From an uncultured Poribacteria bacterium (lineage in GTDB: Bacteria > Poribacteria > WGA-4E > WGA-3G), in contig OX639992.1 of assembly GCA_951828515.1 (NCBI GenBank), positions 806,001-870,000 of the forward strand: a stretch of 64,000 bases of DNA, in the 5' to 3' direction. The notes below the pieces were generated by a model. It was not told the DNA's origin. It did no database searches and saw only the letters and a list, made by a program, of their open reading frames with translations. The position numbers and the translations under genes were made by a program. How positions within the stretch are numbered: position 1 is the first letter of the stretch; each line of letters starts with the position of its first letter. Positions 1-64,000 of the stretch are shown piece by piece.

Positions 1-106
1 TGGATTGGCGTTCCACGAAACCCTTGCAGACACCGAAGACGGTCTACACGCCTTTGAACTCAAGGACCATGACGAGTATGTATTATGTTTTGGGAAACCG
101 CTTTGA
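1..106 (+). CDS. 3' end of an unidentified gene, cut by the window edge
   Basis: An open frame runs in from the left edge (first full codon at 2) and stops at TGA 104-106. About 34 codons are visible, ending in the residues CFGKPL. The visible piece is acidic and ordinary in codon use but too short to name. The two other plus-strand frames are not needed to explain the stretch. No function can be assigned. Confidence 0.5.
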   Translation, partial: GLAFHETLADTEDGLHAFELKDHDEYVLCFGKPL

Positions 107-117
107 GGGGAGGATCG

Positions 118-156
118 TCTGAATCAGGATTTACAGGATTTTAGGATGGTCAGGAT
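118..156 (+). repeat. Intergenic repeat family A, copy 1
   Basis: Contains AATCAGGATTTACAGG followed by further degenerate CAGGAT steps. Sister copies in this window are at 4755-4795, 5093-5125, 14475-14517, 43344-43387 and 53261-53302. All but one lie outside recognisable genes; the 14475 copy overlaps the end of a gene fragment. Confidence 0.7.
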
Positions 157-199
157 ACGCCTTGCGTATTGTGTTAAAATATCACACTACATCTTAAAA

Positions 200-231
200 T
201 AAAAAAGATAGGCAGGACTGCTTGCCCTGCC
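200..231 (-). terminator. Intrinsic terminator of the small gene at 243-443
   Basis: Reading leftwards after the stop codon, a GGCAGG / CCTGCC hairpin (211-231) is followed by a T-rich run, seen as aaaaaa on the plus strand (about 200-206). Confidence 0.7.
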
Positions 232-242
232 AATGATTAGCG

Positions 243-443
243 TTATTTTGAACGGCTGAATCTTTTCACAGCATCATGGAGGGCTTTGATGTATGCCGCC
301 TTCGCTTTCTCTACTTCAGATGTATGACTTCTACTTGAGACCCGAACTGCTTCCCGAACCGCCTCAATTGCCTTACGAGCTTTTTCACTATCAGTCCCAC
401 TTGCTCCGGTGGAGAACATGTAGTCAGTTTTCAGACGAGACAT
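243..443 (-). CDS. Small hypothetical alpha-helical protein
   Basis: A 66-residue protein of unknown function. It is rich in Ala, Glu, Lys and Arg, with a likely long amphipathic helix over roughly residues 18-62, and has no signal peptide or membrane segment. It is well supported as a gene: ATG at 443-441 is preceded by AAGGAGG (about 451-457) at 7-8 nt, a TTGCAA-17-TATAAT promoter lies at 478-506, and an intrinsic terminator follows at 200-231, so it is a complete monocistronic unit. The family is not recognised; a small helical partner or DNA-associated protein is possible but unsupported. Confidence 0.7.
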   Translation of the reverse strand: MSRLKTDYMFSTGASGTDSEKARKAIEAVREAVRVSSRSHTSEVEKAKAAYIKALHDAVKRFSRSK

Positions 444-477
444 CAGTTTACCCTCCTTGTTAGTAAAGACAATTTAA

Positions 478-506
478 ATTATACATCTGTTCGCAGAAAA
501 TTGCAA
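478..506 (-). promoter_or_regulatory. Sigma70-like promoter for the gene at 243-443
   Basis: On the minus strand TTGCAA (506-501) and TATAAT (483-478) are separated by exactly 17 nt. They lie about 35 nt upstream of the start codon. Confidence 0.65.
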
Positions 507-560
507 CTTAAATTATATTTTCAAGCTTACAGAATCATATCGAATATTCTCTGCAAATTT

Positions 561-3074
561 CTATTCCATTTCATTAAGTTCTTGAAGTCTTTCCTCTATG
601 GTAATTTTGAGTTCGCTTTTGTCCTGTTTCTCTGCTAGGTTCAATGCGTACTGGAAATCCGACTTTGCACCTGCAATATCATTTTCGGAAACTTTTGCCT
701 CACCCCGAACAGCATAAGCACTGGCATAATTTGGATCTATGGAAATGGCATGATCAAAGTCAATAAAGGCATCATCACGTTTATCGAGTTCTAATCTCGC
801 AAGCCCCCGACCTACGTATGCAGTGGCTGCATTAAAATTCAACTTAATTGCCTGGTCAAAGTCGTTCATAGCGGGTAAATATTGTTTCAGGCTAATTCTT
901 TGCGTACCTCGCCGGTAGTAAGCCTCGGCATAATCCGCTCTCATCTCTATTGCCTTGTCATAAGCAGAAATTGCGTCTTCTGCTCGTTCTTGCCCTGAAA
1001 GGAGATATCCTGCGGAACTCCACGCGCGGGCGGCAAGGTTTTTATCAGCTTCATCAACGATATTGGCAATGGAACACCACTTCTGGACCGCCTCCTCAAT
1101 TCTACCATTTTTCTGCAACTTATACGCTTCAACCATCGCCTTGTCTATAAAAGACAGATGATTGTCGTCTTTCTGTTCATCCAGTTGTTCCTGTAAAGTT
1201 CTAAGCTGATTAGGTATATTACTTATCAAAAGGGCATTGTCTTTCAATTGATTCTGCAGGGCACTATTTTGATGCTTGAGTGCAGCGTTTTCATTCCTTA
1301 GCGTTTGCAACTCAGAATTTATATCTTGAATTTTCGATTCTTTTTGACGAACCTCGAACTGTTTTCCTGTCAGTTGCTTTGCTAACACGGCATTCCGGGT
1401 GTCAGCATCCTCCATCAAATTCTGATGCATTGAAAATATTCCCAACGAAATGAAAGCGAAAAAGAAAACTGTCACCGCGGCAATAAGCTGCCAACGCCGA
1501 ACCATAGATTGATATTTATCGCGTTCCTCTTGTATCTGTTGATGTTCTGCCTCGGAAATCCATGAAACTCTCTCAATGTGTACATCGGGCCATGCTTCTG
1601 TAAGGAACTGCTCCCATTCTGTCTTAGTGAGTATATCACCATTCTTGACTGGACATCCGGGATAATCAGCTTGTGCTTGGTTATATTCAACTTGGGAAAT
1701 ATATTGTCCAACCTTGAATGAGCAATCTGAATGGAAGACTTCGATAACACGCCAACCTTTTACGGTTGTTAATTTAGGCCACGTTTTATGCTGTTCGTCT
1801 AGTTCTGCTTTCGTGAGTATATCATCCTTCTTCACAGGACATCTGGGGTAAGACTCTTGTGCCCGTTTGTAGTCATCATCGGAAATATATTCATCAATCT
1901 TGAGTGGACACTTTGGATGGTAGGTTTTGACAACACACCAAACTTTTTCAGACTTTAGGGTGTTCCATGTTTTACTATACTTATCCCAGTCTTCCTTAGA
2001 AATTTTGTCTCCTTTGAAGACGGGACACGCGGCTTCTTTTACTTGTGAAACTACCTTTCGATCGAATTCAGAATGCTCAATTTTGCGAGGTAATTCTGAG
2101 CCGAGTCTCTCATAAAATTTCCACTTATTAGGATTTGAGCCAACAGCTATTATTCCGAATCGTGTATCAGTTGCACAGAGCAGCGAATTTAATATGGATG
2201 TTTGGGAGAATTCGCTATCTTCGCTATCTCTGAACTCAACATTTCTGAACTCAACAATTACAACATAACTTCCATCGCGGCCGCGAAGTACAAAGTTAGC
2301 AGTCTTAACTGTCTTAGCATTTATCCGAACCTCCTTGTCATTTTCTGGTCTGCATCCCCACTCCTCCTGTTCAAGTATACGCGAGAAGTAAGTGCCAACG
2401 GAGGTTTGGATCTCAGACGTTTGAGGTTGTGAAGGTTCCATAGCATAGATCGCCTGATGAGGACTTTCCTTGGAATCTTCAAATATCAGATGTTTGTCTG
2501 GTAGCTCATACTTATTCTTCTTTACCTCTTCCTCAAATTGAGAACGCGTAATCCGGCGAAACCGAAAGTGACGTAAATTTTCATAAAAAATCCAATCATC
2601 AGCGTTTAAATTATTGGCAAATACCCCGAATCGCGTATTAGTCGCAGAAAGGTAAGAGAACAACTGCCGACGACCATAGTTTGCATCATTCATTCCAGTC
2701 TTGAACTCTGCGATAGCAATACACTTTCCTTTTACCTCCAAATATAAATCTAGATCGGTCTCGCCAAAGTCATTACCAATAGGAATAGGCTGGTTAGGCC
2801 TAATTGACGAATTAGGAATGGAAAGTGATTTGAAATATTTCTTAACTTCGCTTTCCACTTCTTGATGTGGAATTGTTTGACTTCCTTGACCTTCAGGAGC
2901 CTTATCAAGGTCTTCCAGGGAATCTGCCTTCTCTGGTCCCTCGATTATTTTATAGAACTCTTCTGCAGTAAAGCCTTCAGATGGTGTTTCGCTAACTACC
3001 TTGTAGCGTTCTTCGACAGTGAAACCTTCAAATGGTGTTTCGCTAACTACCCTATAGTATTCTTCCGACTTCAT
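561..3074 (-). CDS. Membrane-anchored protein with two PD-(D/E)XK-like domains, Cys repeats and C-terminal TPRs
   Basis: A large multidomain protein of about 837 residues. Numbered from an upstream ATG at 3116, the order is: two short tandem repeats (VVSETP...EGFT, about 22-54); a nuclease-like domain with D...EFK (about 118-139) resembling type I restriction HsdR N-termini; a second, degenerate copy ending EFR (about 273-292); a 75-residue repeat carrying CPVK and Cys positions, about 2.5 copies (360-520); one membrane helix (about 541-562); a coiled coil (570-640); and at least four TPRs to the end. ATG 3074 is chosen because GAGGAAATCT precedes it. It is last in the operon 4640-561, whose second gene has the same nuclease-like domain and a TPR in reverse order. 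The known families suggest nucleic-acid sensing or cleavage, but the function is not known. Confidence 0.8.
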   Translation of the reverse strand: MKSEEYYRVVSETPFEGFTVEERYKVVSETPSEGFTAEEFYKIIEGPEKADSLEDLDKAPEGQGSQTIPHQEVESEVKKYFKSLSIPNSSIRPNQPIPIGNDFGETDLDLYLEVKGKCIAIAEFKTGMNDANYGRRQLFSYLSATNTRFGVFANNLNADDWIFYENLRHFRFRRITRSQFEEEVKKNKYELPDKHLIFEDSKESPHQAIYAMEPSQPQTSEIQTSVGTYFSRILEQEEWGCRPENDKEVRINAKTVKTANFVLRGRDGSYVVIVEFRNVEFRDSEDSEFSQTSILNSLLCATDTRFGIIAVGSNPNKWKFYERLGSELPRKIEHSEFDRKVVSQVKEAACPVFKGDKISKEDWDKYSKTWNTLKSEKVWCVVKTYHPKCPLKIDEYISDDDYKRAQESYPRCPVKKDDILTKAELDEQHKTWPKLTTVKGWRVIEVFHSDCSFKVGQYISQVEYNQAQADYPGCPVKNGDILTKTEWEQFLTEAWPDVHIERVSWISEAEHQQIQEERDKYQSMVRRWQLIAAVTVFFFAFISLGIFSMHQNLMEDADTRNAVLAKQLTGKQFEVRQKESKIQDINSELQTLRNENAALKHQNSALQNQLKDNALLISNIPNQLRTLQEQLDEQKDDNHLSFIDKAMVEAYKLQKNGRIEEAVQKWCSIANIVDEADKNLAARAWSSAGYLLSGQERAEDAISAYDKAIEMRADYAEAYYRRGTQRISLKQYLPAMNDFDQAIKLNFNAATAYVGRGLARLELDKRDDAFIDFDHAISIDPNYASAYAVRGEAKVSENDIAGAKSDFQYALNLAEKQDKSELKITIEERLQELNEME

Positions 3075-3082
3075 AGATTTCC

Positions 3083-3193
3083 TCATTTTCTGAGAATACT
3101 GGTTTTGGCGATGCAATTATACACCAACTTCACAAATTTTCGATCAGAGAAATATATAACGACCTCCTCTACCATTTTATCTTCTGGTTTCAT
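3083..3193 (-). pseudogene. Truncated copy of the nuclease-like domain start
   Basis: A 36-codon frame begins at ATG 3193-3191 behind GAAGGAGAT and ends at TGA 3083, overlapping the 3' end of the preceding gene. Its VEEVVIYFSDRKFVK segment matches the entry of the nuclease-like domain in the neighbouring gene (LEAVVRYFSERKFAK), after which similarity stops. It reads as the stump of a third copy of this domain, lost by deletion between the two long genes. It could still be translated because it keeps a ribosome-binding site. Confidence 0.5.
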
Positions 3194-4292
3194 AGTGATC
3201 TCCTTCTTCGTGAAGTTCAAGAACCCTTTTCTCAAAATCAGAACGCTCAATACGCCGAAACCGGTTGTATCGCAGATTCTCATAGAACATCCATGAATCT
3301 CTGCTTGTGCTAGAGGCAAAGATACCAAACGGTGTGTCAGTCGCACAGAGATAACTCTTCAACGGTTCGGTGTAACTTGTTTCACTTGGTAATTTGCACT
3401 CTGCAATAGCAACAAAGTTCTCATCTGCATCACGAAGCACAAGGTCAGCTCTGCTATGGATTGCTCCTATCTGAATCCTGCACTCTCTGAGCATAGAAAA
3501 TTTAGCGAACTTGCGTTCAGAGAAATACCGAACAACAGCCTCTAATACATCAAACTCTTGAAGTCGTTCCTCAATAGCAACGCTGAAATCCTGTTCTTCC
3601 TGTTTTTCTGCCAGTTTCAATGCCTTTTGGAGATCCGCCTTCGCGCCTATAAGGTCATTTAGATTGGATTTTGCCTCGCCGCGACTTGCATAAACGCTGG
3701 CGTAATCTGGATTTATACGGATTGCCGAATTGTAGGCGGAAATAGCCTTCTCTATCCTATCCCCTTTCCAAAGCAGGCACCCTATCGAAAATAAAACAGT
3801 AACGAAATCTGTGTCGATCTGACCTGATATAGGAGCGGTGACGTTCTTGCTCTCGCCAGCCGTTTCAACAGCGGTATCTTCTGCCAGTTCGGGGTAGAGA
3901 TCTATTAACTTTGGAAAGTGTTGATCTTCATAAGTTTTAATAAGCATACCGACCAGTGCCATCGCTGCCGACAAAGGATGAGTTTCATCTTCACCAACAC
4001 CGTAGATTAAATCGTCTATCACTGCTGATAGTCGTCGATACTCGGTTTCTGTTATCGCAATGCGGTTAAGATCTTCATTTCGATTCACAATACCGGCCAA
4101 TAAATCCAATAAACTTATGAGCCACTGTGCGGCACTTTCCGGGTAGGGTGTAGCATCAATAAATTCTTGGGCGAAAGGTTGTGCCGATGCCAGTAACACT
4201 CGCTTTGGGAAGCCGTGTGTGCTTAAGACTGGTGGTCCAAAAGGCGTGAACGTTGACAATATATTTTGTGGTGTTTGCATTCCAGTTGACAT
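3177..4292 (-). CDS. HigA-like segment fused to TPRs and a PD-(D/E)XK-like domain
   Basis: A 371-residue soluble protein. Residues about 76-131 (ITETEYRRL ... THPLS ... YEDQHFP) resemble the N-terminal part of HigA-type antitoxins, which normally precedes a helix-turn-helix. Here no helix-turn-helix follows. Instead there are TPRs (about 160-245) and a domain like the N-terminus of type I restriction HsdR, with R281-A-D283, E298-C-K300 giving an apparently intact D...E-x-K triad. It starts 6 nt after the higB stop, behind AGAAGGAGG, as an antitoxin should. Working role: antitoxin of the HigB toxin with an added nuclease-like effector or sensor. The HigA similarity is judged by eye and the catalytic claim rests on motif spacing only. 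Confidence 0.72.
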   Translation of the reverse strand: MSTGMQTPQNILSTFTPFGPPVLSTHGFPKRVLLASAQPFAQEFIDATPYPESAAQWLISLLDLLAGIVNRNEDLNRIAITETEYRRLSAVIDDLIYGVGEDETHPLSAAMALVGMLIKTYEDQHFPKLIDLYPELAEDTAVETAGESKNVTAPISGQIDTDFVTVLFSIGCLLWKGDRIEKAISAYNSAIRINPDYASVYASRGEAKSNLNDLIGAKADLQKALKLAEKQEEQDFSVAIEERLQEFDVLEAVVRYFSERKFAKFSMLRECRIQIGAIHSRADLVLRDADENFVAIAECKLPSETSYTEPLKSYLCATDTPFGIFASSTSRDSWMFYENLRYNRFRRIERSDFEKRVLELHEEGDHYETRR

Positions 4293-4298
4293 TGTTTG

Positions 4299-4640
4299 TT
4301 ACCTCCTTCTGTTCCATGCATCGTACTCAGCATGTGTTAGCACTTCATGAATGACAACTTGTTGTGAGTCATATCGCATAATCGCAATAAGTCGCGCTTT
4401 GTTGCCGCCAATATTGAATACCGTAAATGTTGTTTCTCGGTTGCTGTACGGAATCTGCTGCCTTGGTTGCGCAGGCGTTTCTTTTTTCACCAAGTCTGCG
4501 TGAGGAAACGTTTCTCGCAACTCAGTTACTGAACTGAAATCCCTTTGTTGCATCAATTCAAGCCAACGGAAAAGTCCTGGTCTGGAGGTTGAATGTCTTT
4601 GGGCAAATTCAGTGAGTTTTTGTTCGGCAATAATTTGCAT
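4299..4640 (-). CDS. higB: HigB-family mRNA interferase toxin
   Basis: A 113-residue protein matching the HigB toxin family, which cleaves mRNA at the ribosome. Signs are the N-terminal MQIIAEQKLTEF, a middle helix pair, and the C-terminal core FNIGGNKARLIAIMRY ... THAEYDAW, close to the usual VFNIKGNKYRL ... GTHAEYD pattern. ATG 4640 is preferred over an in-frame TTG at 4646 because the family starts at this methionine. It is the first gene of an operon with a TTGAAA-17-TATAAT promoter at 4695-4723, followed after 6 nt by the HigA-like fusion gene. Toxin-first order is normal for higBA. Confidence 0.85.
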   Translation of the reverse strand: MQIIAEQKLTEFAQRHSTSRPGLFRWLELMQQRDFSSVTELRETFPHADLVKKETPAQPRQQIPYSNRETTFTVFNIGGNKARLIAIMRYDSQQVVIHEVLTHAEYDAWNRRR

Positions 4641-4694
4641 CGGCAAGTTGTCTTAAAAAGTGGAAATAGCGAGCATAGCTGCTCCCAGATGAGA

Positions 4695-4723
4695 ATTATA
4701 CACTGATTTACAAAAGATTTCAA
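4695..4723 (-). promoter_or_regulatory. Promoter of the higB operon
   Basis: On the minus strand TTGAAA (4723-4718) and TATAAT (4700-4695) are 17 nt apart, about 55 nt upstream of the higB ATG. A HigA-type regulator would be expected to bind here, but no clear inverted repeat over the -10 was found. Confidence 0.65.
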
Positions 4724-4754
4724 GGAAAGAGAGATTTGGATCTTACAGACTTTT

Positions 4755-4795
4755 ATCCTGCAAATCCTAAAATCCTGGAAATCCTGATTCAGACA
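4755..4795 (-). repeat. Intergenic repeat family A, copy 2
   Basis: Reverse orientation: four ATCCT-centred steps ending in AAATCCTGATTCAGACA. Confidence 0.7.
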
Positions 4796-5092
4796 AAGGC
4801 ACCGCCCACGCATAAAAAATCCGCGATTCAGATGATTACTGAATATTTGCACACTCTGCACGGACAGCAATATCCAGATTAAATTTTTCATGATACTATA
4901 AGTTAAATATATTTTCACATTTGTTTTTTTTTACGGAGAAAGGGTATATTGAATCCTTGGAACCCGCGGCACACCTACAACGATGAAAACCTCCGTGAAG
5001 CCTCCGTGAAAGTGGTAATGTTTAAGAGAATATTTCGGTAATACACTAAAGGATAATTTTTCGGTTTCCAACAAGGGATTCATAATCCTGTA

Positions 5093-5125
5093 CATCCTAA
5101 AATCCTGGAAATCCTGATTCAGACA
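5093..5125 (-). repeat. Intergenic repeat family A, copy 3
   Basis: The segment AATCCTGGAAATCCTGATTC plus AGACA is identical to that of copy 2, only 340 bp away. Confidence 0.7.
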
Positions 5126-5403
5126 GCAACACCCTCCACCCACTGTGAAATTTTCATAGCAGCTTCATAGCAAGCTTTAATGAAAACCGTCTAAAACCCA
5201 CTCATTATCTAAGTTTACAGTCTTTTTGAAACCCATCATTTTTCAGATTTGCTATGAAAACTGTGAAACGCGCCACATTTTCTCTTCTATATTTCTGAAT
5301 CTCGGCTTCCTTTAGTGACTTTACTAACCGCTGAGTGGCGACTGCCGATTGCTGATGGCTGATAACACAGAGCCATTCAATTGTCGGTTTTTTGATCATT
5401 TTC

Positions 5404-5475
5404 GCGAAGGCATCGCGAGCTGGGGGAAATTGAGGAAACGCCCTATCAAAAACCCCTATCAAAAACACTCGCTCC
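5404..5475 (-). repeat. Repeat family E module (GGAGCGAG / CTCGCGATGCC type)
   Basis: Begins CGCGAAGGCATCGCGAGC and ends in ACTCGCTCCTACAG. It is the inverted form of 48761-48795 and related to 18489-18511. Its inner AACGCCCTATCAAAAAC recurs near 61233. Confidence 0.5.
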
Positions 5476-5551
5476 TACAGCGGAGAGCCCTCAAGCAGCA
5501 AACCGAAATTATGGGAGAATTGAATGCCTCTGGCTGATAACACATCTCCGC

Positions 5552-5580
5552 TTGAAAACTTACCCAAAGCAGAGTATAAT
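5552..5580 (+). promoter_or_regulatory. Promoter of the first OPT-like gene
   Basis: TTGAAA (5552-5557), 17 nt, TATAAT (5575-5580). The spacer starts ACTTACCCAAA, almost the same as in the promoter at 7562-7590. Confidence 0.7.
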
Positions 5581-5583
5581 AGG

Positions 5584-5595
5584 CACAAATTTGTG
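5584..5595 (+). promoter_or_regulatory. 12-bp perfect palindrome in the 5' leader
   Basis: CACAAATTTGTG sits just after the -10 box, between the expected transcription start and the ribosome-binding site. It could be an operator. It is absent from the sister promoter at 7562. Confidence 0.35.
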
Positions 5596-5608
5596 TTTAG
5601 GAGCGGGA

Positions 5609-7549
5609 ATGGAGACCAACGGAAACGGGAAACCCAACCAAGTTAAACACCTCGTCAAACCGCATATCCTACTGATTGGACTGGTGCTCGTCGCCTTTAA
5701 TAGCTACTGGTGCCTGATGGGGACAGAGGTATGGCACTCTACGCAGTTGACGATCGCCTCGCTGTTCTTCAATGCGGTTTTTACCCTCCTTGTCTTCGTA
5801 CTCGTCAACCTACTGCTCCAGCGATTCCTGCCGCGTCTGGCGATGTCGCAAGCCGACCTACAAACCATCTATGTCATGGTCGTGATGGTATCAACCATCA
5901 GCGGACATACCATGATGGGGTACCTCATCCCAGCCCTCACACATACATTTCAGTTCGCAACCCCCGAAAACGAATGGCTACCGCTCTTTGGAAACAGTAT
6001 CCCCAGTTGGATCGCCATCAAAAGCGCACGTATCTTAGACGGGTTCTACAACGGCGATTCTACCCTCTATAATTCTGCCACGCTGAACGCATGGATACCA
6101 CCCGTATTGGCTTGGTCGAGTTTCGTTATCGCGCTCTGGTTGACGTTATTAGCGGTAACAGTCTTTCTCCGTAAACAGTGGACGGAAAATGAACGTCTAA
6201 ACTACCCGATCGTCCAACTCCCGTTGGCATTGACGAGTAACCCGAAACGCTTCTTTACTTCATCGTGGATGTGGCTCGGTTTCGCACTCGCGGGGAGTGC
6301 CGAGTTGCTAAATGGATTGAGTTTCCTGTTTCCAGAGATCCCCTCCCTCCCTATTAGAAACAGAATTCTTGGACAATTCAGTTCAAAGCCGTGGAGTGCG
6401 ATGGGACCCATTCGCATCTCCCTCTATCCATTTAGCATCGGTTTGATGTTCTTCACACCGCTGGATCTCTCGTTTTCCTGCTGGTTTTTCTGGGTACTGA
6501 CCCGTCTTCAGATGGTAGTGACAGATATGCTCGGCGCACGCGATATCTATAGGTTTGAACAGCAAACGGGGGCATGGATTGCGTTCGGATGCATCCCGTT
6601 ATGGATGGGACGACGGCACTATGGACGTATTCTTCGTAAAGTTTTCGGGATCGCACAACGCCGTGGCGAATCACCACCTGACGATTCTCGTGAACCGATG
6701 CGTTACCGCACTGCGGCGGGACTGTTTACCGTCGGGTTGGTGTTCCTTTTCTTCTTCTGTTTCCAAATGGGGATGACCTTCTGGGCGATCGGGCTCTTTT
6801 TCCTGTTCTACTTTCCGATGATTCTCGGTATCACCCGTATTCGCGCTGAAATTGGTCCGCCACTCCATCAACTCATCCTTGTCGATCCCGGAAGGACGAT
6901 GGTCACGTCGTTAGGCACACGCCGCTTAGGCACAGGCAATCTGATGGGATTAACGTTCCTCTACCCGTTTGTTCGCTGTTTCCGGGCACATCCGACACCG
7001 AGTGAATTGGAGGCGTTCCGCTTAGCAGAGCGGAGCCAAATTGGGTATCGGCAACTGCTCATCGGAATGATCTTGGCGATTGTGTTCGGTATCCTGATAA
7101 CGTTCTGGGCATATCTGCATGTCCTCTACGATATGGGTGCGGGGAGCAAAGCACGTGGCTGGATCGTCTATATGGGGTGGGAGACGTTCAACCGTTTACA
7201 GACATGGCTTGTCAGTCCACAGGAGACCGGCGTGCCGGAACTCGGCGTTATCGGCAGCAGTTTCGTGTTCACGGTATTCCTGATGATGATGAAGATCCGA
7301 TTTCTCTGGTGGCCCCTGCATCCTGCTGGCTACGTGTTAATCAGTGGCAGCGGAATGGGAAGACTATGGTTTACAATCTTCCTGGGTTGGTTAGCGAAGG
7401 CAATCGTGCTAAAAATTGGCGGTGTGAAACTCTACCGACAGGCAGTGCCGTTCTTTCTGGGACTCATCTTAGGGGATTACACACTCGGGTGTGTCTGGAG
7501 CCTCATCGGACTCGTGCTGGAGATACCGACCTATATTGTGTGGCATTGA
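5609..7549 (+). CDS. OPT-like polytopic membrane protein (DUF6785/DUF6784 type), copy 1
   Basis: A 646-residue protein with about a dozen or more hydrophobic helices, the first at LVKPHILLIGLVLV. It resembles the large uncharacterised bacterial membrane proteins described as DUF6785/DUF6784, which look like oligopeptide-transporter (OPT) relatives; the substrate is unknown. ATG 5609 is chosen because TTAGGAGCGGGA precedes it, the paralogue at 8349 starts at the same METNGNG, and the upstream frame overlaps the promoter. Most of the sequence is nearly identical to 8349-10277, so the pair arose by recent duplication. A third, more distant relative is at 35738. A transport role is an inference from topology. 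Confidence 0.8.
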   Translation: METNGNGKPNQVKHLVKPHILLIGLVLVAFNSYWCLMGTEVWHSTQLTIASLFFNAVFTLLVFVLVNLLLQRFLPRLAMSQADLQTIYVMVVMVSTISGHTMMGYLIPALTHTFQFATPENEWLPLFGNSIPSWIAIKSARILDGFYNGDSTLYNSATLNAWIPPVLAWSSFVIALWLTLLAVTVFLRKQWTENERLNYPIVQLPLALTSNPKRFFTSSWMWLGFALAGSAELLNGLSFLFPEIPSLPIRNRILGQFSSKPWSAMGPIRISLYPFSIGLMFFTPLDLSFSCWFFWVLTRLQMVVTDMLGARDIYRFEQQTGAWIAFGCIPLWMGRRHYGRILRKVFGIAQRRGESPPDDSREPMRYRTAAGLFTVGLVFLFFFCFQMGMTFWAIGLFFLFYFPMILGITRIRAEIGPPLHQLILVDPGRTMVTSLGTRRLGTGNLMGLTFLYPFVRCFRAHPTPSELEAFRLAERSQIGYRQLLIGMILAIVFGILITFWAYLHVLYDMGAGSKARGWIVYMGWETFNRLQTWLVSPQETGVPELGVIGSSFVFTVFLMMMKIRFLWWPLHPAGYVLISGSGMGRLWFTIFLGWLAKAIVLKIGGVKLYRQAVPFFLGLILGDYTLGCVWSLIGLVLEIPTYIVWH

Positions 7550-7561
7550 GGCACCCTCCCC

Positions 7562-7590
7562 TTGCAAACTTACGCAAATCCCTGTATAAT
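7562..7590 (+). promoter_or_regulatory. Promoter of the phosphopantoate ligase / second OPT-like operon
   Basis: TTGCAA (7562-7567), 17 nt, TATAAT (7585-7590), with spacer ACTTACGCAAA matching the promoter at 5552 in 10 of 11 positions. Confidence 0.7.
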
Positions 7591-7621
7591 AGACGGAAAC
7601 TTCTGCTGAGGTGCTATTCAG

Positions 7622-8365
7622 TTGAGCGACGTTCCCAAAACACATCCCCGCTACCTCTCATTGAGCCTACGAGACACCATCGTTACAGGCGTAGAGCAAG
7701 GCATTACCTCTGTCCACGGCTTGATCGCGCACGGACGCGGAGAGGCTTTCGATTATCTCATCGGGGAGGCGACACAACCGTTCGCTATCGAGGCGATCCA
7801 TGCGGCGGCGGCGATGCTCCGTCTCGCAGAACACCCTGTCATCTCCGTCAACGGAAATGTCGCGGCGTTAGTACCTGAAGGACTCATCGAACTGGGAAAA
7901 CTCCTGAACGCACCCTTAGAAGTGAACATCTTTCATACGGAAACAGGACGGGAACAGAGAATCCAAGAATATCTCCTAAAGCACGGCGCACTGGACGTGC
8001 TAATGCCTACAACCGATGCGCAACTCTCCTATATCGACTCCAATCGAAAATTCGTACATCCAGAGGGCATCTTTAAAGCGGATGTCGTCTTTGTGCCGCT
8101 TGAGGACGGCGACCGATGTGAAGCACTCCGAAAGATGGACAAAGCGGTCGTGACTGTCGATCTGAATCCGATGTCGCGCACCGCAAAGCAGGCGAGTATC
8201 ACGATTGTGGATAACGTCGTGCGAGCATTGCCGCTATTATGCGAAGAGATTCAGAGTTTCAGCGATCCTACAGCACAGGAGACTCTGAAAAAATATAATA
8301 ACGAAGCGGTGTTACAGGAAGCGTTACGACACATCAGCAGGAGCGGGAATGGAAACCAACGGTAA
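7622..8365 (+). CDS. Archaeal-type 4-phosphopantoate--beta-alanine ligase
   Basis: A 247-residue protein matching the archaeal phosphopantothenate synthetase family (EC 6.3.2.36), which joins 4-phosphopantoate to beta-alanine with ATP on the way to coenzyme A. Family blocks are visible in order: PKTHPRYLSLSLRDTIV, GLIAHGRGEAFDYL, AAAAMLRLAEHPVISVNGN with VAALVPE, ESN-like DSNR before EGI, PLEDGDR, and DLNPMSRTA leading to ITIVDNVVRA. The length is normal. It starts at TTG 7622 with GAGGTG upstream and promoter 7562-7590. Its last 17 nt overlap the start of the next OPT-like gene and carry that gene's ribosome-binding site, so the two are translationally coupled. Most bacteria use PanC instead; a partner pantoate kinase is not in the window. 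Confidence 0.88.
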   Translation: MSDVPKTHPRYLSLSLRDTIVTGVEQGITSVHGLIAHGRGEAFDYLIGEATQPFAIEAIHAAAAMLRLAEHPVISVNGNVAALVPEGLIELGKLLNAPLEVNIFHTETGREQRIQEYLLKHGALDVLMPTTDAQLSYIDSNRKFVHPEGIFKADVVFVPLEDGDRCEALRKMDKAVVTVDLNPMSRTAKQASITIVDNVVRALPLLCEEIQSFSDPTAQETLKKYNNEAVLQEALRHISRSGNGNQR

Positions 8366-10277
8366 CGGAAGAACCAACCTCGTCAAACCACACATTCTGC
8401 TGATTGGACTGGTGCTTGTCGTTTTTAATAGCTACTGGTGCCTCATGGGGACAGAGGTGTGGCACTCTACGCAACTGACGATCGCTTCTCTGTTCTTCAA
8501 CGCCGTTTTTACTCTCCTTGTTTTCGTGCTTGTCAACCTACTATTCCAGCGATTTTTACCCCGACTGGCGATGTCGCAAGCGGATTTGCAAACCATCTAC
8601 GTGATGGTCGTGATGCTGACGACTATCAGTGGGCATACGATGATGGGCTACCTCATCCCTGTCCTTGCACACGCCTTTCAGTTTGCATCGCCAGAGAACG
8701 AATGGATCCCACTTTTCGGACATCACGTCCCGACGTGGATCGCCGTCAAAACGCCACGTATCTTGGATGGATTCTACGAGGGGGATTCCACACTCTACAC
8801 CTCCGTCACTTTAAACGCATGGATACCGCCGGTGCTTGCGTGGTCGGGTTTTGTCATCGCGCTCTGGCTGACGTTGTTGGCGGTGACGGTCTTTCTTCGG
8901 AAACAGTGGACGGAAAATGAACGACTCAACTATCCTATCGTCCAACTCCCTTTAGCACTGACGAGCAATCCGAAACGGTTCTTTACTTCCCCATGGATGT
9001 GGCTCGGCTTCGCACTTGCAGGGAGTGCGGAATTGCTGAACGGCTTGAACTATCTCTTTCCGGATATACCCGCCCTACCGATTAAAGGCAAAACGATCGG
9101 GCAATTCAGCTCAAAGCCGTGGAGTGCGATGGGACCCATTCGCATCTCCTTCTACCCGTTTAGTATCGGTTTGATGTTCTTCACACCATTAGACCTCTCG
9201 TTTTCCTGCTGGTTTTTCTGGCTCCTTGGTCGCATCCAACTGATTGTAACAGATGCTTTCGGAGCGAGAAACATCTATCATCTCGAACAGCAGACAGGTG
9301 CATGGATTGCGTTCGGATGTATTCCGTTGTGGATGGGACGACGACACTACGGACGCATTCTTCGGAAGGTTTTCGGCATTGCGCAACGCCGCGGTGAATC
9401 CGCACCTGATGACTCGCGTGAACCGATGCGCTATCGGACTGCGGCGGGACTGTTCACCGTCGGGATGCTGTGTCTCTTCTTTTTCTGTTACCAGATGGGG
9501 ATGACCTTCTGGGCAATCGGACTCTTTTTTCTCTTCTACTTCCCATTGGTTATCGGGATCACGCGTATCCGTGCTGAAATCGGACCTCCCTTGCATCAAC
9601 TCATCTTTGTCGATCCGGGACGGACGATGGTCCTTGCGTTAGGCACACGTCGACTCGGTGCAGGCAACTTGACGGGATTAACGTTCCTCTACCCGTTCGT
9701 TCGATGCTTCCGTGCACATCCAACGCCGAGTGAATTGGAGGCGTTCCGTTTGGCAGAACGGAGCCAAATTGGGTATCGGCAGTTGCTTATCGGGATGATC
9801 TTGGCGATTGTGTTCGGTATCCTAATAACGTTCTGGGCGTACCTGCACGTCCTCTACGATATGGGGGCAGGAAGCAAAGCACGTGGCTGGATCGTCTATA
9901 TGGGGTGGGAGACGTTCAACCGCCTGCAAACATGGCTTGTCAGTCCACGGGAGACGAGCGTCCCAGAACTCGGTGTTATCAGCGGTAGTTTCCTGTTTAC
10001 GATATGCCTGATGATTATGAAGATCCGATTTCTCTGGTGGCCCCTGCATCCGGGTGGCTATGTCCTTGTGAGCGGGACCGGGATGGGCGGTTTATGGTTT
10101 CCGATCTTCCTCAGTTGGTTAGCAAAAGCGATTGTGCTGAAGATCGGCGGTGTGAAACTCTACCGACAGGCAGTCCCGTTCTTTTTGGGTTTGATTTTAG
10201 GGGATTATACGCTTGGGTGTGTCTGGAGTTTGATCGGGTTGGTGTTGGAGATGCCGACCTACATCGTGTGGCATTGA
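8349..10277 (+). CDS. OPT-like polytopic membrane protein (DUF6785/DUF6784 type), copy 2
   Basis: A 642-residue paralogue of the gene at 5609. Long stretches are the same, such as the FRAHPTPSELEAFRLAERSQ block, and differences concentrate in loops around residues 125-150 and 240-260. ATG 8349 follows CAGGAGCGGGA, the same leader as copy 1, but here inside the end of the phosphopantoate ligase gene. Coupling with that gene suggests, without proving, that transport of a pantothenate-pathway compound may be involved. A strong hairpin follows at 10302-10343. Confidence 0.8.
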   Translation: METNGNGRTNLVKPHILLIGLVLVVFNSYWCLMGTEVWHSTQLTIASLFFNAVFTLLVFVLVNLLFQRFLPRLAMSQADLQTIYVMVVMLTTISGHTMMGYLIPVLAHAFQFASPENEWIPLFGHHVPTWIAVKTPRILDGFYEGDSTLYTSVTLNAWIPPVLAWSGFVIALWLTLLAVTVFLRKQWTENERLNYPIVQLPLALTSNPKRFFTSPWMWLGFALAGSAELLNGLNYLFPDIPALPIKGKTIGQFSSKPWSAMGPIRISFYPFSIGLMFFTPLDLSFSCWFFWLLGRIQLIVTDAFGARNIYHLEQQTGAWIAFGCIPLWMGRRHYGRILRKVFGIAQRRGESAPDDSREPMRYRTAAGLFTVGMLCLFFFCYQMGMTFWAIGLFFLFYFPLVIGITRIRAEIGPPLHQLIFVDPGRTMVLALGTRRLGAGNLTGLTFLYPFVRCFRAHPTPSELEAFRLAERSQIGYRQLLIGMILAIVFGILITFWAYLHVLYDMGAGSKARGWIVYMGWETFNRLQTWLVSPRETSVPELGVISGSFLFTICLMIMKIRFLWWPLHPGGYVLVSGTGMGGLWFPIFLSWLAKAIVLKIGGVKLYRQAVPFFLGLILGDYTLGCVWSLIGLVLEMPTYIVWH

Positions 10278-10301
10278 GGTGTTGATTCATTCATCAATCT
10301 T

Positions 10302-10343
10302 CGGGCAGGAGACCCCTGCATTTATGTAGGGGTCTCCTGCCCG
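10302..10343 (+). terminator. Long perfect hairpin after the OPT-like operon
   Basis: Sixteen paired bases: CGGGCAGGAGACCCCT (10302-10317) against AGGGGTCTCCTGCCCG (10328-10343), with a 10-nt loop. There is no T-run after it, so it may act as a transcript-end stabiliser or be a repeat rather than a classical terminator. Confidence 0.55.
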
Positions 10344-10386
10344 CCTCCTTGTGCATTAGACCACAGCGTTTTTTTTGAAAAAACAC

Positions 10387-10415
10387 TTGACAATCTAAGC
10401 GAATTGTGGTTTAAT
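10387..10415 (+). promoter_or_regulatory. Candidate promoter for tnpB
   Basis: TTGACA (10387-10392), 17 nt, TTTAAT (10410-10415), about 88 nt before the tnpB start. Confidence 0.45.
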
Positions 10416-10429
10416 ATATACATCACGTT

Positions 10430-10470
10430 GGCAGGCATGTTTAGCGTTACCGCTTGGTAACGTGCCTGCC
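10430..10470 (+). repeat. Compound hairpin at the left end of the tnpB element
   Basis: Outer arms GGCAGGCA (10430-10437) and TGCCTGCC (10463-10470), with an inner hairpin CGTTACC-GCTT-GGTAACG (10445-10462). All pairs are perfect. It resembles the subterminal hairpins of IS200/IS605 ends. Confidence 0.6.
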
Positions 10471-10502
10471 TACCCACTAAACAGGGGTTAAAATCGTGAT
10501 AC

Positions 10503-11669
10503 GTGAAATCCATGAAAAAGCGAAAGCGAAAACAGAAACGCGCTTGCAGAACGTATAAATATCAGATACGCGAACATCCGAAAAACGTGCGCTTGGGCAA
10601 TATGCTTGACGACTTGGGTGATGTGCATAATCACTTCCTTGCTTTGGAAAAGCGGTATTACCGCATCTATGGCAAGTATGCCGGACGCTTCCGACTTCAA
10701 CCACACTTGACGAAGTTGCTTAAGCGTACCAAGCAACACTGGGCTTGGATACCTCGCGACACGCTTGACGAGGTGATTGTCCGTATTCACAATACATACG
10801 ATCGCTTTTTTGACGGTCTCGGTGGACTGCCGAAGTTCAAACGCAAAGACCGCTACCGTTCTGCGAAGTTCCAATCGGCGTACCTTCTTGAGGAAGGGCG
10901 TGTCAGACTGTCTTTCAAAGCGTGGAATGATGCCTCGCAATCCTTTAAGTTCCACAAGCGTTGGTTCTCGTTCCACCAGCACCGTGAATGGAAAGGAACT
11001 GTCCGCTATATCCAAATCCTTCGCGACGCAGTTGGCACATTTTGGTTGTATGTTGTAACTGACGATGCCTCGACCGAACCCTATTCTGCTACAGGTGAGA
11101 GCGTAGGAATAGACTTCGGTATGGAAACCTATCTGACACTCAGTAACGGTGAGAAGATTCAACATCCACAACCCTTGAAACAGTCCTTGACCGAACTTCG
11201 GAAACTCAATAAGAGCCTTTCTCGTAAGGTCAAAGGTTCTCACAATTGGTGGCGTGCTGTCGGCGAACTCGCACGACTCTATCGGAAGATAACCAATCAA
11301 CGCAAAGACTGGCACTACAAACGTGCTACAGACCTGTGCAAAAGGTTTGATACAATCGTCACCGAGACGCTGAACCTGGACGGTATGAAACGCTTGTGGG
11401 GACGGAAAGTCTCCGATCTTGCGTTCTACGAGTTTGTTGAGATTCTGAAGTTCAAGTGTTTCAAACATAAGCGTGCGTTCCTACAAATCGGACGGTGGAC
11501 ACCGACAACAAAGCCTTGTTCGGAGTGCGGACATCCCAACGAAAATCTAACGCTAAAAGATAGGCAGTGGACATGCCCCGCCTGTGGTTCTCACCACGAT
11601 CGAGACATCAACGCTGCGATAAACATTTTGAGGGAAACCGCCTTGGATCCCTCTGTGGAGCAGATGTAA
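10503..11669 (+). CDS. tnpB: TnpB, RNA-guided endonuclease of an IS605-type element
   Basis: A 388-residue TnpB/OrfB protein, the family of small RNA-guided DNA nucleases ancestral to Cas12. Visible parts: a very basic N-terminus (MKSMKKRKRKQKR); RuvC-I GIDFGMETYL with the first Asp (about 200); RuvC-II IVTETLNLDGM with Glu (about 285); a zinc ribbon CSEC ... CPAC (about 343-363); and RuvC-III DRDINAAINIL with the last Asp. All three acidic residues and four cysteines are present and the length is normal, so it may be active. The guide (omega) RNA would be expected from the 3' end of the gene through 11741. No tnpA is adjacent. Confidence 0.9.
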   Translation: MKSMKKRKRKQKRACRTYKYQIREHPKNVRLGNMLDDLGDVHNHFLALEKRYYRIYGKYAGRFRLQPHLTKLLKRTKQHWAWIPRDTLDEVIVRIHNTYDRFFDGLGGLPKFKRKDRYRSAKFQSAYLLEEGRVRLSFKAWNDASQSFKFHKRWFSFHQHREWKGTVRYIQILRDAVGTFWLYVVTDDASTEPYSATGESVGIDFGMETYLTLSNGEKIQHPQPLKQSLTELRKLNKSLSRKVKGSHNWWRAVGELARLYRKITNQRKDWHYKRATDLCKRFDTIVTETLNLDGMKRLWGRKVSDLAFYEFVEILKFKCFKHKRAFLQIGRWTPTTKPCSECGHPNENLTLKDRQWTCPACGSHHDRDINAAINILRETALDPSVEQM

Positions 11670-11722
11670 GACGTTTTCTCGAAGACGCGAACTGCTACGA
11701 AGCACAAGCCCCGGTCTCCTTT

Positions 11723-11737
11723 AGGCAGTGGGTGCCT
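11723..11737 (+). other. Right-end hairpin and possible omega-RNA 3' end
   Basis: AGGCA-GTGGG-TGCCT lies 54 nt after the tnpB stop, in the place where the scaffold of a TnpB guide RNA usually ends. The guide itself would be copied from the bases after about 11741. This role is inferred from the family only. Confidence 0.35.
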
Positions 11738-11967
11738 TGACATATGAACAATGTGAATTCACCTGCCACCTTCTGTGGAGATTTAGAAGTTCCATCTCCA
11801 TAACAATTGACAAAAAACTGGCATTTTAACGCATCTGCGTGATATGCTATATAATAGCGCAAGGCAAAGGGTCGAAGCTGCCCGACGCACGTGCAAAACC
11901 CTCAAGCCAAACTCGGAGCAGTATAGAATTGAAACCAACAGAAACAGGCATCAAGGAGGAACACTCA

Positions 11968-12210
11968 ATGCACATATCACCTGCATATCAAGAGATCGTT
12001 GATTTTATCGCAGCAGGGACAACACCCCAAAATTTGGTTGATTTCTGTCCGTCTGAAGATGCGAAGGAACGTATCGCTGATCTTATTCATCGCGAAAAGA
12101 CAACCGGTCTAACTCCTGAAGAGACAGCGGAATTAAATCACTGTTTACAACTTGAGCATCTGATGCGTCTTGCGAAATCCCGCGCTCGATATTATTTGGA
12201 AGAAGTTTGA
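11968..12210 (+). CDS. Small hypothetical protein of a mobile-locus type
   Basis: An 80-residue protein. ATG 11968 is chosen over longer forms because AAGGAGGA (11953-11960) precedes it. It begins MHISPAYQEIVDFIAAG and ends with a helix ELNHCLQLEHLMRLAKSRARYYL. Similar small proteins with a TPEE...EL...LEHL.RLAK.RA tail occur in cyanobacteria and related genomes, often next to nucleases or toxin-antitoxin genes; that is recalled, not checked. No catalytic motif or membrane segment. It stands alone between the tnpB element and the restriction-modification genes. It could be an antitoxin-like protein without a visible toxin. Confidence 0.65.
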   Translation: MHISPAYQEIVDFIAAGTTPQNLVDFCPSEDAKERIADLIHREKTTGLTPEETAELNHCLQLEHLMRLAKSRARYYLEEV

Positions 12211-12294
12211 TTTGATTCATATAAAAACACATTCGCAAAATTTGTAGGCGAATCAATCAAAATTGAAAAAGGCAGTTCTAAAGGAGAGGCGAGA

Positions 12295-13155
12295 ATGGCT
12301 CACGTTTGGAGAAAAAAATATAAAAACCGCAGTAGAATCTTGGATAAATTCTACACGAAACAGGAAGTCGTCAAAAGGTGTTTAGATGAAGCCAATAAAT
12401 TACCTTACGTATATGATTGTGTAATAGAACCGTCTGCCGGAGATGGTGCTTTTTATAAAAATATCGAACATGATACCAAAATAGGAATTGATATTGATCC
12501 GCGACATGATGAAATTATCAAAAGTGACTGGCTCAAATACAATATTAGTGAAATGTACGAGCGCGTATTAGTTATGGGAAATCCACCATTTGGTCAATAT
12601 CAAAAGCTGTCTTCAAAATTTATCTCTCATGCCCTCTCATTTCGTAATGTCCAAACAATTGCTTTTATTTTACCGGATGTTTATAGAAAACATACACGGC
12701 AAAAAATATTGCCATATCATTGGAGAATCGTCTCCATTACCGAATTAGGGAGGGATTGTTTTACACTGGAAGGGACGGAATATCATGTGCCTGCAAGTTT
12801 CTTCATTTTTGATAAATCAGACGGAAAAGATTTAAGAGTTGATCCGAATGCCTATACAGAAACGAATGATTTTGAATTTTCTACTAAAGACGATTTTGAC
12901 ATATTTGTATTTGGTGCTTCTCCAAGAAGAATTACAAAAACGCCGACACCCAACAATAGAGGATACTTCCTTAAGTCAAAAATTCCGGTAGAAGATTTAA
13001 TATCTAAAATCAAAGCGGTTGATTGGAATGGAAATTCCTGTGCAAATGGCGGTGTATATTGGCTAACAAAATTTGAATTTTTGGAGCAGTATATAAAATG
13101 CCACGAACCGAATAAAACTAAAGAAATTCAACGGAACTTGTTCGATCTCCTTTAG
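12295..13155 (+). CDS. Adenine-specific DNA methyltransferase of a type II restriction-modification system
   Basis: A 286-residue methyltransferase that would protect host DNA by N6-adenine methylation. Motif X-like KFYTKQEV (about 19-26), SAM-binding motif I EPSAGDGAF (45-53), motif II GIDIDP (64-69) and catalytic motif IV NPPF (96-99) appear in this order, as in gamma-type adenine methyltransferases. The target-recognition part is short. ATG 12295 follows AAAGGAGAGGCG. The gene is clearly A+T-rich compared with its neighbours, as is the next gene, pointing to horizontal transfer. The endonuclease follows after 7 nt. The recognition sequence cannot be told. Confidence 0.85.
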   Translation: MAHVWRKKYKNRSRILDKFYTKQEVVKRCLDEANKLPYVYDCVIEPSAGDGAFYKNIEHDTKIGIDIDPRHDEIIKSDWLKYNISEMYERVLVMGNPPFGQYQKLSSKFISHALSFRNVQTIAFILPDVYRKHTRQKILPYHWRIVSITELGRDCFTLEGTEYHVPASFFIFDKSDGKDLRVDPNAYTETNDFEFSTKDDFDIFVFGASPRRITKTPTPNNRGYFLKSKIPVEDLISKIKAVDWNGNSCANGGVYWLTKFEFLEQYIKCHEPNKTKEIQRNLFDLL

Positions 13156-13162
13156 GTTAAAC

Positions 13163-13753
13163 ATGTCAAATACTATGAATCGGATAGAAGTAAGGAAAAC
13201 GATACGTGTTATCTTAGACAGCATAGATAAAAGCAGGAGATTAAAGGAGACTGTAGAAAGTGTTAAGGATGAATTAATTGATTTAACCCTTGAAGAACAA
13301 GAAATTTCTGAACACGACTTTTACAAAATAAGTAGCGTTCTGTCTACACAATCAAGGAGTCCTTTGTGGGAAAACTATTTCATCAAAAAGCATGATTGTG
13401 AAAGAGTGAATAAAAATGAGGATAGAGGCGATTTTGAAAAGAACGGTAGATACTATGAGTATAAAAGTTCTGGTTCCAATCAGAATAATTCCGTTAATAT
13501 TCTTCAAATTAGACCGTGGCAGGATTGCGATTACATTATTCAGTCAATCTCTGATGATAGGGCGACCACATTTGTTTTAACGCACGCAGAAATGATGTTA
13601 GAAATGGAAAGGTTGAAAGCCTCTCCCATACATGGAACTTCAAAAGCTTTAGAAGATAATAAAACTATAGAGTACGGAATGAGAGTAAAGAGGGGTTCTG
13701 CGGATTGGGATAGATGGATTAACAGCTATCGCAAAGCGGATGATATTTTTTAA
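13163..13753 (+). CDS. Type II restriction endonuclease, PD-(D/E)XK fold
   Basis: A 196-residue protein immediately after the methyltransferase. A catalytic pattern is visible as GD90-F ... YYE99-Y-K101, with QIRPWQDCDYII following, a block common in type II endonucleases. The first 70 residues are helical and probably form the dimer or recognition part. The length is normal for a small type II enzyme. Start ATG 13163 has only a weak AGG upstream and may rely on coupling. Low G+C, like its partner. Specificity is unknown. Confidence 0.75.
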   Translation: MSNTMNRIEVRKTIRVILDSIDKSRRLKETVESVKDELIDLTLEEQEISEHDFYKISSVLSTQSRSPLWENYFIKKHDCERVNKNEDRGDFEKNGRYYEYKSSGSNQNNSVNILQIRPWQDCDYIIQSISDDRATTFVLTHAEMMLEMERLKASPIHGTSKALEDNKTIEYGMRVKRGSADWDRWINSYRKADDIF

Positions 13754-13788
13754 GTGTGATAAGATTTCCGGTTCATTTAATGATTAAT

Positions 13789-14314
13789 ATGAAAACTATC
13801 CACAATATCCTTTTCCAAGACGCGCAAAATTTGAAAGCAATCCCTTAATATGTATTCTGTGAAAGGCGATGTAATACTCGATCCATTTCTGGGGACAGGC
13901 ACCACGACTACAGCTGCGATGACATCAGGACGCAACAGTATCGGTGTTGAAATCGACGAGAGTTTTCAACACGTTATTTGTCCAGTTACCAACCATATCG
14001 TTGATTTTTCAAACGATTATTTGTACGACAGGTTGCGAAGACACTTGGCGTTTGTTGAAGACCGGATCCAAAAATCGGGAGCGTTAAAATATACAAATAA
14101 ACACTACGGTTATCCTGTCGTGACAAGCCAAGAACAGTTTATTTTGTTGAATGGCTTAAAAAAGGTTCACGCGCGCCGAGATAACATCTTTGAAGTCGTG
14201 TATTCAACCAAACCGCAAACTTGGAATTTTGATGAACCCCCAGAAGCCTTAATTCGGACTAAAGAGGAGTCCCGCCCAAAACCTTCTCAACTCAGTATGT
14301 TGAATGGACAGTGA
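13789..14314 (+). pseudogene. Beta-class DNA methyltransferase with its middle deleted
   Basis: Two pieces of one gene remain. ATG 13789 opens MKTIHNILFQDAQNLKAIP, the usual N-terminus of this class, then hits TAA at 13846. From 13844 another frame reads LNMYSVKGDVILDPFLGTGTTTTAA ... GVEID, the C-terminal SAM-binding end, and runs to 14314. The whole centre with the catalytic SPP(Y/W) motif is missing, and the junction lies within about 6 nt of 13845. A 154-residue C-terminal protein could still be made from ATG 13850 but would lack catalysis. It appears to be the second methyltransferase of this locus, or of the endonuclease remnant that follows. Confidence 0.75.
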
Positions 14315-14339
14315 TTTTATATTCGACAAAGAGGTATGT

Positions 14340-14492
14340 ATGCAAATTAAATTAAAAAATACTGAGATTCAGGAATACGTGAATGCTCCTGCTGGTGAAT
14401 TTCCCAAGTATACAACCCAATTAATTGAATATCGCAAATCAAAATTCTCAGGCTACATGACCGAAATGGCATATAATCCTGCAAATCCTTGA
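14340..14492 (+). pseudogene. N-terminal stump of a restriction endonuclease, cut by a repeat
   Basis: ATG 14340 with GAGG at 14331 opens MQIKLKNTEIQEYVNAP and continues GEFPKYTTQLI, which looks like the start of TdeIII/MjaII-type restriction endonucleases (judged from memory). After about 45 codons the frame runs into repeat family A (14475-14517) and stops inside it. The truncated methyltransferase just upstream would be its natural partner. This is a dead restriction-modification pair next to a live one. Confidence 0.5.
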
Positions 14493-14517
14493 ATCCTGTA
14501 AATCCTGATTCAGACAA
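14475..14517 (-). repeat. Intergenic repeat family A, copy 4
   Basis: ATAATCCTGCAAATCC through CTGATTCAGACAA. It supplies the last codons and stop of the endonuclease stump, so the repeat arrived in, or joined to, a formerly coding sequence. Confidence 0.7.
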
Positions 14518-14576
14518 CGGATCCCACGCATTGCCCATCTAAATTACTTACGCTTCATCCAACCTTTTTGCCTGAT

Positions 14577-16385
14577 TTAATTACCGTTTTTCTCCTGTCC
14601 CTTGTACTGCAACTGATACAACCGGTAATAGATACCACCTTGCTGTAATAATGCGTTGTGCGTGCCGGTCTCTCGGATTTCACCGCGATGCATCACGATA
14701 ATCCTATCCGCATTCTGGATCGTCGAGAGTCGGTGCGCGATGACGACGGAGGTGCGATCTGCCATCAAACGGCTCAGAGCATCTTCGATCAGAAGTTCGG
14801 TTTCAGTGTCAACGCTTGAAGTCGCTTCGTCAAGGACAAGGATGCTCGGATCGGATGCCAAAGCACGCGCAAAGGCGACCAACTGCTTCTGTCCAACAGA
14901 TAACCCGCCACCGTCCTCTTTGATCTCTGTGCTGTAGACCTGAGGCATTTTCTGAACGAACCGGTCTAAGTGTACATCTTCCGCTGCACGCGTCACCTGC
15001 TCCGATGAGATTGACGGATTCCCCAAACTGATATTCCGTTCGATGGAGTCAGAAAAGAGGAAGATGTTTTGTTGTACAATGCTGACCGCCTCCCGCAATT
15101 CCTCCAAGTTCATTTCTTGGAGGTCCACGCCATCAATCAATATCTGTCCCTTGTTAATCTCATAAAATCGACAGAGCAGATTGATGATAGAAGTCTTTCC
15201 TGCACCTGTATGTCCTACGAGCGCGACCTTCTCGCCCGGTTTCACCTTAAATGAAACATCCCGCAAAACGTAGTCCTCATCGTTGTAGGCGAACCAGACG
15301 TTTCGGAACTCAATCTCACCTTTCAAAGTCTTGGTGCCACTTTTAGGGGCAGTCGAGACGATAGACGGTTGCGTATCAAGAAGCTGGAAGATGCGTTCGG
15401 AGGATGCCATCGCGTTTTGGAAAATCGTATACTTTTCGCTCAGTTCCCGGATGGGCCAGAAGAAGCGTTCAGCGTAACGGATGAATGCTAACAGCACGCC
15501 GAAAGTCAGCGCGTCTTGCACAACCTGTCCACCACCGTACCAGATAATCACGGCTATCGCAAGAGAAGCCGTCACTTCAATCAGCGGGTGAAAAAGTGAA
15601 AAATAGAAGATACTTCGAAGGTTGGCAGCGAGGTATCTCCGGTTGCGCTCGTTAAAACGGAGATGGCTCCGCCGCTCTTGTGCGAAAAGTTTCATCGTCG
15701 TCATACCGACGATGTTCTCTTGCAAAAATGCATTGATCCGGGCGAGTTGCTTCCGTTGTTCCCGAAACGCACGGCGCGAATAAATCTGGTAGACAAGCGT
15801 GGCACCAAAGATAATTGGAATCACAGTGAACGTCACGAGGGCAAGCTTCCAGTTATAAAGTAGCATTGCCACCATGATCCCCAAAATCTGGAGTAGATTC
15901 GCGAAGACAGTAATCACACCAGAGGCAAAGAGTTCATTGAGGACCTGAACATCTCCCATAACGCGGGTCATCAGTCTGCCAACCGGATTTTTATCGAAAA
16001 ATTGAACGTCCAAGCGTTGCAAATGTGAAAAGAGCGTTTGTCGCAGGTCGTGCATCGCGTGTTGTCCAATCATCTGCATGCGGTATTCCTCAAAGTAACT
16101 AAAGACGAACTCGCCAATCAATGCCAATACGTAAAAAATCGCGATCGTACTTAATCCTTCTAATATGCCGGGGGTAATGTGCTCGTCAATACCACGCTGC
16201 AATAGATACGGTCCAGCTAAGCGTGCAAGTGTATTCCCGACCATGAGCAATCCGATGAGGAGCAGTTGGAATTTGTAGGGTTTAAGATATGCCATAAGAC
16301 GCTTCATCAGCACCCGGTCATACACTTTCCCGAGATCTTGCTCTTCTTCGCTATATTCGTACAGTTCGCCCCCCATGCCGAACAT
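14577..16385 (-). CDS. ABC exporter subunit, consensus Walker B and altered signature (heterodimer half)
   Basis: A 602-residue fused membrane/ATPase exporter of the MsbA/multidrug type. Six transmembrane helices occupy about residues 35-330. The ATPase part has Walker A GHTGAGKT (about 394), Q-loop IVQQNIFLFSD, signature LSVGQ instead of LSGGQ, Walker B with catalytic Glu LVLDEATSS and switch His IAHRLS. ATG 16385 follows AAAGGAG. It is the downstream gene of a pair with 16561-18324. That partner has Asp in place of the catalytic Glu, so one ATP site should be degenerate, as in heterodimeric exporters such as TM287/288. The substrate is unknown (drug, lipid or peptide). Confidence 0.9.
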   Translation of the reverse strand: MFGMGGELYEYSEEEQDLGKVYDRVLMKRLMAYLKPYKFQLLLIGLLMVGNTLARLAGPYLLQRGIDEHITPGILEGLSTIAIFYVLALIGEFVFSYFEEYRMQMIGQHAMHDLRQTLFSHLQRLDVQFFDKNPVGRLMTRVMGDVQVLNELFASGVITVFANLLQILGIMVAMLLYNWKLALVTFTVIPIIFGATLVYQIYSRRAFREQRKQLARINAFLQENIVGMTTMKLFAQERRSHLRFNERNRRYLAANLRSIFYFSLFHPLIEVTASLAIAVIIWYGGGQVVQDALTFGVLLAFIRYAERFFWPIRELSEKYTIFQNAMASSERIFQLLDTQPSIVSTAPKSGTKTLKGEIEFRNVWFAYNDEDYVLRDVSFKVKPGEKVALVGHTGAGKTSIINLLCRFYEINKGQILIDGVDLQEMNLEELREAVSIVQQNIFLFSDSIERNISLGNPSISSEQVTRAAEDVHLDRFVQKMPQVYSTEIKEDGGGLSVGQKQLVAFARALASDPSILVLDEATSSVDTETELLIEDALSRLMADRTSVVIAHRLSTIQNADRIIVMHRGEIRETGTHNALLQQGGIYYRLYQLQYKGQEKNGN

Positions 16386-16459
16386 AGGTGAACTCTCCTT
16401 TGTTAGTTATCTGTTAAAGAGGTTTTCAGTTTGGCTCGCGACTCTTCACCAAAACCACA

Positions 16460-16566
16460 GCCTGCAACAACGGCGCAGGGTTTTTGCTTGGGCATTTCCC
16501 CTAGATATACGGAAAGGCACTTTCAGTGCCCAACCTACCTGACCGAACCGCAAGGTAAAATTAAAA
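16460..16566 (+). repeat. Repeat family B, copy 1 (stop-codon-supplying tail)
   Basis: Starts with the GCCTGC ... GCAGG hairpin, contains GGCAC-TTTCA-GTGCC, and ends CCGCAAGGTAAAATTAAAA. The tail overlaps the TAA stop of the ABC gene that ends at 16561. Confidence 0.75.
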
Positions 16567-18324
16567 TTCCTCAAGTTCCTCTTGCAAGAGTTGTGTTTCG
16601 TAGATCCCGTTGTAAATCCCGTTGTATTCAATCAGTTGTTCGTGCGTGCCTGTCTCAACAATGCTACCCTCATTGAGAACAATAATGTGGTCAGCGTTTT
16701 TGACGGTAGAGATCCGATGCGAGATGAGGATAGTTGTCCGATCCTTCATGATTTCGGCAAGTCGGTTGAGAATGGTGTCTTCGGTCTGGGTATCTACGTT
16801 CGCGAAGGCATCATCAAGGATAAGGATTTTCGGTTTAATAATAATGGCGCGTGCCAGTGCACTCCGTTGGCGTTGCCCCCCTGAAATCGTTATCCCGCGT
16901 TCACCGAGGAAGGTTTCCAATCCATCGGGAAATTCTTCAATTTGCTCAAGAAGGTCTGCGGTATGCGCCGCGCTTTTTACTTCTTCATCATCTGCCGTTT
17001 CAAGACCGTAGGTAATATTGTTTCGCAAATAGTCTGAAAAAAGAAAAGGTTCCTGCTCCACAAACCCGATATTGGAGCGGAGGACGTTTAAGGGTATGTC
17101 CTGAATGTCTACACCGTCGATAAAGATGGCACCCCGTTCTGCTTGACGAATGCGTGGAATGAGGTTGACAAGGGTAGATTTCCCAGAACCCGTCCCGCCG
17201 ACGATTGCGAGGGTCATGCCACGCTCAATTTTGAGGTTGATATCTTTGAGTACAGGCGTTCCGTCCGGGTAATCAAAATTAAGGTTTCTAAACTCAATTT
17301 CGCCTTCAAGGTCTTTGATGCTCCATTTCACCTGCTCACTGTCGAAGATTTCTGGCTTTTCATTGAGAATCGCGTTTATCCGATCCATGGAGGCTGCCCC
17401 GCGTTCAAAGGTGTTGACAATGAAACCGAGAGTGATCATCGGACGGACAAGCATTCCGAGATAGGCACTGAACGCCACAAAATCGCCGAGTGTAATCTTC
17501 CCTTCAATCACATGGAGACCACCCATCCAGAGGAGAACCACGCCACCGATACCCGGTAGAAAACGGAAGAGCGGGAAAAAGAAAGTCATCAATCGGATTT
17601 GTCGGTGGTTACGTTCAACAAACTCATGATTCAGCTCTTGGAAATGCTCAACCTCACTTGCTTCAAGCGTATATGCTTTCACAACACGGACACCGGACAA
17701 ATTCTCCTGTACCTTGGTATTCAGCGTTGAGAATGCCTCTTGGATGCCTTCGTAGTGCGCATGCAACCGTCTTCCGAGGGAGCGAATCAAAAGTGCAAGG
17801 ATCGGATAAGGGAGCAGCGCAACAATGGTCAGGCTTACATCAATCTGCAGCATGATAGTGAGGGCGAGTCCGAAAAACACTATCGCATCGGCGGTATACA
17901 TAATAGCACTGCTCAGGACCATTCTGATGGCGTTTAAGTCGCTGGTTGCGCGTGTCATCAGATCGCCGGTGCGGACGTTATCGTAATAGGCGGCGGAGAG
18001 TTTTTGGAGATGGAGAAAGAAGTCGGCACGGAGGTGAAACTCCATCTGCCGAGCGACCCCTTGGATGATGCGTCGTTGGGCGAAGCGTAGAATGCCTGCA
18101 AAGAGCGCGACCCCGAAGAGAAGAAGTGCAAAAAAAAGGATTCGTCCCGGAGATACGGTAAAATCTGGGTCTCTGAATGCGCGTTCTAACTCATCAAAAA
18201 CCGATTGGAGGATCTTTGGACTGATTAGGAGTATCCCATTCGTCACAATCACAAGGCAGAAGCTAAATATAATGGCGAATCGATACCGAATGACATACTT
18301 CTTGAGACCTAATAGACTGCGAAT
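16561..18324 (-). CDS. ABC exporter subunit with a degenerate catalytic site (heterodimer half)
   Basis: An exporter half of about 587 residues with six membrane helices and an ATPase. Walker A is GGTGSGKST, Q-loop FVEQEPFLFSD, signature ISGGQRQR and Walker B ILILDDAFA, where Asp replaces the catalytic Glu; the switch His is in LISHRIS. The start is uncertain. The frame stays open to 18570 but that part runs through a repeat and has no ribosome-binding site. AAAGGAG at 18338-18332 is placed exactly 7 nt before an in-frame ATT (18324-18322), giving the usual family length. TTG 18345 is the alternative, without a Shine-Dalgarno sequence. Its TAA stop lies in repeat B. It is transcribed ahead of its partner at 14577. 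Confidence 0.88.
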   Translation of the reverse strand: MRSLLGLKKYVIRYRFAIIFSFCLVIVTNGILLISPKILQSVFDELERAFRDPDFTVSPGRILFFALLLFGVALFAGILRFAQRRIIQGVARQMEFHLRADFFLHLQKLSAAYYDNVRTGDLMTRATSDLNAIRMVLSSAIMYTADAIVFFGLALTIMLQIDVSLTIVALLPYPILALLIRSLGRRLHAHYEGIQEAFSTLNTKVQENLSGVRVVKAYTLEASEVEHFQELNHEFVERNHRQIRLMTFFFPLFRFLPGIGGVVLLWMGGLHVIEGKITLGDFVAFSAYLGMLVRPMITLGFIVNTFERGAASMDRINAILNEKPEIFDSEQVKWSIKDLEGEIEFRNLNFDYPDGTPVLKDINLKIERGMTLAIVGGTGSGKSTLVNLIPRIRQAERGAIFIDGVDIQDIPLNVLRSNIGFVEQEPFLFSDYLRNNITYGLETADDEEVKSAAHTADLLEQIEEFPDGLETFLGERGITISGGQRQRSALARAIIIKPKILILDDAFANVDTQTEDTILNRLAEIMKDRTTILISHRISTVKNADHIIVLNEGSIVETGTHEQLIEYNGIYNGIYETQLLQEELEEF

Positions 18325-18684
18325 GGTAGAACTCCTTTCCGACAAGTGAGTCTTGCCGCGCGGTATTACGTTAAGAGGGTGTTTCTTATTTTGACGTAAA
18401 TCTTGGCTATCTGTATTAATCAAGTTTTCAGTAGTGCGAAGAAGTTGCTTTCTGTAGAAGCAAACTGTGCTCGTGCCCTCTGCTACATGTAGGAGCGAGC
18501 TGTGCTCGCGACCCCTCGAGAATGCGTAAGGGTGCATCCGAGAATGTGTGTATAATGAATCATTATCCATTTATAGTATAATCCGAGTAGCGGGTTTCAA
18601 AGTTTCAGTGAAAAGGATCCAGAAAACGGATAGGCACATTGACACAGCCTACCAGGCTATGCTACACAAGAAGAAGGAGTCAAT
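18325..18684. other. Divergent intergenic region with a repeat-E module
   Basis: Between the ABC pair (leftward) and the WD40 gene (rightward). It holds TGTAGGAGCGAGCTGTGCTC at 18488-18507, a repeat related to 48761 and 5404, and two TATAAT-like boxes (about 18551 and 18580) without convincing -35 partners. No gene is evident. Confidence 0.5.
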
Positions 18685-20739
18685 ATGAAACCCAATCGAA
18701 AACCTACACCCTTTAATGTCGTGCAGCGCGACCCCGAAGGAACGACATGGGCACTACCCGATGGTGCAATCGCCCGATTCGGGAAAGGGGAACACAAAAC
18801 CCCTGGCGGCGATGTGAGACTCTCTCCGGATGGCACGTATTTCGCCACTGCAACCAGTATCGGGCTCTGGTGGTATGACGTATCCACTATGTCTCCTATT
18901 GCATTGTGGGAGACGGAACGAGGCGGGATTAACGCTATTGATTTCTCGTCAAATGGCAAGAATATTTCTATCGCTAATTGGGATGGCATCCTTAAAGTGA
19001 TGGATGTTCAGAGCGGTAGGACTATCTCTGAGATAAAAAAGAAAGATAGATACGTACGTATTGTCTTCTCACCTGACGGCAATAAATGGGGTGTTGCGGA
19101 TCACAGGGGTCTCATTCAGGTCTTGGATGCTAAAACCGGTCAGTGCCTTGTGCAAATGGATCGAGGTCAACATGAACAATCAAATGACGTTTCTCAACTG
19201 GAATTTTCTCCTGACGGACAGTACATCGCGGGGTCGGTAGAAAACCCTGAGCTTTATTCTGTTAATAAAAATAAAGTCATTAATCCTGACACAGAAGGAA
19301 CACAAACTTACATCTGGAGTCCAGAGACGGGCATGCCATTAATCAGATTCGCGGGCAGAAATTTCGCTTTTTCCCCAGATAGTCGACTGCTGGCGTGCGC
19401 TACACCCGACGAAACGGCGAATGATGTCGATAGCGTTCCTTGCTTCATCTCGGTGTATGATGTGGCGCAAGGCGAGCGTATCGCCCATTTCACCGAACAT
19501 AGGAGTTGGGTACACACCGTCACCTTTTCACCGTGCGGTCAGTTTCTCGCGTCATGCGATGTAGACAAAATCCTATGCCTGTGGGATCTGCCGAAGGGCG
19601 CGTTGAAGAAGAGTTATGTGGACTGTGGTACTCCATTCTACACGCAGGATGGTATACTACTTACCGTCATGTCACGCCGTGAAAGTATCGAAGTCTGGGA
19701 CGTAGAACACCGTGAAAAGCTACAGACGATTGAGCGTCAATTTGGGAGTGTCGGTCATAAATGGTTTTCAAAATGCCCACAATTGGCTGTCGCCCATGCA
19801 CTCTCCGACAAACCGATAAAATCCACAACACAAACATTCCCAACCCTTCGTGAACCGACCCTCTTTCCAGATCCAGTGCTATTTCTACCGGATGGACAAA
19901 TACTTGCGAGCCGGAGTGATACCAAAGGGATCGTGTTATGGGATGTTGAAAGTAAGCAGGTCCGAGAAACATTACTGAAGGATACACATATCACCTCTTT
20001 TACTGTTTTGCCTTCTGGAAATATGTTGGCTGCCAATGTCCAAGACCAGAATGTGAGTGTGTGGCGTGCTGAGAAACCCGATGAACCTATTGCTGAATTC
20101 ACCGAACAGGCACGATTGGTCTGGCATATAGCGTTCGCACCGACGGGGGATCGACTTGCAGTTGGAAGTAGAGAAGGCACAATCTATCTATACGATTTCA
20201 AACGGAATGAGAAGTTAAAACCTTTCATAGGGCACACAGATTTCATCTGGTCAGTGTGCTTCTCGCCAGATGGCAAGCGGCTGGTAAGCGGTTCAGATGA
20301 TAAAATCGCTCGGCTGTGGGATGTTGGATCCGCTGCAGCAATTGCTACATTGCCTTTGGACGAACCTCGGACACTGATGGAGATAGCCTTTTCGCCGTGT
20401 GGCAACGTGATTGCAGGTGGGATATTCGGTGAACTCCGATTGTGGTGTGCCGAAACCCTAACAACGCTTTTCACTATACCGCAGCCACAAACACAGAAAC
20501 CTTACGCGCTTGCCTTTTCGCCGTGTGGGCAGTATTTCGCATCCGGGACCTGGTGGCAGGAAGGAATGGAGAAGATGGCAATTAAATTATGGGAAGTAGC
20601 GAGCGGTGAGAATATCGCTACCTTCTGGGGACATCCGACAGACATTCAGTCGCTCGCCTTTTCACCGAACAGTAAACTTCTGGCAAGTGGTGGTTTTGAT
20701 CGCACTATCCTCCTTTGGGATTTGGAAACGCTAAACTGA
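18685..20739 (+). CDS. Cytoplasmic WD40-repeat protein
   Basis: A 684-residue protein made of about fourteen WD40-type blades, enough for two seven-bladed propellers. Repeats carry the marks FSPDG/FSPCG and LWD, for example VCFSPDGKRLVSGSDDKIARLWD near residue 530. There is no signal peptide and no kinase or other enzymatic domain, so it probably works as a protein-binding scaffold in the cytoplasm. ATG 18685 follows AGAAGGAGTCA. A different WD40 protein, secreted and fused to a protease, is at 43535. The binding partner is unknown. Confidence 0.85.
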   Translation: MKPNRKPTPFNVVQRDPEGTTWALPDGAIARFGKGEHKTPGGDVRLSPDGTYFATATSIGLWWYDVSTMSPIALWETERGGINAIDFSSNGKNISIANWDGILKVMDVQSGRTISEIKKKDRYVRIVFSPDGNKWGVADHRGLIQVLDAKTGQCLVQMDRGQHEQSNDVSQLEFSPDGQYIAGSVENPELYSVNKNKVINPDTEGTQTYIWSPETGMPLIRFAGRNFAFSPDSRLLACATPDETANDVDSVPCFISVYDVAQGERIAHFTEHRSWVHTVTFSPCGQFLASCDVDKILCLWDLPKGALKKSYVDCGTPFYTQDGILLTVMSRRESIEVWDVEHREKLQTIERQFGSVGHKWFSKCPQLAVAHALSDKPIKSTTQTFPTLREPTLFPDPVLFLPDGQILASRSDTKGIVLWDVESKQVRETLLKDTHITSFTVLPSGNMLAANVQDQNVSVWRAEKPDEPIAEFTEQARLVWHIAFAPTGDRLAVGSREGTIYLYDFKRNEKLKPFIGHTDFIWSVCFSPDGKRLVSGSDDKIARLWDVGSAAAIATLPLDEPRTLMEIAFSPCGNVIAGGIFGELRLWCAETLTTLFTIPQPQTQKPYALAFSPCGQYFASGTWWQEGMEKMAIKLWEVASGENIATFWGHPTDIQSLAFSPNSKLLASGGFDRTILLWDLETLN

Positions 20740-20757
20740 AAGCCTCTGATTTTTCTA

Positions 20758-20787
20758 TTGACAGTATTACCTCTTGCAGTTTATGAT
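20758..20787 (+). promoter_or_regulatory. Promoter of gnd
   Basis: TTGACA (20758-20763), 18 nt, TATGAT (20782-20787), ending about 35 nt before the gnd start codon. Confidence 0.6.
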
Positions 20788-20822
20788 ATGCAAAATAGAC
20801 ACTAACATAGGAGGAAACAGAT

Positions 20823-22286
20823 TTGGCGGCAGATATTGGACTCATCGGATTAGCAGTGATGGGCGAAAACCTCGCACTGAACATCGAAAGCAAAGGGTTT
20901 GAGATAGCGGTCTTCAACCGTACCGTCTCACGGGTAGACGCGTTCATGGCAAGTGCTGCGAAGAACAAAAATATCACAGGGGCGCATTCCATTCCAGAAC
21001 TCATTGGGAAGTTAGACAGTCCCCGAAAAATTATCTTGATGGTGAAAGCAGGCGAACCCGTCGATGCGTTTATTGGGCAATTGGTCCCGCATCTTTCAAA
21101 GGGCGACCTTATTATTGACGGCGGAAACTCGAATTTCAACGACACTGTCCGTCGGCATGCGGAGTTGGCTGAGCAGGACATTCTATTTATCGGCACAGGT
21201 ATCTCTGGCGGCGAAGAAGGCGCGCTCAAGGGACCAGCGATGATGCCGGGAGGTTCAGCTGAGGCTTACGCGCTCGTGGAACCGATCTTTACGAGGATTG
21301 CGGCACAAGTAGAGGACACGCCCTGCTGTTCCTACATCGGACCTGACGGTGCCGGGCATTACGTCAAGATGGTGCATAACGGCATCGAATACGGCGACAT
21401 GCAGTTGATATGTGAAGCCTACTCCCTGATGAAAAGCGTCTTGGGAATGGATGCCGACGAGATGCACGAGGTCTTCAGTGAATGGAATCGTGGCGAACTG
21501 AATTCTTACCTCATCGAAATCACAGCAGACATCTTCACGCAACTCGATAGCAGCGGCACGCCTTTCGTCGATGTCGTACTGGATCAGGCAGGACAGAAGG
21601 GAACAGGCAAATGGACGAGTATCTCGGCACTGGATCTGGGTATCTCCGCACCGACGATCGCAGAGGCGGTTTTTGCGCGCTGTATCTCCGCTGTTAAAAG
21701 TGAACGTGTTGCGGCAGAACAGGTTATCCAAGGACCCGCTGGGGCATATCAAGGCGACCGGGACGAAGCACTGAAGGCAATTCACGATGCGCTTTACGCC
21801 GCGAAAATCTGCTCTTATGCCCAAGGCTTCGCCTTAATGCGGGAAGCAAGCGAAGAGTTTGGATGGGATTTGGACCTCGGCATGATTAGCTTAGGCTGGC
21901 GGGGTGGATGTATCATTCGCGCAAAATTCCTACATAGGATCGCAGAGGCGTTTGAGCGAAATCCTGAACTGCCGAACCTAATGCTTGATTCCTACTTCCG
22001 GGATGTACTTGAAACCGCACAACCCAACTGGCGGAGTGTCATCGGCACAGCCACACAACTCGGTGTTCCTATCCCCGCATTCAGTTCCGCTTTAGCCTAT
22101 TTCGATAGCTACCGTAGCGGTAGACTTTCGGCGAACCTAATTCAGGCGATGCGCGACTACTTCGGGGCACACACTTACCATAAGCTTGATGCAGATGGAA
22201 ACACGATTCTCGGAGAAGACGGAGAACCGACGGTATTCCATACCGAGTGGATGCTCGAAGGTCGCCCGGAAGTTACTGTTGATTAA
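20823..22286 (+). CDS. gnd: 6-phosphogluconate dehydrogenase, decarboxylating
   Basis: A full-length 487-residue enzyme of the oxidative pentose phosphate pathway (6-phosphogluconate + NADP+ to ribulose 5-phosphate + CO2 + NADPH). The NADP-binding start GLIGLAVMGENLALNIESKG, the NRT loop that selects NADP phosphate, and the substrate block GHYVKMVHNGIEYGDMQLI with the catalytic Lys are all present, as is the late ANLIQAMRDYFGAH segment. TTG 20823 is the start: AGGAGG is 8-9 nt upstream and the protein begins AADIGLIG as usual. It has its own promoter at 20758. Confidence 0.96.
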   Translation: MAADIGLIGLAVMGENLALNIESKGFEIAVFNRTVSRVDAFMASAAKNKNITGAHSIPELIGKLDSPRKIILMVKAGEPVDAFIGQLVPHLSKGDLIIDGGNSNFNDTVRRHAELAEQDILFIGTGISGGEEGALKGPAMMPGGSAEAYALVEPIFTRIAAQVEDTPCCSYIGPDGAGHYVKMVHNGIEYGDMQLICEAYSLMKSVLGMDADEMHEVFSEWNRGELNSYLIEITADIFTQLDSSGTPFVDVVLDQAGQKGTGKWTSISALDLGISAPTIAEAVFARCISAVKSERVAAEQVIQGPAGAYQGDRDEALKAIHDALYAAKICSYAQGFALMREASEEFGWDLDLGMISLGWRGGCIIRAKFLHRIAEAFERNPELPNLMLDSYFRDVLETAQPNWRSVIGTATQLGVPIPAFSSALAYFDSYRSGRLSANLIQAMRDYFGAHTYHKLDADGNTILGEDGEPTVFHTEWMLEGRPEVTVD

Positions 22287-22366
22287 GTTTTAATTTATCG
22301 AGACGGACGCAAATTAAGCCAATATGTGTATCTTCGGGTAGCACAGATGCTCGTTTCTCTTGAATC

Positions 22367-22387
22367 GGTGCGGTTAGAAACCGCACC
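22367..22387. repeat. Repeat family D palindrome, copy 1
   Basis: GGTGCGGTT-AGA-AACCGCACC, nine perfect pairs. It is repeated with one change at 22694-22714 and in looser form at 58761-58783. Confidence 0.65.
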
Positions 22388-22418
22388 ATAGGTGTCAATT
22401 TAGGGTTTCCAAGGTCCC

Positions 22419-22663
22419 GTAGGTTGGGTAGAGCGGAACCGAAAAGCGGTGGGTGGCGTTCCAAATACGCGTCAAATACGCCCTGTCGTCATCTCCACTC
22501 AACACCGCAGCGAAACCCAACTTCATCGTGCCAGAATCCGGGACACTTCGCAACAAAACGTTGGGTTTCACTCGGTCTTTGCGTACATACGATGGTATAT
22601 GGCACTTGAGGTGGCTATGGGTTGTCAAGATTCCCCTCCTCAACGCCGTTCAACCCAACCTAC
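22419..22663. repeat. MITE-like element with 11-bp terminal inverted repeats
   Basis: Left end GTAGGTTGGGT, right end ACCCAACCTAC, 245 bp apart, no coding capacity. Inner AACCCAAC and GTTGGGT steps form further pairings. GTAGGTTGGGT-type elements are common in bacterial intergenic DNA. Confidence 0.6.
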
Positions 22664-22693
22664 AGGGAAGCACGCTCTTAAATTGACGGCTAT

Positions 22694-22714
22694 GGTGCGG
22701 TTAGAAACTGCACC
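22694..22714. repeat. Repeat family D palindrome, copy 2
   Basis: GGTGCGGTT-AGA-AACTGCACC, one mismatch from copy 1. The two copies bracket the element at 22419-22663. Confidence 0.6.
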
Positions 22715-22755
22715 TACCCGTGAAGTGCGCCTGTCCTGATTAGCCTAAGAGGATA

Positions 22756-22861
22756 GCCTGCAACACCGGCGCAGGCGGATATACGGAAACAATTGTTGTT
22801 TACCGAATCTGCCTGACCGACCCGCAAGGTAAAATTAAAAAACCGCAAGGAAAATTAAAAA
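22756..22861 (+). repeat. Repeat family B, copy 2 (ribosome-binding tail)
   Basis: GCCTGC-AACACCGGC-GCAGGC hairpin, then an inner part, then CCGCAAGGTAAAATTAAAA and a second CCGCAAGGAAAATTAAAAA ending exactly at the ATG of the next gene. AAGGA in the tail serves as Shine-Dalgarno. Confidence 0.8.
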
Positions 22862-23758
22862 ATGGCGCAAGAAGCACAACAAGCATTATACGATTTTCAA
22901 CCACAACACGAATTTTTCGTCGGAATTGATTCCGACGGTTGCGTTTTTAATAGTATGGAGGTCAAGCACAACGACTGTTTCAGCGTGAACCTCGTCAAAT
23001 ATTTCGGCTTGGCATCTATTTCGCGGCAGGTGCATCAGGCATGGGATTTTGTGAATCTCTACTCAACAACGCGCGGCACAAATCGGTTTAAGGCAATTTT
23101 GCTGGTGTGCGATTTCTTACGCGAAATGCCACTTGTGCAGAACATGGGGGTCGCAGTGCCAGAACTGTCTGATCTGCGAGAATGGTCGGAGACGGAGACG
23201 AAACTCGGTAACCCCGCACTACAAACCGCAATCGACAGCGCAACGGGTGAGCGACTTGACGAATTGAGCAAGGTAATGGAGTGGAGCCTCGGTGTGAACG
23301 AAAGCGTCGCAGAGATTGTTTATAACCTCCCACCCTTTCCTGGGGTGCGCGAGACGTTACAACGGCTGCAGGGCAAATCGGATGTCATTGTTGTCTCCGC
23401 GACACCGGATGAGGCACTCGTACGGGAATGGGCTGAACATGAGATCGATGCCTACGTCGCGCTGATCGCCGGACAGGAGATGGGAACGAAGACGGAACAT
23501 CTCACAATAACGACCAAAGACAGGTATCCCGAAAACCACGTCTTGATGCTCGGTGATTCTCCCGGCGACCTGAAAGCGGCAAGAGATGTAGGCGCGCTAT
23601 TCTTCCCTGTCAATCCCGGTTCCGAAGACACATCGTGGCAACTTTTCCTTGATGAAGCAATGGATAAATTCTTCAACGGACAATACGCCGGTGCTTATGA
23701 GGACGCGTTGATTGGCAAGTTTCAGGAATTGTTGCCAGAAACCCCACCATGGCAGTAA
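22862..23758 (+). CDS. HAD-superfamily hydrolase
   Basis: A 298-residue soluble phosphatase-like protein. HAD motif I is GIDSDGCVFNSM (nucleophile Asp, about residue 22), motif II VVSATPD (about 180), motif III Lys in GTKTEH, motif IV LMLGDSPGD (about 224). A helical cap of about 140 residues lies between motifs I and II. The substrate is unknown. The ATG at 22862 directly follows repeat B, whose AAGGA gives the only ribosome-binding site. The next gene, a 2-hydroxyacid dehydrogenase, is 115 nt downstream and may share its transcript. Confidence 0.85.
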   Translation: MAQEAQQALYDFQPQHEFFVGIDSDGCVFNSMEVKHNDCFSVNLVKYFGLASISRQVHQAWDFVNLYSTTRGTNRFKAILLVCDFLREMPLVQNMGVAVPELSDLREWSETETKLGNPALQTAIDSATGERLDELSKVMEWSLGVNESVAEIVYNLPPFPGVRETLQRLQGKSDVIVVSATPDEALVREWAEHEIDAYVALIAGQEMGTKTEHLTITTKDRYPENHVLMLGDSPGDLKAARDVGALFFPVNPGSEDTSWQLFLDEAMDKFFNGQYAGAYEDALIGKFQELLPETPPWQ

Positions 23759-23765
23759 AAAAAGA

Positions 23766-23840
23766 GGGTGGGAAGAAGGGAAGTCTGGAAGGAACCACTC
23801 TCGCTCTTCCACCCTTCCATTCTTCCACGCTTCCAATTAC
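23766..23840. repeat. Repeat family H: GGAAG/CTTCC palindrome, copy 1
   Basis: GGTGGGAAGAAGGGAAG-type steps are followed by their inverse, CTTCCACCCTTCC and so on. A similar unit is at 30345-30412. It can fold into an imperfect long hairpin. Confidence 0.5.
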
Positions 23841-23873
23841 CTAATGTTACATGATGAAAGGACACTTTAGTAT

Positions 23874-24824
23874 ATGAAAATTCTACTTCAAGGACGTGTT
23901 GAAGGCGCACTCCTCCAGAGACTCGAAAGCATCATTGGTGATGAACATACCTCTGTTGCTCCGAGTTCACGCGAGGAGCTTATCGAAGAAGGCAAAGATG
24001 CTGAAGTCTTTTTCGGCTACTGTAGTGAGGACGTTTTTCCGCATCTGCCCAACATCAAATGGATTCAATCCTCCAGTGCTGGTATGGATCGGCACATGTA
24101 TCCCGCACTCCGTGAGAGTGATGTTATTTTGACGAACGCCGCAGGATTGTACGCGAAACACGTCGCCGACCAAGCCTTCGCACTCCTGCTCGGTTTGGCG
24201 CGTGGTATCCACGAATCCGTTCGGAATCAGGATAAGCACCAATGGGGCGGAGCAAGGACAATGCCGATGATCGAGATTGACGGATTCAAGATTGGCATCG
24301 TCGGGATGGGCGGTATCGGAATGGAGATGGCGAAACGCGCAAAGGGCTTCGATATGCACGTTATGGCTGTTGATGCCTATCGCACCGATAAACCCGATAA
24401 TGTCGATGAATTAATGCCGATGGATCAGCTCTCGAATATGATGAGCCAGGTAGACGTCGTTATGATTGCGTGTCCGTTGACTGAGGAGACACGGGGACTC
24501 ATCAATAAGGACAACCTATCCGTGATGCAACCGACAGCGTTCTTCATCAACGTCGCTCGTGGTCCGATTGTCAATGAACCCGACCTGATTGAGATTCTAC
24601 GTGCCGGTACAATCGCGGCAGTAGGCTTGGATGTCACCGAAATCGAACCGCTCTCCGCAGACAGTCCATTGTGGGACTTTGACAATATTATCATTTCGCC
24701 GCATTCTGCGGGGGGTTCACAGCACCGCATGCGCCGTATCACCGAGTTCTTCTTGGATAACTTGGAGCGGTATGTGAAGGGTGAAGAGTTGCGAAACATT
24801 GTGAACAAGCAACTCGGTTTTTAG
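23874..24824 (+). CDS. D-isomer-specific 2-hydroxyacid dehydrogenase
   Basis: A 316-residue NAD(P)-dependent reductase/dehydrogenase of 2-keto and 2-hydroxy acids. The Rossmann motif GIVGMGGIGMEMA is at about residues 141-153. Catalytic Arg lies in VARGPIVNE, Glu in DVTEIEPL and His in ISPHSAGG, so the Arg-Glu-His triad is complete. The substrate-side N-terminal domain is ordinary and the exact substrate cannot be told. ATG 23874 has a GAAAGGACA-type site upstream. A hairpin terminator follows at 24861-24887. Confidence 0.9.
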   Translation: MKILLQGRVEGALLQRLESIIGDEHTSVAPSSREELIEEGKDAEVFFGYCSEDVFPHLPNIKWIQSSSAGMDRHMYPALRESDVILTNAAGLYAKHVADQAFALLLGLARGIHESVRNQDKHQWGGARTMPMIEIDGFKIGIVGMGGIGMEMAKRAKGFDMHVMAVDAYRTDKPDNVDELMPMDQLSNMMSQVDVVMIACPLTEETRGLINKDNLSVMQPTAFFINVARGPIVNEPDLIEILRAGTIAAVGLDVTEIEPLSADSPLWDFDNIIISPHSAGGSQHRMRRITEFFLDNLERYVKGEELRNIVNKQLGF

Positions 24825-24860
24825 TAGTCCATATTTAGCTAACAATTTGTGAAGTCTACA

Positions 24861-24887
24861 CGGGTGGATGTCGTTTACGTCCACCCG
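24861..24887 (+). terminator. Terminator after the 2-hydroxyacid dehydrogenase
   Basis: CGGGTGGA (24861-24868) pairs with TCCACCCG (24880-24887), followed by a T-rich stretch CTTCTTGTAATTTT. Confidence 0.6.
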
Positions 24888-24968
24888 CTTCTTGTAATTT
24901 TCATGGAGAGGAAATATGATAATAAACCAATCGAATTATGACGAAACTATGGATTGTACTGCCACCGG

Positions 24969-25024
24969 AAATTCGGGCCACTCTCTAAACCAAGATTGTG
25001 ATACAATACAATCTACCCGAATTT
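24969..25024. other. Two-step inverted repeat
   Basis: Outer arms AAATTCGGG (24969-24977) and CCCGAATTT (25016-25024); inner arms AGATTGT and ACAATCT. No associated gene; it may be a relic element end or a transcript-end hairpin. Confidence 0.45.
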
Positions 25025-25110
25025 GCGCAAAAAAACCTGTCTTAACTTTGCTAATTTTGGGTCTGAATAAACGGTGGCACTTCAAGGTCTTGGATTAGGA
25101 ATTTAACCGC

Positions 25111-25914
25111 TTGTGTAGCAGTGCGATGAATCGCACTACTACAAACCTGCCCTTTTTGGACGAAAATAACACCAACCTAACACATTTGATAACCAATATC
25201 CGCCGAAACCCGCGCTTTGAAAGCTTTTTGATGCGAATCCTATTGTACGAGGAAGGGGTGCCTTTCAACCTACGCAATGAACTTATTAATGAACTCGCAA
25301 CGTACGGAGTGCTCGCGAGAGGCACTGACAGGATGTGTAAAATTGCCAACCCAGTTTATCTACATTGCATCATACAAGCATTCAAACCGATAGTCAATGG
25401 GTTGGAGCGCGACTACTTCCCCGAAGACACCGATGGATTTCAGTACCTCACCGCCACCGGACAGATTCAGATGGAAAGGCTCCTGGATAACTTCCGGGAC
25501 TTTATTGCCCGCGCCGGGTTCAAGGTCCTGCAAGTCCCCGAAACACCGCAAGAATTCATCGGACAGCACCTCCTTTTTGCTTACCTTGACCAGTTTGTCA
25601 CCAGCGTGAACGGGGCGATGTATATGGAAGTTCCGACCGGACGGGGCAGGATGGATCTGCTCCTCTTTCACAACCAACGAAAATACATCGTTGAGACAAA
25701 GATATGGCGAAGTGAGCGGCACCATGCTGAAGGTAAGCGGCAACTCGCGGCGTATCTGGCAACAGAGGGAGTCACGGCGGGCTACTACGTGGTGTTCGAT
25801 CATCGTGAGGTGCCAAAACCACGCGCTGAGACAGAGACGATAGATGGATTGACGATTCGGAGTTATGTCGTTCCCGTGGTCCAAAAACGTCCTTCAAGAG
25901 AGAATTTGGGGTAG
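25111..25914 (+). pseudogene. C-terminal part of an AAA-ATPase/PD-(D/E)XK protein, N-terminus lost
   Basis: Reads as the last 255 or so residues of a large protein family in which an AAA ATPase is followed by a PDDEXK_9/DUF1703 nuclease-like domain. The linker helices (FNLRNELINELATYGVLAR), the QMERLLDNFRDFIARAGF block and the nuclease motif GRGRMDLLLFHNQRKYIVETK (Asp, Glu-x-Lys) are intact, but the ATPase part with its Walker motifs is missing. The visible frame begins inside a repeat-F palindrome (25120-25137) at the point of truncation. No proper ribosome-binding site is present. It could be expressed as a fragment but is more likely decayed. Confidence 0.7.
25120..25137. repeat. Repeat family F palindrome, copy 1
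   Basis: AGTGCGAT-GA-ATCGCACT, eight perfect pairs, followed by ACTACAAA. A related ATGCGAT-CT-ATCGCAT is at 59850-59865 and CTACTACAAACCC is near 59790. Confidence 0.6.
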
Positions 25915-25964
25915 GGGTCTTTTTTCATCGTTTTTTGAGCTGCCCTTTATGGTAACAAAAACGC

Positions 25965-25993
25965 TTGCCTATTCAGCACACAACGATTATAAT
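25965..25993 (+). promoter_or_regulatory. Promoter of the MazF-type toxin-antitoxin pair
   Basis: TTGCCT (25965-25970), 17 nt, TATAAT (25988-25993), about 40 nt before the antitoxin start. Confidence 0.5.
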
Positions 25994-26034
25994 ACTGATA
26001 GAGAACGGAACATCCTGATGAAGGAGAGAAATCA

Positions 26035-26220
26035 ATGGACGTATTAGTTGAAAGATTAGACGCGAAATTACGCGAATGGGAACCAAATATTGCGGCGACA
26101 GTCAAGGAACGAATTTTGGAAATCATTGATCTTGCAGACCAAGATGCGTTGGATATAATGCGATCGCGTGCTGTAGAACAGGAGGTTCTGGACCTACTTG
26201 ATGAACCCATATCCCGGTGA
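26035..26220 (+). CDS. Antitoxin partner of a MazF-type toxin
   Basis: A 61-residue acidic, helical protein without a clear named family. Its role comes from context: it starts at ATG 26035 behind AAGGAGAG, is preceded by a promoter, and overlaps the toxin gene by 20 nt, the standard layout of mazEF-type modules. The sequence looks like a short amphipathic antitoxin (VERLDAKLREWEPNIAATVKE) rather than an AbrB-type MazE, so DNA binding for autorepression is not evident. Confidence 0.7.
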   Translation: MDVLVERLDAKLREWEPNIAATVKERILEIIDLADQDALDIMRSRAVEQEVLDLLDEPISR

Positions 26221-26542
26221 GATCTGGTTAGCTGACCTCGGTTTAGTCGCGAAAACTCGACCTGTACTTATCGTATCCCGCTACGATCCAGATCCACCAC
26301 GAGATCTAATAATTTATATCCCTTTGACAACCCAGTACAGGGGAAGTTTGTATGAGGTAGCACTTCCAAAGTTGAGGTTTCTTAATCAACAATCTTACGT
26401 TAATGTGCAGGGGTTAGGTTCTATAGAGAGGGTTCGACTTGAGCGAAGGCTCGGCAAACTTTCAGACAATGTGATGACAGAGATTAAGAACACTATCACG
26501 TTCGTTTTAGATTTGGAAATAGATGCCAACACAACGAATTAA
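26201..26542 (+). CDS. MazF/PemK-family mRNA interferase toxin
   Basis: A 113-residue toxin of the MazF/PemK family, a ribosome-independent mRNA endonuclease. PYPGEIWLADLG at the start and TRPVLIVSRYDP just after are the family signature, with the PLTTQYRG and VQGLGSIERVRLERRLGKLS blocks following. ATG 26201 is taken; an adjacent TTG at 26198 would add one residue. GGAGG (26181-26185) is somewhat far, so translation is probably coupled to the overlapping antitoxin gene. Likely a stability or stress module. Confidence 0.85.
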   Translation: MNPYPGEIWLADLGLVAKTRPVLIVSRYDPDPPRDLIIYIPLTTQYRGSLYEVALPKLRFLNQQSYVNVQGLGSIERVRLERRLGKLSDNVMTEIKNTITFVLDLEIDANTTN

Positions 26543-26569
26543 ACCTTCTATCGGATCAGCAAGAAAGAT

Positions 26570-26591
26570 GGCGAGGCACGGAGACCTCGCC
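26570..26591. terminator. Hairpin between converging toxin and nitrate reductase genes
   Basis: GGCGAGG-CACGGAGA-CCTCGCC, seven pairs, in the 72-nt gap between two genes that converge. The minus-strand side is followed by ATCTTTCTT, so it can serve both directions. Confidence 0.5.
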
Positions 26592-26614
26592 CCTCAATAC
26601 AATTTAGCTTACAC

Positions 26615-28765
26615 TTACGAATTATCAGTCTCAATCCGCACAGCACAAAATTTCAACTCCGGCTGCTTAGACACCGGATCAAACGCAGGATTCGTGACAT
26701 AGTTTGCATTGGTTTCGGCATGGAAGAGATCCCCCCAATGGAACGGCGTGAAAAGCAATCCCCGTCGAATCGTCTTTGTGACACGCGCCTTCGCGTAACA
26801 CCGTCCGCGTCGCCCAACAAGATACACCCATTCACCGTCTTGAACATCGTTTTCTACCGCGTCGTCCGGATGGATTTCCACAAAAGGTTCCGGATCTCTG
26901 CGCACAAGTTGCGGCACCTTGCCCGTTCGGGTACGGGTATGCCACTGGCTCTCAACGCGTCCAGTCGTTAAACCGAGCGGGAATTCTTCATCTGTATCTT
27001 CATCGGGTGGTTTATAGACAGGCGTATGAAATCGCGCCTTCTCGGACTCAGTGAAAAATTTCTTGCGTGTATACCGGCGAGGTGTCCCAGGATGTCGCGA
27101 GTGAGGACAGGGCCAGCGGAGTGATGTCTGCGCGAGCCGTTCATTCGTCATCCCCATCTGATCGCACGGCGTCCCTGCTGTCAAAAGCCGATACTCATCC
27201 CATACCTCTTCAGGTGTATAGAAATCAAAATTCCGCTTATATCCCATTGCTCTTGCAACCTGCGTGAATATCCACCAATCCGGCATCGCTTCACCGGGTG
27301 GCGTGAGGAACTGATCGCTTCGGACAACAAGCCGTTCGCTGTTCGTCATTGTACCCTGCTTTTCACCCCATTGCGCTGCGGGAAGTATCACATCGGCGTA
27401 TTCCGATGTCTCTGTCGGATAATAACAATCCTGCACGATGACCAAATCAGCGCGCCGGAGTCCTGCTTGTGATACCTTTGTATCGGGCATACTGACGGCG
27501 GGATTTGTACAGGCGATCCAGAGGGCGCGAACTTTCCCTTCAGCCGCCGCCTCAAACATTGGCACCGCTGTTAGACCGGGGTTCGGATCAATACTGCCGG
27601 GTGGAACGCGCCAGGCTCCCTCTAAATAGGCACGGTGCATATCGTTCGTGACGACGCGATAGCCGGGCAACTGGTGTGACAGATAGCCGACTTCTCTACC
27701 GCCCATCGCGTTCGGTTGCCCTGTGAGTGAGAACGGACCGGCACCCTTCATACCGACTTCACCTAACTGGAGATGTAGGTTGATGAGGGCAACATTTTTG
27801 TCAACACCGCTCGTGCTTTGATTCGTGCCTTGGCAGTAAAAACTGAGCAAACGGCTCGGCTTAGAAAGATATTCGACGATCTCATCAATACGCGCTGGGT
27901 GAATATCGCAGGCGGCAAGGAGTGCATCTTCGTCTAAACTTTCCAAATGGTTCTCGTAGGCACTAAAGTTTTCTGTGTTCCTTCGGACGAAACGTCGATT
28001 GACCCGTCCTATCGCAATGAGGCGTTTGGCAATGAGTTGCAGGAAGGCGACATCGCTTCCCGGAGCAAGTGGTACATGGATGTCTGAATGTTCCGATGTC
28101 TTGCTGCGTCGCGGATCTACCGTGATAATTCGTGTATTCGGCTCGACGGCTCGCCGTTTCCGAATCATCTGGAAGAGAACCGGGTGATTTACCGCCATAT
28201 TCGCGCCGATAATCAGGAAAACATCGGCATGCTGAATATCGTCGTAACAGGTCGGGGGTCCGTCCGAACCGAACGACTGCATATAACCGACCACCGCAGA
28301 GGACATGCAGAGCCGACTATTCGTATCCACATTATTCGTTCGGAGGAATCCTTTGAACAGTTTATTGAAAATGTAGGAAGCCTCTGTGTCCAACTGGCCA
28401 GATCCGTAGAGTGCAATAGAATCTTTACCGTGCTCCAATTGGATTTCGTGAAGCCGGTTTGCTGTGAAAGCAATCGCTTCGTCCCACGAAACTTGATGTG
28501 GCGGTTCATCTCGGCGATCACGAATCATAGGATACGCGAGTCTGCCATCGTGGTGTTGAAAAACCTGTTTGAGATGCGCGCCTTTCGGACAAAGCATTCC
28601 GTAGTTTGGGGCGACATCGTCGTCCGCTGAAATTCTCATAATTTTGTTATCACTGACGGTTGCACGAATGACACAACCGACACCGCAATAGGGACATACC
28701 GCTTTTCCTGTTGAATTTTCCATTTTTAGTTTTTTACTTATTAGGTTTCCGATCCGATTTTCCAT
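26615..28765 (-). CDS. nasA: Assimilatory nitrate reductase catalytic subunit
   Basis: A 716-residue molybdopterin enzyme that reduces nitrate to nitrite in the cytoplasm. The N-terminal 4Fe-4S site is C24-PYC27-GVGC31 with C59 in MLCPKG. The Mo-coordinating Cys is in NSRLCMSSA (about 150). The C-terminal molybdopterin dinucleotide-binding domain is present (DDAVENDVQDGEWVYL). The length and single Fe-S cluster fit the NarB/NasA type with ferredoxin-like or flavoprotein electron donors. The start is uncertain: ATG 28723 would give a family-like short N-terminus, and neither site has a clear Shine-Dalgarno. It is last in the nasT-nirA-narK-nasA cluster. Confidence 0.92.
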   Translation of the reverse strand: MENRIGNLISKKLKMENSTGKAVCPYCGVGCVIRATVSDNKIMRISADDDVAPNYGMLCPKGAHLKQVFQHHDGRLAYPMIRDRRDEPPHQVSWDEAIAFTANRLHEIQLEHGKDSIALYGSGQLDTEASYIFNKLFKGFLRTNNVDTNSRLCMSSAVVGYMQSFGSDGPPTCYDDIQHADVFLIIGANMAVNHPVLFQMIRKRRAVEPNTRIITVDPRRSKTSEHSDIHVPLAPGSDVAFLQLIAKRLIAIGRVNRRFVRRNTENFSAYENHLESLDEDALLAACDIHPARIDEIVEYLSKPSRLLSFYCQGTNQSTSGVDKNVALINLHLQLGEVGMKGAGPFSLTGQPNAMGGREVGYLSHQLPGYRVVTNDMHRAYLEGAWRVPPGSIDPNPGLTAVPMFEAAAEGKVRALWIACTNPAVSMPDTKVSQAGLRRADLVIVQDCYYPTETSEYADVILPAAQWGEKQGTMTNSERLVVRSDQFLTPPGEAMPDWWIFTQVARAMGYKRNFDFYTPEEVWDEYRLLTAGTPCDQMGMTNERLAQTSLRWPCPHSRHPGTPRRYTRKKFFTESEKARFHTPVYKPPDEDTDEEFPLGLTTGRVESQWHTRTRTGKVPQLVRRDPEPFVEIHPDDAVENDVQDGEWVYLVGRRGRCYAKARVTKTIRRGLLFTPFHWGDLFHAETNANYVTNPAFDPVSKQPELKFCAVRIETDNS

Positions 28766-28956
28766 TGCCGAAATCGGGTTTGTGGTTAATTTGAAGGATA
28801 TAGATTATAGTAAAGCCGAAAAATATGTAGACCCTTTGGTGAACAAAAACCCTCAACTTCGCTGGCGAGGATTGTATCCTCGCCTCTTGACATTTTTTCT
28901 AAGAGTTATGGGCAGTTATGGAAAACCGCCCAAACGAACTCAATAGAAGTGTAGAA

Positions 28957-30309
28957 TTAGGACAACGCACCTGCTTCAGTTTTCAGACGCTGCCTCTCAG
29001 CAAGTGCGGCATCAAATGCCCGCTTCTCTGCATTTTGGACCGCGGGTGAGAATCTCACCAACGAAGTAGCAACCGAAGCGACTGCGACCATGATGCCGAG
29101 ATATAACAAACCTTGCTGCATCGTAATTCCCTCGGAACGGAACAGGAAACCCGCTGCGACCGCGCCAGCGTTTCCACCTGCTCCCACAATACCTGCAACC
29201 GCTCCTAACGCCTTTCGATTGATAAATGGAACGATTCCATAAGTCGCACCTTCGGACATCTGCACAAAGAGACTGAAGACAATCATCGTTCCGACAGCAA
29301 GCACGAGGATTGCCATCTGCGAGAACAGTATGAGCATGATGCCTTCACCTAACAGAACGAAGAAGAGGAACATGACGCGTCCACGGAGTCCCATCTTTTT
29401 CGCAAAGAAGTCTGAGAAAATCCCGCCGACGGTCCGCGCAAAAATATTCATCAGACCGAACAACCCCGCAATGAGTCCAGCGGTTTTGACATCTAACTCG
29501 AATCGATCGTGATAATAGAGTGCCGCGACATTGTTGATGGTGAGTTCCACCCCGAAGCAGGCGGCATAAATGACGAAGAGTGCCCACACGCGATAGTCTT
29601 TAATCGCCAGCATGAAAGACTCCATGCCCTTGCCTTTAGCGGGTTCGAGATCGCCTCGGTCACGAAGTTCTTTATAGTTTCCATCGGGGGCATCCTGGGT
29701 AAGGAAGTAATACGCAAAACCGGTGATAAACAGGGCAATTCCAGGAATAATCATTGCCAACCGCCATCCGAGGAATTTGTCCACACCGAAACTGAGAACA
29801 GCAGTAAAGATGAGAGGCATCACTATCTGCGTGACACCGCCGCCGAGATTCCCCCAGCCTGCTGTTGTCGCATTCGCTGTCCCGATACAATTCGGTGCGA
29901 ACATCGTTGATGTATGGTACTGCGTGATAACGAACGCGGCACCGATGGCACCGATAGCCAATCGAAATAGCAGAAACGTCTCGTAGCTCCGGGCGAGACC
30001 GATACCCATGACAGGCAGTGAACCGAGAATCAGCAACCATGTATACGCCTTGCGAGAACCGATCCGGTCGCAGAGGGGTCCGATCAAGATGCGTACTATA
30101 ACTGTGATTGCGACGGAGGCAATAATCGTGTTACCAATTTCTGCTTTTGTTAGCATCAGATCTTCGCGCACAATTGCCATTAACGGTGCGATTCCGAACC
30201 ATCCAAAAAAGGCGAGAAAGAACGCGAACCATGTGGTATGGAAGGTGCGCATCTGAACGGTTTTTAAACTGAAGAGATTTATCTGTGTCGCTTTATTTTT
30301 TATGTTCAT
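28957..30309 (-). CDS. narK: Nitrate/nitrite transporter of the NarK/NNP family
   Basis: A 450-residue major facilitator protein with twelve predicted helices. Both nitrate signature segments are visible: AGWGNLGGGVTQ in helix 5 and GAGGNAGAVAAGF in helix 11, and the family opening FHTTWFAFFLAFFGWFGIAPL is present. It imports nitrate for the reductases encoded on either side. It lies 103 nt after nirA, separated by a GGAAG/CTTCC repeat (30345-30412), and is followed by nasA. A MITE-end-like TATAGTAAAGCC occurs in the narK-nasA gap at about 28807. Confidence 0.92.
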   Translation of the reverse strand: MNIKNKATQINLFSLKTVQMRTFHTTWFAFFLAFFGWFGIAPLMAIVREDLMLTKAEIGNTIIASVAITVIVRILIGPLCDRIGSRKAYTWLLILGSLPVMGIGLARSYETFLLFRLAIGAIGAAFVITQYHTSTMFAPNCIGTANATTAGWGNLGGGVTQIVMPLIFTAVLSFGVDKFLGWRLAMIIPGIALFITGFAYYFLTQDAPDGNYKELRDRGDLEPAKGKGMESFMLAIKDYRVWALFVIYAACFGVELTINNVAALYYHDRFELDVKTAGLIAGLFGLMNIFARTVGGIFSDFFAKKMGLRGRVMFLFFVLLGEGIMLILFSQMAILVLAVGTMIVFSLFVQMSEGATYGIVPFINRKALGAVAGIVGAGGNAGAVAAGFLFRSEGITMQQGLLYLGIMVAVASVATSLVRFSPAVQNAEKRAFDAALAERQRLKTEAGALS

Positions 30310-30344
30310 TAATGCCTCTAATTTTTAAAAATTATTAAATTTTG

Positions 30345-30412
30345 ATAGGAAGGAAGCCTGGAAGATTGGAGGAGATGCTTTTGCCAACCTTCCACACTTC
30401 CATACTTCCACC
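30345..30412. repeat. Repeat family H: GGAAG/CTTCC palindrome, copy 2
   Basis: GGAAGGAAGCCTGGAAG on the left and CTTCCACACTTCC on the right, matching the unit at 23766-23840. It lies between nirA and narK and may affect relative expression. Confidence 0.5.
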
Positions 30413-32002
30413 CTATCTGCGTGAGAGGTAAGGGACGAGTCCCTCAAGTACTTGCGGTAGGTCATCGCAAGGGACATTCTCCAATAATTTCGGCGCGATT
30501 TTCGGATTTGCCCCGGCATCTCCCTTCAGAAATACGTCCACTGCGTCAGTGACAACACCATCAATCTTAACTTTCTTGCCCAAGAGTCCAATATCTGCGG
30601 CGGCGTGGTTGCCACATCCGTTTGGACACCCCGACCAGTGTATCGTGAGCGGTTCGGTATTGCCGAGTTTTGTTTCCAAATGTCGAATCGCTTCCATGGC
30701 GCGTTCTTTAGTTTCAATAAGCGAGAAGTGACAGTAGTCGATGCCAGTGCAACTTACCATGCCGCGCATGACTTCCGAGGGGTCATAGCGGAGTTCCTGT
30801 AGGAGCGGTTCTGCGGTTAAGTCACCTATTTTTGCGTCTGGCACGTTGGTAATAATCAAATTCTGTCCTTGCGTGAGACGGATGTCGCCGTTGCCGTATT
30901 CGTCTGCGATCCGGGCGACTTCAAAGAGTTGCGTTGTCGTAATCCGTCCGACGGGAACAACAAGCCCGACGTAGTTGAGATCTGGCTGTTTCTGTGAGAA
31001 AATACCGGTGTGATCGGTCTTCTTCTTCCCTCGTGCATCTTTTCCCGCCGTCAGGAGCGGTTGCTTTCTGTGCCGCCGTCTTTCTAATTCTTTTCGGAAT
31101 TTTTCTACCCCCCAGTCTGCAATCAGGAAAGCAAGGCGAGATTTATTGCGGGCTGTCCGAGGTCCGTGATCTCGAAAAATTAGCGTAATATCCGCACACA
31201 AAACGGAGGCTTCTTTGGGAGTAATAAACACATCAAGGGGTTGCGCGAGCGTGTAACCACCGGAGCCCATTTTTCCACCAACTGCGACATTAAAGCCGTT
31301 AATTTCTTGACCATCGATCTCTTTTACTGCTGGTGTGAGCGCAATGTCCTGCGAGGCGGTATGCGTACAGTTATCCAAGCACCCTGTGATACCGACATTA
31401 AACTTCCGCGGAATATCGGTAAATTCTTTATTTCCGACAAAGAGTTTCGTGTATTCCCTACCGACATGTGAAGCATCAAAAAGCTCATTGGGGGTCAATC
31501 CTGCGACGGGACACCCGATCACACCACGAATGTTGTCGAAACCTGTTTGGAGTGAACCTAAGCCTACCTCTTCAAGCCGATTCCAGATATGTTGGACGTT
31601 CTCGATCGCGAAACCTCGAAGTTGAATCTGCTGACGCGTCGTGAGATCTACGAACCCTGGTCCGTGTGCCCCACTGATTTCAGCAATGGCACGGAACTGC
31701 TCGGAATTGCTAAAACCACTCGACATCCGGAGACGCATCATGAATGCACCGGGGGTTTGCTTGCGATAAAAGACACCTACCCACTTAAGGCGGTCGCGTT
31801 CGTTTGCGGGAATAGATTCCCAGCCGTCCCGAATATAGTTTGGGAGGTCATTGATGACCTCAAGCCCGTTTTTCTCTTGCTTCAGGGCTTCTGCCGCATT
31901 TATCTTCGACTTCCCTTTTTTTGAAGTCGTTGTGCTTTTCAAACTTGGGGCTGCCCGCACCCCTCGGCTTGCGCGGGTCGTTTTCTTTTTTGATTGGTTC
32001 AC
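30413..32002 (-). CDS. nirA: Ferredoxin-type nitrite reductase
   Basis: A 529-residue siroheme/4Fe-4S enzyme reducing nitrite to ammonium. It has two sulfite/nitrite reductase half-domains. Cluster and siroheme cysteines are in SCTGIDYC (about 413-420) and SGCPNGCGNH (about 457-466). DLTTRQQIQLRG is the substrate-side motif. A Lys-rich N-terminal extension of about 40 residues precedes the usual start. GTG 32002 is the start, with GAAGGAGA about 9-14 nt upstream. The gene sits directly behind an ANTAR-type leader with a terminator (32064-32145), so its transcription is probably controlled by attenuation. Confidence 0.93.
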   Translation of the reverse strand: MNQSKKKTTRASRGVRAAPSLKSTTTSKKGKSKINAAEALKQEKNGLEVINDLPNYIRDGWESIPANERDRLKWVGVFYRKQTPGAFMMRLRMSSGFSNSEQFRAIAEISGAHGPGFVDLTTRQQIQLRGFAIENVQHIWNRLEEVGLGSLQTGFDNIRGVIGCPVAGLTPNELFDASHVGREYTKLFVGNKEFTDIPRKFNVGITGCLDNCTHTASQDIALTPAVKEIDGQEINGFNVAVGGKMGSGGYTLAQPLDVFITPKEASVLCADITLIFRDHGPRTARNKSRLAFLIADWGVEKFRKELERRRHRKQPLLTAGKDARGKKKTDHTGIFSQKQPDLNYVGLVVPVGRITTTQLFEVARIADEYGNGDIRLTQGQNLIITNVPDAKIGDLTAEPLLQELRYDPSEVMRGMVSCTGIDYCHFSLIETKERAMEAIRHLETKLGNTEPLTIHWSGCPNGCGNHAAADIGLLGKKVKIDGVVTDAVDVFLKGDAGANPKIAPKLLENVPCDDLPQVLEGLVPYLSRR

Positions 32003-32063
32003 CTGTGAATCTCCTTCAAAAATAGGTGGTTTTCAAACTGGACATCTCTCGATACCAAGACAG

Positions 32064-32111
32064 AAAAAAAGGCATCCATCAGCGAGCATAAGGCTCAGCC
32101 GAATGGACACC
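32064..32111 (-). terminator. Leader terminator upstream of nirA
   Basis: On the minus strand GGTGTCCATTCGGCTGAGC (32111-32093) pairs with GCTCGCTGATGGATGCC (32087-32071), with two single-T bulges and three G-T pairs. The loop is CTTAT and seven T follow (32070-32064). It lies 62 nt before nirA. The first eight bases of its 5' arm are also the 3' half of the hairpin at 32104-32119, so the two cannot form together. Confidence 0.85.
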
Positions 32112-32145
32112 TGTGTCCAGACCCAAACTGTGCCATCAAGGCACA
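32104..32145 (-). promoter_or_regulatory. ANTAR-type antiterminator hairpin pair in the nirA leader
   Basis: Two hairpins in transcription order: TGTGCC-TTGAT-GGCACA (32145-32129), then TGGAC-ACAGGT-GTCCA (32119-32104). The second has the six-base loop with A at position 1 and G at position 4 that ANTAR regulators recognise; the first has a five-base loop and fits less well. The adjacent upstream gene encodes an ANTAR protein. Binding should hold the second hairpin and prevent the terminator. Confidence 0.75.
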
Positions 32146-32200
32146 ATTTGTCTTTGCTTTACATTTCCACCTTTGGTTAGGTTTTCTCGTTATTCATCAC

Positions 32201-32289
32201 AGTTGGGAGTTAGGTATCCTCGCAACCTTCAGGTTGCGTGGAGGAGAAAGCCGCGTGTGGGCTTTCTAAAGACCCTTATACTCCCAACT
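32201..32289. ncRNA. Three-way-junction structured element in the nasT-nirA gap
   Basis: A 10-bp outer stem AGTTGGGAGT (32201-32210) / ACTCCCAACT (32280-32289) encloses two hairpins, CGCAACC-TTCA-GGTTGCG (32221-32238) and GAAAGCC-GCGTGTG-GGCTTTC (32246-32266). All are perfect pairs. It could be a regulatory leader RNA of the nitrate operon or a folded repeat. It matches no riboswitch family recalled. Confidence 0.45.
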
Positions 32290-32374
32290 CCGTAGCGTGG
32301 AACACATCAGTCGTATGCTGAGAAAATAAAGACTTCCGATGTGCACACCTCGTTCACCTTTGAACACACTACTT

Positions 32375-33004
32375 CTATAATTTGTTTGTCAATGCTTCTG
32401 CGACAGAAAGTACGTCTTCTGAGATTTCTGCGAGCCGTTTTCTGCGATTCATCGCCATCTTTCGCAAAATTTGATAAGCTTGTGATTCGTTGCAGCCACG
32501 TTGCTGGGCAACCAATTCCTTCGCGCGTTCAATGATTTTGCGTTCGGCGAGATTTGTTTTCGTCTTTTCGAGTTCTTGTTGCAGTGCCTGAAATTCATAG
32601 AATCGGGCGACAGCTGCTTCGATAATGGTTTTAACGCGGGCACCCGTAAGTTTCCCAACAGCGTATGCGGAGACACCGGCACGTGTCGCTGCTTGAATCG
32701 TTTTTGACCGTTCATCCCGTGAAAACATAACTGTCGGACACGGATAACTCTCATGGAGAGATGCGATCCAACTGAGGATCGTCTGACCCGGGAAGTCAAC
32801 GCCAATCAATATGATGTCTGGCTTTATCTGTGTAACCTGTTCAGTCAAATCTTCCTGTAGGCGCACAGGGGCGGCAACCTTGTAACGGCGTGCTTCCAGA
32901 ATCTGGATTAGCGAATTTGCACGTTCCGGATTGTTATCGATGATTAAAATCTGTCCCTTCCCAGTAATGGGTGGGGATTCTGGCGTTAAAGTGCCTGCTT
33001 CCAT
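32375..33004 (-). CDS. nasT: AmiR/NasT-type ANTAR antitermination regulator
   Basis: A 209-residue protein with a receiver-like N-terminal domain (ILIIDNNPERANSLI ... PDIILIGVDFPG, with a possible phosphoacceptor Asp; VGKLTG holds the conserved Lys), a coiled-coil linker, and a C-terminal ANTAR RNA-binding domain (IERAKELVAQQRGCNESQAYQILRKMAMNRRKRLAEISEDVL). The acidic pocket has only one Asp, so phosphorylation is doubtful. NasT proteins are usually held by a nitrate sensor NasS; none is next to this gene. It is read in the same direction as, and just before, the nirA leader that carries its expected hairpin target. Confidence 0.9.
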   Translation of the reverse strand: MEAGTLTPESPPITGKGQILIIDNNPERANSLIQILEARRYKVAAPVRLQEDLTEQVTQIKPDIILIGVDFPGQTILSWIASLHESYPCPTVMFSRDERSKTIQAATRAGVSAYAVGKLTGARVKTIIEAAVARFYEFQALQQELEKTKTNLAERKIIERAKELVAQQRGCNESQAYQILRKMAMNRRKRLAEISEDVLSVAEALTNKL

Positions 33005-33288
33005 CCTCGACCCTTTCCCAAGTTAATTCCACTAAATGTGCTGAAACAACGAGGTATGTTGACCTCACATACAGCATTAGCAAAAACCTTGCCAAAAGTA
33101 TGAATTCTTGATTTCTTTAGGCTTTATGTGGGTTCTTGAAAACAAAAAACCCCACGGAATATGCGTAGGGTGTGATTTTTTGCTTATTTTTTTAGCAGAA
33201 TCTCAGCGTTTTTTTCTATTTTTTGGGCAATACAGAATTCTACCGCGGATAGAATGGTTTCATGTCGATCTGCGCCAATACTTAAGGA

Positions 33289-33954
33289 TTAGGGAGCACG
33301 CTGCACAGAATAGATACCAACTTGAGAAGTTTGTCTGTCTAATGTGACAGGGTAGGTGGATTTTCGGTAGATGAAGCCGGTGTCGGTAAGCAGTTTGAAA
33401 AAACCGGTTGCGTTGCTACGATTCGGTTCGGAAAAAAGGGCGACACCGTTGGAGGTAAGATACTCTTGGAGTAAAGTTACGATGGGTGTCCAATGGGGTT
33501 CTTCGTAAATAACATCGGCGGCGAGGATATACGGAAATTTGCAATTGAAGCAGGGAGTATTCCAATCCATCTGCACGAAATCGGCACGTTGGCTCACACC
33601 GTTCTGATCCGCGTTGTGGTGTGCGAAACGGAGTGCCTCCTGTTCTGCATCCGTAAAAACTACGCGCGCACCTTTCTGACAGGCAACAATTCCTGTCAAT
33701 CCGAATCCACATCCGATTTCTAAGATGTGTGCCTCTTTTAAGCGCGTGCCAATTTTTTCTACATAGCGAGCGAGACCGATGGAAGACTCCCAGAGATAAG
33801 TCCAATAAGGAAGATAGAGTTTACCTTCACTGTCTTCTCGGCTGAGCCGTTCCAGAAACCAGTCGGGGTCTTCTATCAGTGTGAGTTGGACCCGACCCGT
33901 TTCCAACTTAATGATGCTACTTGTTAGGGGATAGTCTCGCAATTCGGTTTTCAT
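33289..33954 (-). CDS. Class I SAM-dependent methyltransferase, METTL21/Methyltransf_16 type
   Basis: A 221-residue methyltransferase. The family's pre-motif PYWTYLWESSIGLARY is followed by the SAM-binding ILEIGCGFGLTGI (about 77-89), acidic VFTDAEQEALR (about 99-109), and the motif-IV-like AADVIYEEPHW. Relatives methylate lysines in proteins (METTL20/21) or small amines, so a protein-lysine substrate is the best guess. It is monocistronic in appearance, converging with nothing, and is separated from nasT by an empty 284-nt gap. Confidence 0.8.
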   Translation of the reverse strand: MKTELRDYPLTSSIIKLETGRVQLTLIEDPDWFLERLSREDSEGKLYLPYWTYLWESSIGLARYVEKIGTRLKEAHILEIGCGFGLTGIVACQKGARVVFTDAEQEALRFAHHNADQNGVSQRADFVQMDWNTPCFNCKFPYILAADVIYEEPHWTPIVTLLQEYLTSNGVALFSEPNRSNATGFFKLLTDTGFIYRKSTYPVTLDRQTSQVGIYSVQRAP

Positions 33955-34029
33955 CTACTGAAATTACGGGTGCCAGAGGTATTTGAAGGCAATTCGATCT
34001 TCAAATTCAGCTTATAGTTCTCCAAAACT

Positions 34030-34620
34030 CTAATCAGGAAATGTGACGCGTTCGTAGATTTCTTGTGAAAACAATTCACATTGGATCGAGGTGAGTGGTA
34101 GACGCTCTCCAATATCTTGGAATTCGGTGAAAATCCACTGTTTTTCTTGGCGGTGGTAGTGTTCCACACAAACCTCATCTTGGGCGACGAGGAGGTATTC
34201 CTGCAACGATGGGAGTTGTCGATAATGCGCGAATTTTTCGCCTCGATCATAAGCTTTGGTTGAGGGTGAGAGAACTTCTACCAAAAGAATAGGGTTAAGG
34301 AGTGTGTCGAAAACGTCATCTTCAAAGCGAGGTTCGTCACAAACGACTACAACATCTGGATAGAAATAGGATGTTGTAGCGGGGGTGCTCACCCGCATAT
34401 CGTTGGCGTAGGTTTCGCAACCACTGCCTCTTAAGCGAGTATGGAGCGCAGTAGATGTATTGATAGTGATGAGGTTATGTGCGCGGCTCGCGCCAGACAT
34501 CGCGATCAACTCACCATTTAAGTACTCATGCCTGATTATTACTGAGTCTGGAGGTGCTTTGCGTTCAAAAGCGATGTATTCCTCAGGTGTGAGACGTGTT
34601 TGTGCCGCAGAAGCTGCCAT
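34030..34620 (-). CDS. Uma2-family (DUF820) nuclease-like protein
   Basis: A 196-residue member of the Uma2 family, PD-(D/E)XK-fold proteins widespread in cyanobacteria and similar genomes. MTPEEY-type opening (LTPEEYIAFERKAP), HEYLNGELIAMSGAS, the catalytic-side Asp in YFYPDVVVVCD, and Glu in NPILLVEVLSPST followed by YDRGEKFAHYR are all typical. ATG 34620 follows GGAGGAAATC. The molecular role of the family is poorly known. No partner gene is adjacent. Confidence 0.88.
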   Translation of the reverse strand: MAASAAQTRLTPEEYIAFERKAPPDSVIIRHEYLNGELIAMSGASRAHNLITINTSTALHTRLRGSGCETYANDMRVSTPATTSYFYPDVVVVCDEPRFEDDVFDTLLNPILLVEVLSPSTKAYDRGEKFAHYRQLPSLQEYLLVAQDEVCVEHYHRQEKQWIFTEFQDIGERLPLTSIQCELFSQEIYERVTFPD

Positions 34621-34707
34621 GATTTCCTCCGGTGATGTACTGAATAATTTGCATTATAGCATAACTCCGAGAAGATGTCAAGGAGGGATAGAAGCATTCA
34701 AAGAGAC

Positions 34708-35727
34708 TTAGAAAAGTTTGGCGATTTCGTCCGTCTCAAAAATGGGCAGTGGTTGTTGCGTGCCGGTGGCATCTTCCAACCACAATCCGTGTTCAGGTGG
34801 TAGAAACTTTCCGATGATATCCGCATTGATACCAGCTGCACCGAGTGCTCGGCAAATTGCTTCACCTCTTTCCGGTTCCGATGCAATTAACATGGCACCA
34901 GATGAAATGATACCAAGCGGATTGAGTCCGAACATATCACACAATGTCCGTGTTATCTTTCCATACAATATTGGTGAACCGAGCAGTTTATCCGAATAGA
35001 CGGTCACTCCTAACTCAGCGGCGGTTGCCAACTCGTATGCCGCAGTGGTCACGCCACCTTCTGTAACATCGTGCATAGCGTGTACGCCACCTGTAGCGGT
35101 CGCAATTTGCGCGTCCTTTAGTACAGAAATACCGGGATGCATGAGATAGTTCTTCGCCTGTTCCAAGAATAAGGTATCGCACTTTTCACGCAACTGATCT
35201 TCACGCTCGCGCGCGATAATTGCAGTTGCTTCAATACCGAGTCCTTTTGTGAGAATTAGGGCATCCCCAACACGGGCATCCGCTGAAGTGAACAAGGCAT
35301 TTTTGTGGGTGATCCCCATCATTTGCCCTATGACAACGGGTTGTGTTACGGCTGGCGTAACTTCGGTATGTCCACCACACAGCGCGATATCGAATGCCGC
35401 ACACGCCCGCGTGATTTGTGCCATGATGTCGCGAACCATTGTAGCTGTCGTTGCATCTTCGGGTAATAATAGGGTTACCAGCAACCATTTCGGCACAGCC
35501 CCCATCGCAGCAATATCGTTGCTATTGATGCATACCACATACCACCCAATATCTTCGGTTGCAAAGGTGATCGGGTCGCTGGTGGCAACGAGATAGTTGT
35601 TCCCTAACTCGATGACGGCGGCATCTTCACCGAGTTGTGGACCGACAACCACGCTTGCATTCCTATCCTGTGTGGGTAGGAGTTCTTTTAAAAAATCGTG
35701 TTTCAGTTTTCCAACGGGTAGGTTCAT
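34708..35727 (-). CDS. AIR-synthase-related protein (HypE/ThiL-like)
   Basis: A 339-residue protein of the PurM/HypE/ThiL ATP-binding superfamily. Visible marks are GKLKHDFLKELLP, the ATP/Mg-binding GEDAAVIELG, SDPITFATEDIGWYVVCINSNDIAAMGA, CGGHTEVTPAVTQPVV, and HDVTEGGVTTAAYELA. Order and length fit HypE most closely, but no hydrogenase genes are near, so it may serve another carbamoyl or phosphoryl transfer. ATG 35727 is preferred: a longer frame would run into the upstream gene. It lies 10 nt after the OPT-like gene and is probably in its operon. Confidence 0.8.
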   Translation of the reverse strand: MNLPVGKLKHDFLKELLPTQDRNASVVVGPQLGEDAAVIELGNNYLVATSDPITFATEDIGWYVVCINSNDIAAMGAVPKWLLVTLLLPEDATTATMVRDIMAQITRACAAFDIALCGGHTEVTPAVTQPVVIGQMMGITHKNALFTSADARVGDALILTKGLGIEATAIIAREREDQLREKCDTLFLEQAKNYLMHPGISVLKDAQIATATGGVHAMHDVTEGGVTTAAYELATAAELGVTVYSDKLLGSPILYGKITRTLCDMFGLNPLGIISSGAMLIASEPERGEAICRALGAAGINADIIGKFLPPEHGLWLEDATGTQQPLPIFETDEIAKLF

Positions 35728-35737
35728 GTCTGAGTTC

Positions 35738-37693
35738 TCAAATAAAAATTTTGTAGGTGCGCAAGCCGAAGGAAGGTCCAATAATTGCCCAGATGCTACC
35801 GATGACATAATCGCCTAAGATTAGCCCCAAAAAGAGGGGAGCGACCTGACGATGCAACCGTAAACCACCGTGCCGTAAAATCATCAATTTTAGAAACCAT
35901 GCCACGAAGAAAGCGAACCAGAAGTAATCCATCGCGAAACTAATCGCGAGTGCGTAGCCCGCGGGGTGGAAGGGCCACCACAGGAAATGCATCCGCATAT
36001 ACATCATCACGAACGTCAGGAGCGCACCGATACCCATGAAACCGATGCCGGTTATATTCGGTTCGGTCGGGTTATGTAACCACCGCTGGAGCCTACTGAA
36101 CGATTCTCTACCGACCCATCCTTTGAACCCACCAGCTTTCGCAATCGCACCGTTTCGGAAGGTGATGTCAAGATTCGCCCAGAAGGTTACCAGAATACCG
36201 ACAATAATCGCAATCAGCATCGCCACCCATAAACGTCGGTTACCCATTCCCGTTGATTCTGCGAGTTTAAACGCCTCAATCTGATTCGGCATCGGATGAT
36301 TGCGATACCCGCGATTGAACCAGTAGAAAAGCGACATGATGGTGAGGCTACTTGTGTCGAACTGACGGGTGCCGCCGACAGTGGCTAACATGTCGTGGGG
36401 GTTGACGTAGTAGATCTCATGAGGTGTGCCGAGTTCCGCTCGGACGCGGGTGATCGCAAAGGAGAGTAAGAAATAGACACCAAAGAAGATGCCCGCTATC
36501 CATAACGACATCCCTGCTATAGAGGCAAAGACACCGAGCGCGACAAGCGATCCGAGAATCCCCAAGAAAGCGGCACGATACGGCATCGGTTCATCCGAGT
36601 CATCGAGATACGATTTGAATCCAAGTGCCTTTTTCAGTACCTCAGTCAAGTGACGCCGCGTGACCCAAACGGCGAGTAGAAAGAGCGCGATCCACGCACC
36701 GTATGCCTGTTCGTTCAATGCCGGGAAATAGCGCGTACCGAGTGCCGCCCCAATGACGAATTCTGCTAAACGGACGACAAAGAAAAACCAGCACGAGAAC
36801 GAAAGATCCAGTGGTAGGAAAAACGCCAGACCCACGGCGAACGGGTAAACGGAGATTCGGGTGCCACGAATGACATTCCATGGACGGTCGGTGAAGATGT
36901 TTTGGAAAACCGCTGTCCGTTTGATATAGGGGATTTCTGGAAACTGCGGGAAGAGGTAATGAACGCCGTTGATAACACCAATAGCGACAGCGATACTGAA
37001 CCCGACCCACATCATCCGATTTTTCAGGAGACTGATACCGCCATCTTCCGAGAGTCGCAGCGGGAGTTGGATGATCGGATACGCCAACTTTTCCTGCTCT
37101 GCCCATCGCTTTCGGACAAGTGTGTTGATGCAAAGCATCATAAACATCATGATCAGGAAAAAGAGTCCCCAGAACATCAATGGCTTTATCCAAACTGTAT
37201 AGTTGTGGCGTGTATAGAAGGTGGCTTCTCCCTCGTAAAACCCTTGTAGACTTTGCGCGTCAGAGACAGTTAACCACGCCGGTAGATACCGGAAAAAGAG
37301 CGTCTGCCACTCGTTTTCTTCAGTCGCAAATCGGAACGGGTGGGCGATACTACCGAACATATTTTGCATCGTATCATGCCCCGCAAAGGTGCAGGAAATC
37401 GCCACCATAATATAGATGGTGAGCAGTTCCCCCTGATGTAGCATCTGTCGCGGCGCAATGCGTTTCAATACACAGTTGGCAACAACACAGACGAACATGA
37501 TGAAAACAGGTTGGATAAATAGCGGGAGACACGAACCATCAAGGGAGTAATACTTCACCTCAACAAGCGTCATCCAATAGACATTAACCGGGATGAATAA
37601 GATGCCTAAGAGGAGCGAACGCCCTGTAACGCGTGCTGATGAGATTGAAGTTTCACGATCTTTCATAGTTTCGGTATCATGGGCGCGGAACAC
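35738..37693 (-). CDS. OPT-like polytopic membrane protein (DUF6785/DUF6784 type), third paralogue
   Basis: A 651-residue membrane protein with many hydrophobic helices, aligned over its whole length with the pair at 5609 and 8349 (for example RNHPMPNQIEAFKLAES against RAHPTPSELEAFRLAER, and the final LGLILGDYVIGSIWAIIGP), but clearly diverged. GTG 37693, three bases after the upstream stop, or ATG 37666 may be the start; neither has a Shine-Dalgarno, so coupling is likely. It sits between a methionine/folate enzyme and a HypE-like protein. The substrate is unknown. Confidence 0.78.
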   Translation of the reverse strand: MFRAHDTETMKDRETSISSARVTGRSLLLGILFIPVNVYWMTLVEVKYYSLDGSCLPLFIQPVFIMFVCVVANCVLKRIAPRQMLHQGELLTIYIMVAISCTFAGHDTMQNMFGSIAHPFRFATEENEWQTLFFRYLPAWLTVSDAQSLQGFYEGEATFYTRHNYTVWIKPLMFWGLFFLIMMFMMLCINTLVRKRWAEQEKLAYPIIQLPLRLSEDGGISLLKNRMMWVGFSIAVAIGVINGVHYLFPQFPEIPYIKRTAVFQNIFTDRPWNVIRGTRISVYPFAVGLAFFLPLDLSFSCWFFFVVRLAEFVIGAALGTRYFPALNEQAYGAWIALFLLAVWVTRRHLTEVLKKALGFKSYLDDSDEPMPYRAAFLGILGSLVALGVFASIAGMSLWIAGIFFGVYFLLSFAITRVRAELGTPHEIYYVNPHDMLATVGGTRQFDTSSLTIMSLFYWFNRGYRNHPMPNQIEAFKLAESTGMGNRRLWVAMLIAIIVGILVTFWANLDITFRNGAIAKAGGFKGWVGRESFSRLQRWLHNPTEPNITGIGFMGIGALLTFVMMYMRMHFLWWPFHPAGYALAISFAMDYFWFAFFVAWFLKLMILRHGGLRLHRQVAPLFLGLILGDYVIGSIWAIIGPSFGLRTYKIFI

Positions 37694-37696
37694 TTG

Positions 37697-39562
37697 TTAA
37701 CGGTAGGCTTTAACGATTTCTGAGATGACCGAGGCTCTGTTTTTCCAGTTCATACGAGCCGGCGGAATCAGGTAGATGCCGTCGATTGCACATTCATTTT
37801 CGTTACGGATCTCCTGGACCAATTCCAAGGACAGTCGCATACCGAGTTCATGCCCGGCGGTGTCGCCAAGATCCCGGAATTTATCAACAATAAACTGCGG
37901 GATGTAAAGTCCTAAATTGTCGCGTAGATAGGATGCGCTTCGGAAACTTGTGAGTGGTAGAATACCGTAGAGAATCTTTATATCCAGATGTTCCGTTGCT
38001 TGCTGGGCACGTACAATATCTTCGTATGTCCAAACCGGTTGTGTGTAGGCAAACTTCGCGCCGTGTGCCACTTTATTCGCGAGATGTTTGACATGTGGCT
38101 GCAGATTCTCTGCAATCGTGAAACCACCACCGTAATAGAAGCTGCACGGCTCACCGATCGACGAACCATCGGCGAGTTCGCCTTGGTTCAGTCGGTTAAT
38201 GAGTCCCATCAATTGAACCGCGCCCCGAACATCCGGCACGAGACTCGCGGTCTCATACGGTCCCGCTTTCGGATGGTCGCCGGATAAGGCGACAATGCCT
38301 CGGATACCCAGGGCTTCCGCTTCCAGAAGATGGGATTGCATACTGATGAGATTACGGGATCGGGTCGTCCAGTGGATGAGCGTCGGAATCTGTGTCGCTT
38401 GCTGGAGTCGATAGGCTGTGCCGATAGCGCCGATGTTCACTGCGGCACCGGAATTATCGGTTACGTCAAATAAATCTACACCGGTTGCCGCGAGATTTCT
38501 TGCTTCTTTCAACATCGCTCGCAATTGCGGAAAAGTATTGGCGCGCATCTCTACACTTACAACATTTTTGCGCGTTTCAAATACTTGCTGGACAGGATTA
38601 TCGGTGGGTACTTTGGACGTTGAGGTGCTCTTTGGGAGAACGAAAATACGTTGCTCCCTTTGGATAGGTTCACGTCCTACGATAGCCTGCCGGATTTTTG
38701 CCGTGTATGCGGGGGTTGTGCCACAACAGCCGCCAATCATATTCGCACCAAGTTCGACTAATTTTCCAACGTAGTCGCTGAAAACCTCAGCCTCGACTGT
38801 GTAGGAAACAGCGATTTCTCCCTGCTCTACTCTCGGATTACCAGCATTCGGTTGCACGACAATGGGAACTTTGATAACGGGAGAAAGCAACTCCATCGCT
38901 TCAACGAGATCGTGCGGTCCTCGGCAATTGATGCCGACTGCATGTGCACCGAGTTGTTCTAACTCTTGTGCGAAGACGCGCACATCTAATCCCGCACCTA
39001 CAGTTCCGCCTGAAACGCCGCTGATTTCAACGATGACAGGAACACTGTATGTAAGGGCTTGCTTTGTAGCGATTTCTGCCTGTTTCGGAGAGACAAAGGT
39101 TTCGAGTACGAGAAGATCAACGCCTGCATCGACGAGCGCATCCATCTGTTCCTTGAAAAGTCGTCGGAGTGTCTTCGTGGACGGAGTAGGGGCATCTAAG
39201 GTTTGGAACGGGATTTGACCGACAGAGCCAGCAACATAGCATGTCTCTTGTGCCGCCGCTCGTGCCAGTGACACACCTGTTCTGTTAATTTCTTCAACCT
39301 GCTCAGCCAAGCCGTGAACTGCTAATGCCTCTCTGTTTGCTTGATAGGTATTCGTCTGAATAACATCAGCACCCGCATCAACATAGGCGTGATGAATCGC
39401 CGCAACTTTCTCGGCATGTTCTGTGGAAATATTGCAGGCATCGACGCACTGTAGATATGAGGGGATCCGTTTACGGAGTTCGGTTCCGATAGCACCGTCG
39501 CACACCAGAATCTGGTGCGCAAGGGCTTCCATGAAGTTGTTTTTTTCTGAATGGGTAGTCAT
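37697..39562 (-). CDS. Bifunctional homocysteine S-methyltransferase / 5,10-methylenetetrahydrofolate reductase
   Basis: A 621-residue fusion. Residues about 10-295 are a homocysteine methyltransferase: DGAIGTELRKR, the QTNTYQANR block, and zinc ligands in GINC (about 212) and GGCCGT (about 277-282). Residues about 330-620 are a MetF-type reductase (SVEMRANTFP; GIRGIVALSGDHP for FAD/folate; AKFAYTQPVWTYED). It supplies methyl groups from folate and passes them to homocysteine, as in the YitJ-type fusions. ATG 39562 has no clear Shine-Dalgarno and comes directly after a hairpin (39574-39592). The OPT-like gene follows after 3 nt. Confidence 0.92.
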   Translation of the reverse strand: MTTHSEKNNFMEALAHQILVCDGAIGTELRKRIPSYLQCVDACNISTEHAEKVAAIHHAYVDAGADVIQTNTYQANREALAVHGLAEQVEEINRTGVSLARAAAQETCYVAGSVGQIPFQTLDAPTPSTKTLRRLFKEQMDALVDAGVDLLVLETFVSPKQAEIATKQALTYSVPVIVEISGVSGGTVGAGLDVRVFAQELEQLGAHAVGINCRGPHDLVEAMELLSPVIKVPIVVQPNAGNPRVEQGEIAVSYTVEAEVFSDYVGKLVELGANMIGGCCGTTPAYTAKIRQAIVGREPIQREQRIFVLPKSTSTSKVPTDNPVQQVFETRKNVVSVEMRANTFPQLRAMLKEARNLAATGVDLFDVTDNSGAAVNIGAIGTAYRLQQATQIPTLIHWTTRSRNLISMQSHLLEAEALGIRGIVALSGDHPKAGPYETASLVPDVRGAVQLMGLINRLNQGELADGSSIGEPCSFYYGGGFTIAENLQPHVKHLANKVAHGAKFAYTQPVWTYEDIVRAQQATEHLDIKILYGILPLTSFRSASYLRDNLGLYIPQFIVDKFRDLGDTAGHELGMRLSLELVQEIRNENECAIDGIYLIPPARMNWKNRASVISEIVKAYR

Positions 39563-39564
39563 AT

Positions 39565-39592
39565 AAGAGAAAAGCGCGCTTACAAAGCGCGC
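39565..39592 (-). terminator. Hairpin with T-rich tail before the methyltransferase/reductase start
   Basis: On the minus strand GCGCGCTT-TGT-AAGCGCGC (39592-39574) is followed by TTCTCTT. It ends transcripts of the copper-protein gene or attenuates the next gene, whose ATG is only 12 nt away. Confidence 0.5.
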
Positions 39593-39616
39593 CTTCCAGT
39601 ATCTATGAGATAGATT

Positions 39617-41233
39617 CTACTTAATTATTGCTCCCGCGCTTTCGGTCGGGATATAATAATAGCCAAAGATGATACACATCTCATCTTCGGAGGTAAGTCC
39701 GAATATAAGAGGTTCATTGGTATCGTAGTTGTTATGGGTACACTGGAACTTGATTGTATCGTCTGCATCTAAACGAAGAATTGGATCATAGAGGTTAATG
39801 GGTGCATCGTCATAAGCAATACTCTGATGCAACAAATCGCCTGTTGATCCTTGAAAAATTTCAAACAATTCTCCGTGCCGATGCATGTGAGAGGTCAGCA
39901 AAAAGACGTTCAACGCGGTGCTCGGATCGTGTCCGCGACGTTCCAATTCATCTTCGATGTACCACGTCATTTTGGCGACGCGCGTTGTTCCGGGCGGGAC
40001 GTTAATTGCCCGGTTAGAAACGAAAATTTCGACCGCCTCGTACTGGACTTCCTCCTCCGGAATTGTGTAGATATTGACATAAGTTTCGCCAATCAACGTG
40101 TCGTCTCCGAGCAGATTGATGTAGTGCGAATTAAGGTCGTAAACAGTGTCCCCAGGCATTCGTAACCCTACACCCTCCGGAAAATCAAAGAGTGTATCAT
40201 CGGTTTGTGTTCCAACGACGAAGAGTCTGTCAACGCCGAAATTCCCAAGTACCTGCGGATCTTCTGGATCAAGTTCACGGAAAGCATCTTCCGAATTAAC
40301 GCCGATTCCGGGTGTAATACCTCTCTCTGGCACACCGTTTGCCAAGCCTTCTTCCGTGAATCTATATAAGATGAAGTGATGGCTTCCCGCAGGATAGAAG
40401 ATCTCCACTCTGCTAATAAAGATGTCTCCCTCTACTGGATTTCCGTTTTCATCTCTGATTTGGGTGGCGTAGTAGATTTCTCTTTCCGTGCCGGGTTCGA
40501 TTTTGAACGGCGGCAAACGGAGTTGGTAACCTTCACCGGGCGGCGGTGGTGCGGGGGTTTCAAAGACTTCGTCAGGATCGCGTAGAACACCGAGGTCCCC
40601 GATACCTGCGATTTTGCCGGTCTGTGGCGCGCCCGCCTCAATCCATGTCCGAATCGCATCGATTTTACCCGTGTGGAGGACACCGCCACCGAAAGGCATT
40701 CGCGCGCCTTGTTCGGGTACTGTCGGTCCCATCAGTTTCGTCAGCAGAAAACTGTTCTCTGGGTTCCCCGGATCAACGAGTTTCATACCGGCTGCTGCCG
40801 CCGCAGGGTTATTTGGGACGCGTCCAACCAAATTTTCGTAAGAGAGTCCGTAGGTGAGATTCAAACCAAGAGAATTCGCAGGCGCAGCATGGCAAGTACT
40901 GCTCGCACAGCTCTTATCAAAGACTGCCTCCTGAATGTCGTGATACGCTGAGTTTTCATCTGGAGCGGTTTGTCCAAAACTGCTGCTCACACGGACGAGG
41001 TCTAAGACATTGACGATCCCATCGCGATTGACATCAGGATCCTGTTCGGCGTTGCGATCCCGAGGTTGCCCGAAAGAAGCAGCGACAAGCACTAAGTCTT
41101 GGATGTTCACTACACCGTCTTTATTAATGTCTTCCAACAGGGTAGGGAGATTACTGTGTCCAAACACTAAAAAGGACACGCCGCCTACCAGTAAGAGGAT
41201 AAGTGTAGAGTACGTTATTTTCTTTAAAATCAT
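39617..41233 (-). CDS. Secreted dockerin / cytochrome-like / copper type II monooxygenase-like protein
   Basis: Numbered from TTG 41239 (540 residues; ATG 41233 also fits the same GGAGG). Order: signal anchor (9-27); two dockerin-type calcium repeats, DINKDGVVNIQDL (37-49) and DVNRDGIVNVLDL (69-81); a cytochrome-like stretch with C111-SAST-type spacing CX4C116-H117 and RMPFGG (180-185); and a PHM-like core. All six copper ligands of peptidylglycine hydroxylating monooxygenase appear in order: H287-H288, H372, H451-x-H453 and M521. This suggests an extracytoplasmic, ascorbate-type copper hydroxylase with its own electron-transfer module. CX4CH is an unusual heme motif, so heme binding is uncertain. 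Confidence 0.8.
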   Translation of the reverse strand: MILKKITYSTLILLLVGGVSFLVFGHSNLPTLLEDINKDGVVNIQDLVLVAASFGQPRDRNAEQDPDVNRDGIVNVLDLVRVSSSFGQTAPDENSAYHDIQEAVFDKSCASSTCHAAPANSLGLNLTYGLSYENLVGRVPNNPAAAAAGMKLVDPGNPENSFLLTKLMGPTVPEQGARMPFGGGVLHTGKIDAIRTWIEAGAPQTGKIAGIGDLGVLRDPDEVFETPAPPPPGEGYQLRLPPFKIEPGTEREIYYATQIRDENGNPVEGDIFISRVEIFYPAGSHHFILYRFTEEGLANGVPERGITPGIGVNSEDAFRELDPEDPQVLGNFGVDRLFVVGTQTDDTLFDFPEGVGLRMPGDTVYDLNSHYINLLGDDTLIGETYVNIYTIPEEEVQYEAVEIFVSNRAINVPPGTTRVAKMTWYIEDELERRGHDPSTALNVFLLTSHMHRHGELFEIFQGSTGDLLHQSIAYDDAPINLYDPILRLDADDTIKFQCTHNNYDTNEPLIFGLTSEDEMCIIFGYYYIPTESAGAIIK

Positions 41234-41310
41234 TGACAATTTAACCTCCGTATTCGGGTTATCGGTTGTCAGTTAAGGGAGGTACCTCTAACAATTTATC
41301 TTTCCCTTAA

Positions 41311-42009
41311 CTATTTGAAAAGTTCAGTTTCTGATATAAAACGATATTTTAAAAGCGTCCATGCGGCAAAAAATCCATCCGACCAGAATCGGAGTTTCTT
41401 GCCCTCCTTTTTCGTGCGCGGGAAATAGGAGACAGGCACCTCATAGATACGATAACCCGCACGCAAAATCTTTGCTGTGACCTCCGGGCAGAATTCAAAT
41501 CCCTCACACGTTAAATCTAAACGCGTTATCAATTCTGTTGAGAAGGCTTTGTAGCCTGTCGATTCATCGGTAATTCGGCATCCGTAAAGGAGATTCGTGT
41601 AGGTAGCGAGAATACGATTTGCTATAAAGTTATGAAAACTGGCGTTCCCGCGTCCATTCAGAAATCTTGAGCCGTAAACGACGTGAACCTTCTCCTTTTC
41701 AAGCGGTTTCACAAGTTCAGTGAGATCCGCTGGAGCCAATTCCATGTCCGCATCTTGAATAACGACTACCTCTCCCTTCACGTATGGAAGTCCACTCCGA
41801 ATTGCGAAGCCTTTGCCTCTGTTCTCTTGGCTATGTACAACAGTGAGTTCGTAAGTTGCACGCAACTCCTCAAGCACCTTGTGGGTCCCATCAGTGGAAC
41901 CATCGTTGACAACAATAATCTCTGCCGCAATTGGTAAGGCACGTAGTGCTTCCAACACCTGTCCGATTGTCTGCTCTTCGTTAAATGCAGGAATGATTAC
42001 AGATACCAA
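41311..42009 (-). CDS. Family 2 glycosyltransferase (dolichyl/polyprenyl-phosphate sugar synthase type)
   Basis: A 232-residue GT-A glycosyltransferase. VSVIIPAFNEEQTIGQVLEAL opens the nucleotide-sugar domain, VNDGSTDGT follows, and the metal-binding DxD is in VIQDADMELAP (about 90). SRFLNGRGN and TDESTGYKAFS are typical of DPM1-like enzymes moving a sugar onto a lipid phosphate. No C-terminal membrane helices. TTG 42009 is the start; repeat B abuts it and provides AAGGAAAA as ribosome-binding site. Confidence 0.88.
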   Translation of the reverse strand: MVSVIIPAFNEEQTIGQVLEALRALPIAAEIIVVNDGSTDGTHKVLEELRATYELTVVHSQENRGKGFAIRSGLPYVKGEVVVIQDADMELAPADLTELVKPLEKEKVHVVYGSRFLNGRGNASFHNFIANRILATYTNLLYGCRITDESTGYKAFSTELITRLDLTCEGFEFCPEVTAKILRAGYRIYEVPVSYFPRTKKEGKKLRFWSDGFFAAWTLLKYRFISETELFK

Positions 42010-42100
42010 TTTTTAAATTTTCCTTGCGGTTCGGTGAGGTGGGTTAGGTTAGGGGTTTCAAGTGCCTCTCCGTATCCCCGCAGTCAACGCTGTTGCCTGC
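42010..42100 (-). repeat. Repeat family B, inverted copy 5, abutting a start codon
   Basis: On the minus strand it ends CCGCAAGGAAAATTTAAAAA directly before TTG 42009. The GCAGGC half of the hairpin is near 42095, with rearranged inner sequence. Confidence 0.6.
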
Positions 42101-42199
42101 GCGGTTCTTTGTCCAAGGATTGTAGCACGCAACAACGGCGCGTGCAGAACCGACAAGGAAACCTTTTTACGCGATCGCTTTGACCGTGTGCCAACTAAA

Positions 42200-42991
42200 T
42201 TAGAGAAGGGACTTTACCATGCCGCCGTCTACCTGAATTGTGGTTCCCGTTATGTAACTGGCGCGTTCCGATGCAAGAAAAACGACTAAGGTCGCAAATT
42301 CGTCTGGATCGCCGATTCTGCCGAGCGGGATATCTGCAGTCATATTTGCGAGTGCCTCATCAAATGTAATGCCTCCCTCTTCTGCGCGAACGGTTGCGAG
42401 TTGACGAATGCGGTCAGTGAAAATAATACCCGGACAGACATTATTAACGAGGATTTTGTCTGGTGCTAACTCCGTCGCGAGGGTCTTCGCGAAGCCAATC
42501 ACACCTGTCCGTGCCATATTGGATAACATGAGTCCATCAACAGGCTGTTTGACAGAGACAGAGGTAAGGTTGATAATCCGTCCGCCACCGCGTGCTTGCA
42601 TCGTTGGCACAACAGCACGGCAGAGGTTTATTGTGCTCATCAAATTCAGATTGACGGCATCTTGATAGTCCTGTGCGCCCAAGTCATCAAATCGTCCTGC
42701 TCTGGGTCCACCAGCGTTGTTAACCAAAATGTCGATACCACCGAAGTGCGAAATCGCTGTGCTAATGAGATTTTCGACCTGTTCGGGTTGACTAACGTCG
42801 GTTGGGACTGCTAAAACTTCTGCACCGGTCTGGTTGCGAATGTCATCTGCTGTTGCTGCCAGAGCATCTCTATCTCTCGCGCAGATGGTGACCTTCGCTC
42901 CTTCATGTGCTAAACCGAGGGCGATCGCGCGCCCGAGTCCTTTGCTGGAGGCACCTACGACTGCAATTTTATCCGTGAGTCCGAGATTCAT
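42200..42991 (-). CDS. Short-chain dehydrogenase/reductase with an atypical active site
   Basis: A 263-residue Rossmann protein: VVGASSKGLGRAIALGLA (about 11-28) binds NAD(P), NNAGGPRAG is the structural motif, and the C-terminal TTIQVDGGM is typical of FabG-like members. The catalytic Tyr-x3-Lys is missing. After the Ser block (LTSVSVKQPV) the line reads LMLSNMARTGV, where Ser and Arg stand in for Tyr and Lys. A known SDR subgroup has this pattern, and its chemistry is unclear. ATG 42991 is directly preceded by the tail of repeat B (CCGCAAGGAATAATTAAAAA). Confidence 0.85.
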   Translation of the reverse strand: MNLGLTDKIAVVGASSKGLGRAIALGLAHEGAKVTICARDRDALAATADDIRNQTGAEVLAVPTDVSQPEQVENLISTAISHFGGIDILVNNAGGPRAGRFDDLGAQDYQDAVNLNLMSTINLCRAVVPTMQARGGGRIINLTSVSVKQPVDGLMLSNMARTGVIGFAKTLATELAPDKILVNNVCPGIIFTDRIRQLATVRAEEGGITFDEALANMTADIPLGRIGDPDEFATLVVFLASERASYITGTTIQVDGGMVKSLL

Positions 42992-43020
42992 TTTTTAATT
43001 ATTCCTTGCGGTTAAACAAC
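42992..43020 (-). repeat. Repeat family B tail, copy 6, abutting a start codon
   Basis: Only the AACCGCAAGGAATAATTAAA-type tail is recognisable, ending at ATG 42991. Confidence 0.6.
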
Positions 43021-43343
43021 GGGGGTTGCGGTATTGACGTGCCTTTCAGAGGATCTGAAGAAATACCCAAGCAAAAACCCTTCCATTTCATTACAGGCTA
43101 CAAGTTTTGGTTAAGATTTAAGACAGGACCTCCCCTTCATATCGCGCCTTCCGCTGAATCCTATGCATCCTAATTTTAGCCATCACCACAAGGCCCTACA
43201 TCCTTTCAAAAACAGAATCAATGTTACGCCGTTAAGTATAACACTCTGACACTGCAATGTCAAGCGCAATTTCTGTTACACGGATGTGTAAATATTTTGT
43301 CAAAGGTTTGGGTGTTGGCGGTTGGTTGTAGGAAGCTCTTATT

Positions 43344-43387
43344 GTCTGAATCAGGATTTACAGGATTAGAGAATTTACAGGATTAGG
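43344..43387 (+). repeat. Intergenic repeat family A, copy 5
   Basis: TCTGAATCAGGATTTACAGG followed by ATTAGAGAATTTACAGGATT, in the same orientation as copy 1. Confidence 0.7.
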
Positions 43388-43499
43388 GACGCTGCTTGAT
43401 CGCCATCTGCCCTTTGTGGAATTATTGGAATATTTTCTTAAACTTCACCAAACCGCACCTATCTGATCCTGCAACTTGGGCGAGATTTGCAACCTTGTT

Positions 43500-43528
43500 C
43501 GCTGATTGCTGATTGCTGACTGCTGATG
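43500..43528 (+). repeat. Short tandem array of GCTGATT-type heptamers
   Basis: Four imperfect heptamers GCTGATT, GCTGATT, GCTGACT, GCTGATG. Similar runs occur near 5345, 47450, 56650 and 56735. Confidence 0.5.
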
Positions 43529-43534
43529 GCTATT

Positions 43535-46072
43535 CTACTTCCGAATCAACATCTTTCGTGTTGTTGTGAAATCCCCAGCAGACAGCGTATAAAAATAAAC
43601 GCCACTTGCCACGCGTTCCTCTTGTTCATTTCTACCATCCCAATACGCGGCGCGGCTTTTGCCGTGATACGTTCCCGCAGATCGATGCCCCAATGCCAAG
43701 GTCCGCACCAATGTCCCATCCATGAAGTAGATACGCAATGTCGCTTCCGCAGGCTCAGATAACTGATAGGGTATCCACGTCTCTGGATTGAACGGGTTCG
43801 GATAGTTTGCTGAGAGACGGGTTTCTGTTGGAATTGCTAAGGTTGCGAGGAGGTATTCAAGCGCGGCAATTCCTTTTTTCATAGCGTCTGGATGAGAGTA
43901 TAAGGAATCCGTTTGGATATTGTGGCTTTTGGCTTGATGAATCCACTTCTGTAAGTCTGCAGTTGTCAGTGCGTGCCGTCCTTGAGTGTGTAACGCAGGT
44001 GCTGCCGGTACGTCCCGTAGTAAACTCGCAACCAAGAGGAGATCGGTAACATTAACAATCCCATCTCTGTTAACATCTGGATTTCGCTGAAGTGTACCTT
44101 TAATAGTTTTGCCGAAATTTGAAGCAACCAATACGAGATCTGCTACGTTGACGCTTCCATCTCTATTGACATCGGCGTTATTTTTCGTAAGTGCGGAGTT
44201 CTCTGCTTTGAGCGTGTAGTTCTGTCGTCTAATATTTCCGTGGACATCAATTACTTGAAGTGCTATGTTGTTAGTTTGACGGGTCGTTAAAATGGAGGTG
44301 CTGAATTCAAGGGTACTGCTTTGCGTGTTTAAATCCTTACAACTGTGCAACCTAATGCCGGGTGCTGGGTCTATCCCAGTCGTCGGGACCAGTAACTGCG
44401 CTTGATATATACCATCTGCATCCGTTATTTCAAATTGGAGCGTAAAGTTTCTCGCGTTTGGCAGGTAAGTTGATGGTGTGAGCATCTGAATCGTTGTCGG
44501 TTCATCAAAGGCGGTTTGATCGGTGTTGAAGAGGCGATTTACGTTCAACCATTTGGCGGCACACTTAGACAATCGGTTTGGTGCTGCGCCGTAGGACATG
44601 ATGTATGACACATCACGAAAGTCATGCTCTAAGCCGAAAGCGTGTCCAAGTTCATGCGCCGCCACAACAACACCATACGTGCCCTCGAAACACGTGCCGG
44701 AGGCAGGGATGACGGAGCGTCCGCCTTGAGTCCTTACCAAAAGTTCATTTTCATACCAATCGCCACCACCGACACCGCATTTGTTTTCCGCCCCAATAAA
44801 TTCACTGCTGACCTCTGCAACGATGAAATAGATGTGCTTCCCCGTGTCAAACAAAGTCGCGACTTCATTGTAGATTTTGTTCGCTGTGTCTGTGTGATAA
44901 TATTGATCTCTGAACTGTCCCTCAACGCGGTATGCCTGTGTATGTCCAGTTTCGTTGGTTTCAACCGTGAAAGTCTTCCTGCCGAATCCGTTAATTTCCA
45001 TCTGGTCTGCATAAAAGCGCTGTACATCTCTTATGAGCGTATCCAATTTGTGCCAGATACCCGGTTGCGCGATGCGGTCTCGGGGAGTGAAATAGACAAC
45101 TCGGACCATATCTTGATTCAGGGTGCTATAGGGTGTTACGTCCCAAATTCGAACCGTCCCATCTGCGCCACTGCTAATGAGTCTGTTCCCATCCGGAGAG
45201 AAGGTGGTAGTTCTAACCCAATCTGTATGTCCGGTAAGGGTAACAATGTTCTCGCCTGTCCCAACTTTCCAGAGGTGTATAGATTTGTAACTTGTAGCAG
45301 CAAGTTTACTGCTATCAGGCGAAAAACTAATTTCAGAGATTGTGCTATTAGAGGTTAGCGTGCCATGCGGTTCCCAATTTGGTACGTTCCATAACTTAAC
45401 CTGCCCTGCGTACCCAGCCGCCGCAAGGAGTTGATCGTCTGGGGAGAACTGGACGGTATAGACGGAATCGGCATCAGCATGGAGTTGCGTAACAGCCCGA
45501 TGGTTTTGGAGGTCCCAGACATTAACCTGTCCGCTGTTATCTCCGGTGGCGAGAAGTGTGCCGTTGTTGGAAAACGCAACCGCCCAGACCCAGTCATGGT
45601 GCTCGAAGGTCACTATTTGGTTGAGCGTGTAGGCATCCCAAAGTTTCGCATGTCTACCGCCAGTTGCTATTGTTTGACCACTTGGAGAGAAGGTGACCGC
45701 TTTGACTTGTGAACGGGTACGATCGGTTATATGATCACGGGTTGCGATATGGTGTTTGTGGTTGATATTCCACAATTTGAGGACATGATCGTCGCCACCG
45801 CTGGCGAGAAGCGTGCCGTCTGGGGAAAAGGCGATGGAATTAACGGTATCATCGTGGCGACCCAACGTTACTGAGGTCCCGTTCCGCAGGTTCCACAGCT
45901 TTATTTCGCCAGTGTCGCCAGCACTGGCAACGATGGAAGGATTCACGGGAGAATATGAGACCGTTTGGACCTTGCTGCCGTGCTTAAATAAGATGTGTTC
46001 TGCTTGGGCAACAGCAGTGAGTGGAAGCGTTAGTGAAGCGGTTATTATAAGAAACAGATGCTTGAATTGCAT
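43535..46072 (-). CDS. Secreted WD40 propeller fused to a metzincin protease, dockerin repeats and a C-terminal sorting-type domain
   Basis: An 845-residue exported protein. Order: signal peptide ending AVAQA (1-23); seven WD40 blades (about 30-320) with FSPDG...LWD marks; a metzincin-like region with zinc motif HELGHAFGLEHD (about 471-482) and Met-turn SYIMSYG; two dockerin repeats (DVNRDGSVNVADL and DVNRDGIVNVTDL, about 640-690); and a C-terminal beta domain with NYPNPFNPETWIPYQL (about 757-772), like FlgD-type or type IX sorting domains. The zinc ligands are complete, so proteolysis outside the cell is plausible, with the propeller as binding part. No transport system for such domains is in the window. 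Confidence 0.85.
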   Translation of the reverse strand: MQFKHLFLIITASLTLPLTAVAQAEHILFKHGSKVQTVSYSPVNPSIVASAGDTGEIKLWNLRNGTSVTLGRHDDTVNSIAFSPDGTLLASGGDDHVLKLWNINHKHHIATRDHITDRTRSQVKAVTFSPSGQTIATGGRHAKLWDAYTLNQIVTFEHHDWVWAVAFSNNGTLLATGDNSGQVNVWDLQNHRAVTQLHADADSVYTVQFSPDDQLLAAAGYAGQVKLWNVPNWEPHGTLTSNSTISEISFSPDSSKLAATSYKSIHLWKVGTGENIVTLTGHTDWVRTTTFSPDGNRLISSGADGTVRIWDVTPYSTLNQDMVRVVYFTPRDRIAQPGIWHKLDTLIRDVQRFYADQMEINGFGRKTFTVETNETGHTQAYRVEGQFRDQYYHTDTANKIYNEVATLFDTGKHIYFIVAEVSSEFIGAENKCGVGGGDWYENELLVRTQGGRSVIPASGTCFEGTYGVVVAAHELGHAFGLEHDFRDVSYIMSYGAAPNRLSKCAAKWLNVNRLFNTDQTAFDEPTTIQMLTPSTYLPNARNFTLQFEITDADGIYQAQLLVPTTGIDPAPGIRLHSCKDLNTQSSTLEFSTSILTTRQTNNIALQVIDVHGNIRRQNYTLKAENSALTKNNADVNRDGSVNVADLVLVASNFGKTIKGTLQRNPDVNRDGIVNVTDLLLVASLLRDVPAAPALHTQGRHALTTADLQKWIHQAKSHNIQTDSLYSHPDAMKKGIAALEYLLATLAIPTETRLSANYPNPFNPETWIPYQLSEPAEATLRIYFMDGTLVRTLALGHRSAGTYHGKSRAAYWDGRNEQEERVASGVYFYTLSAGDFTTTRKMLIRK

Positions 46073-46184
46073 AGGATCTGCAGCTTGAATCGGTTGCTCT
46101 GTAACTTCGGTTGAACGTAGAGAAACCTAACGATTATAGTCTGTTTTACAGAGCGTTGATAATATGCTGTCCTTCGGAATAAAA

Positions 46185-47222
46185 TTATTGGGTTTGTGCC
46201 ATGGGAACATTCCATTTTTCGGAATACTCGCGAAGGTGCTGATAGATGGTATCGGGTATATCAATGCCGTTTGCGAGACGGTGCGCTCGGGTATTCGCTT
46301 CAAAGTCACCAGGGACTAACACCTCATCAAAACCGGAAGCAGGCGGGGTCGCCTTAATCACATCTAAAAACGCCCGAACCCCTTCTTGATACTCGGCAAG
46401 CGGTGTGAACGCGTTGACATCAATGACCTGCATGTAGAGACCCCCCATCTGTCCAGCCTCAGTATTAAATGCACCTCCCAATCCACCGAGCAGTGCCACG
46501 AAGAGGGAAAGCGCGTAGCCTTTGTGCCTTCCAAAAGCGAGAAGATGCCCACCATCACGGTATTCAGCAGTTTTTACGGTCGGATTGCCCTGTTTGTCAA
46601 CAACACATCCCTCCGGCAAATCTCGTTTTTCGCTGTCGGCGACGTAGGTTTTACCGTTTGCGATCATGCTCGTTGCGAAGTCGATGAGAAACGGCGTGTC
46701 ATCACCCGTCGGTATACCGATAGCGATGGGGTTTGTGCCGAGTGCACCGACTGCACCACCGAACGGGAGAATACCGCCGCCGCCCTTTGAACCCCCACCA
46801 ACGGTGACGATTCCGATATATCCTGATTCCGCGGCTTCTTGCGCGTATTCCCCGACTCTGCCGATATGTCCCGTCCGAGTGAGTGTCGCAAAACAGGTGC
46901 GCGCCGTTTGCGCTTTTTCGATCGCACGCCGAACAGCATAGCGAGCAGTATAGTGCCCAAAACCGTTTCCACCATCAATATGAAGTGTGTTGTCGGTTTC
47001 CCGTAGTACATTTGGCTCGGCATCGGGACGGATACCGCCACCCTCGATCCCATCGAGATACGAAGGAATCCGAAGTACACCATGCGAATCGTGTCCAGCG
47101 AGATTCGCTTTTATCAGAATCTCGGCAACGTTATCCGCTATGTGCTGCGGTGTGCCTGCCGCCACAAATAGGTTGTTGGTAAATGCCTGAAGATGTGCGG
47201 CTTCAAATATGTGCCTTTTCAT
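46185..47222 (-). CDS. Ldh-family (malate/L-lactate dehydrogenase type) oxidoreductase, copy 1
   Basis: A 345-residue NAD(P)-dependent enzyme of the YlbC/AllD/DpkA superfamily, which includes delta-1-pyrroline-2-carboxylate/piperideine-2-carboxylate reductases as well as malate, ureidoglycolate and sulfolactate dehydrogenases. ANLAGHDSHGVLRIPSYL with the catalytic His, the GHIGRVGEYAQEAAE block, the GTNPIAIGIPT substrate/cofactor segment, and FGRHKGYALSLF are all present. ATG 47222 is abutted by repeat B, which gives CCGCAAGGAAAATTAAAAAA as leader. The paralogue is at 47474. Context with 48933 and 49922 suggests an imino-acid reductase role. Confidence 0.88.
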   Translation of the reverse strand: MKRHIFEAAHLQAFTNNLFVAAGTPQHIADNVAEILIKANLAGHDSHGVLRIPSYLDGIEGGGIRPDAEPNVLRETDNTLHIDGGNGFGHYTARYAVRRAIEKAQTARTCFATLTRTGHIGRVGEYAQEAAESGYIGIVTVGGGSKGGGGILPFGGAVGALGTNPIAIGIPTGDDTPFLIDFATSMIANGKTYVADSEKRDLPEGCVVDKQGNPTVKTAEYRDGGHLLAFGRHKGYALSLFVALLGGLGGAFNTEAGQMGGLYMQVIDVNAFTPLAEYQEGVRAFLDVIKATPPASGFDEVLVPGDFEANTRAHRLANGIDIPDTIYQHLREYSEKWNVPMAQTQ

Positions 47223-47300
47223 TTTTTTAATTTTCCTTGCGGTTCGGTAAGGAGGGTTAAGTAAATGACGTTTATCGCCGTATATCTAAAGAGATGCCCC
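47223..47300 (-). repeat. Repeat family B, copy 7, abutting a start codon
   Basis: On the minus strand CCGCAAGGAAAATTAAAAAA runs directly into ATG 47222. The body is reduced, keeping a CGTATATCT-like inner part. Confidence 0.65.
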
Positions 47301-47473
47301 ACGGAATGCCACACGCGCAAATGTAATACGAGGAATGGATTTAGTCTATCCCCAGACTAAATCCTGTGTTGATTCGCAAAAATCCCTCCATTCCGTTACG
47401 GGCTACAGGCTTTGCTGGTGGGGTTTGCAATCCCACCCTCTGATCGCTGATTGCTGACCGCTGACTGCGATTT

Positions 47474-48550
47474 CTAAATCGGACTGTAGTGTGCCTTGTC
47501 GTCGTCTTCTATAGCATCTTCGCCGATGGAAACACCGAGTTCGTCTGCACACTCTTGAAGTTGGTTGTAGATGGTATCGGGTATCTCAATCCCTTCCACC
47601 AACCGCTGTGTGCGGAACCGGTGTTCAAAATCACCAGGAACCAGTACTTCATCGAAACCGGGTGCTGGCGGTGTAGATTTAATCCCGTCTAAGAAGGCTC
47701 TCACGCCTTTTTGGTAGTCCTCGACCGGTGTGAAGGCACTGACATCAACGGCTTGCATGAAAATGCCGCCCATCCTGCCGCTTTCTGTGTCATAAGTTCC
47801 TGCCAATCCACCGAGGAGACAGGTGAACATAGCGAGTGCGTAACCTTTATGCTTCCCGAATGCGAGGAGCGCACCGCCATCATAGAAATCGGCGGGCTTG
47901 ACGCTCGGCATCCCGTTTTTATCAAGGATGCAGCCCTCAGGTAAATCGATCCCTTTGCTTCGCGCGACCTGTATCTTCCCTTCAGCAACCATGCTCGTTG
48001 CGTAGTCAACGATAAAGGGACTGTCGTCGCCAGTCGGCACGCCCAAAGCGATCGGATTTGTGCTGAAGGTGCCTTGCGAACCACCATAAGGGACTGTCGG
48101 TCCCCCGCCTTTACCACCCGACCCGACGCTGATCAGTCCGATACATCCAGCTTTCGCCGCCGCTTCTGCATACTCGCCAAGGCGTCCGATATGCCCAGTG
48201 TTGCTGATGCTGACAGAACAGGAAACAGCGGTTTTTGCCTTCTCAATGGCTTTGCTAATTGACCAGCGCGAGACATAGTGTCCAAAGCCGCGTTGCCCAT
48301 CAACGCGTAAAGTATTGAGAGTGTCAGCGAGGATTTTGGGTTCCGCAGTGGGGTCCAATTGTCCTGCATCGATGCCACGTAGATAAGCGGGAACACGCAG
48401 CACACCGTGCGAGTCGTGTCCAGCAAGGTTAGCATTGACAAGGATTTCAGAGACATCCTCTGCGATATGCCGCGACGCACCAGCAGCGACAAAAATGTTG
48501 CGTGCAATTGCGTGAAGGTGTGGTGCCTGAAGTAAATGCGTCTTTTCCAT
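47474..48550 (-). CDS. Ldh-family (malate/L-lactate dehydrogenase type) oxidoreductase, copy 2
   Basis: A 358-residue paralogue of 46185-47222. The same blocks are present: ANLAGHDSHGVLRVPAYL, GHIGRLGEYAEAAAK, FSTNPIALGVPTGDDSPFIVDYA and FGKHKGYALAMF. It is moderately diverged, so the pair may act on different substrates. ATG 48550 has AGGAGG at an unusually long distance (about 14 nt), with an intervening ATAAATTAAAAA like the tail of repeat B. It is followed by a 251-nt gap containing repeats before the other copy. Confidence 0.88.
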   Translation of the reverse strand: MEKTHLLQAPHLHAIARNIFVAAGASRHIAEDVSEILVNANLAGHDSHGVLRVPAYLRGIDAGQLDPTAEPKILADTLNTLRVDGQRGFGHYVSRWSISKAIEKAKTAVSCSVSISNTGHIGRLGEYAEAAAKAGCIGLISVGSGGKGGGPTVPYGGSQGTFSTNPIALGVPTGDDSPFIVDYATSMVAEGKIQVARSKGIDLPEGCILDKNGMPSVKPADFYDGGALLAFGKHKGYALAMFTCLLGGLAGTYDTESGRMGGIFMQAVDVSAFTPVEDYQKGVRAFLDGIKSTPPAPGFDEVLVPGDFEHRFRTQRLVEGIEIPDTIYNQLQECADELGVSIGEDAIEDDDKAHYSPI

Positions 48551-48932
48551 TTTTTAATTTATGGCCTCCTGATCTGCCCTCCATTTCATTACGGGCAGGT
48601 TTCTGATCAGTTCGTGGCTGCGTTTGCTAAAGTTGAAAGTCGTAGAAAAGTATGCCCCTATTTTATAGGATTTGCTTTTTTTGTCAACATCAAAAACGGC
48701 AGTCAGCAAAGGCATTCAATTCTCCCATAATTTCGATTTTCTGCCTGGGAACCCTTCGCTGTAGGAGCGAGTTCCAGCTCGCGATGCCTTCGCGTGAATG
48801 CTCAAAAAACCGACACTTGAATGGCTCTGTAGTTAAACATGACTCCAAACCGTAGCCTGCAACATCGGCGCAGGCGGATAGAAGGAACGCACGTTAAAGT
48901 ACAAAGGCACGTTGTTCCTCCGCAAGGTAAAA
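48551..48932. other. Intergenic region with hairpin and repeats
   Basis: No gene. It holds a nested hairpin with outer arms CTGATC (48569) / GATCAG (48605) and inner arms TGCCC / GGGCA, a family E module (48761-48795), and repeat B copy 3 running into the stop codon at 48933. Confidence 0.55.
48761..48795 (+). repeat. Repeat family E module
   Basis: GTAGGAGCGAGTTCCAGCTC then GCGATGCCTTCGCG, the inverse of the module at 5404-5475. Confidence 0.5.
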
Positions 48933-48937
48933 TTAAA
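48855..48937 (+). repeat. Repeat family B, copy 3 (stop-codon-supplying tail)
   Basis: GCCTGC-AACATCGGC-GCAGGC hairpin, inner AACGCACGTTAAAGTACAAA, and tail CCGCAAGGTAAAATTAAAG. The TAA stop of the gene ending at 48933 lies within the tail. Confidence 0.75.
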
Positions 48938-49901
48938 GAGTCATTTCAACGATGGTGCCTAATCCTTTGGCTTCTGCTTCTGCAAGTACCACGGATCCTG
49001 CGACCGCATCTTGCACCGCCACGCCTACCGATTTGAAGAACGTGATTTCGTCGTCTGATTGGCGTCCCTCCTTGTCACCGTTGACGATTTCGCCGATTTC
49101 GGCATCAATTTCAGCGTTCGGAATAATAAGGTCTCCCGCCTCTTCCAAACAGGCTTCCCGCGAATCGACCACAATTCGGGATGCCTTTCTGATCGTCGTC
49201 GTATCAACTTCCCTTTTTTCTGGGACAAACGTGCCAACAGCTGTGATGTGTGTACCCGGTCGCAGAGTGGCTCCCTCAAAAAGTGGGGTTGCGGATGTCG
49301 TCGCACATACAACGATGTCAGCATCCTCCACTACCTGTTGCGGATCTGATACGAGATTAGTTTCTGGGGCATCTGTCCACGCTGAGATCTCAGTGGCGAG
49401 TTGTTGTGCTGAGGCTTTTGTACGACTGATGAGGTTGACGCGCGCAATGTCCCTGACCGCCATCACTGCCTGCAACTGTGCCCTCGCCTGTACGCCTGCT
49501 CCAAATAAGCCAACGGTTTTCGCGTCTTGTCGAGCAAGCACATCTGCGGCTACACCACCACCGGCTCCCGTTCGGATAGCAGTGAGGCTGCTGCCGTCCA
49601 TGAATGCTTTTGGGAGTCCTGTCGCTGGGTCGAGCACTAAAACTGTCGCGGCGATGCGAGGCAAATTGAGGTTCGGATTATCGTCGTAAACCGAGACGAC
49701 TTTAATGCCAAACTCGCTACGTTCAGGCAGATGGGCAGGCATTAGGAGCGTAACCCCTTTGTCGGTGGAAATATGTTGCCGTGGCGGGGCAGTCACCTTG
49801 CCTGCCGAAAGTTGACCATAGGCGTGCCGCATTGCATCAATTGCTTTGGACATCGGCAAGGCTGTTCGGACATCGGCGGCAGATAGAATTCTAATGTGCA
49901 T
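48933..49901 (-). CDS. Ornithine cyclodeaminase / mu-crystallin family reductase
   Basis: A 322-residue NAD(P)-binding protein. MSKAIDAMRHAYGQL, PPRQHI, the substrate-side SEFGIKVVSVYDDNP, the Rossmann motif VGLFGAGVQARAQLQAV (about 129-145) and the GTHITAVGTF block mark the family. Members include ornithine cyclodeaminase, alanine dehydrogenase and delta-1-pyrroline-2-carboxylate reductase (LhpI). Because it lies 20 nt from a cis-3-hydroxyproline dehydratase-like gene, the last activity is the best guess: reduction of pyrroline-2-carboxylate to L-proline. Its stop codon lies in repeat B. Confidence 0.85.
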   Translation of the reverse strand: MHIRILSAADVRTALPMSKAIDAMRHAYGQLSAGKVTAPPRQHISTDKGVTLLMPAHLPERSEFGIKVVSVYDDNPNLNLPRIAATVLVLDPATGLPKAFMDGSSLTAIRTGAGGGVAADVLARQDAKTVGLFGAGVQARAQLQAVMAVRDIARVNLISRTKASAQQLATEISAWTDAPETNLVSDPQQVVEDADIVVCATTSATPLFEGATLRPGTHITAVGTFVPEKREVDTTTIRKASRIVVDSREACLEEAGDLIIPNAEIDAEIGEIVNGDKEGRQSDDEITFFKSVGVAVQDAVAGSVVLAEAEAKGLGTIVEMTL

Positions 49902-49921
49902 ATAAGTGAAAACCCAATAAT

Positions 49922-51025
49922 TTAAGATATGTGAACCACCGCTTCGCCTAACACATCCATGTTAGGTGTGATTCCCAAGCCCGGTTGTGTTGAGGCTGCC
50001 ATCCTGCCGTTGGTGCGTTGGGGTGCCCCTGCCGCCGTGCTAACGGTGACGTAACTATTGAAATCTGTCGCCGTGAAAAGAAACGCTGTCGGTGTACTGT
50101 GAGCGAGGTGCGCAATGGCAGCGGTTGTAATATCACCGCCCCAGCTATCTTCAATTGTCATCGCAATTCCGAGTTCAATGCATAGGTCTCTGGCGAGTTT
50201 CGCTTTGGTGAGTCCACCGAATTTGCTAATTTTAATGTTGACGACATCCATCGCCCGATCGGCGTGACCGCGTAACAACGCTTGAATGCTGTCTATTGTC
50301 TCGTCAAGAACAAAGGGGTGCCCTGTCCGCTGACGGATAGCAAGGCATTCTTCATAGGAGAGACACGGTTGTTCGATATAGACATCCACATCGCTCACAC
50401 CTCGGACGACACGGGCGGCTTCGTGCATCAACCAACCCGTATTCGCATCCGCAATAAGTACATCTCCGGGTTGCATCAGTTCGGCAACCGCTCGGATACG
50501 TTCAATGTCGGTGTTCGGATCGCTACCCACTTTCAACTGGAATTTGCGGTATCCTTCCGCACGATAGGTGGCAACTTTCGCCGCCATCTCGTCGGGAGAT
50601 TGTTGCGAAATCGCACGATAGAGCATGAAATCCGACCCGTACCTCCCACCGAGAAGCGTACAGACCGATTGGTTGGCGACCTTGCCAAGGATGTCCCAAC
50701 ACGCTATGTCGATCGCTGATTTTACGTACGGATGTCCCTTGAGGGCGATATCCATGCGTTGGTTGAGTGGGAGCAGTTGAGTCGGATCTTCACCGATAAG
50801 GTGAGGCGCGAGTTCGGTGATCCCTGTGCGGGTCCCTGCCGCGTATGCGGGAAGATAGAACGGTCCCAGTGGACAAACCTCGCCGTAGCCGGTGATACCT
50901 TCGTCCGTCTCAACCGAGACGATGGTGCTGTCGAAAACAGATACAGATTTCCCGCCAGACCAGTTATAACTGCCTTCGTAGAGTGGGAGGTCAACTTGAT
51001 AAGCATTAATACATCGAATTTTCAT
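49922..51025 (-). CDS. Enolase-superfamily dehydratase, probably cis-3-hydroxy-L-proline dehydratase
   Basis: A 367-residue mandelate racemase/muconate cycloisomerase-type enzyme. [48 protein letters not shown], the first catalytic Lys in RKFQLKVG (about 164), metal ligands in ADANTG, IEQPC and LDETI, and the second Lys in [10 protein letters not shown] (about 265) are visible. EDSWGGDI with [11 protein letters not shown] matches the subgroup recalled as cis-3-hydroxy-L-proline dehydratases, which yield delta-1-pyrroline-2-carboxylate. ATG 51025 lacks a strong Shine-Dalgarno. It is probably first in an operon with 48933. Confidence 0.85.
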
Positions 51026-51492
51026 ATTTTTAGTTATGTGCCAAGCGTGAAACGACGTGATTGATAATTGGGACGGGCGTGAGCAGAAGGGGTATCAAAA
51101 TTTCTCACTGCACCACAATCTATTGTGAGGATAATAACATGTTTGACAAAAACCGTCAAGAAAAGAGCTGTTTAGTAGTAGTGGTTCTACGATGCGGTTC
51201 CTACGGGGTAGATACAATATCTATCTCTACGAGGGAGAACACGTTTCTCTATACCGAATTCACGTTACTACAGGAATGAATATCACGATTCCGATAAGAA
51301 GTCGACAACCTAACGCCAGTACTATTCCTTCTTGGATTTTGTTTGCGTTATGGCTACAGTCACTGATGTAAACAGCGAAGAAACTCACAATCGATGCAAC
51401 GAAGATTTTGAACATGTCGATGACCTCCTGAAAAACAATAATGGAGTTAACTCTACTCTAAACAGAGACAACAGAGCTAATGTGAACACAAT
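51026..51492. other. Gap without a supported gene
   Basis: Short frames here have no ribosome-binding site or family likeness. A degenerate GATGCGGTTCCTAC unit like repeat D is at about 51190-51207. Promoters for the leftward dehydratase gene are probably here but were not resolved. Confidence 0.5.
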
Positions 51493-52959
51493 TTACTCAA
51501 AACTACCGACCTTCGCAGCAGCAGGTGCCTGCTTTGGGAGTGTTTTCTTGATTAACGCAGACTCAGGAACATAGCCGGAGTAATCCGAAATCGAGCCGTG
51601 TGTCAACGCGTACACCACAACGTTCGTCATGAAACGGTAAACCCCTGGCGAATAGTGGACACTCCGCGTCGGGTAGCTGACGGTCTCCATCGCGCACATG
51701 TAATCACGACGGACAACGATAACCGATAATTTCTTACCGACGGAGATACCTTCAAGGTAGTTCCGTTTCGGTGGACGTGTGCCCCACCAGAAGATGTCGT
51801 ATCCGACAGGGGGGCCTCCCATCCTATAGAAGTTATGATAAACTTCGTGATTGTTGGAAATCCGCTCAACGTGATATTCAGGCATGACATAACGCATCTG
51901 TGAAAGGAAGAGGCGAACCATCGCCTGTGCGGGCGCGTTCACACCACAATCGTCAAAGACGAGGAATCCGCCCTTTTCGACGAGATAGCGACGCATACCC
52001 GCAGCTTCAGACTCGCTGAGGCGACCATCTATTCTACCGGTTCCATGCTTCCATCCAAAGATTTTCCGAGAACGGACGAGTCCTGGATCGTGTCCTGTCA
52101 TAAAGGCGAGCGGTGTTTTGAAGAGGTTGGCATCCTTGAGTTTCACCGCACCTCCGTCAACGTTCATATCCGTTTTGATTTTGGTGCGTTCGTTGAGCCA
52201 CTGCGTCAATGCATTAAGCGCAGAGGCGTCTGCCCACCAGTCGGAAAGATCGTGCCGGACCCGGGCAAAACGGAGAACACCTCGAATGTCCCTACCTTTA
52301 CCGATGACACGTCCACCCGGTTCACCCTTCGGGAGGGGTGGAACTGTATACTTAGAGAGGGTCATGTTTTCAACGACATCACCGAGTGCATCGCGGGCGG
52401 CACCGACGTTTTCAACCATTGCAAGACCCGGTGAACGTTCAAGGGTAACCTTCAACTGTCCCGCAATACCGCGAAAGACGGTTCTCATTCGAGCGGAGGG
52501 GACCGTTACGACAGGGGCAGAGAATGCCAAGGCATCGGCAGCATCTGACACTAACAAATCACCGTATCTCACATCTGTCAGCAGGGTCGGGTGCGGTGGG
52601 ACTACTTTCGGTACGCTCGGATCCGTTGGCGGTTGGACTTTGACGGTTTGGCTCGAAAATCTGAGGACCGTCTGTCTTTGGAAATGCGACTCGCGACGGA
52701 GCAAAGTCGTTACACGAGGTCGCCCTTGGGGCTGTCCGACGACAGTTTTTTGTGTGGGGACCGTCGGCTTAGTAATAGGTTTCACGACGAACTTTCCGAC
52801 TTTAGGCTTCGGTGGCTTTTTGGGATAGAGAATTTCGATGCCTATCAGATCTTTGAACTGATTGGTCTGCGCGAGCAGATAGAGTCCAGCAACAACCGCA
52901 ATGACGATGTGAAATACCAACGAAGTCATCAGGGCAGTTGATGTTATTTTTCCGCGCAT
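51493..52959 (-). CDS. DUF4159-type protein with N-terminal membrane anchor
   Basis: A 488-residue protein. One membrane helix (about 10-31, LMTSLVFHIVIAVVAGLYLLA) followed by a Pro/Lys-rich linker (KKPPKPKVGKFVVKP) resembles TonB-like energy-transducer N-termini. The C-terminal half (about 225-460) looks like DUF4159: RFARVRHDLSDWW, TPLAFMTGHDPG, the LVEKGGFLVFDDCG turn, and GPPVGYDIFWWGTRPP. DUF4159 proteins are linked to aerotolerance/MoxR-type operons, but no MoxR gene is adjacent. ATG 52959 follows TTGGAGGTAAAG. The function is unknown; an envelope role is likely. Confidence 0.8.
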   Translation of the reverse strand: MRGKITSTALMTSLVFHIVIAVVAGLYLLAQTNQFKDLIGIEILYPKKPPKPKVGKFVVKPITKPTVPTQKTVVGQPQGRPRVTTLLRRESHFQRQTVLRFSSQTVKVQPPTDPSVPKVVPPHPTLLTDVRYGDLLVSDAADALAFSAPVVTVPSARMRTVFRGIAGQLKVTLERSPGLAMVENVGAARDALGDVVENMTLSKYTVPPLPKGEPGGRVIGKGRDIRGVLRFARVRHDLSDWWADASALNALTQWLNERTKIKTDMNVDGGAVKLKDANLFKTPLAFMTGHDPGLVRSRKIFGWKHGTGRIDGRLSESEAAGMRRYLVEKGGFLVFDDCGVNAPAQAMVRLFLSQMRYVMPEYHVERISNNHEVYHNFYRMGGPPVGYDIFWWGTRPPKRNYLEGISVGKKLSVIVVRRDYMCAMETVSYPTRSVHYSPGVYRFMTNVVVYALTHGSISDYSGYVPESALIKKTLPKQAPAAAKVGSFE

Positions 52960-53381
52960 TCGTCTTTACCTCCAAGGAATAAGGTGTTAATATGGAGATG
53001 AAGCAATTCCCGTGCCAACGCGAAAAGTGCTGAATTTGCGGTAATCCGTCTGATTATACGAGTTAAGCTGCACGAAAAAGGACATTGTCATTTTCGGTTG
53101 CACAAAAAGGGGCTGTTTTCGGTATTTCTGCAAGTATGCTACGGTGCTGTGGGAAAATCGAAGTGGGGTGTGCCGAGTTAGGAACTGGGGCAGTTGGATG
53201 AAATTTCAATAAATATTTCGGTAATCCTATGCGGACAGATTTCAGTCAACAAGGACCCGCAATCCTGAAAATCCTTGAATCCTGAAAATCCTGCTTCAGA
53301 CAATTACCCTCACACATTACCGAATTAAATTCTGAATCCTCATGAAACCGCACCTATCTCGGTTGGGTGAAAACAGAAAGC
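52960..53381. other. Gap with repeat A
   Basis: No gene on either strand. A pair of TTTTCGGTTGCACAAAAAGG-like steps (53090-53125) and repeat A copy 6 are the only features noted. Confidence 0.5.
53261..53302 (-). repeat. Intergenic repeat family A, copy 6
   Basis: AATCCTGAAAATCCTTGAAT followed by CCTGAAAATCCTGCTTCAGACA. Confidence 0.7.
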
Positions 53382-54542
53382 CTAACCCCTATACAGGGTA
53401 CGCATCTGTTGGATGACTTTGGGTAATTTGGCGATGACTTCATTGATCTCGGCTTCGGTTGTGTTCCTACCCAAGGAAAAGCGGACTGTCCCTTGTGCCA
53501 AACGCGGTGGTAAGCCGAGAGCGGCGAGGACGTGCGACGGTTCCATAGAACCGGAGGTACACGCTGAACCCGTCGAGACACAGATACCCTCCATGTCCAA
53601 ACGTAATATGAGACTTTCACCCTCTACCGCTTCAAACGAGACGTTAAGCGTGCCGGGGGCACAGTGGTCAGGATGTCCATTATAGTGCAGACGATCAATG
53701 TGGGCATCCAAGCCTTCGCGAAGTCTTTGGGTTAAAGCATCGAGATGCTGCGCATAGACGTTCTGCTCCTGTTTCGCAAGATCGGCAGCAGTGCCTAAGC
53801 CGACAATGGCGGGGACGTTTTCAGATCCAGCGCGTCGGTTACGTTCATGCGCTCCCCCGTGAACGAGGTTTGCCAGTCGTGTGCCGCGGCGGATGTAGAG
53901 GACACCAATGCCTTTGGGCGCGTAAATCTTATGTCCAGAAAACGTGAGAAGGTTCACACCGAGTTCTTGGACGTTCATTTCCAGTTTACCAACCGATTGC
54001 ACGGCGTCAGTGTGGAGCGGGATCTCGTGTTCCTGCGCAATCTCGCATATCTCCTCGAGCGGTTGGACGGTGCCGTTCTCGTTGTTGACGTGCATGATAG
54101 AGATCAACACTGTCGTATCACGGACTGCCTCACGGAGTTGTTCGGTACGGATCCGTCCGTATCTATCTACGGGCAGATAGGTTACCTCAAAACCGCGTTG
54201 CTCCAGATATTGGCATGTATGCAAGACGGCGTGATGCTCCACAGAGGAAGTGATGATATGGTTCCCCTTCCCGCGGCTCTTTTCCAGCTCGGTCAATCCT
54301 TTAATGGCGTGGTTATCCGCTTCAGTACCGCTTCCAGTGAAAACAATCTCACTCGGGCTTTTGGCACCAATGAGATCGGCGACCTGCTCGCGAGCAGGGT
54401 CAATAGCCGTGCGTGCCTCGCGTCCATAAGCGTGAATACTCGAACTGTTACCGAATGCCTCGGTGAGATACGGCATCATCGCGTCCCGGACTTCAGGGCG
54501 GAGTGGCGTTGTGGCGTTGTAGTCTAAATAGATGCGTTCCAT
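53382..54542 (-). CDS. Cysteine desulfurase (NifS/IscS type)
   Basis: A 386-residue PLP enzyme that takes sulfur from cysteine for Fe-S clusters and other sulfur cofactors. IYLDYNATTPLRPEV, GNSSSIHAYGREA, FTGSGTEADNHAIKG, the SSVEHHAVL His, HTDAVQSVGK, the PLP-binding Lys in SGHKIYAPKG (about 203) and the catalytic Cys loop STGSACTSGS (about 323-332) are all present. NifS versus IscS cannot be decided from the sequence. No scaffold (iscU/nifU) or tRNA-thiolation gene is adjacent. It may supply the Fe-S enzymes elsewhere in the window. ATG 54542 lacks a strong Shine-Dalgarno. Confidence 0.94.
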   Translation of the reverse strand: MERIYLDYNATTPLRPEVRDAMMPYLTEAFGNSSSIHAYGREARTAIDPAREQVADLIGAKSPSEIVFTGSGTEADNHAIKGLTELEKSRGKGNHIITSSVEHHAVLHTCQYLEQRGFEVTYLPVDRYGRIRTEQLREAVRDTTVLISIMHVNNENGTVQPLEEICEIAQEHEIPLHTDAVQSVGKLEMNVQELGVNLLTFSGHKIYAPKGIGVLYIRRGTRLANLVHGGAHERNRRAGSENVPAIVGLGTAADLAKQEQNVYAQHLDALTQRLREGLDAHIDRLHYNGHPDHCAPGTLNVSFEAVEGESLILRLDMEGICVSTGSACTSGSMEPSHVLAALGLPPRLAQGTVRFSLGRNTTEAEINEVIAKLPKVIQQMRTLYRG

Positions 54543-54572
54543 ATTTTTAGTCCATCTCGCTATCTGGAGTGC

Positions 54573-55907
54573 TCATTCGTATGTTCGGTGATTCCAAAAA
54601 GTTATCCGATTCGGATAAATCTTAATGTCTGGTACAGAATCGCGTCCACGGACTTGCCCGTTCTCACCTAAAAAAGAGAGGTCGAGTGTATGGGTGCCTA
54701 CAGGCAGTGGCATCCGTACCATAAAAATTTGATTCGGAAGCGTTTGCCAAGAACGTGTATCCGCCTGTTCCGTCACAGCACCAGCAAGGTTCGCGAGGAT
54801 ACCTAAAGCTTCATGCTGCTTGTTCGCTTCTCGGTAAAGCAAGTATTTCCCTACAGCACGCAGTAACGTTCGGAGGAGAATGCTGGTACGCTGTGCATTG
54901 AAGGTTTCTATTGCAGTATTTTCTACATCCTCCACAAGCACACCGCTCGTTTTCACCGCTCCGACTGCAACTTCAACCCCTGAGAAGAGTGGACGATAGG
55001 AGTCAATTGTTGGGATCGCAACACGTAGCAGATATTCCAACTCAATATCCTTATAGACCCTTCCTTGACGTCCCATAAGTGTCGGCGCAAACTTTTCATC
55101 GTCCACGTCATCTGTTTTCAGGATCGGGAACGTCAAAGCGTCCTCACCTTTAGGAGGAACGTAGCCGCTTTCATAAAAAAGAATCAGTTCGCCAGTGTTT
55201 TCAGGATGTCGAGAAAACTTCCCATACTCTTCTTCATAACGTTCCAGTTCGTCAAGGAAACCGAGTTTACGCGCCAACCGAACCAGCGAACGACCAATGT
55301 CCTCGGGCATCTCTACACCGGTTTTCTCCGCTGCGTTTCGGTAGTATTCCGCCGCCTGTTTGTAAGAGATGTAAGCGTCGTTCCATTCACCCGTAGCTTC
55401 AAAGAGTATACCGGAGAGGTGTGCCAGAAACCCCGCTCCGAAGAAATTGTATTTTTCGTTTTCACCCTTGAAGTAATTGATGAGAGCCGTGGCACGCCGG
55501 CATTCTACCAGGGCACCCTCTAACTGATTTAGGTACACATAGTTGATCGCTCGGTAGTAGTGACTCAGAAGCCGTTCATAACGAGTACCGGAATATGGAC
55601 GCATCTGATCAGAGGTAACCAGCGAAGCAGCCTCTTTTGAAACGCTTTTGGTGTAACGATCTTCAGCAATGTCCCCTGCTTGATCAAACGCCGTGTTGCT
55701 TTCTTGGAAGTGGTTGGCGTAATGAGCAACCAACCCTAATTCAAATAGAAAAGGGATATCAGGCTTCTTCGGTGCATTTTTCTGAAGGTTCGTGTAGGCT
55801 TTTTCTGTTTCTCCCGCCTCCAATGCGATTTGGAGGTCTTGCATCTTATAGCCGCCACATCCGATGATCAGACAAACAATGAACAGCAATGGGAGTGTTT
55901 TAATCAT
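54573..55907 (-). CDS. Lipoprotein of COG3014 type, partner of an LpoB-like protein
   Basis: A 444-residue lipoprotein: hydrophobic signal and lipobox IIGC (Cys 17). The middle has TPR-like helices (LLSHYYRAINYVYLNQLEGALVECRRA; about 115-200), then a beta-rich C-terminal part ending in PVGTHTLDLSF, like COG3014. In many bacteria this protein is encoded beside an LpoB-like lipoprotein, as here (55994, 86 nt upstream). LpoB-type proteins regulate peptidoglycan synthases. The role of the COG3014 member is not known. Confidence 0.75.
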   Translation of the reverse strand: MIKTLPLLFIVCLIIGCGGYKMQDLQIALEAGETEKAYTNLQKNAPKKPDIPFLFELGLVAHYANHFQESNTAFDQAGDIAEDRYTKSVSKEAASLVTSDQMRPYSGTRYERLLSHYYRAINYVYLNQLEGALVECRRATALINYFKGENEKYNFFGAGFLAHLSGILFEATGEWNDAYISYKQAAEYYRNAAEKTGVEMPEDIGRSLVRLARKLGFLDELERYEEEYGKFSRHPENTGELILFYESGYVPPKGEDALTFPILKTDDVDDEKFAPTLMGRQGRVYKDIELEYLLRVAIPTIDSYRPLFSGVEVAVGAVKTSGVLVEDVENTAIETFNAQRTSILLRTLLRAVGKYLLYREANKQHEALGILANLAGAVTEQADTRSWQTLPNQIFMVRMPLPVGTHTLDLSFLGENGQVRGRDSVPDIKIYPNRITFWNHRTYE

Positions 55908-55993
55908 GAGTTTCTTGAGTATGAGACGATAACTGTGGCAGATATAGAGACCTGCCCACGCACGCTCAACCAGAGGACACGCGAAGACCTCGT

Positions 55994-56626
55994 TTACATT
56001 TTAAACTTGTCGCGCCCGACAAATTTTTTGATTTTTTTGTTACCGATCCAAATCTTCTCGTTAGTTTCAATGTTCGTCAACGTCAGGTCCGTCTGATAAA
56101 AGATGACTTGGTCTCCGCCTTCGCGGTCTTCGATAGTATTGATTTCGCCAGTCATCATGTAGTCAGCACCGAGTTCGCGTCCCATCCGTTTAACGGTTTC
56201 GATTGCAGCGAATTCGCCTTGGTCGGCACGCTCCTCGCGAATTTCGCCGCGTTCACTTGAACTTGAGACCGTCCTGACTTTTCCAGAGTTGATGAAGGCA
56301 CGCTCGATGTCTGTTATAAACGTAGCGACGGGTATATGTTCCATACTCTTGTTGCGAATACCACCAACGATCACGATCGGTTTCGCACCGCTGTTTATAC
56401 CATGATCATTGATCCAAGGGTGTGTTAAGCAGTCCTGAATAATGTCATCAGCGACCATGCGTGAATCGGTATCGTTCCAGCGTCCCGATAGGTCGATTGT
56501 GGTATCGGCATCAACGCGAGTGACCTGTTTAGAGGAGCTGCAACTGCTGAAAATTGTGATACCAACGAGGAGAGCGCAAATTGTAAGAGTATATCTAAAA
56601 GGCTTGGCTGTCAAAATTTTATACAT
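55994..56626 (-). CDS. LpoB-like lipoprotein (penicillin-binding protein activator family)
   Basis: A 210-residue lipoprotein with lipobox FSSC (Cys about 29). TIDLSGRWNDTDSRMVADDII, PIVIVGGIRNKSMEHIPV, the RELGADYMMTGEI block and YQTDLTLTNIETNEKIWIGNKKIKK match the COG3417/LpoB family. These are outer-membrane lipoproteins that stimulate bifunctional penicillin-binding proteins in proteobacteria, and their role in other phyla is less certain. It is read first, before the COG3014-type gene. Confidence 0.85.
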   Translation of the reverse strand: MYKILTAKPFRYTLTICALLVGITIFSSCSSSKQVTRVDADTTIDLSGRWNDTDSRMVADDIIQDCLTHPWINDHGINSGAKPIVIVGGIRNKSMEHIPVATFITDIERAFINSGKVRTVSSSSERGEIREERADQGEFAAIETVKRMGRELGADYMMTGEINTIEDREGGDQVIFYQTDLTLTNIETNEKIWIGNKKIKKFVGRDKFKM

Positions 56627-56762
56627 TCGGTATGTTCCTTTTTAGAATGGCTGTCAGCCGTCAGCCTTCGGCTGTCAGTGGGACTCAGTATGGCAGGAAT
56701 GTTTACGATAACCACCACAAGATTCTCTTTCTGACTGCCGACTGCTGATAACTGATTGCCAA

Positions 56763-58550
56763 TTAAAAGTCTAAGTCGGCTTCTTGAACCATTTTGTCAA
56801 CGAAAGTATCAAGTGCCATTGCACCGATGTCGCCTTCATCGCGGCTCCGGACGCTAACCGTACGGCTTTCCTCTTCACGTCCACCGATAATTAACATATA
56901 CGGCACACGTTGCAAGCGAGCTTGACGGATTTTCGCACCGATTTTATCATCGCTATTGTCCAACGCGACGCGACACCCTTTTTGCAACAGGAGTTGTTCG
57001 ACCTCTTTGCCGTAATCAACAAAACGTTGGCTGATCGTCATCACAACGCACTGGATAGGAGAAAGCCATGTCGGAAATGCCCCAGCGTAATGTTCAATCA
57101 GCATGGCGATAAAGCGTTCAAAACTCCCGCAAATTGCGCGATGAATAACCACAGGACGCTTCTCAGACCCATCTGGCGCGACATAGATAAGTTCAAATCG
57201 TTCAGGCAGTTGGAAATCGAGTTGCACAGTGGCACACTGAACATCTCGGTTGAGTGAGTCCCGAACCTGAAAATCAAGTTTAGGACCGTAAAACGCCGCT
57301 TCGCCGGGGTCAACGCTATACTCAACTTGGTTGTTTTTCAATACATCCTCAAGTATGATTTCGGCGCGATTCCAGACCTCCACATCACCCATGAACTTCT
57401 CAGGGTTGCGTGTACTCAAATCGCATCGGAACGGCAGACCGAAAGAGCCGTAGATGCGTTGGAAAAGTCCAAGGATACGCTCATATTCATCGGCGATCTG
57501 GTCCTCTGTGACGAAATTGTGTGCGTCATCTTGGCACATCTGACGCACACGCGATAACCCCGTCAGCGTTCCTGTGGCTTCATTGCGATGCAATACACCT
57601 TGATCATGCAAACGATAGGGTAGATCGCGATAACTGTGGCGCACGCTTTTATAGATTAACATGTGTGCCGGACAGTTCATCGGCTTGAGCGCGCTTGTTG
57701 CCTCGCCATCTTCGTTTTCGACGAGAAACATATCGTCTTTAAAATGTTCCCAATGTCCGGAGGTCTTCCAGAGACTGCTATCATAGATGAGAGGGGTCCG
57801 TACCTCTTGGTAGCCTTCGCTGAGATAGAGTTTCCGAACCTTCTCCGAGAGGAGGTTATAAATGAGCGTGCCTTTGGGAAGCCAAAAAGCACTTCCAGGG
57901 GATTCGGGATGCATCTGAAAGAGTTCCAATTCGCGTCCGAGTTTACGATGATCGCGTTTGGCGGCTTCTTCGCGTTGTGTTAAATACGCCTGAAGGTCGG
58001 CTTTGGTCTCCCATGCGGTACCGTAGATGCGTTGCAACTGCTCACGGTTGCTATCACCGCGCCAATAGGCTCCTGAAACGCGGAGCAGTTTAAAATGTCG
58101 GCATTCGCGTGTTCTTTCAACATGTGGACCCTTGCAGAGGTCCGTGAAATCACCGTTGTGATAGATAGAAACACCTTCTTCATCAACACCCTCATCGGTG
58201 GCACTGACTTCACGATCCGAAATCCCATCGATTAATTCGAGTTTGAATTTCTGGTCGCGTTCGCCGAACCATGTACGAGCATCGTCGTAGGACCATGCCT
58301 CTTGCTGAAAAGGCACATTGGCTTTGATCATCGCCTTCATGTGCTTTTCGATTTCAGGGAAATCGTCGGGTGTGATGGGGCGCGGCACCTCCATATCGTA
58401 GTAGAACTCGTTTTCAATCGGGGGTCCGATCGCAAGTTTAACGGTCCGTTCGCCATCTGGGAATAGTTGTTGGACAGCATACGCCATGATGTGCGCGGTC
58501 GAATGGCGTAGGCGTTGTAAATAATCTTCAGGTTGATTGGGTTCACGCAT
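56763..58550 (-). CDS. thrS: Threonyl-tRNA synthetase without the TGS domain
   Basis: A 595-residue class II synthetase charging tRNA-Thr. The N-terminal editing domain begins almost at once (LRHSTAHIMAYAVQQLFP, with the HxxxH zinc-like motif at 16-20), then the catalytic core with zinc ligands starting in MNCPAHMLIYKS (about 291), motif 2 (YRDLPYRLHDQGVLHRNEA) and motif 3 (HRAICGSFERFIAMLIEHYAG), and an anticodon-binding end (GKEVEQLLLQKGCRVALD). The small N-terminal TGS domain found in most bacterial ThrS (about 640 residues) is absent. ATG 58550 has only GAGAG upstream. Confidence 0.95.
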   Translation of the reverse strand: MREPNQPEDYLQRLRHSTAHIMAYAVQQLFPDGERTVKLAIGPPIENEFYYDMEVPRPITPDDFPEIEKHMKAMIKANVPFQQEAWSYDDARTWFGERDQKFKLELIDGISDREVSATDEGVDEEGVSIYHNGDFTDLCKGPHVERTRECRHFKLLRVSGAYWRGDSNREQLQRIYGTAWETKADLQAYLTQREEAAKRDHRKLGRELELFQMHPESPGSAFWLPKGTLIYNLLSEKVRKLYLSEGYQEVRTPLIYDSSLWKTSGHWEHFKDDMFLVENEDGEATSALKPMNCPAHMLIYKSVRHSYRDLPYRLHDQGVLHRNEATGTLTGLSRVRQMCQDDAHNFVTEDQIADEYERILGLFQRIYGSFGLPFRCDLSTRNPEKFMGDVEVWNRAEIILEDVLKNNQVEYSVDPGEAAFYGPKLDFQVRDSLNRDVQCATVQLDFQLPERFELIYVAPDGSEKRPVVIHRAICGSFERFIAMLIEHYAGAFPTWLSPIQCVVMTISQRFVDYGKEVEQLLLQKGCRVALDNSDDKIGAKIRQARLQRVPYMLIIGGREEESRTVSVRSRDEGDIGAMALDTFVDKMVQEADLDF

Positions 58551-58897
58551 TGCGGTTCACTCTCTATATGTCAATTCGTATTAGGTTTCAAAATTGTTCT
58601 TAATAGACTTAACGTCTTTTTTCGTAAGCTGTTTACGAAATAATTTTACACGATTTAAACGGGGAATGCCAATAAAAAAGATAAGGGTAGGAGTTTTAGT
58701 TTTAGGAGGATATTATACCATTTCTAAAAGATTAAGCGCGACGTTCACCCAGACCCCGGTAGGTACGGTTTCCTAACCGCACCGGGTATAACCAAAAATA
58801 GTGGACCCTTTTAAGAACAATCATCAATCAGAATTGATATTGTTTAGGGAAGGTATTGTCCAAGTTCAGATGAATTGACGTAAACGTTTTGGAAGGA
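58551..58897. other. Gap between thrS and the tRNA cluster
   Basis: No gene. It contains a repeat D-like GGTACGGTTTCCTAACCGCACC (58762-58783). Transcription from the tRNA promoters could read through towards thrS; no terminator was identified. Confidence 0.5.
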
Positions 58898-58971
58898 TGG
58901 GCGGTACAGGACTTGAACCTGTGACCTCTTGCATGTCAAGCAAACGCTCTAGCCACCTGAGCTAACCGCCC
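58898..58971 (-). tRNA. tRNA-Val (anticodon GAC)
   Basis: Acceptor GGGCGGT/ACCGCCC, D-arm GCTC...GAGC, anticodon loop TTGACAT with GAC, T-arm ACAGG-TTCAAGT-CCTGT, discriminator A. CCA is not encoded. Confidence 0.95.
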
Positions 58972-58988
58972 GTCCGAAGAGAAAAGAA

Positions 58989-59063
58989 TGGAGGTGGCGG
59001 TCGGAATCGAACCGACGAATAAGAGTTTTGCAGACTCTGGCCTTACCACTTGGCTACGCCACC
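58989..59063 (-). tRNA. tRNA-Cys (anticodon GCA)
   Basis: Acceptor GGTGGCG/CGCCACC, anticodon stem AGAGT/ACTCT with loop CTGCAAA, T-arm GTCGG-TTCGATT-CCGAC, discriminator T as usual for Cys, and an encoded CCA (58991-58989). Confidence 0.95.
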
Positions 59064-59071
59064 ATAAAAAA

Positions 59072-59146
59072 TGGAGCGGGAGACGAGATTTGAACTCGCG
59101 ACCTCCACCTTGGCAAGGTGGAGCTCTACCACTGAGCTACTCCCGC
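59072..59146 (-). tRNA. tRNA-Gly (anticodon GCC)
   Basis: Acceptor GCGGGAG/CTCCCGC, anticodon stem CCACC/GGTGG with loop TTGCCAA, T-arm GCGAG-TTCAAAT-CTCGT, discriminator T and an encoded CCA. First gene of the cluster. Confidence 0.95.
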
Positions 59147-59196
59147 ATCATTTTGACAATTCGCACAGAAGAAATAGCGCGTTCAAAAGCATATAT

Positions 59197-59225
59197 AGTT
59201 TAATCTATTTCCTTTTAAATGTCAA
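59197..59225 (-). promoter_or_regulatory. Proximal promoter of the tRNA cluster
   Basis: Minus strand TTGACA (59225-59220), 17 nt, TAAACT (59202-59197), about 50 nt before tRNA-Gly. Confidence 0.6.
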
Positions 59226-59239
59226 GTTAATTTTCAATT

Positions 59240-59268
59240 AAGATAGCAAAAATTTGAATTTTTGTCAA
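59240..59268 (-). promoter_or_regulatory. Distal promoter of the tRNA cluster
   Basis: Minus strand TTGACA (59268-59263), 17 nt, TATCTT (59245-59240), 43 bp upstream of the proximal one. The surroundings are strongly A+T-rich, as in strong stable-RNA promoters. Confidence 0.55.
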
Positions 59269-59284
59269 AAATCTTGATGAATTC

Positions 59285-59698
59285 TCAGAGTTGTTCTTCG
59301 ATCCAATCATCACCGTGTGCAGGATTGTAGATGAGTCCTCTTTTCATATCAACGCAAAGGTCTAATTCTTCCAATACCATGTGTCCAATAAGGACGGGTG
59401 AGCCTTCAGGTAGATCAGTCACCCGGATAGTGCTACTGCGTTCTAAAAGGGTATATTCAACTTCGGAATAGATGGTGCGTTCCACAATGCCAGCGGCGGT
59501 TCGTGCTGTCCTCGTGTCGACGGCCCTCAGACCGAGGTGCTCAATGAGCGATGTCGGTAAGCACAGACGAGTTGCACCCGTATCCACAAGGGCATCCTCA
59601 ACCGTGAGTCGCCTTACATCTTCAGGATTCATAGCACCCGTTTGCACCAAAAACAGATCTCTGAGATTTGCGAGTTTGATTTCAGTTGTGTGTCTCAT
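59285..59698 (-). CDS. Retropepsin-like aspartic protease (clan AA)
   Basis: A 137-residue protein with the aspartic protease signature ALVDTGATRLCLP (about 42-54) followed by LIEHLGL and the hydrophobic VLIGHMVLEELDL block typical of single-domain bacterial retropepsin-like proteins. These act as dimers; most are uncharacterised, and some look like toxin-antitoxin-associated or stress proteins. ATG 59698 is chosen because GAAGGAGTG lies 7-8 nt upstream; a longer frame to 59830 runs through a MITE and has no such site. It lies beside the repeat element at 59729-59877. Confidence 0.8.
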   Translation of the reverse strand: MRHTTEIKLANLRDLFLVQTGAMNPEDVRRLTVEDALVDTGATRLCLPTSLIEHLGLRAVDTRTARTAAGIVERTIYSEVEYTLLERSSTIRVTDLPEGSPVLIGHMVLEELDLCVDMKRGLIYNPAHGDDWIEEQL

Positions 59699-59728
59699 TT
59701 TTTCACTCCTTCTTATAACCTTCTCAGC

Positions 59729-59877
59729 ACTTACGCGATGCGCAATAATGCACGTCGCATTTGGGCGAGTACGCCGCAGAATTGCGCTACTACAAACCCT
59801 ACGACTTTTGAAAAATCCGTGTCCTTTCAAGGTATATTTGTTCGTAGTGATGCGATCTATCGCATTTCTGCGTAAGT
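59729..59877. repeat. MITE-like element with ACTTACGC ends and repeat F palindromes
   Basis: Left end ACTTACGCGATGCG, right end CGCATTTCTGCGTAAGT, so the outer 8 bases are exact inverses. ATGCGAT-CT-ATCGCAT (59850-59865) and CTACTACAAACCC (about 59789) link it to the palindrome at 25120. It fills the gap between the retropepsin gene and argJ. Confidence 0.6.
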
Positions 59878-59882
59878 CCTAC

Positions 59883-61088
59883 TTATGTCCGGTAATCGGC
59901 ATTAATGCGGATATAGTCGTAAGAATAATCACAGGTCCACATCGTTATCTCTGTATCACCCGCACGGAGATCAATCGTGATACGCACTGGGTCTTCTGCG
60001 AACAGAGCAGTGGCTTTATCTTCATCATAGCCCGCGTCCATTCCATTCTTGACGAGTCTATAATCGGCAAGCCAAACATCCACCTGATACGGATCAAATT
60101 CCGCACCCGATTTTCCGATCGCCATCATAATCCGTCCCCAATTGGCATCGTTGGCGAAAACCGCGGTCTTGACGAGCGGCGATTCCGCAACAGCACGCGC
60201 CGCTTTTTCAGCATCGTCCCGATTTTTGGCGTGTTTGACGATCACCTCAACGAGTTTCGTCGCACCCTCACCATCGCGGGCGAGCATCTTCACCAATTCA
60301 GTGCAGACGAACTGCAGTCCCTCACAAAACGTTTCGTAATCTTCTGTATTTGCTGTAACAATTTCAGCGTTATCGGCATGTCCGGTCGCCAGAATCAGCA
60401 CCGTGTCATTCGTGCTGCGGTCGGTGTCAACTGTCAAGAGATTGTATGTATCATCTGCGACGCGATTTAAGGCGGCTTGGAGTATTTCGGCGTTGATTCG
60501 GGCATCCGTTGTCAGATAGGAAAGCATCGTCGCCATATTCGGTGCGATCATCCCGGAGCCTTTCGCAATCCCACCGATCCTCACGGGTGTATCACCAATT
60601 TCGATCTCTATGGCAACAGATTTCGGGTGTGTATCCGTCGTCATAATTGCTTCGGCGGCATCGGCACCCCCTTCACTGCTAAGCGCACTTGCGGCGGCTT
60701 GAATCCCGCCTTCGATTTTATCCATCGGCAATTGCTGTCCGATGACACCGGTGGAGGATACAAGAACGAGATTTGCGTCTATATCGAGTTGTTCGGCTGT
60801 TGCGGCAGCCATTTTTCGTGCGTTTGCCATGCCAACCTCGCCAGTGCAGGCGTTGGCGTTCCCGCTATTGACAATAACGGCTTGCGCGCGTCCATCGCTG
60901 AGATGCTCGCGGCAGACAAGAACGGGCGCAGCAGTAACGCTGTTTTTTGTGAAGACTCCGGCAGCAGTCGCTGGAGCATCGGTAACGATGAGTGCTACGT
61001 CCTTTGCTTCGGCGGCTTTAATACCCGCATGGAGACCTGCTGCGCGGATACCGGGGACCGCGGTGATTCCGCCATCTATCTGTTTCAT
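59883..61088 (-). CDS. argJ: ArgJ: bifunctional glutamate N-acetyltransferase / ornithine acetyltransferase
   Basis: A 401-residue enzyme of cyclic arginine synthesis, moving acetyl from N-acetylornithine to glutamate and often also making N-acetylglutamate from acetyl-CoA. The autoprocessing site with Thr nucleophile is in GSGMIAPNMATMLSYLTTDA (about 175-194; cleavage expected before Thr in MATML). VNSGNANACTG, TGVIGQQLP and FGANDANWGR-like NDANWGRIMMAIG are family blocks. ATG 61088 follows CAAGGAGCG; a longer upstream frame is not supported. No other arg genes are adjacent. Confidence 0.95.
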   Translation of the reverse strand: MKQIDGGITAVPGIRAAGLHAGIKAAEAKDVALIVTDAPATAAGVFTKNSVTAAPVLVCREHLSDGRAQAVIVNSGNANACTGEVGMANARKMAAATAEQLDIDANLVLVSSTGVIGQQLPMDKIEGGIQAAASALSSEGGADAAEAIMTTDTHPKSVAIEIEIGDTPVRIGGIAKGSGMIAPNMATMLSYLTTDARINAEILQAALNRVADDTYNLLTVDTDRSTNDTVLILATGHADNAEIVTANTEDYETFCEGLQFVCTELVKMLARDGEGATKLVEVIVKHAKNRDDAEKAARAVAESPLVKTAVFANDANWGRIMMAIGKSGAEFDPYQVDVWLADYRLVKNGMDAGYDEDKATALFAEDPVRITIDLRAGDTEITMWTCDYSYDYIRINADYRT

Positions 61089-61177
61089 GAAACGCTCCTT
61101 GGGGAGTAATGTAGGGGAAATTATACTATGTCTTGAACGAAATGTCAAAAACTTATCCGCGAGGTAAGATTAGCGAT

Positions 61178-61313
61178 TATAGTAAAACCCATAATTAAGT
61201 TTACACTCTGTAATGCGGCGAGGTTAGGGGGAAACGCCCTATCAAAAACACCTCGCCAGCAATGTGGGTTTTGTGTTTTCAAGAGCGTGCAAGTATTTTC
61301 GGGCTTTACTATA
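61178..61313. repeat. MITE-like element with TATAGTAAA ends
   Basis: Left end TATAGTAAAACCC, right end GGGCTTTACTATA: 12 of 13 inverted matches, 136 bp long, no coding capacity. Inner GGCGAGGT / ACCTCGCC arms pair. A single related end is at about 28807-28818. Confidence 0.65.
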
Positions 61314-61331
61314 GTTGTCAGTTAACCTATA

Positions 61332-61415
61332 GCCTGCAACAGCGGTGCAGGCGGATTTGAGGGACACTGCCGATAGTTCTAACAACCGTTATTTCTCCGC
61401 AAGGTAAAATTAAAA
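61332..61415 (+). repeat. Repeat family B, copy 4
   Basis: GCCTGC-AACAGCGGT-GCAGGC hairpin, inner part with AACAACCGTTATT, tail CCGCAAGGTAAAATTAAAA. It ends 64 nt before the next start codon, so here it is leader or promoter-proximal DNA. Confidence 0.75.
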
Positions 61416-61479
61416 AGCAAATAAAATGGGAATATGATATAATTTCCTTCAGAATCTCTCTAAATATTGAGGAAAAAAG

Positions 61480-62823
61480 ATGCACACCATTTTAGAACGC
61501 TACCAAAAAACTTTTGCAAAAGATCGAGAAATGTCCGATGCCGCAAATCATCTATTTCCGGACGGTGTAACGCACGACGGACGTTATATGTCGCCCTTTC
61601 CGATTTATATCACGCGTGCCGATGGCTCGAAGAAATGGGGGCTTGACGACAGGGAATTTATCGATTATTGGTCGGGGCACGGTGCACTGCTCCTCGGACA
61701 TAATCCGCCGGAGGTTGTGGAAGCGGTAACAGCGCAGATACAACGGGGAACGCACTACGGCGCGTGCCATCCGTTGGAGATGGAGTGGGGTTCGCTCGTG
61801 ACGCAACTGATTCCGTCAGCAGAACGCGTGCGGTTCGTCAGTTCTGGCACGGAAGCGACGCTGATGGCGATCCGGCTCGCACGCACTTACACCGCTAAAA
61901 ATAAGGTGCTGAAATTTGCCGGACATTTCCACGGTTGGCATGACAGCGTCATCTTAGGCGCGTATCCGCCTTTTGATATGAACGTTCCCGGTATCCCGCA
62001 GGCGGTACGCGATACAACCCTGTTATGTCCACCGAACGATATCGATGCCGTTGAGACGCTGTTGAAAGTCGACAAAGACATCGCTTGTGTCATACTTGAG
62101 CCGACAGGAGCCTCTTTCGGTACTGTCCCTACGAACGGCACTTTTTTGAAGCAACTCCGTGAATTGACAGAGGCACACGATGTCCTACTGATTTTTGACG
62201 AGGTTATTACAGGATTTCGAGTCGCACCCGGCGGCGCACAAGCGCATTACAACGTCACACCGGATCTGACAACGCTGGCGAAGATTTTGGCGGGTGGACT
62301 CCCCGGTGGCGCCCTTGCTGGTAAAACGGAGGTTCTTGAACTCATTTCGATGAAATCGGAACGCGACGGCTTGAAAATGCCGCATCCCGGCACTTTTAAT
62401 GCGAATCCGCTCTCCGCCTCCGCGGGCATCGCAATGCTCAACTTAGTCAAGACAGGCGAACCGAATAAACGGGCGAATGACACCGCCGCACGCCTTCGCA
62501 CTGAACTGAACAACATCATTGATGACTATGAACTCGACTGGGTGGTTTACGGCGAATTTTCGGGAATTAAGCTGCTCGTCGGACACGGTGAAAAGGGGAT
62601 GCGAACTTCAGATTTCGATCCATACATATATGATTACCGGAAACTGAAGGGGAGTAACGATGCAGACTTGCTGATGCGTCTCCGATGCGGTCTACTGCTC
62701 AACGGGATTGATCTCGCCGGTAATGGCGGGATGACAACCGCCGCACACACGGAAAAAGACGTTACAGAGACAGTCGCCGCGTTTGCACAGACGCTTGAAT
62801 GGTTGAAGGCAGAGGAGGCGTAA
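61480..62823 (+). CDS. Class III aminotransferase of the glutamate-1-semialdehyde aminomutase type
   Basis: A 447-residue PLP enzyme. SDAANHLFPDGVTHDGR, the GHNPPEVVEAVTAQI block, FVSSGTEATLMAIRLAR, the FAGHFHGWHD motif, the FDEVITGFR Asp that holds the PLP nitrogen, and the Schiff-base Lys in TTLAKILAGGLPGGALAG (about 267) are present. The best match is HemL-like, but many environmental relatives act on other amino acids, and no tetrapyrrole genes are near, so the substrate is open. Start ATG 61480 has GAGGAAAAA upstream. The next gene starts 1 nt after its stop. Confidence 0.88.
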   Translation: MHTILERYQKTFAKDREMSDAANHLFPDGVTHDGRYMSPFPIYITRADGSKKWGLDDREFIDYWSGHGALLLGHNPPEVVEAVTAQIQRGTHYGACHPLEMEWGSLVTQLIPSAERVRFVSSGTEATLMAIRLARTYTAKNKVLKFAGHFHGWHDSVILGAYPPFDMNVPGIPQAVRDTTLLCPPNDIDAVETLLKVDKDIACVILEPTGASFGTVPTNGTFLKQLRELTEAHDVLLIFDEVITGFRVAPGGAQAHYNVTPDLTTLAKILAGGLPGGALAGKTEVLELISMKSERDGLKMPHPGTFNANPLSASAGIAMLNLVKTGEPNKRANDTAARLRTELNNIIDDYELDWVVYGEFSGIKLLVGHGEKGMRTSDFDPYIYDYRKLKGSNDADLLMRLRCGLLLNGIDLAGNGGMTTAAHTEKDVTETVAAFAQTLEWLKAEEA

Positions 62824-62824
62824 A

Positions 62825-63199
62825 ATGACGGAAAATACAGGGATGACGATTCAAGAACTCTATGAGTTGTTGTCTACGCGTTTAGATGATATGGAGGCGC
62901 GGCATACAAAACAATTAGATGATATGGATACGCGGCATGCGAAGCAGTTAGATGATATGGATGCTCGCCACACACAGCGACTCAATGATATGGATACACG
63001 GCACACGCAGCGGTTAGATGAGATGGACGCTCGACACACGCAGCGGTTGGATCACATTGACGAACGGCTTTGGGGTGTTGAGACAGGCATCGCTGAATTG
63101 CGGGGACGTAAAGCGGGGTTCTCCGTTCTGAAAGATTGGATCGTCGCGATCTGTGCAGTTGCCGCACTCATCGTCGCAATTATCGCCTTAACGCATTAA
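62825..63199 (+). CDS. Repeat-built coiled-coil protein with C-terminal membrane anchor
   Basis: A 124-residue protein. Residues about 20-80 are tandem 11-residue units of the form LDDMDARHTKQ, five full copies plus a partial one, encoded by nearly identical 33-bp repeats (62882-63046). They make a long coiled coil with an 11-residue (hendecad) period. A single membrane helix follows (about 103-122, WIVAICAVAALIVAIIAL) and the protein ends at once, so most of it faces the cytoplasm. AGGAGG lies 6 nt before ATG 62825, inside the end of the aminotransferase gene. The function is unknown; the repeat number probably varies between strains. Confidence 0.75.
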   Translation: MTENTGMTIQELYELLSTRLDDMEARHTKQLDDMDTRHAKQLDDMDARHTQRLNDMDTRHTQRLDEMDARHTQRLDHIDERLWGVETGIAELRGRKAGFSVLKDWIVAICAVAALIVAIIALTH

Positions 63200-63268
63200 A
63201 TCACCCAAGATGGCAAGAACTGGATGCCCCTATACAAGCATAGCACTAAAAACGGAGAAGGAGATTGA

Positions 63269-64000
63269 ATGAAAACAATTACGTATCGCGACGCGCTCAA
63301 GGAAGCACTCGTAGAGGAGATGGAACGCGATGATGCTGTCTTTCTGATGGGTGAGGATATCGCTGAATACGGCGGTGCTTATAAAGTGACGGACGGACTG
63401 TTCCAAGAATTCGGGAAAGACCGAATCCGAAACACACCGATCTCGGAGGCGGCTATCATCGGAACCGCGCTCGGCGCAGCGGTTACAGGGATGCGCCCGG
63501 TCGCAGAGTTGATGTACATCGACTTCACAGCGGTGGGTATGGACCAAATCGTGAACCAAGTTGCCAAAATCCGTTATATGGTCGGTGGGCAGTTAGATGT
63601 GCCGCTCGTGATTCGGACGCAGGGCGGTGCGGGTCGATCTTCTGCGGCGCAGCATGCCCAGAGTCTTGAAGCGTGGTTCGTGCATATCCCAGGGCTTCTT
63701 GTTGTGATGCCTTCGACACCTTATGATGCAAAAGGATTATTGAAAACAGCCATCCGAGACGACAACCCAATCATGTTTATTGAGCACAAACTCCTTTACA
63801 CGGAGGAGGGAGAGATTCCTGACGAAGAGTATACGATTCCGTTAGGTGTCGCAGATGTCAAACGTGAGGGTGAAGACATTACAATTCTCGCGACATCACG
63901 GATGGTCTTGAACGCACTCATCGCCGCAGACACACTTGCTGCTGAAGGGATCTCTGCTGAAGTCATTGATCCACGGACATTAATGCCGCTTGACAAAGAC
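63269..64000 (+). CDS. 2-oxoacid dehydrogenase E1 beta subunit (pyruvate dehydrogenase type), 3' end outside the window
   Basis: The first 244 codons of a transketolase-like E1-beta protein. TYRDALKEALVEEMERDDAVFLMGEDIAEYGGAYKVT (start and the thiamine-side Glu), RIRNTPISEAAIIGTALGAAVTGMRPVAE, QHAQSLEAWFVHIPGL and PIMFIEHKLLY are the family's blocks. With an E1-alpha, an E2 and an E3 it would oxidise pyruvate, acetoin or branched-chain 2-oxoacids. No alpha subunit lies before it within 60 nt, so the alpha gene is either downstream or elsewhere. ATG 63269 follows GAAGGAGA. The frame is open to the window end. Confidence 0.92.
   Translation, partial: MKTITYRDALKEALVEEMERDDAVFLMGEDIAEYGGAYKVTDGLFQEFGKDRIRNTPISEAAIIGTALGAAVTGMRPVAELMYIDFTAVGMDQIVNQVAKIRYMVGGQLDVPLVIRTQGGAGRSSAAQHAQSLEAWFVHIPGLLVVMPSTPYDAKGLLKTAIRDDNPIMFIEHKLLYTEEGEIPDEEYTIPLGVADVKREGEDITILATSRMVLNALIAADTLAAEGISAEVIDPRTLMPLDKD

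Follow-up and report, generated by a model that had tools for sequence, protein, structure and literature searches.

What controls an apparent nitrate-assimilation operon whose leader lies directly behind a gene for an ANTAR protein? The question arises in a single-contig genome of 5.85 Mb (G000) of a sponge-associated bacterium from the Poribacteria, and we addressed it in a stretch of 64,000 nucleotides of that genome (the window), in which all features described below lie on the minus strand. The regulator gene (33004–32375) encodes a pseudo-receiver with a C-terminal ANTAR domain (Pfam ANTAR 62.1 bits, Response_reg 34.7 bits), in agreement with an earlier note on this DNA that had placed an ANTAR gene as upstream neighbour of the leader. 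The first gene under the proposed control, nirA (32002–30413), belongs to the ferredoxin-nitrite reductase family (Pfam NIR_SIR and NIR_SIR_ferr; best NCBIfam match ferredoxin--nitrite reductase at 543 bits, below its cut-off of 594). It is followed by genes for a NarK-like nitrate/nitrite transporter (30309–28957; TIGR00886 at 304.6 bits, slightly below the 311.7 cut-off) and a molybdopterin oxidoreductase (28765–26615, assigned by Pfam), which is probably the assimilatory nitrate reductase; since it matches NasC-type and formate dehydrogenase models, both below cut-off, this assignment leans partly on context. Just upstream of the leader, at 32293–32203, is an inverted repeat, AGTTGGGAGT...ACTCCCAACT, which branches into two inner hairpins (fold z -5.2). 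It is present too in a close relative (L015) and has a 96% identical copy between apparent tRNA genes at 4,210,912–4,211,002 of G000.

The leader contains two tandem hairpins followed by an intrinsic terminator. Hairpin 1, TGTGCC-TTGAT-GGCACA (32145–32129), extends in folds to a 10-bp stem, AAATTGTGCC-TTGAT-GGCACAGTTT (32149–32125). Hairpin 2, the putative antiterminator P2, TGGAC-ACAGGT-GTCCA (32119–32104), has a stem of 4–5 bp in the window and a hexaloop with A1 and G4 present. The terminator (32111–32071; outer pairs GGTGTCCAT/ATGGATGCC) is followed by a tract of seven T (32070–32064), 62 nt past which nirA starts with GTG at 32002, and the eight bases 32111–32104 are common to P2 and the terminator 5' arm. 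The positions that the earlier note had given for these features, including the distance to nirA, all proved correct when the sequence was re-read. Folding of 32160–32060 gave z = -4.9, with none of 200 shuffles folding equally well, and 32160–32100, which represents the antiterminator form without the terminator 3' arm, gave z = -3.8 with both hairpins present. An Rfam 15 search of the window and the leader returned no ANTAR-type family match, and a sigma-70 promoter scan of the leader gave no match on the minus strand.

A protein search of 85 genomes of the phylum identified 56 full-length orthologues of the ANTAR protein and one fragment, and leaders were excised as the sequence between the ANTAR stop codon and the next gene. 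In all 56 Poribacteria genomes with an intact orthologue the leader adjoins the ANTAR gene. P2 takes the form GGACAYAGGYGTCC in 55 leaders, corresponding to the pattern [AG]GACANNGGYGTC[CT], with the variant GACACTGGTGTC in the remaining one (L074). Both the four-pair P2 stem and nine outer terminator pairs are retained in 55 of the 55 leaders tabulated, and P2, as the earlier note had proposed, has the A1/G4 hexaloop and paired stem of an ANTAR-target hairpin. The outer P2 pair provides the critical test because its 3' base pairs in the terminator too. Here the triples formed by the P2 5' base, the shared base and the terminator 3' base were G-C-G (31 leaders), A-T-A (12), G-T-A (6) and A-T-G (6), all of which fit both structures. 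The tree requires three or more changes of the shared base, and both partners followed. That every triple fits both folds through these changes argues strongly that two structures compete for one strand, and hence that P2 and the terminator are mutually exclusive alternatives. The competition for the same bases claimed earlier is thus backed by compensatory changes on all three strands across the 55 leaders, and in the comparison with orthologous leaders P1 (described below), P2 and the terminator of relatives all passed the compensatory-change test. The terminator apex is enlarged by sequence specific to individual lineages, with as much as 61 nt separating the arms, in a subset of leaders (L014–L018, L021, L023, L028, L029, L032–L034, L070, L072 and L076) while the base of the hairpin is invariant; insertions thus seem to be tolerated by the leader, or attracted to it.

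Upstream of P2, 45 leaders (42 of them distinct) have a canonical first hairpin, P1, of the form CCCAACC-AAnGnT-GGTTTGGG, whose six-base loop has A1 and G4; by eye, TAGATAATAAC precedes P1 by about 10 nt in many relatives. The A1/G4 hexaloop and the two closing pairs are intact in 39 of the 42 distinct uninterrupted leaders. Double compensatory changes occur among these 42 in five pairs, four of the seven in P1 and one in P2, and amount to 30 cells for P1 and P2 together as compared with 8.8 in shuffles (0 of 500 reached 30); sliding the 3' partners lowered the paired cells from 92.6% to at most 57%. A covariance model of P1 plus P2 (R1) recovered the split site in the window at 43.1 bits (E 7e-9, aligned over 82 bases); among the genomes searched, it found the leader in each of the 54 that have a full-length ANTAR orthologue. 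Its other matches, at 22–24 bits, were in G023 and G046, which lack an orthologue, and at a second site in G081; those in genomes without the orthologue are weak and at chance level. The model gave one convincing ANTAR target in the window genome; the next-best site (G000 1,191,606; E 0.14) was rejected as a second target. The same genome has exactly one protein with an ANTAR domain, that encoded at 33004–32375. Comparison of leaders and genomes establishes, at the level of sequence, alternative structures on a shared strand and the pairing of one regulator with one target per genome, and from this pairing we infer that the regulator acts in cis on its neighbouring nitrate operon.

The locus varies across the phylum. 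In three leaders of genus g9 in family f3 (L090, L092 and L093) the ANTAR gene and leader precede a gene for a nirB-type nitrite reductase, not nirA, the assignment being read from the L093 ORF sequence. For two genomes of family f2 (G013 and G014; leaders L019 and L020) the ANTAR-nirA region falls inside the window's genus with support of 93, a placement which suggests that the nitrate operon has moved horizontally between Poribacteria. G029 has a truncated piece of the ANTAR gene (L096) but neither leader nor nirA, probably as a remnant of operon loss, and regulator and leader are both absent in several further genomes (G028, G034, G035, G039, G051 and G056).

Where, then, is P1 in the window? 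The earlier note had taken 32145–32129 as the first ANTAR hairpin, its loop slightly off the consensus, an assignment that had to be given up: a diverged P1 at this position was ruled out, given that the canonical P1 of relatives differs and the hairpin recurs about 30 times in the genome, and the stem also fails the compensatory-change test, with no double changes in it. What aligns with the intact P1 of the 42 distinct relatives is a relict at 32181–32167, CCTAACC-AAAGGT-GG, made up of the 5' arm CCTAACC (32181–32175), the hexaloop AAAGGT (32174–32169) and GG (32168–32167). Next come 39 extra bases, and after them TTTGGG (32127–32122), which on alignment to uninterrupted leaders (for example, L033 versus L029) is the leftover 3' strand of the ancestral P1. 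Between them lies a copy of a dispersed palindromic repeat (32166–32123), of which 32166–32128 is unique to the insert and TTTGG is common to the repeat and the host P1 3' strand. Matches to the repeat occur at about 30 other genomic places (best 91% over 44 nt, E 5e-11), at unrelated sites, with the common form AAATGTAAAGCAAAGACAAATTrTGCC...GGCAyAATTT; the 44-nt unit is present in nearly every genome of the window's genus and rare outside it. Many copies in the window genome (for example, L110–L120) lie between CTCC and ATTACGGGC, flanks that themselves seem to belong to a larger repeat.

P1 is interrupted in this way in ten leaders, those of the window, L007–L009, L014–L018 and L029. The insert is absent from sister and outgroup leaders, and one sister pair that is ~4% apart in coding DNA preserves both the uninterrupted (L033) and the interrupted (L029) state, so that the insertion is derived. 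Sequence comparison hence shows the 3' strand of the ancestral P1 to have received a copy of a dispersed palindromic repeat. Nine of the interrupted leaders form one weakly supported clade (support 59); L029 falls outside it, which implies that the repeat either inserted twice at this point or arrived in a transferred tract. The linker of L029 resembles that of the main interrupted clade, from which the L029 copy may have been acquired by recombination.

Does the repeat hairpin now do the work of P1? The relict P1 is intact in only 3 of the 10 interrupted leaders versus 39 of the 42 uninterrupted ones (Fisher p 9e-5, uncorrected for phylogeny), having changed A1 to G in L008 and L016–L018, lost the closing G-G in L007 and L009, and half lost it in L014. 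P2 and the terminator are intact in all ten. An apparent deletion in L007, which we infer to have fused relict CCAAAGG with repeat CAAAGG and removed what lay between, left the new hairpin and P2 in place. The repeat hairpin is closed by C-G pairs, as was the old P1, and its loop has a G at the ANTAR G4 position when the register is counted back from the closing GG. This G is present in all ten leader copies, in which other loop bases nearby vary, and in 3 of 22 dispersed copies alignable by eye; an exact-pattern count of loops genus-wide gave TTAAT 9 and TTGAT 1. In ANTAR targets studied elsewhere, G4 is the only base-specific contact and hairpin spacing is bounded (PMC8934654, PMC3369931), with linkers of 5–12 nt between the hairpins of eut leaders. 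The linker from the repeat hairpin to P2 is 6 nt with the 10-bp stem, and zero if the AGAC/GUCU extension predicted by RNAalifold forms. The loop is of five bases without A1, the sole exception being AUUGAU in L007, and mutation of A1 impaired EutV control (PMC3369931). Measured against the hexaloop with A1 and G4 on a stem of at least 3 bp that is usual for ANTAR targets, neither candidate first hairpin in the window qualifies: the loop of the repeat hairpin is one base short and lacks A1, and the relict, although it still carries the hexaloop sequence AAAGGT, has just two closing pairs. The stem of the repeat hairpin keeps 96% of pair cells in the ten leaders, which are few and related, and as its changes are only one-sided this conservation could reflect recent ancestry. 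On balance, we give even odds to the repeat hairpin now standing in for P1. That a mobile repeat was exapted as a recognition hairpin, with a loop that gained or retained the G recognized by ANTAR proteins, and that the regulator accepts a five-base loop without A1 and operates without NasS or phosphorylation, is a more tentative proposal. A literature search on ANTAR proteins with Poribacteria, or on repeats exapted in antiterminators, found nothing relevant.

The reading we favour, at a probability of about 80%, is that the leader is an ANTAR-type transcription-antitermination element of an assimilatory nitrate operon with a dedicated neighbouring ANTAR protein, and the comparison of leaders confirms the earlier note in this respect. 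By default, the terminator (32111–32071) would fold and transcription would stop before nirA. The active ANTAR protein, judging from what is known of its family, would bind the leader hairpins and hold P2 (32119–32104); because P2 takes up the eight bases with which the terminator arm begins, the terminator could then not form, and transcription would continue through nirA, narK and the nitrate reductase gene. In the window species and nine relatives, the repeat hairpin may serve as P1 in this scheme, with its G-bearing loop, C-G closing and 6-nt linker to P2.

Antitermination could instead persist with P1 dispensable, a dimer-bound P2 alone sufficing and the repeat being a passive passenger. 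The decay of the relict P1 in 7 of the 10 interrupted leaders beside a perfect P2 and terminator accords with this, as do the lack of double compensatory changes in the repeat hairpin and the binding of a single hexaloop by an ANTAR dimer in vitro (PMC8934654); EutV studies, however, required both hairpins (PMC3369931, PMC8934654), and the loop G is fixed in the ten leader copies but rare in dispersed ones, and we judge this alternative rather unlikely. It is improbable that the ancestral P1 still works through re-pairing of CCTAA (32181–32177) with TTGGG, the insert becoming a side hairpin of a three-way junction and the P1-P2 distance being preserved. By eye, the lower stem can pair as CCUAA/UUAGG in L008, L016 and L018 and as UCUAA/UUGGA in L009, and the window hexaloop AAAGGT is intact, but the best fold is more favourable by 5 kcal/mol, the window keeps just two closing pairs, L007 and L009 have lost the closing G-G and L014 part of it, and A1 is gone from L008 and L016–L018. 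A little less probable still is that the insertion broke regulation in the clade and left a drifting leader for fixed attenuation: the first hairpin is indeed disrupted, yet neither P2 nor the terminator has drifted in the ten interrupted leaders, all of which have an intact ANTAR gene (aligned protein at least 79% identical). Finally, that the terminator, which is of ordinary intrinsic form and sits downstream of the ANTAR stop codon, merely ends that gene beside a fortuitous hexaloop with no regulation is very hard to reconcile with two alternative folds covarying on the same strand in 55 relatives, a leader that tracks the ANTAR gene in all searched genomes, and its staying with nirB in family f3 where nirA is absent.

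An antitermination element of the proposed kind calls for an RNA-binding regulator, and the protein encoded at 33004–32375 aligns over almost its full length, receiver and ANTAR domain, with EutV (6wsh/6ww6) and Rv1626 (1s8n). The EutV residues that contact RNA are Lys143, Arg168, Met172, Asn173, Arg175 and Arg177 (PMC8934654). They correspond here to K156, R181, M185, N186, R188 and R190, which are invariant or nearly so except for N186, the position of which is Asp in 15 of the 56 orthologues. The phosphoacceptor Asp is absent in all 56, being replaced by Gly (Gly68 in the window), Cys or Asn, which makes control by phosphorylation unlikely. The protein has a response-receiver domain in place of a NIT sensor domain (in a genome-wide NIT-domain search the controls gave no match). 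The earlier note's observation that there is no adjacent NasS could be extended from the locus to the whole genome, in which nothing scored above the curated cut-off for NasS/NrtA-like proteins (PF13379; best 21.6 bits over 38 positions, with matches in 12 of 14 control genomes). Clear NrtA-like proteins of the phylum are in family f4, which is without an ANTAR orthologue, and weaker full-length matches in a few members of the window's genus are probably other binding proteins. In Paracoccus, expression is constitutive without NasS (PMC3795266), and hence, if the Poribacteria operon is regulated by nitrate, another partner or direct sensing by the pseudo-receiver would be needed.

Altogether, one regulator, one target and covariation on three strands make a strong comparative case that ANTAR antitermination extends to the Poribacteria. 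The regulator poses the question of how nitrate might be sensed if neither NasS nor a NIT domain nor a phosphorylatable receiver is available. L033 and L029 amount to a natural before/after experiment, the same switch without and with the repeat in its recognition hairpin, and bear on whether a riboregulator can take up a dispersed palindrome as one of its working parts as well as on the need of ANTAR proteins for A1 or for the first hexaloop.

The Poribacteria leader shares with the dual-hexaloop antiterminators of EutV/eut, NasR/nasF and AmiR/amiE (PMC3369931, PMC8934654) the tandem small hairpins, A1/G4 hexaloops, overlap of P2 with the terminator 5' arm and conserved ANTAR residues for RNA contact, but differs from them in the window's clade, where the first hairpin is split by a repeat and the hairpin that now occupies its site has a loop of five bases without A1. 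Like NasS-NasT of Paracoccus, Azotobacter and Bradyrhizobium (PMC3795266, PMC6759348), it pairs a receiver-plus-ANTAR protein encoded beside nitrate genes with a target in the operon leader, yet no NasS was found in the window genome. NasR of Klebsiella (PMC7496416) likewise acts on nitrate genes by antitermination through an ANTAR domain but has its own NIT sensor domain, in contrast to the pseudo-receiver of the Poribacteria protein. The domain order is that of EutV and Rv1626 (6wsh, 1s8n), unlike which the 56 Poribacteria orthologues all lack the phosphoacceptor Asp. The repeat, for its part, is short, palindromic, in ~30 copies and genus-wide, as are REP- or MITE-like bacterial repeats, and stands apart from these in general in that its leader copy sits inside the stem of a functional RNA.
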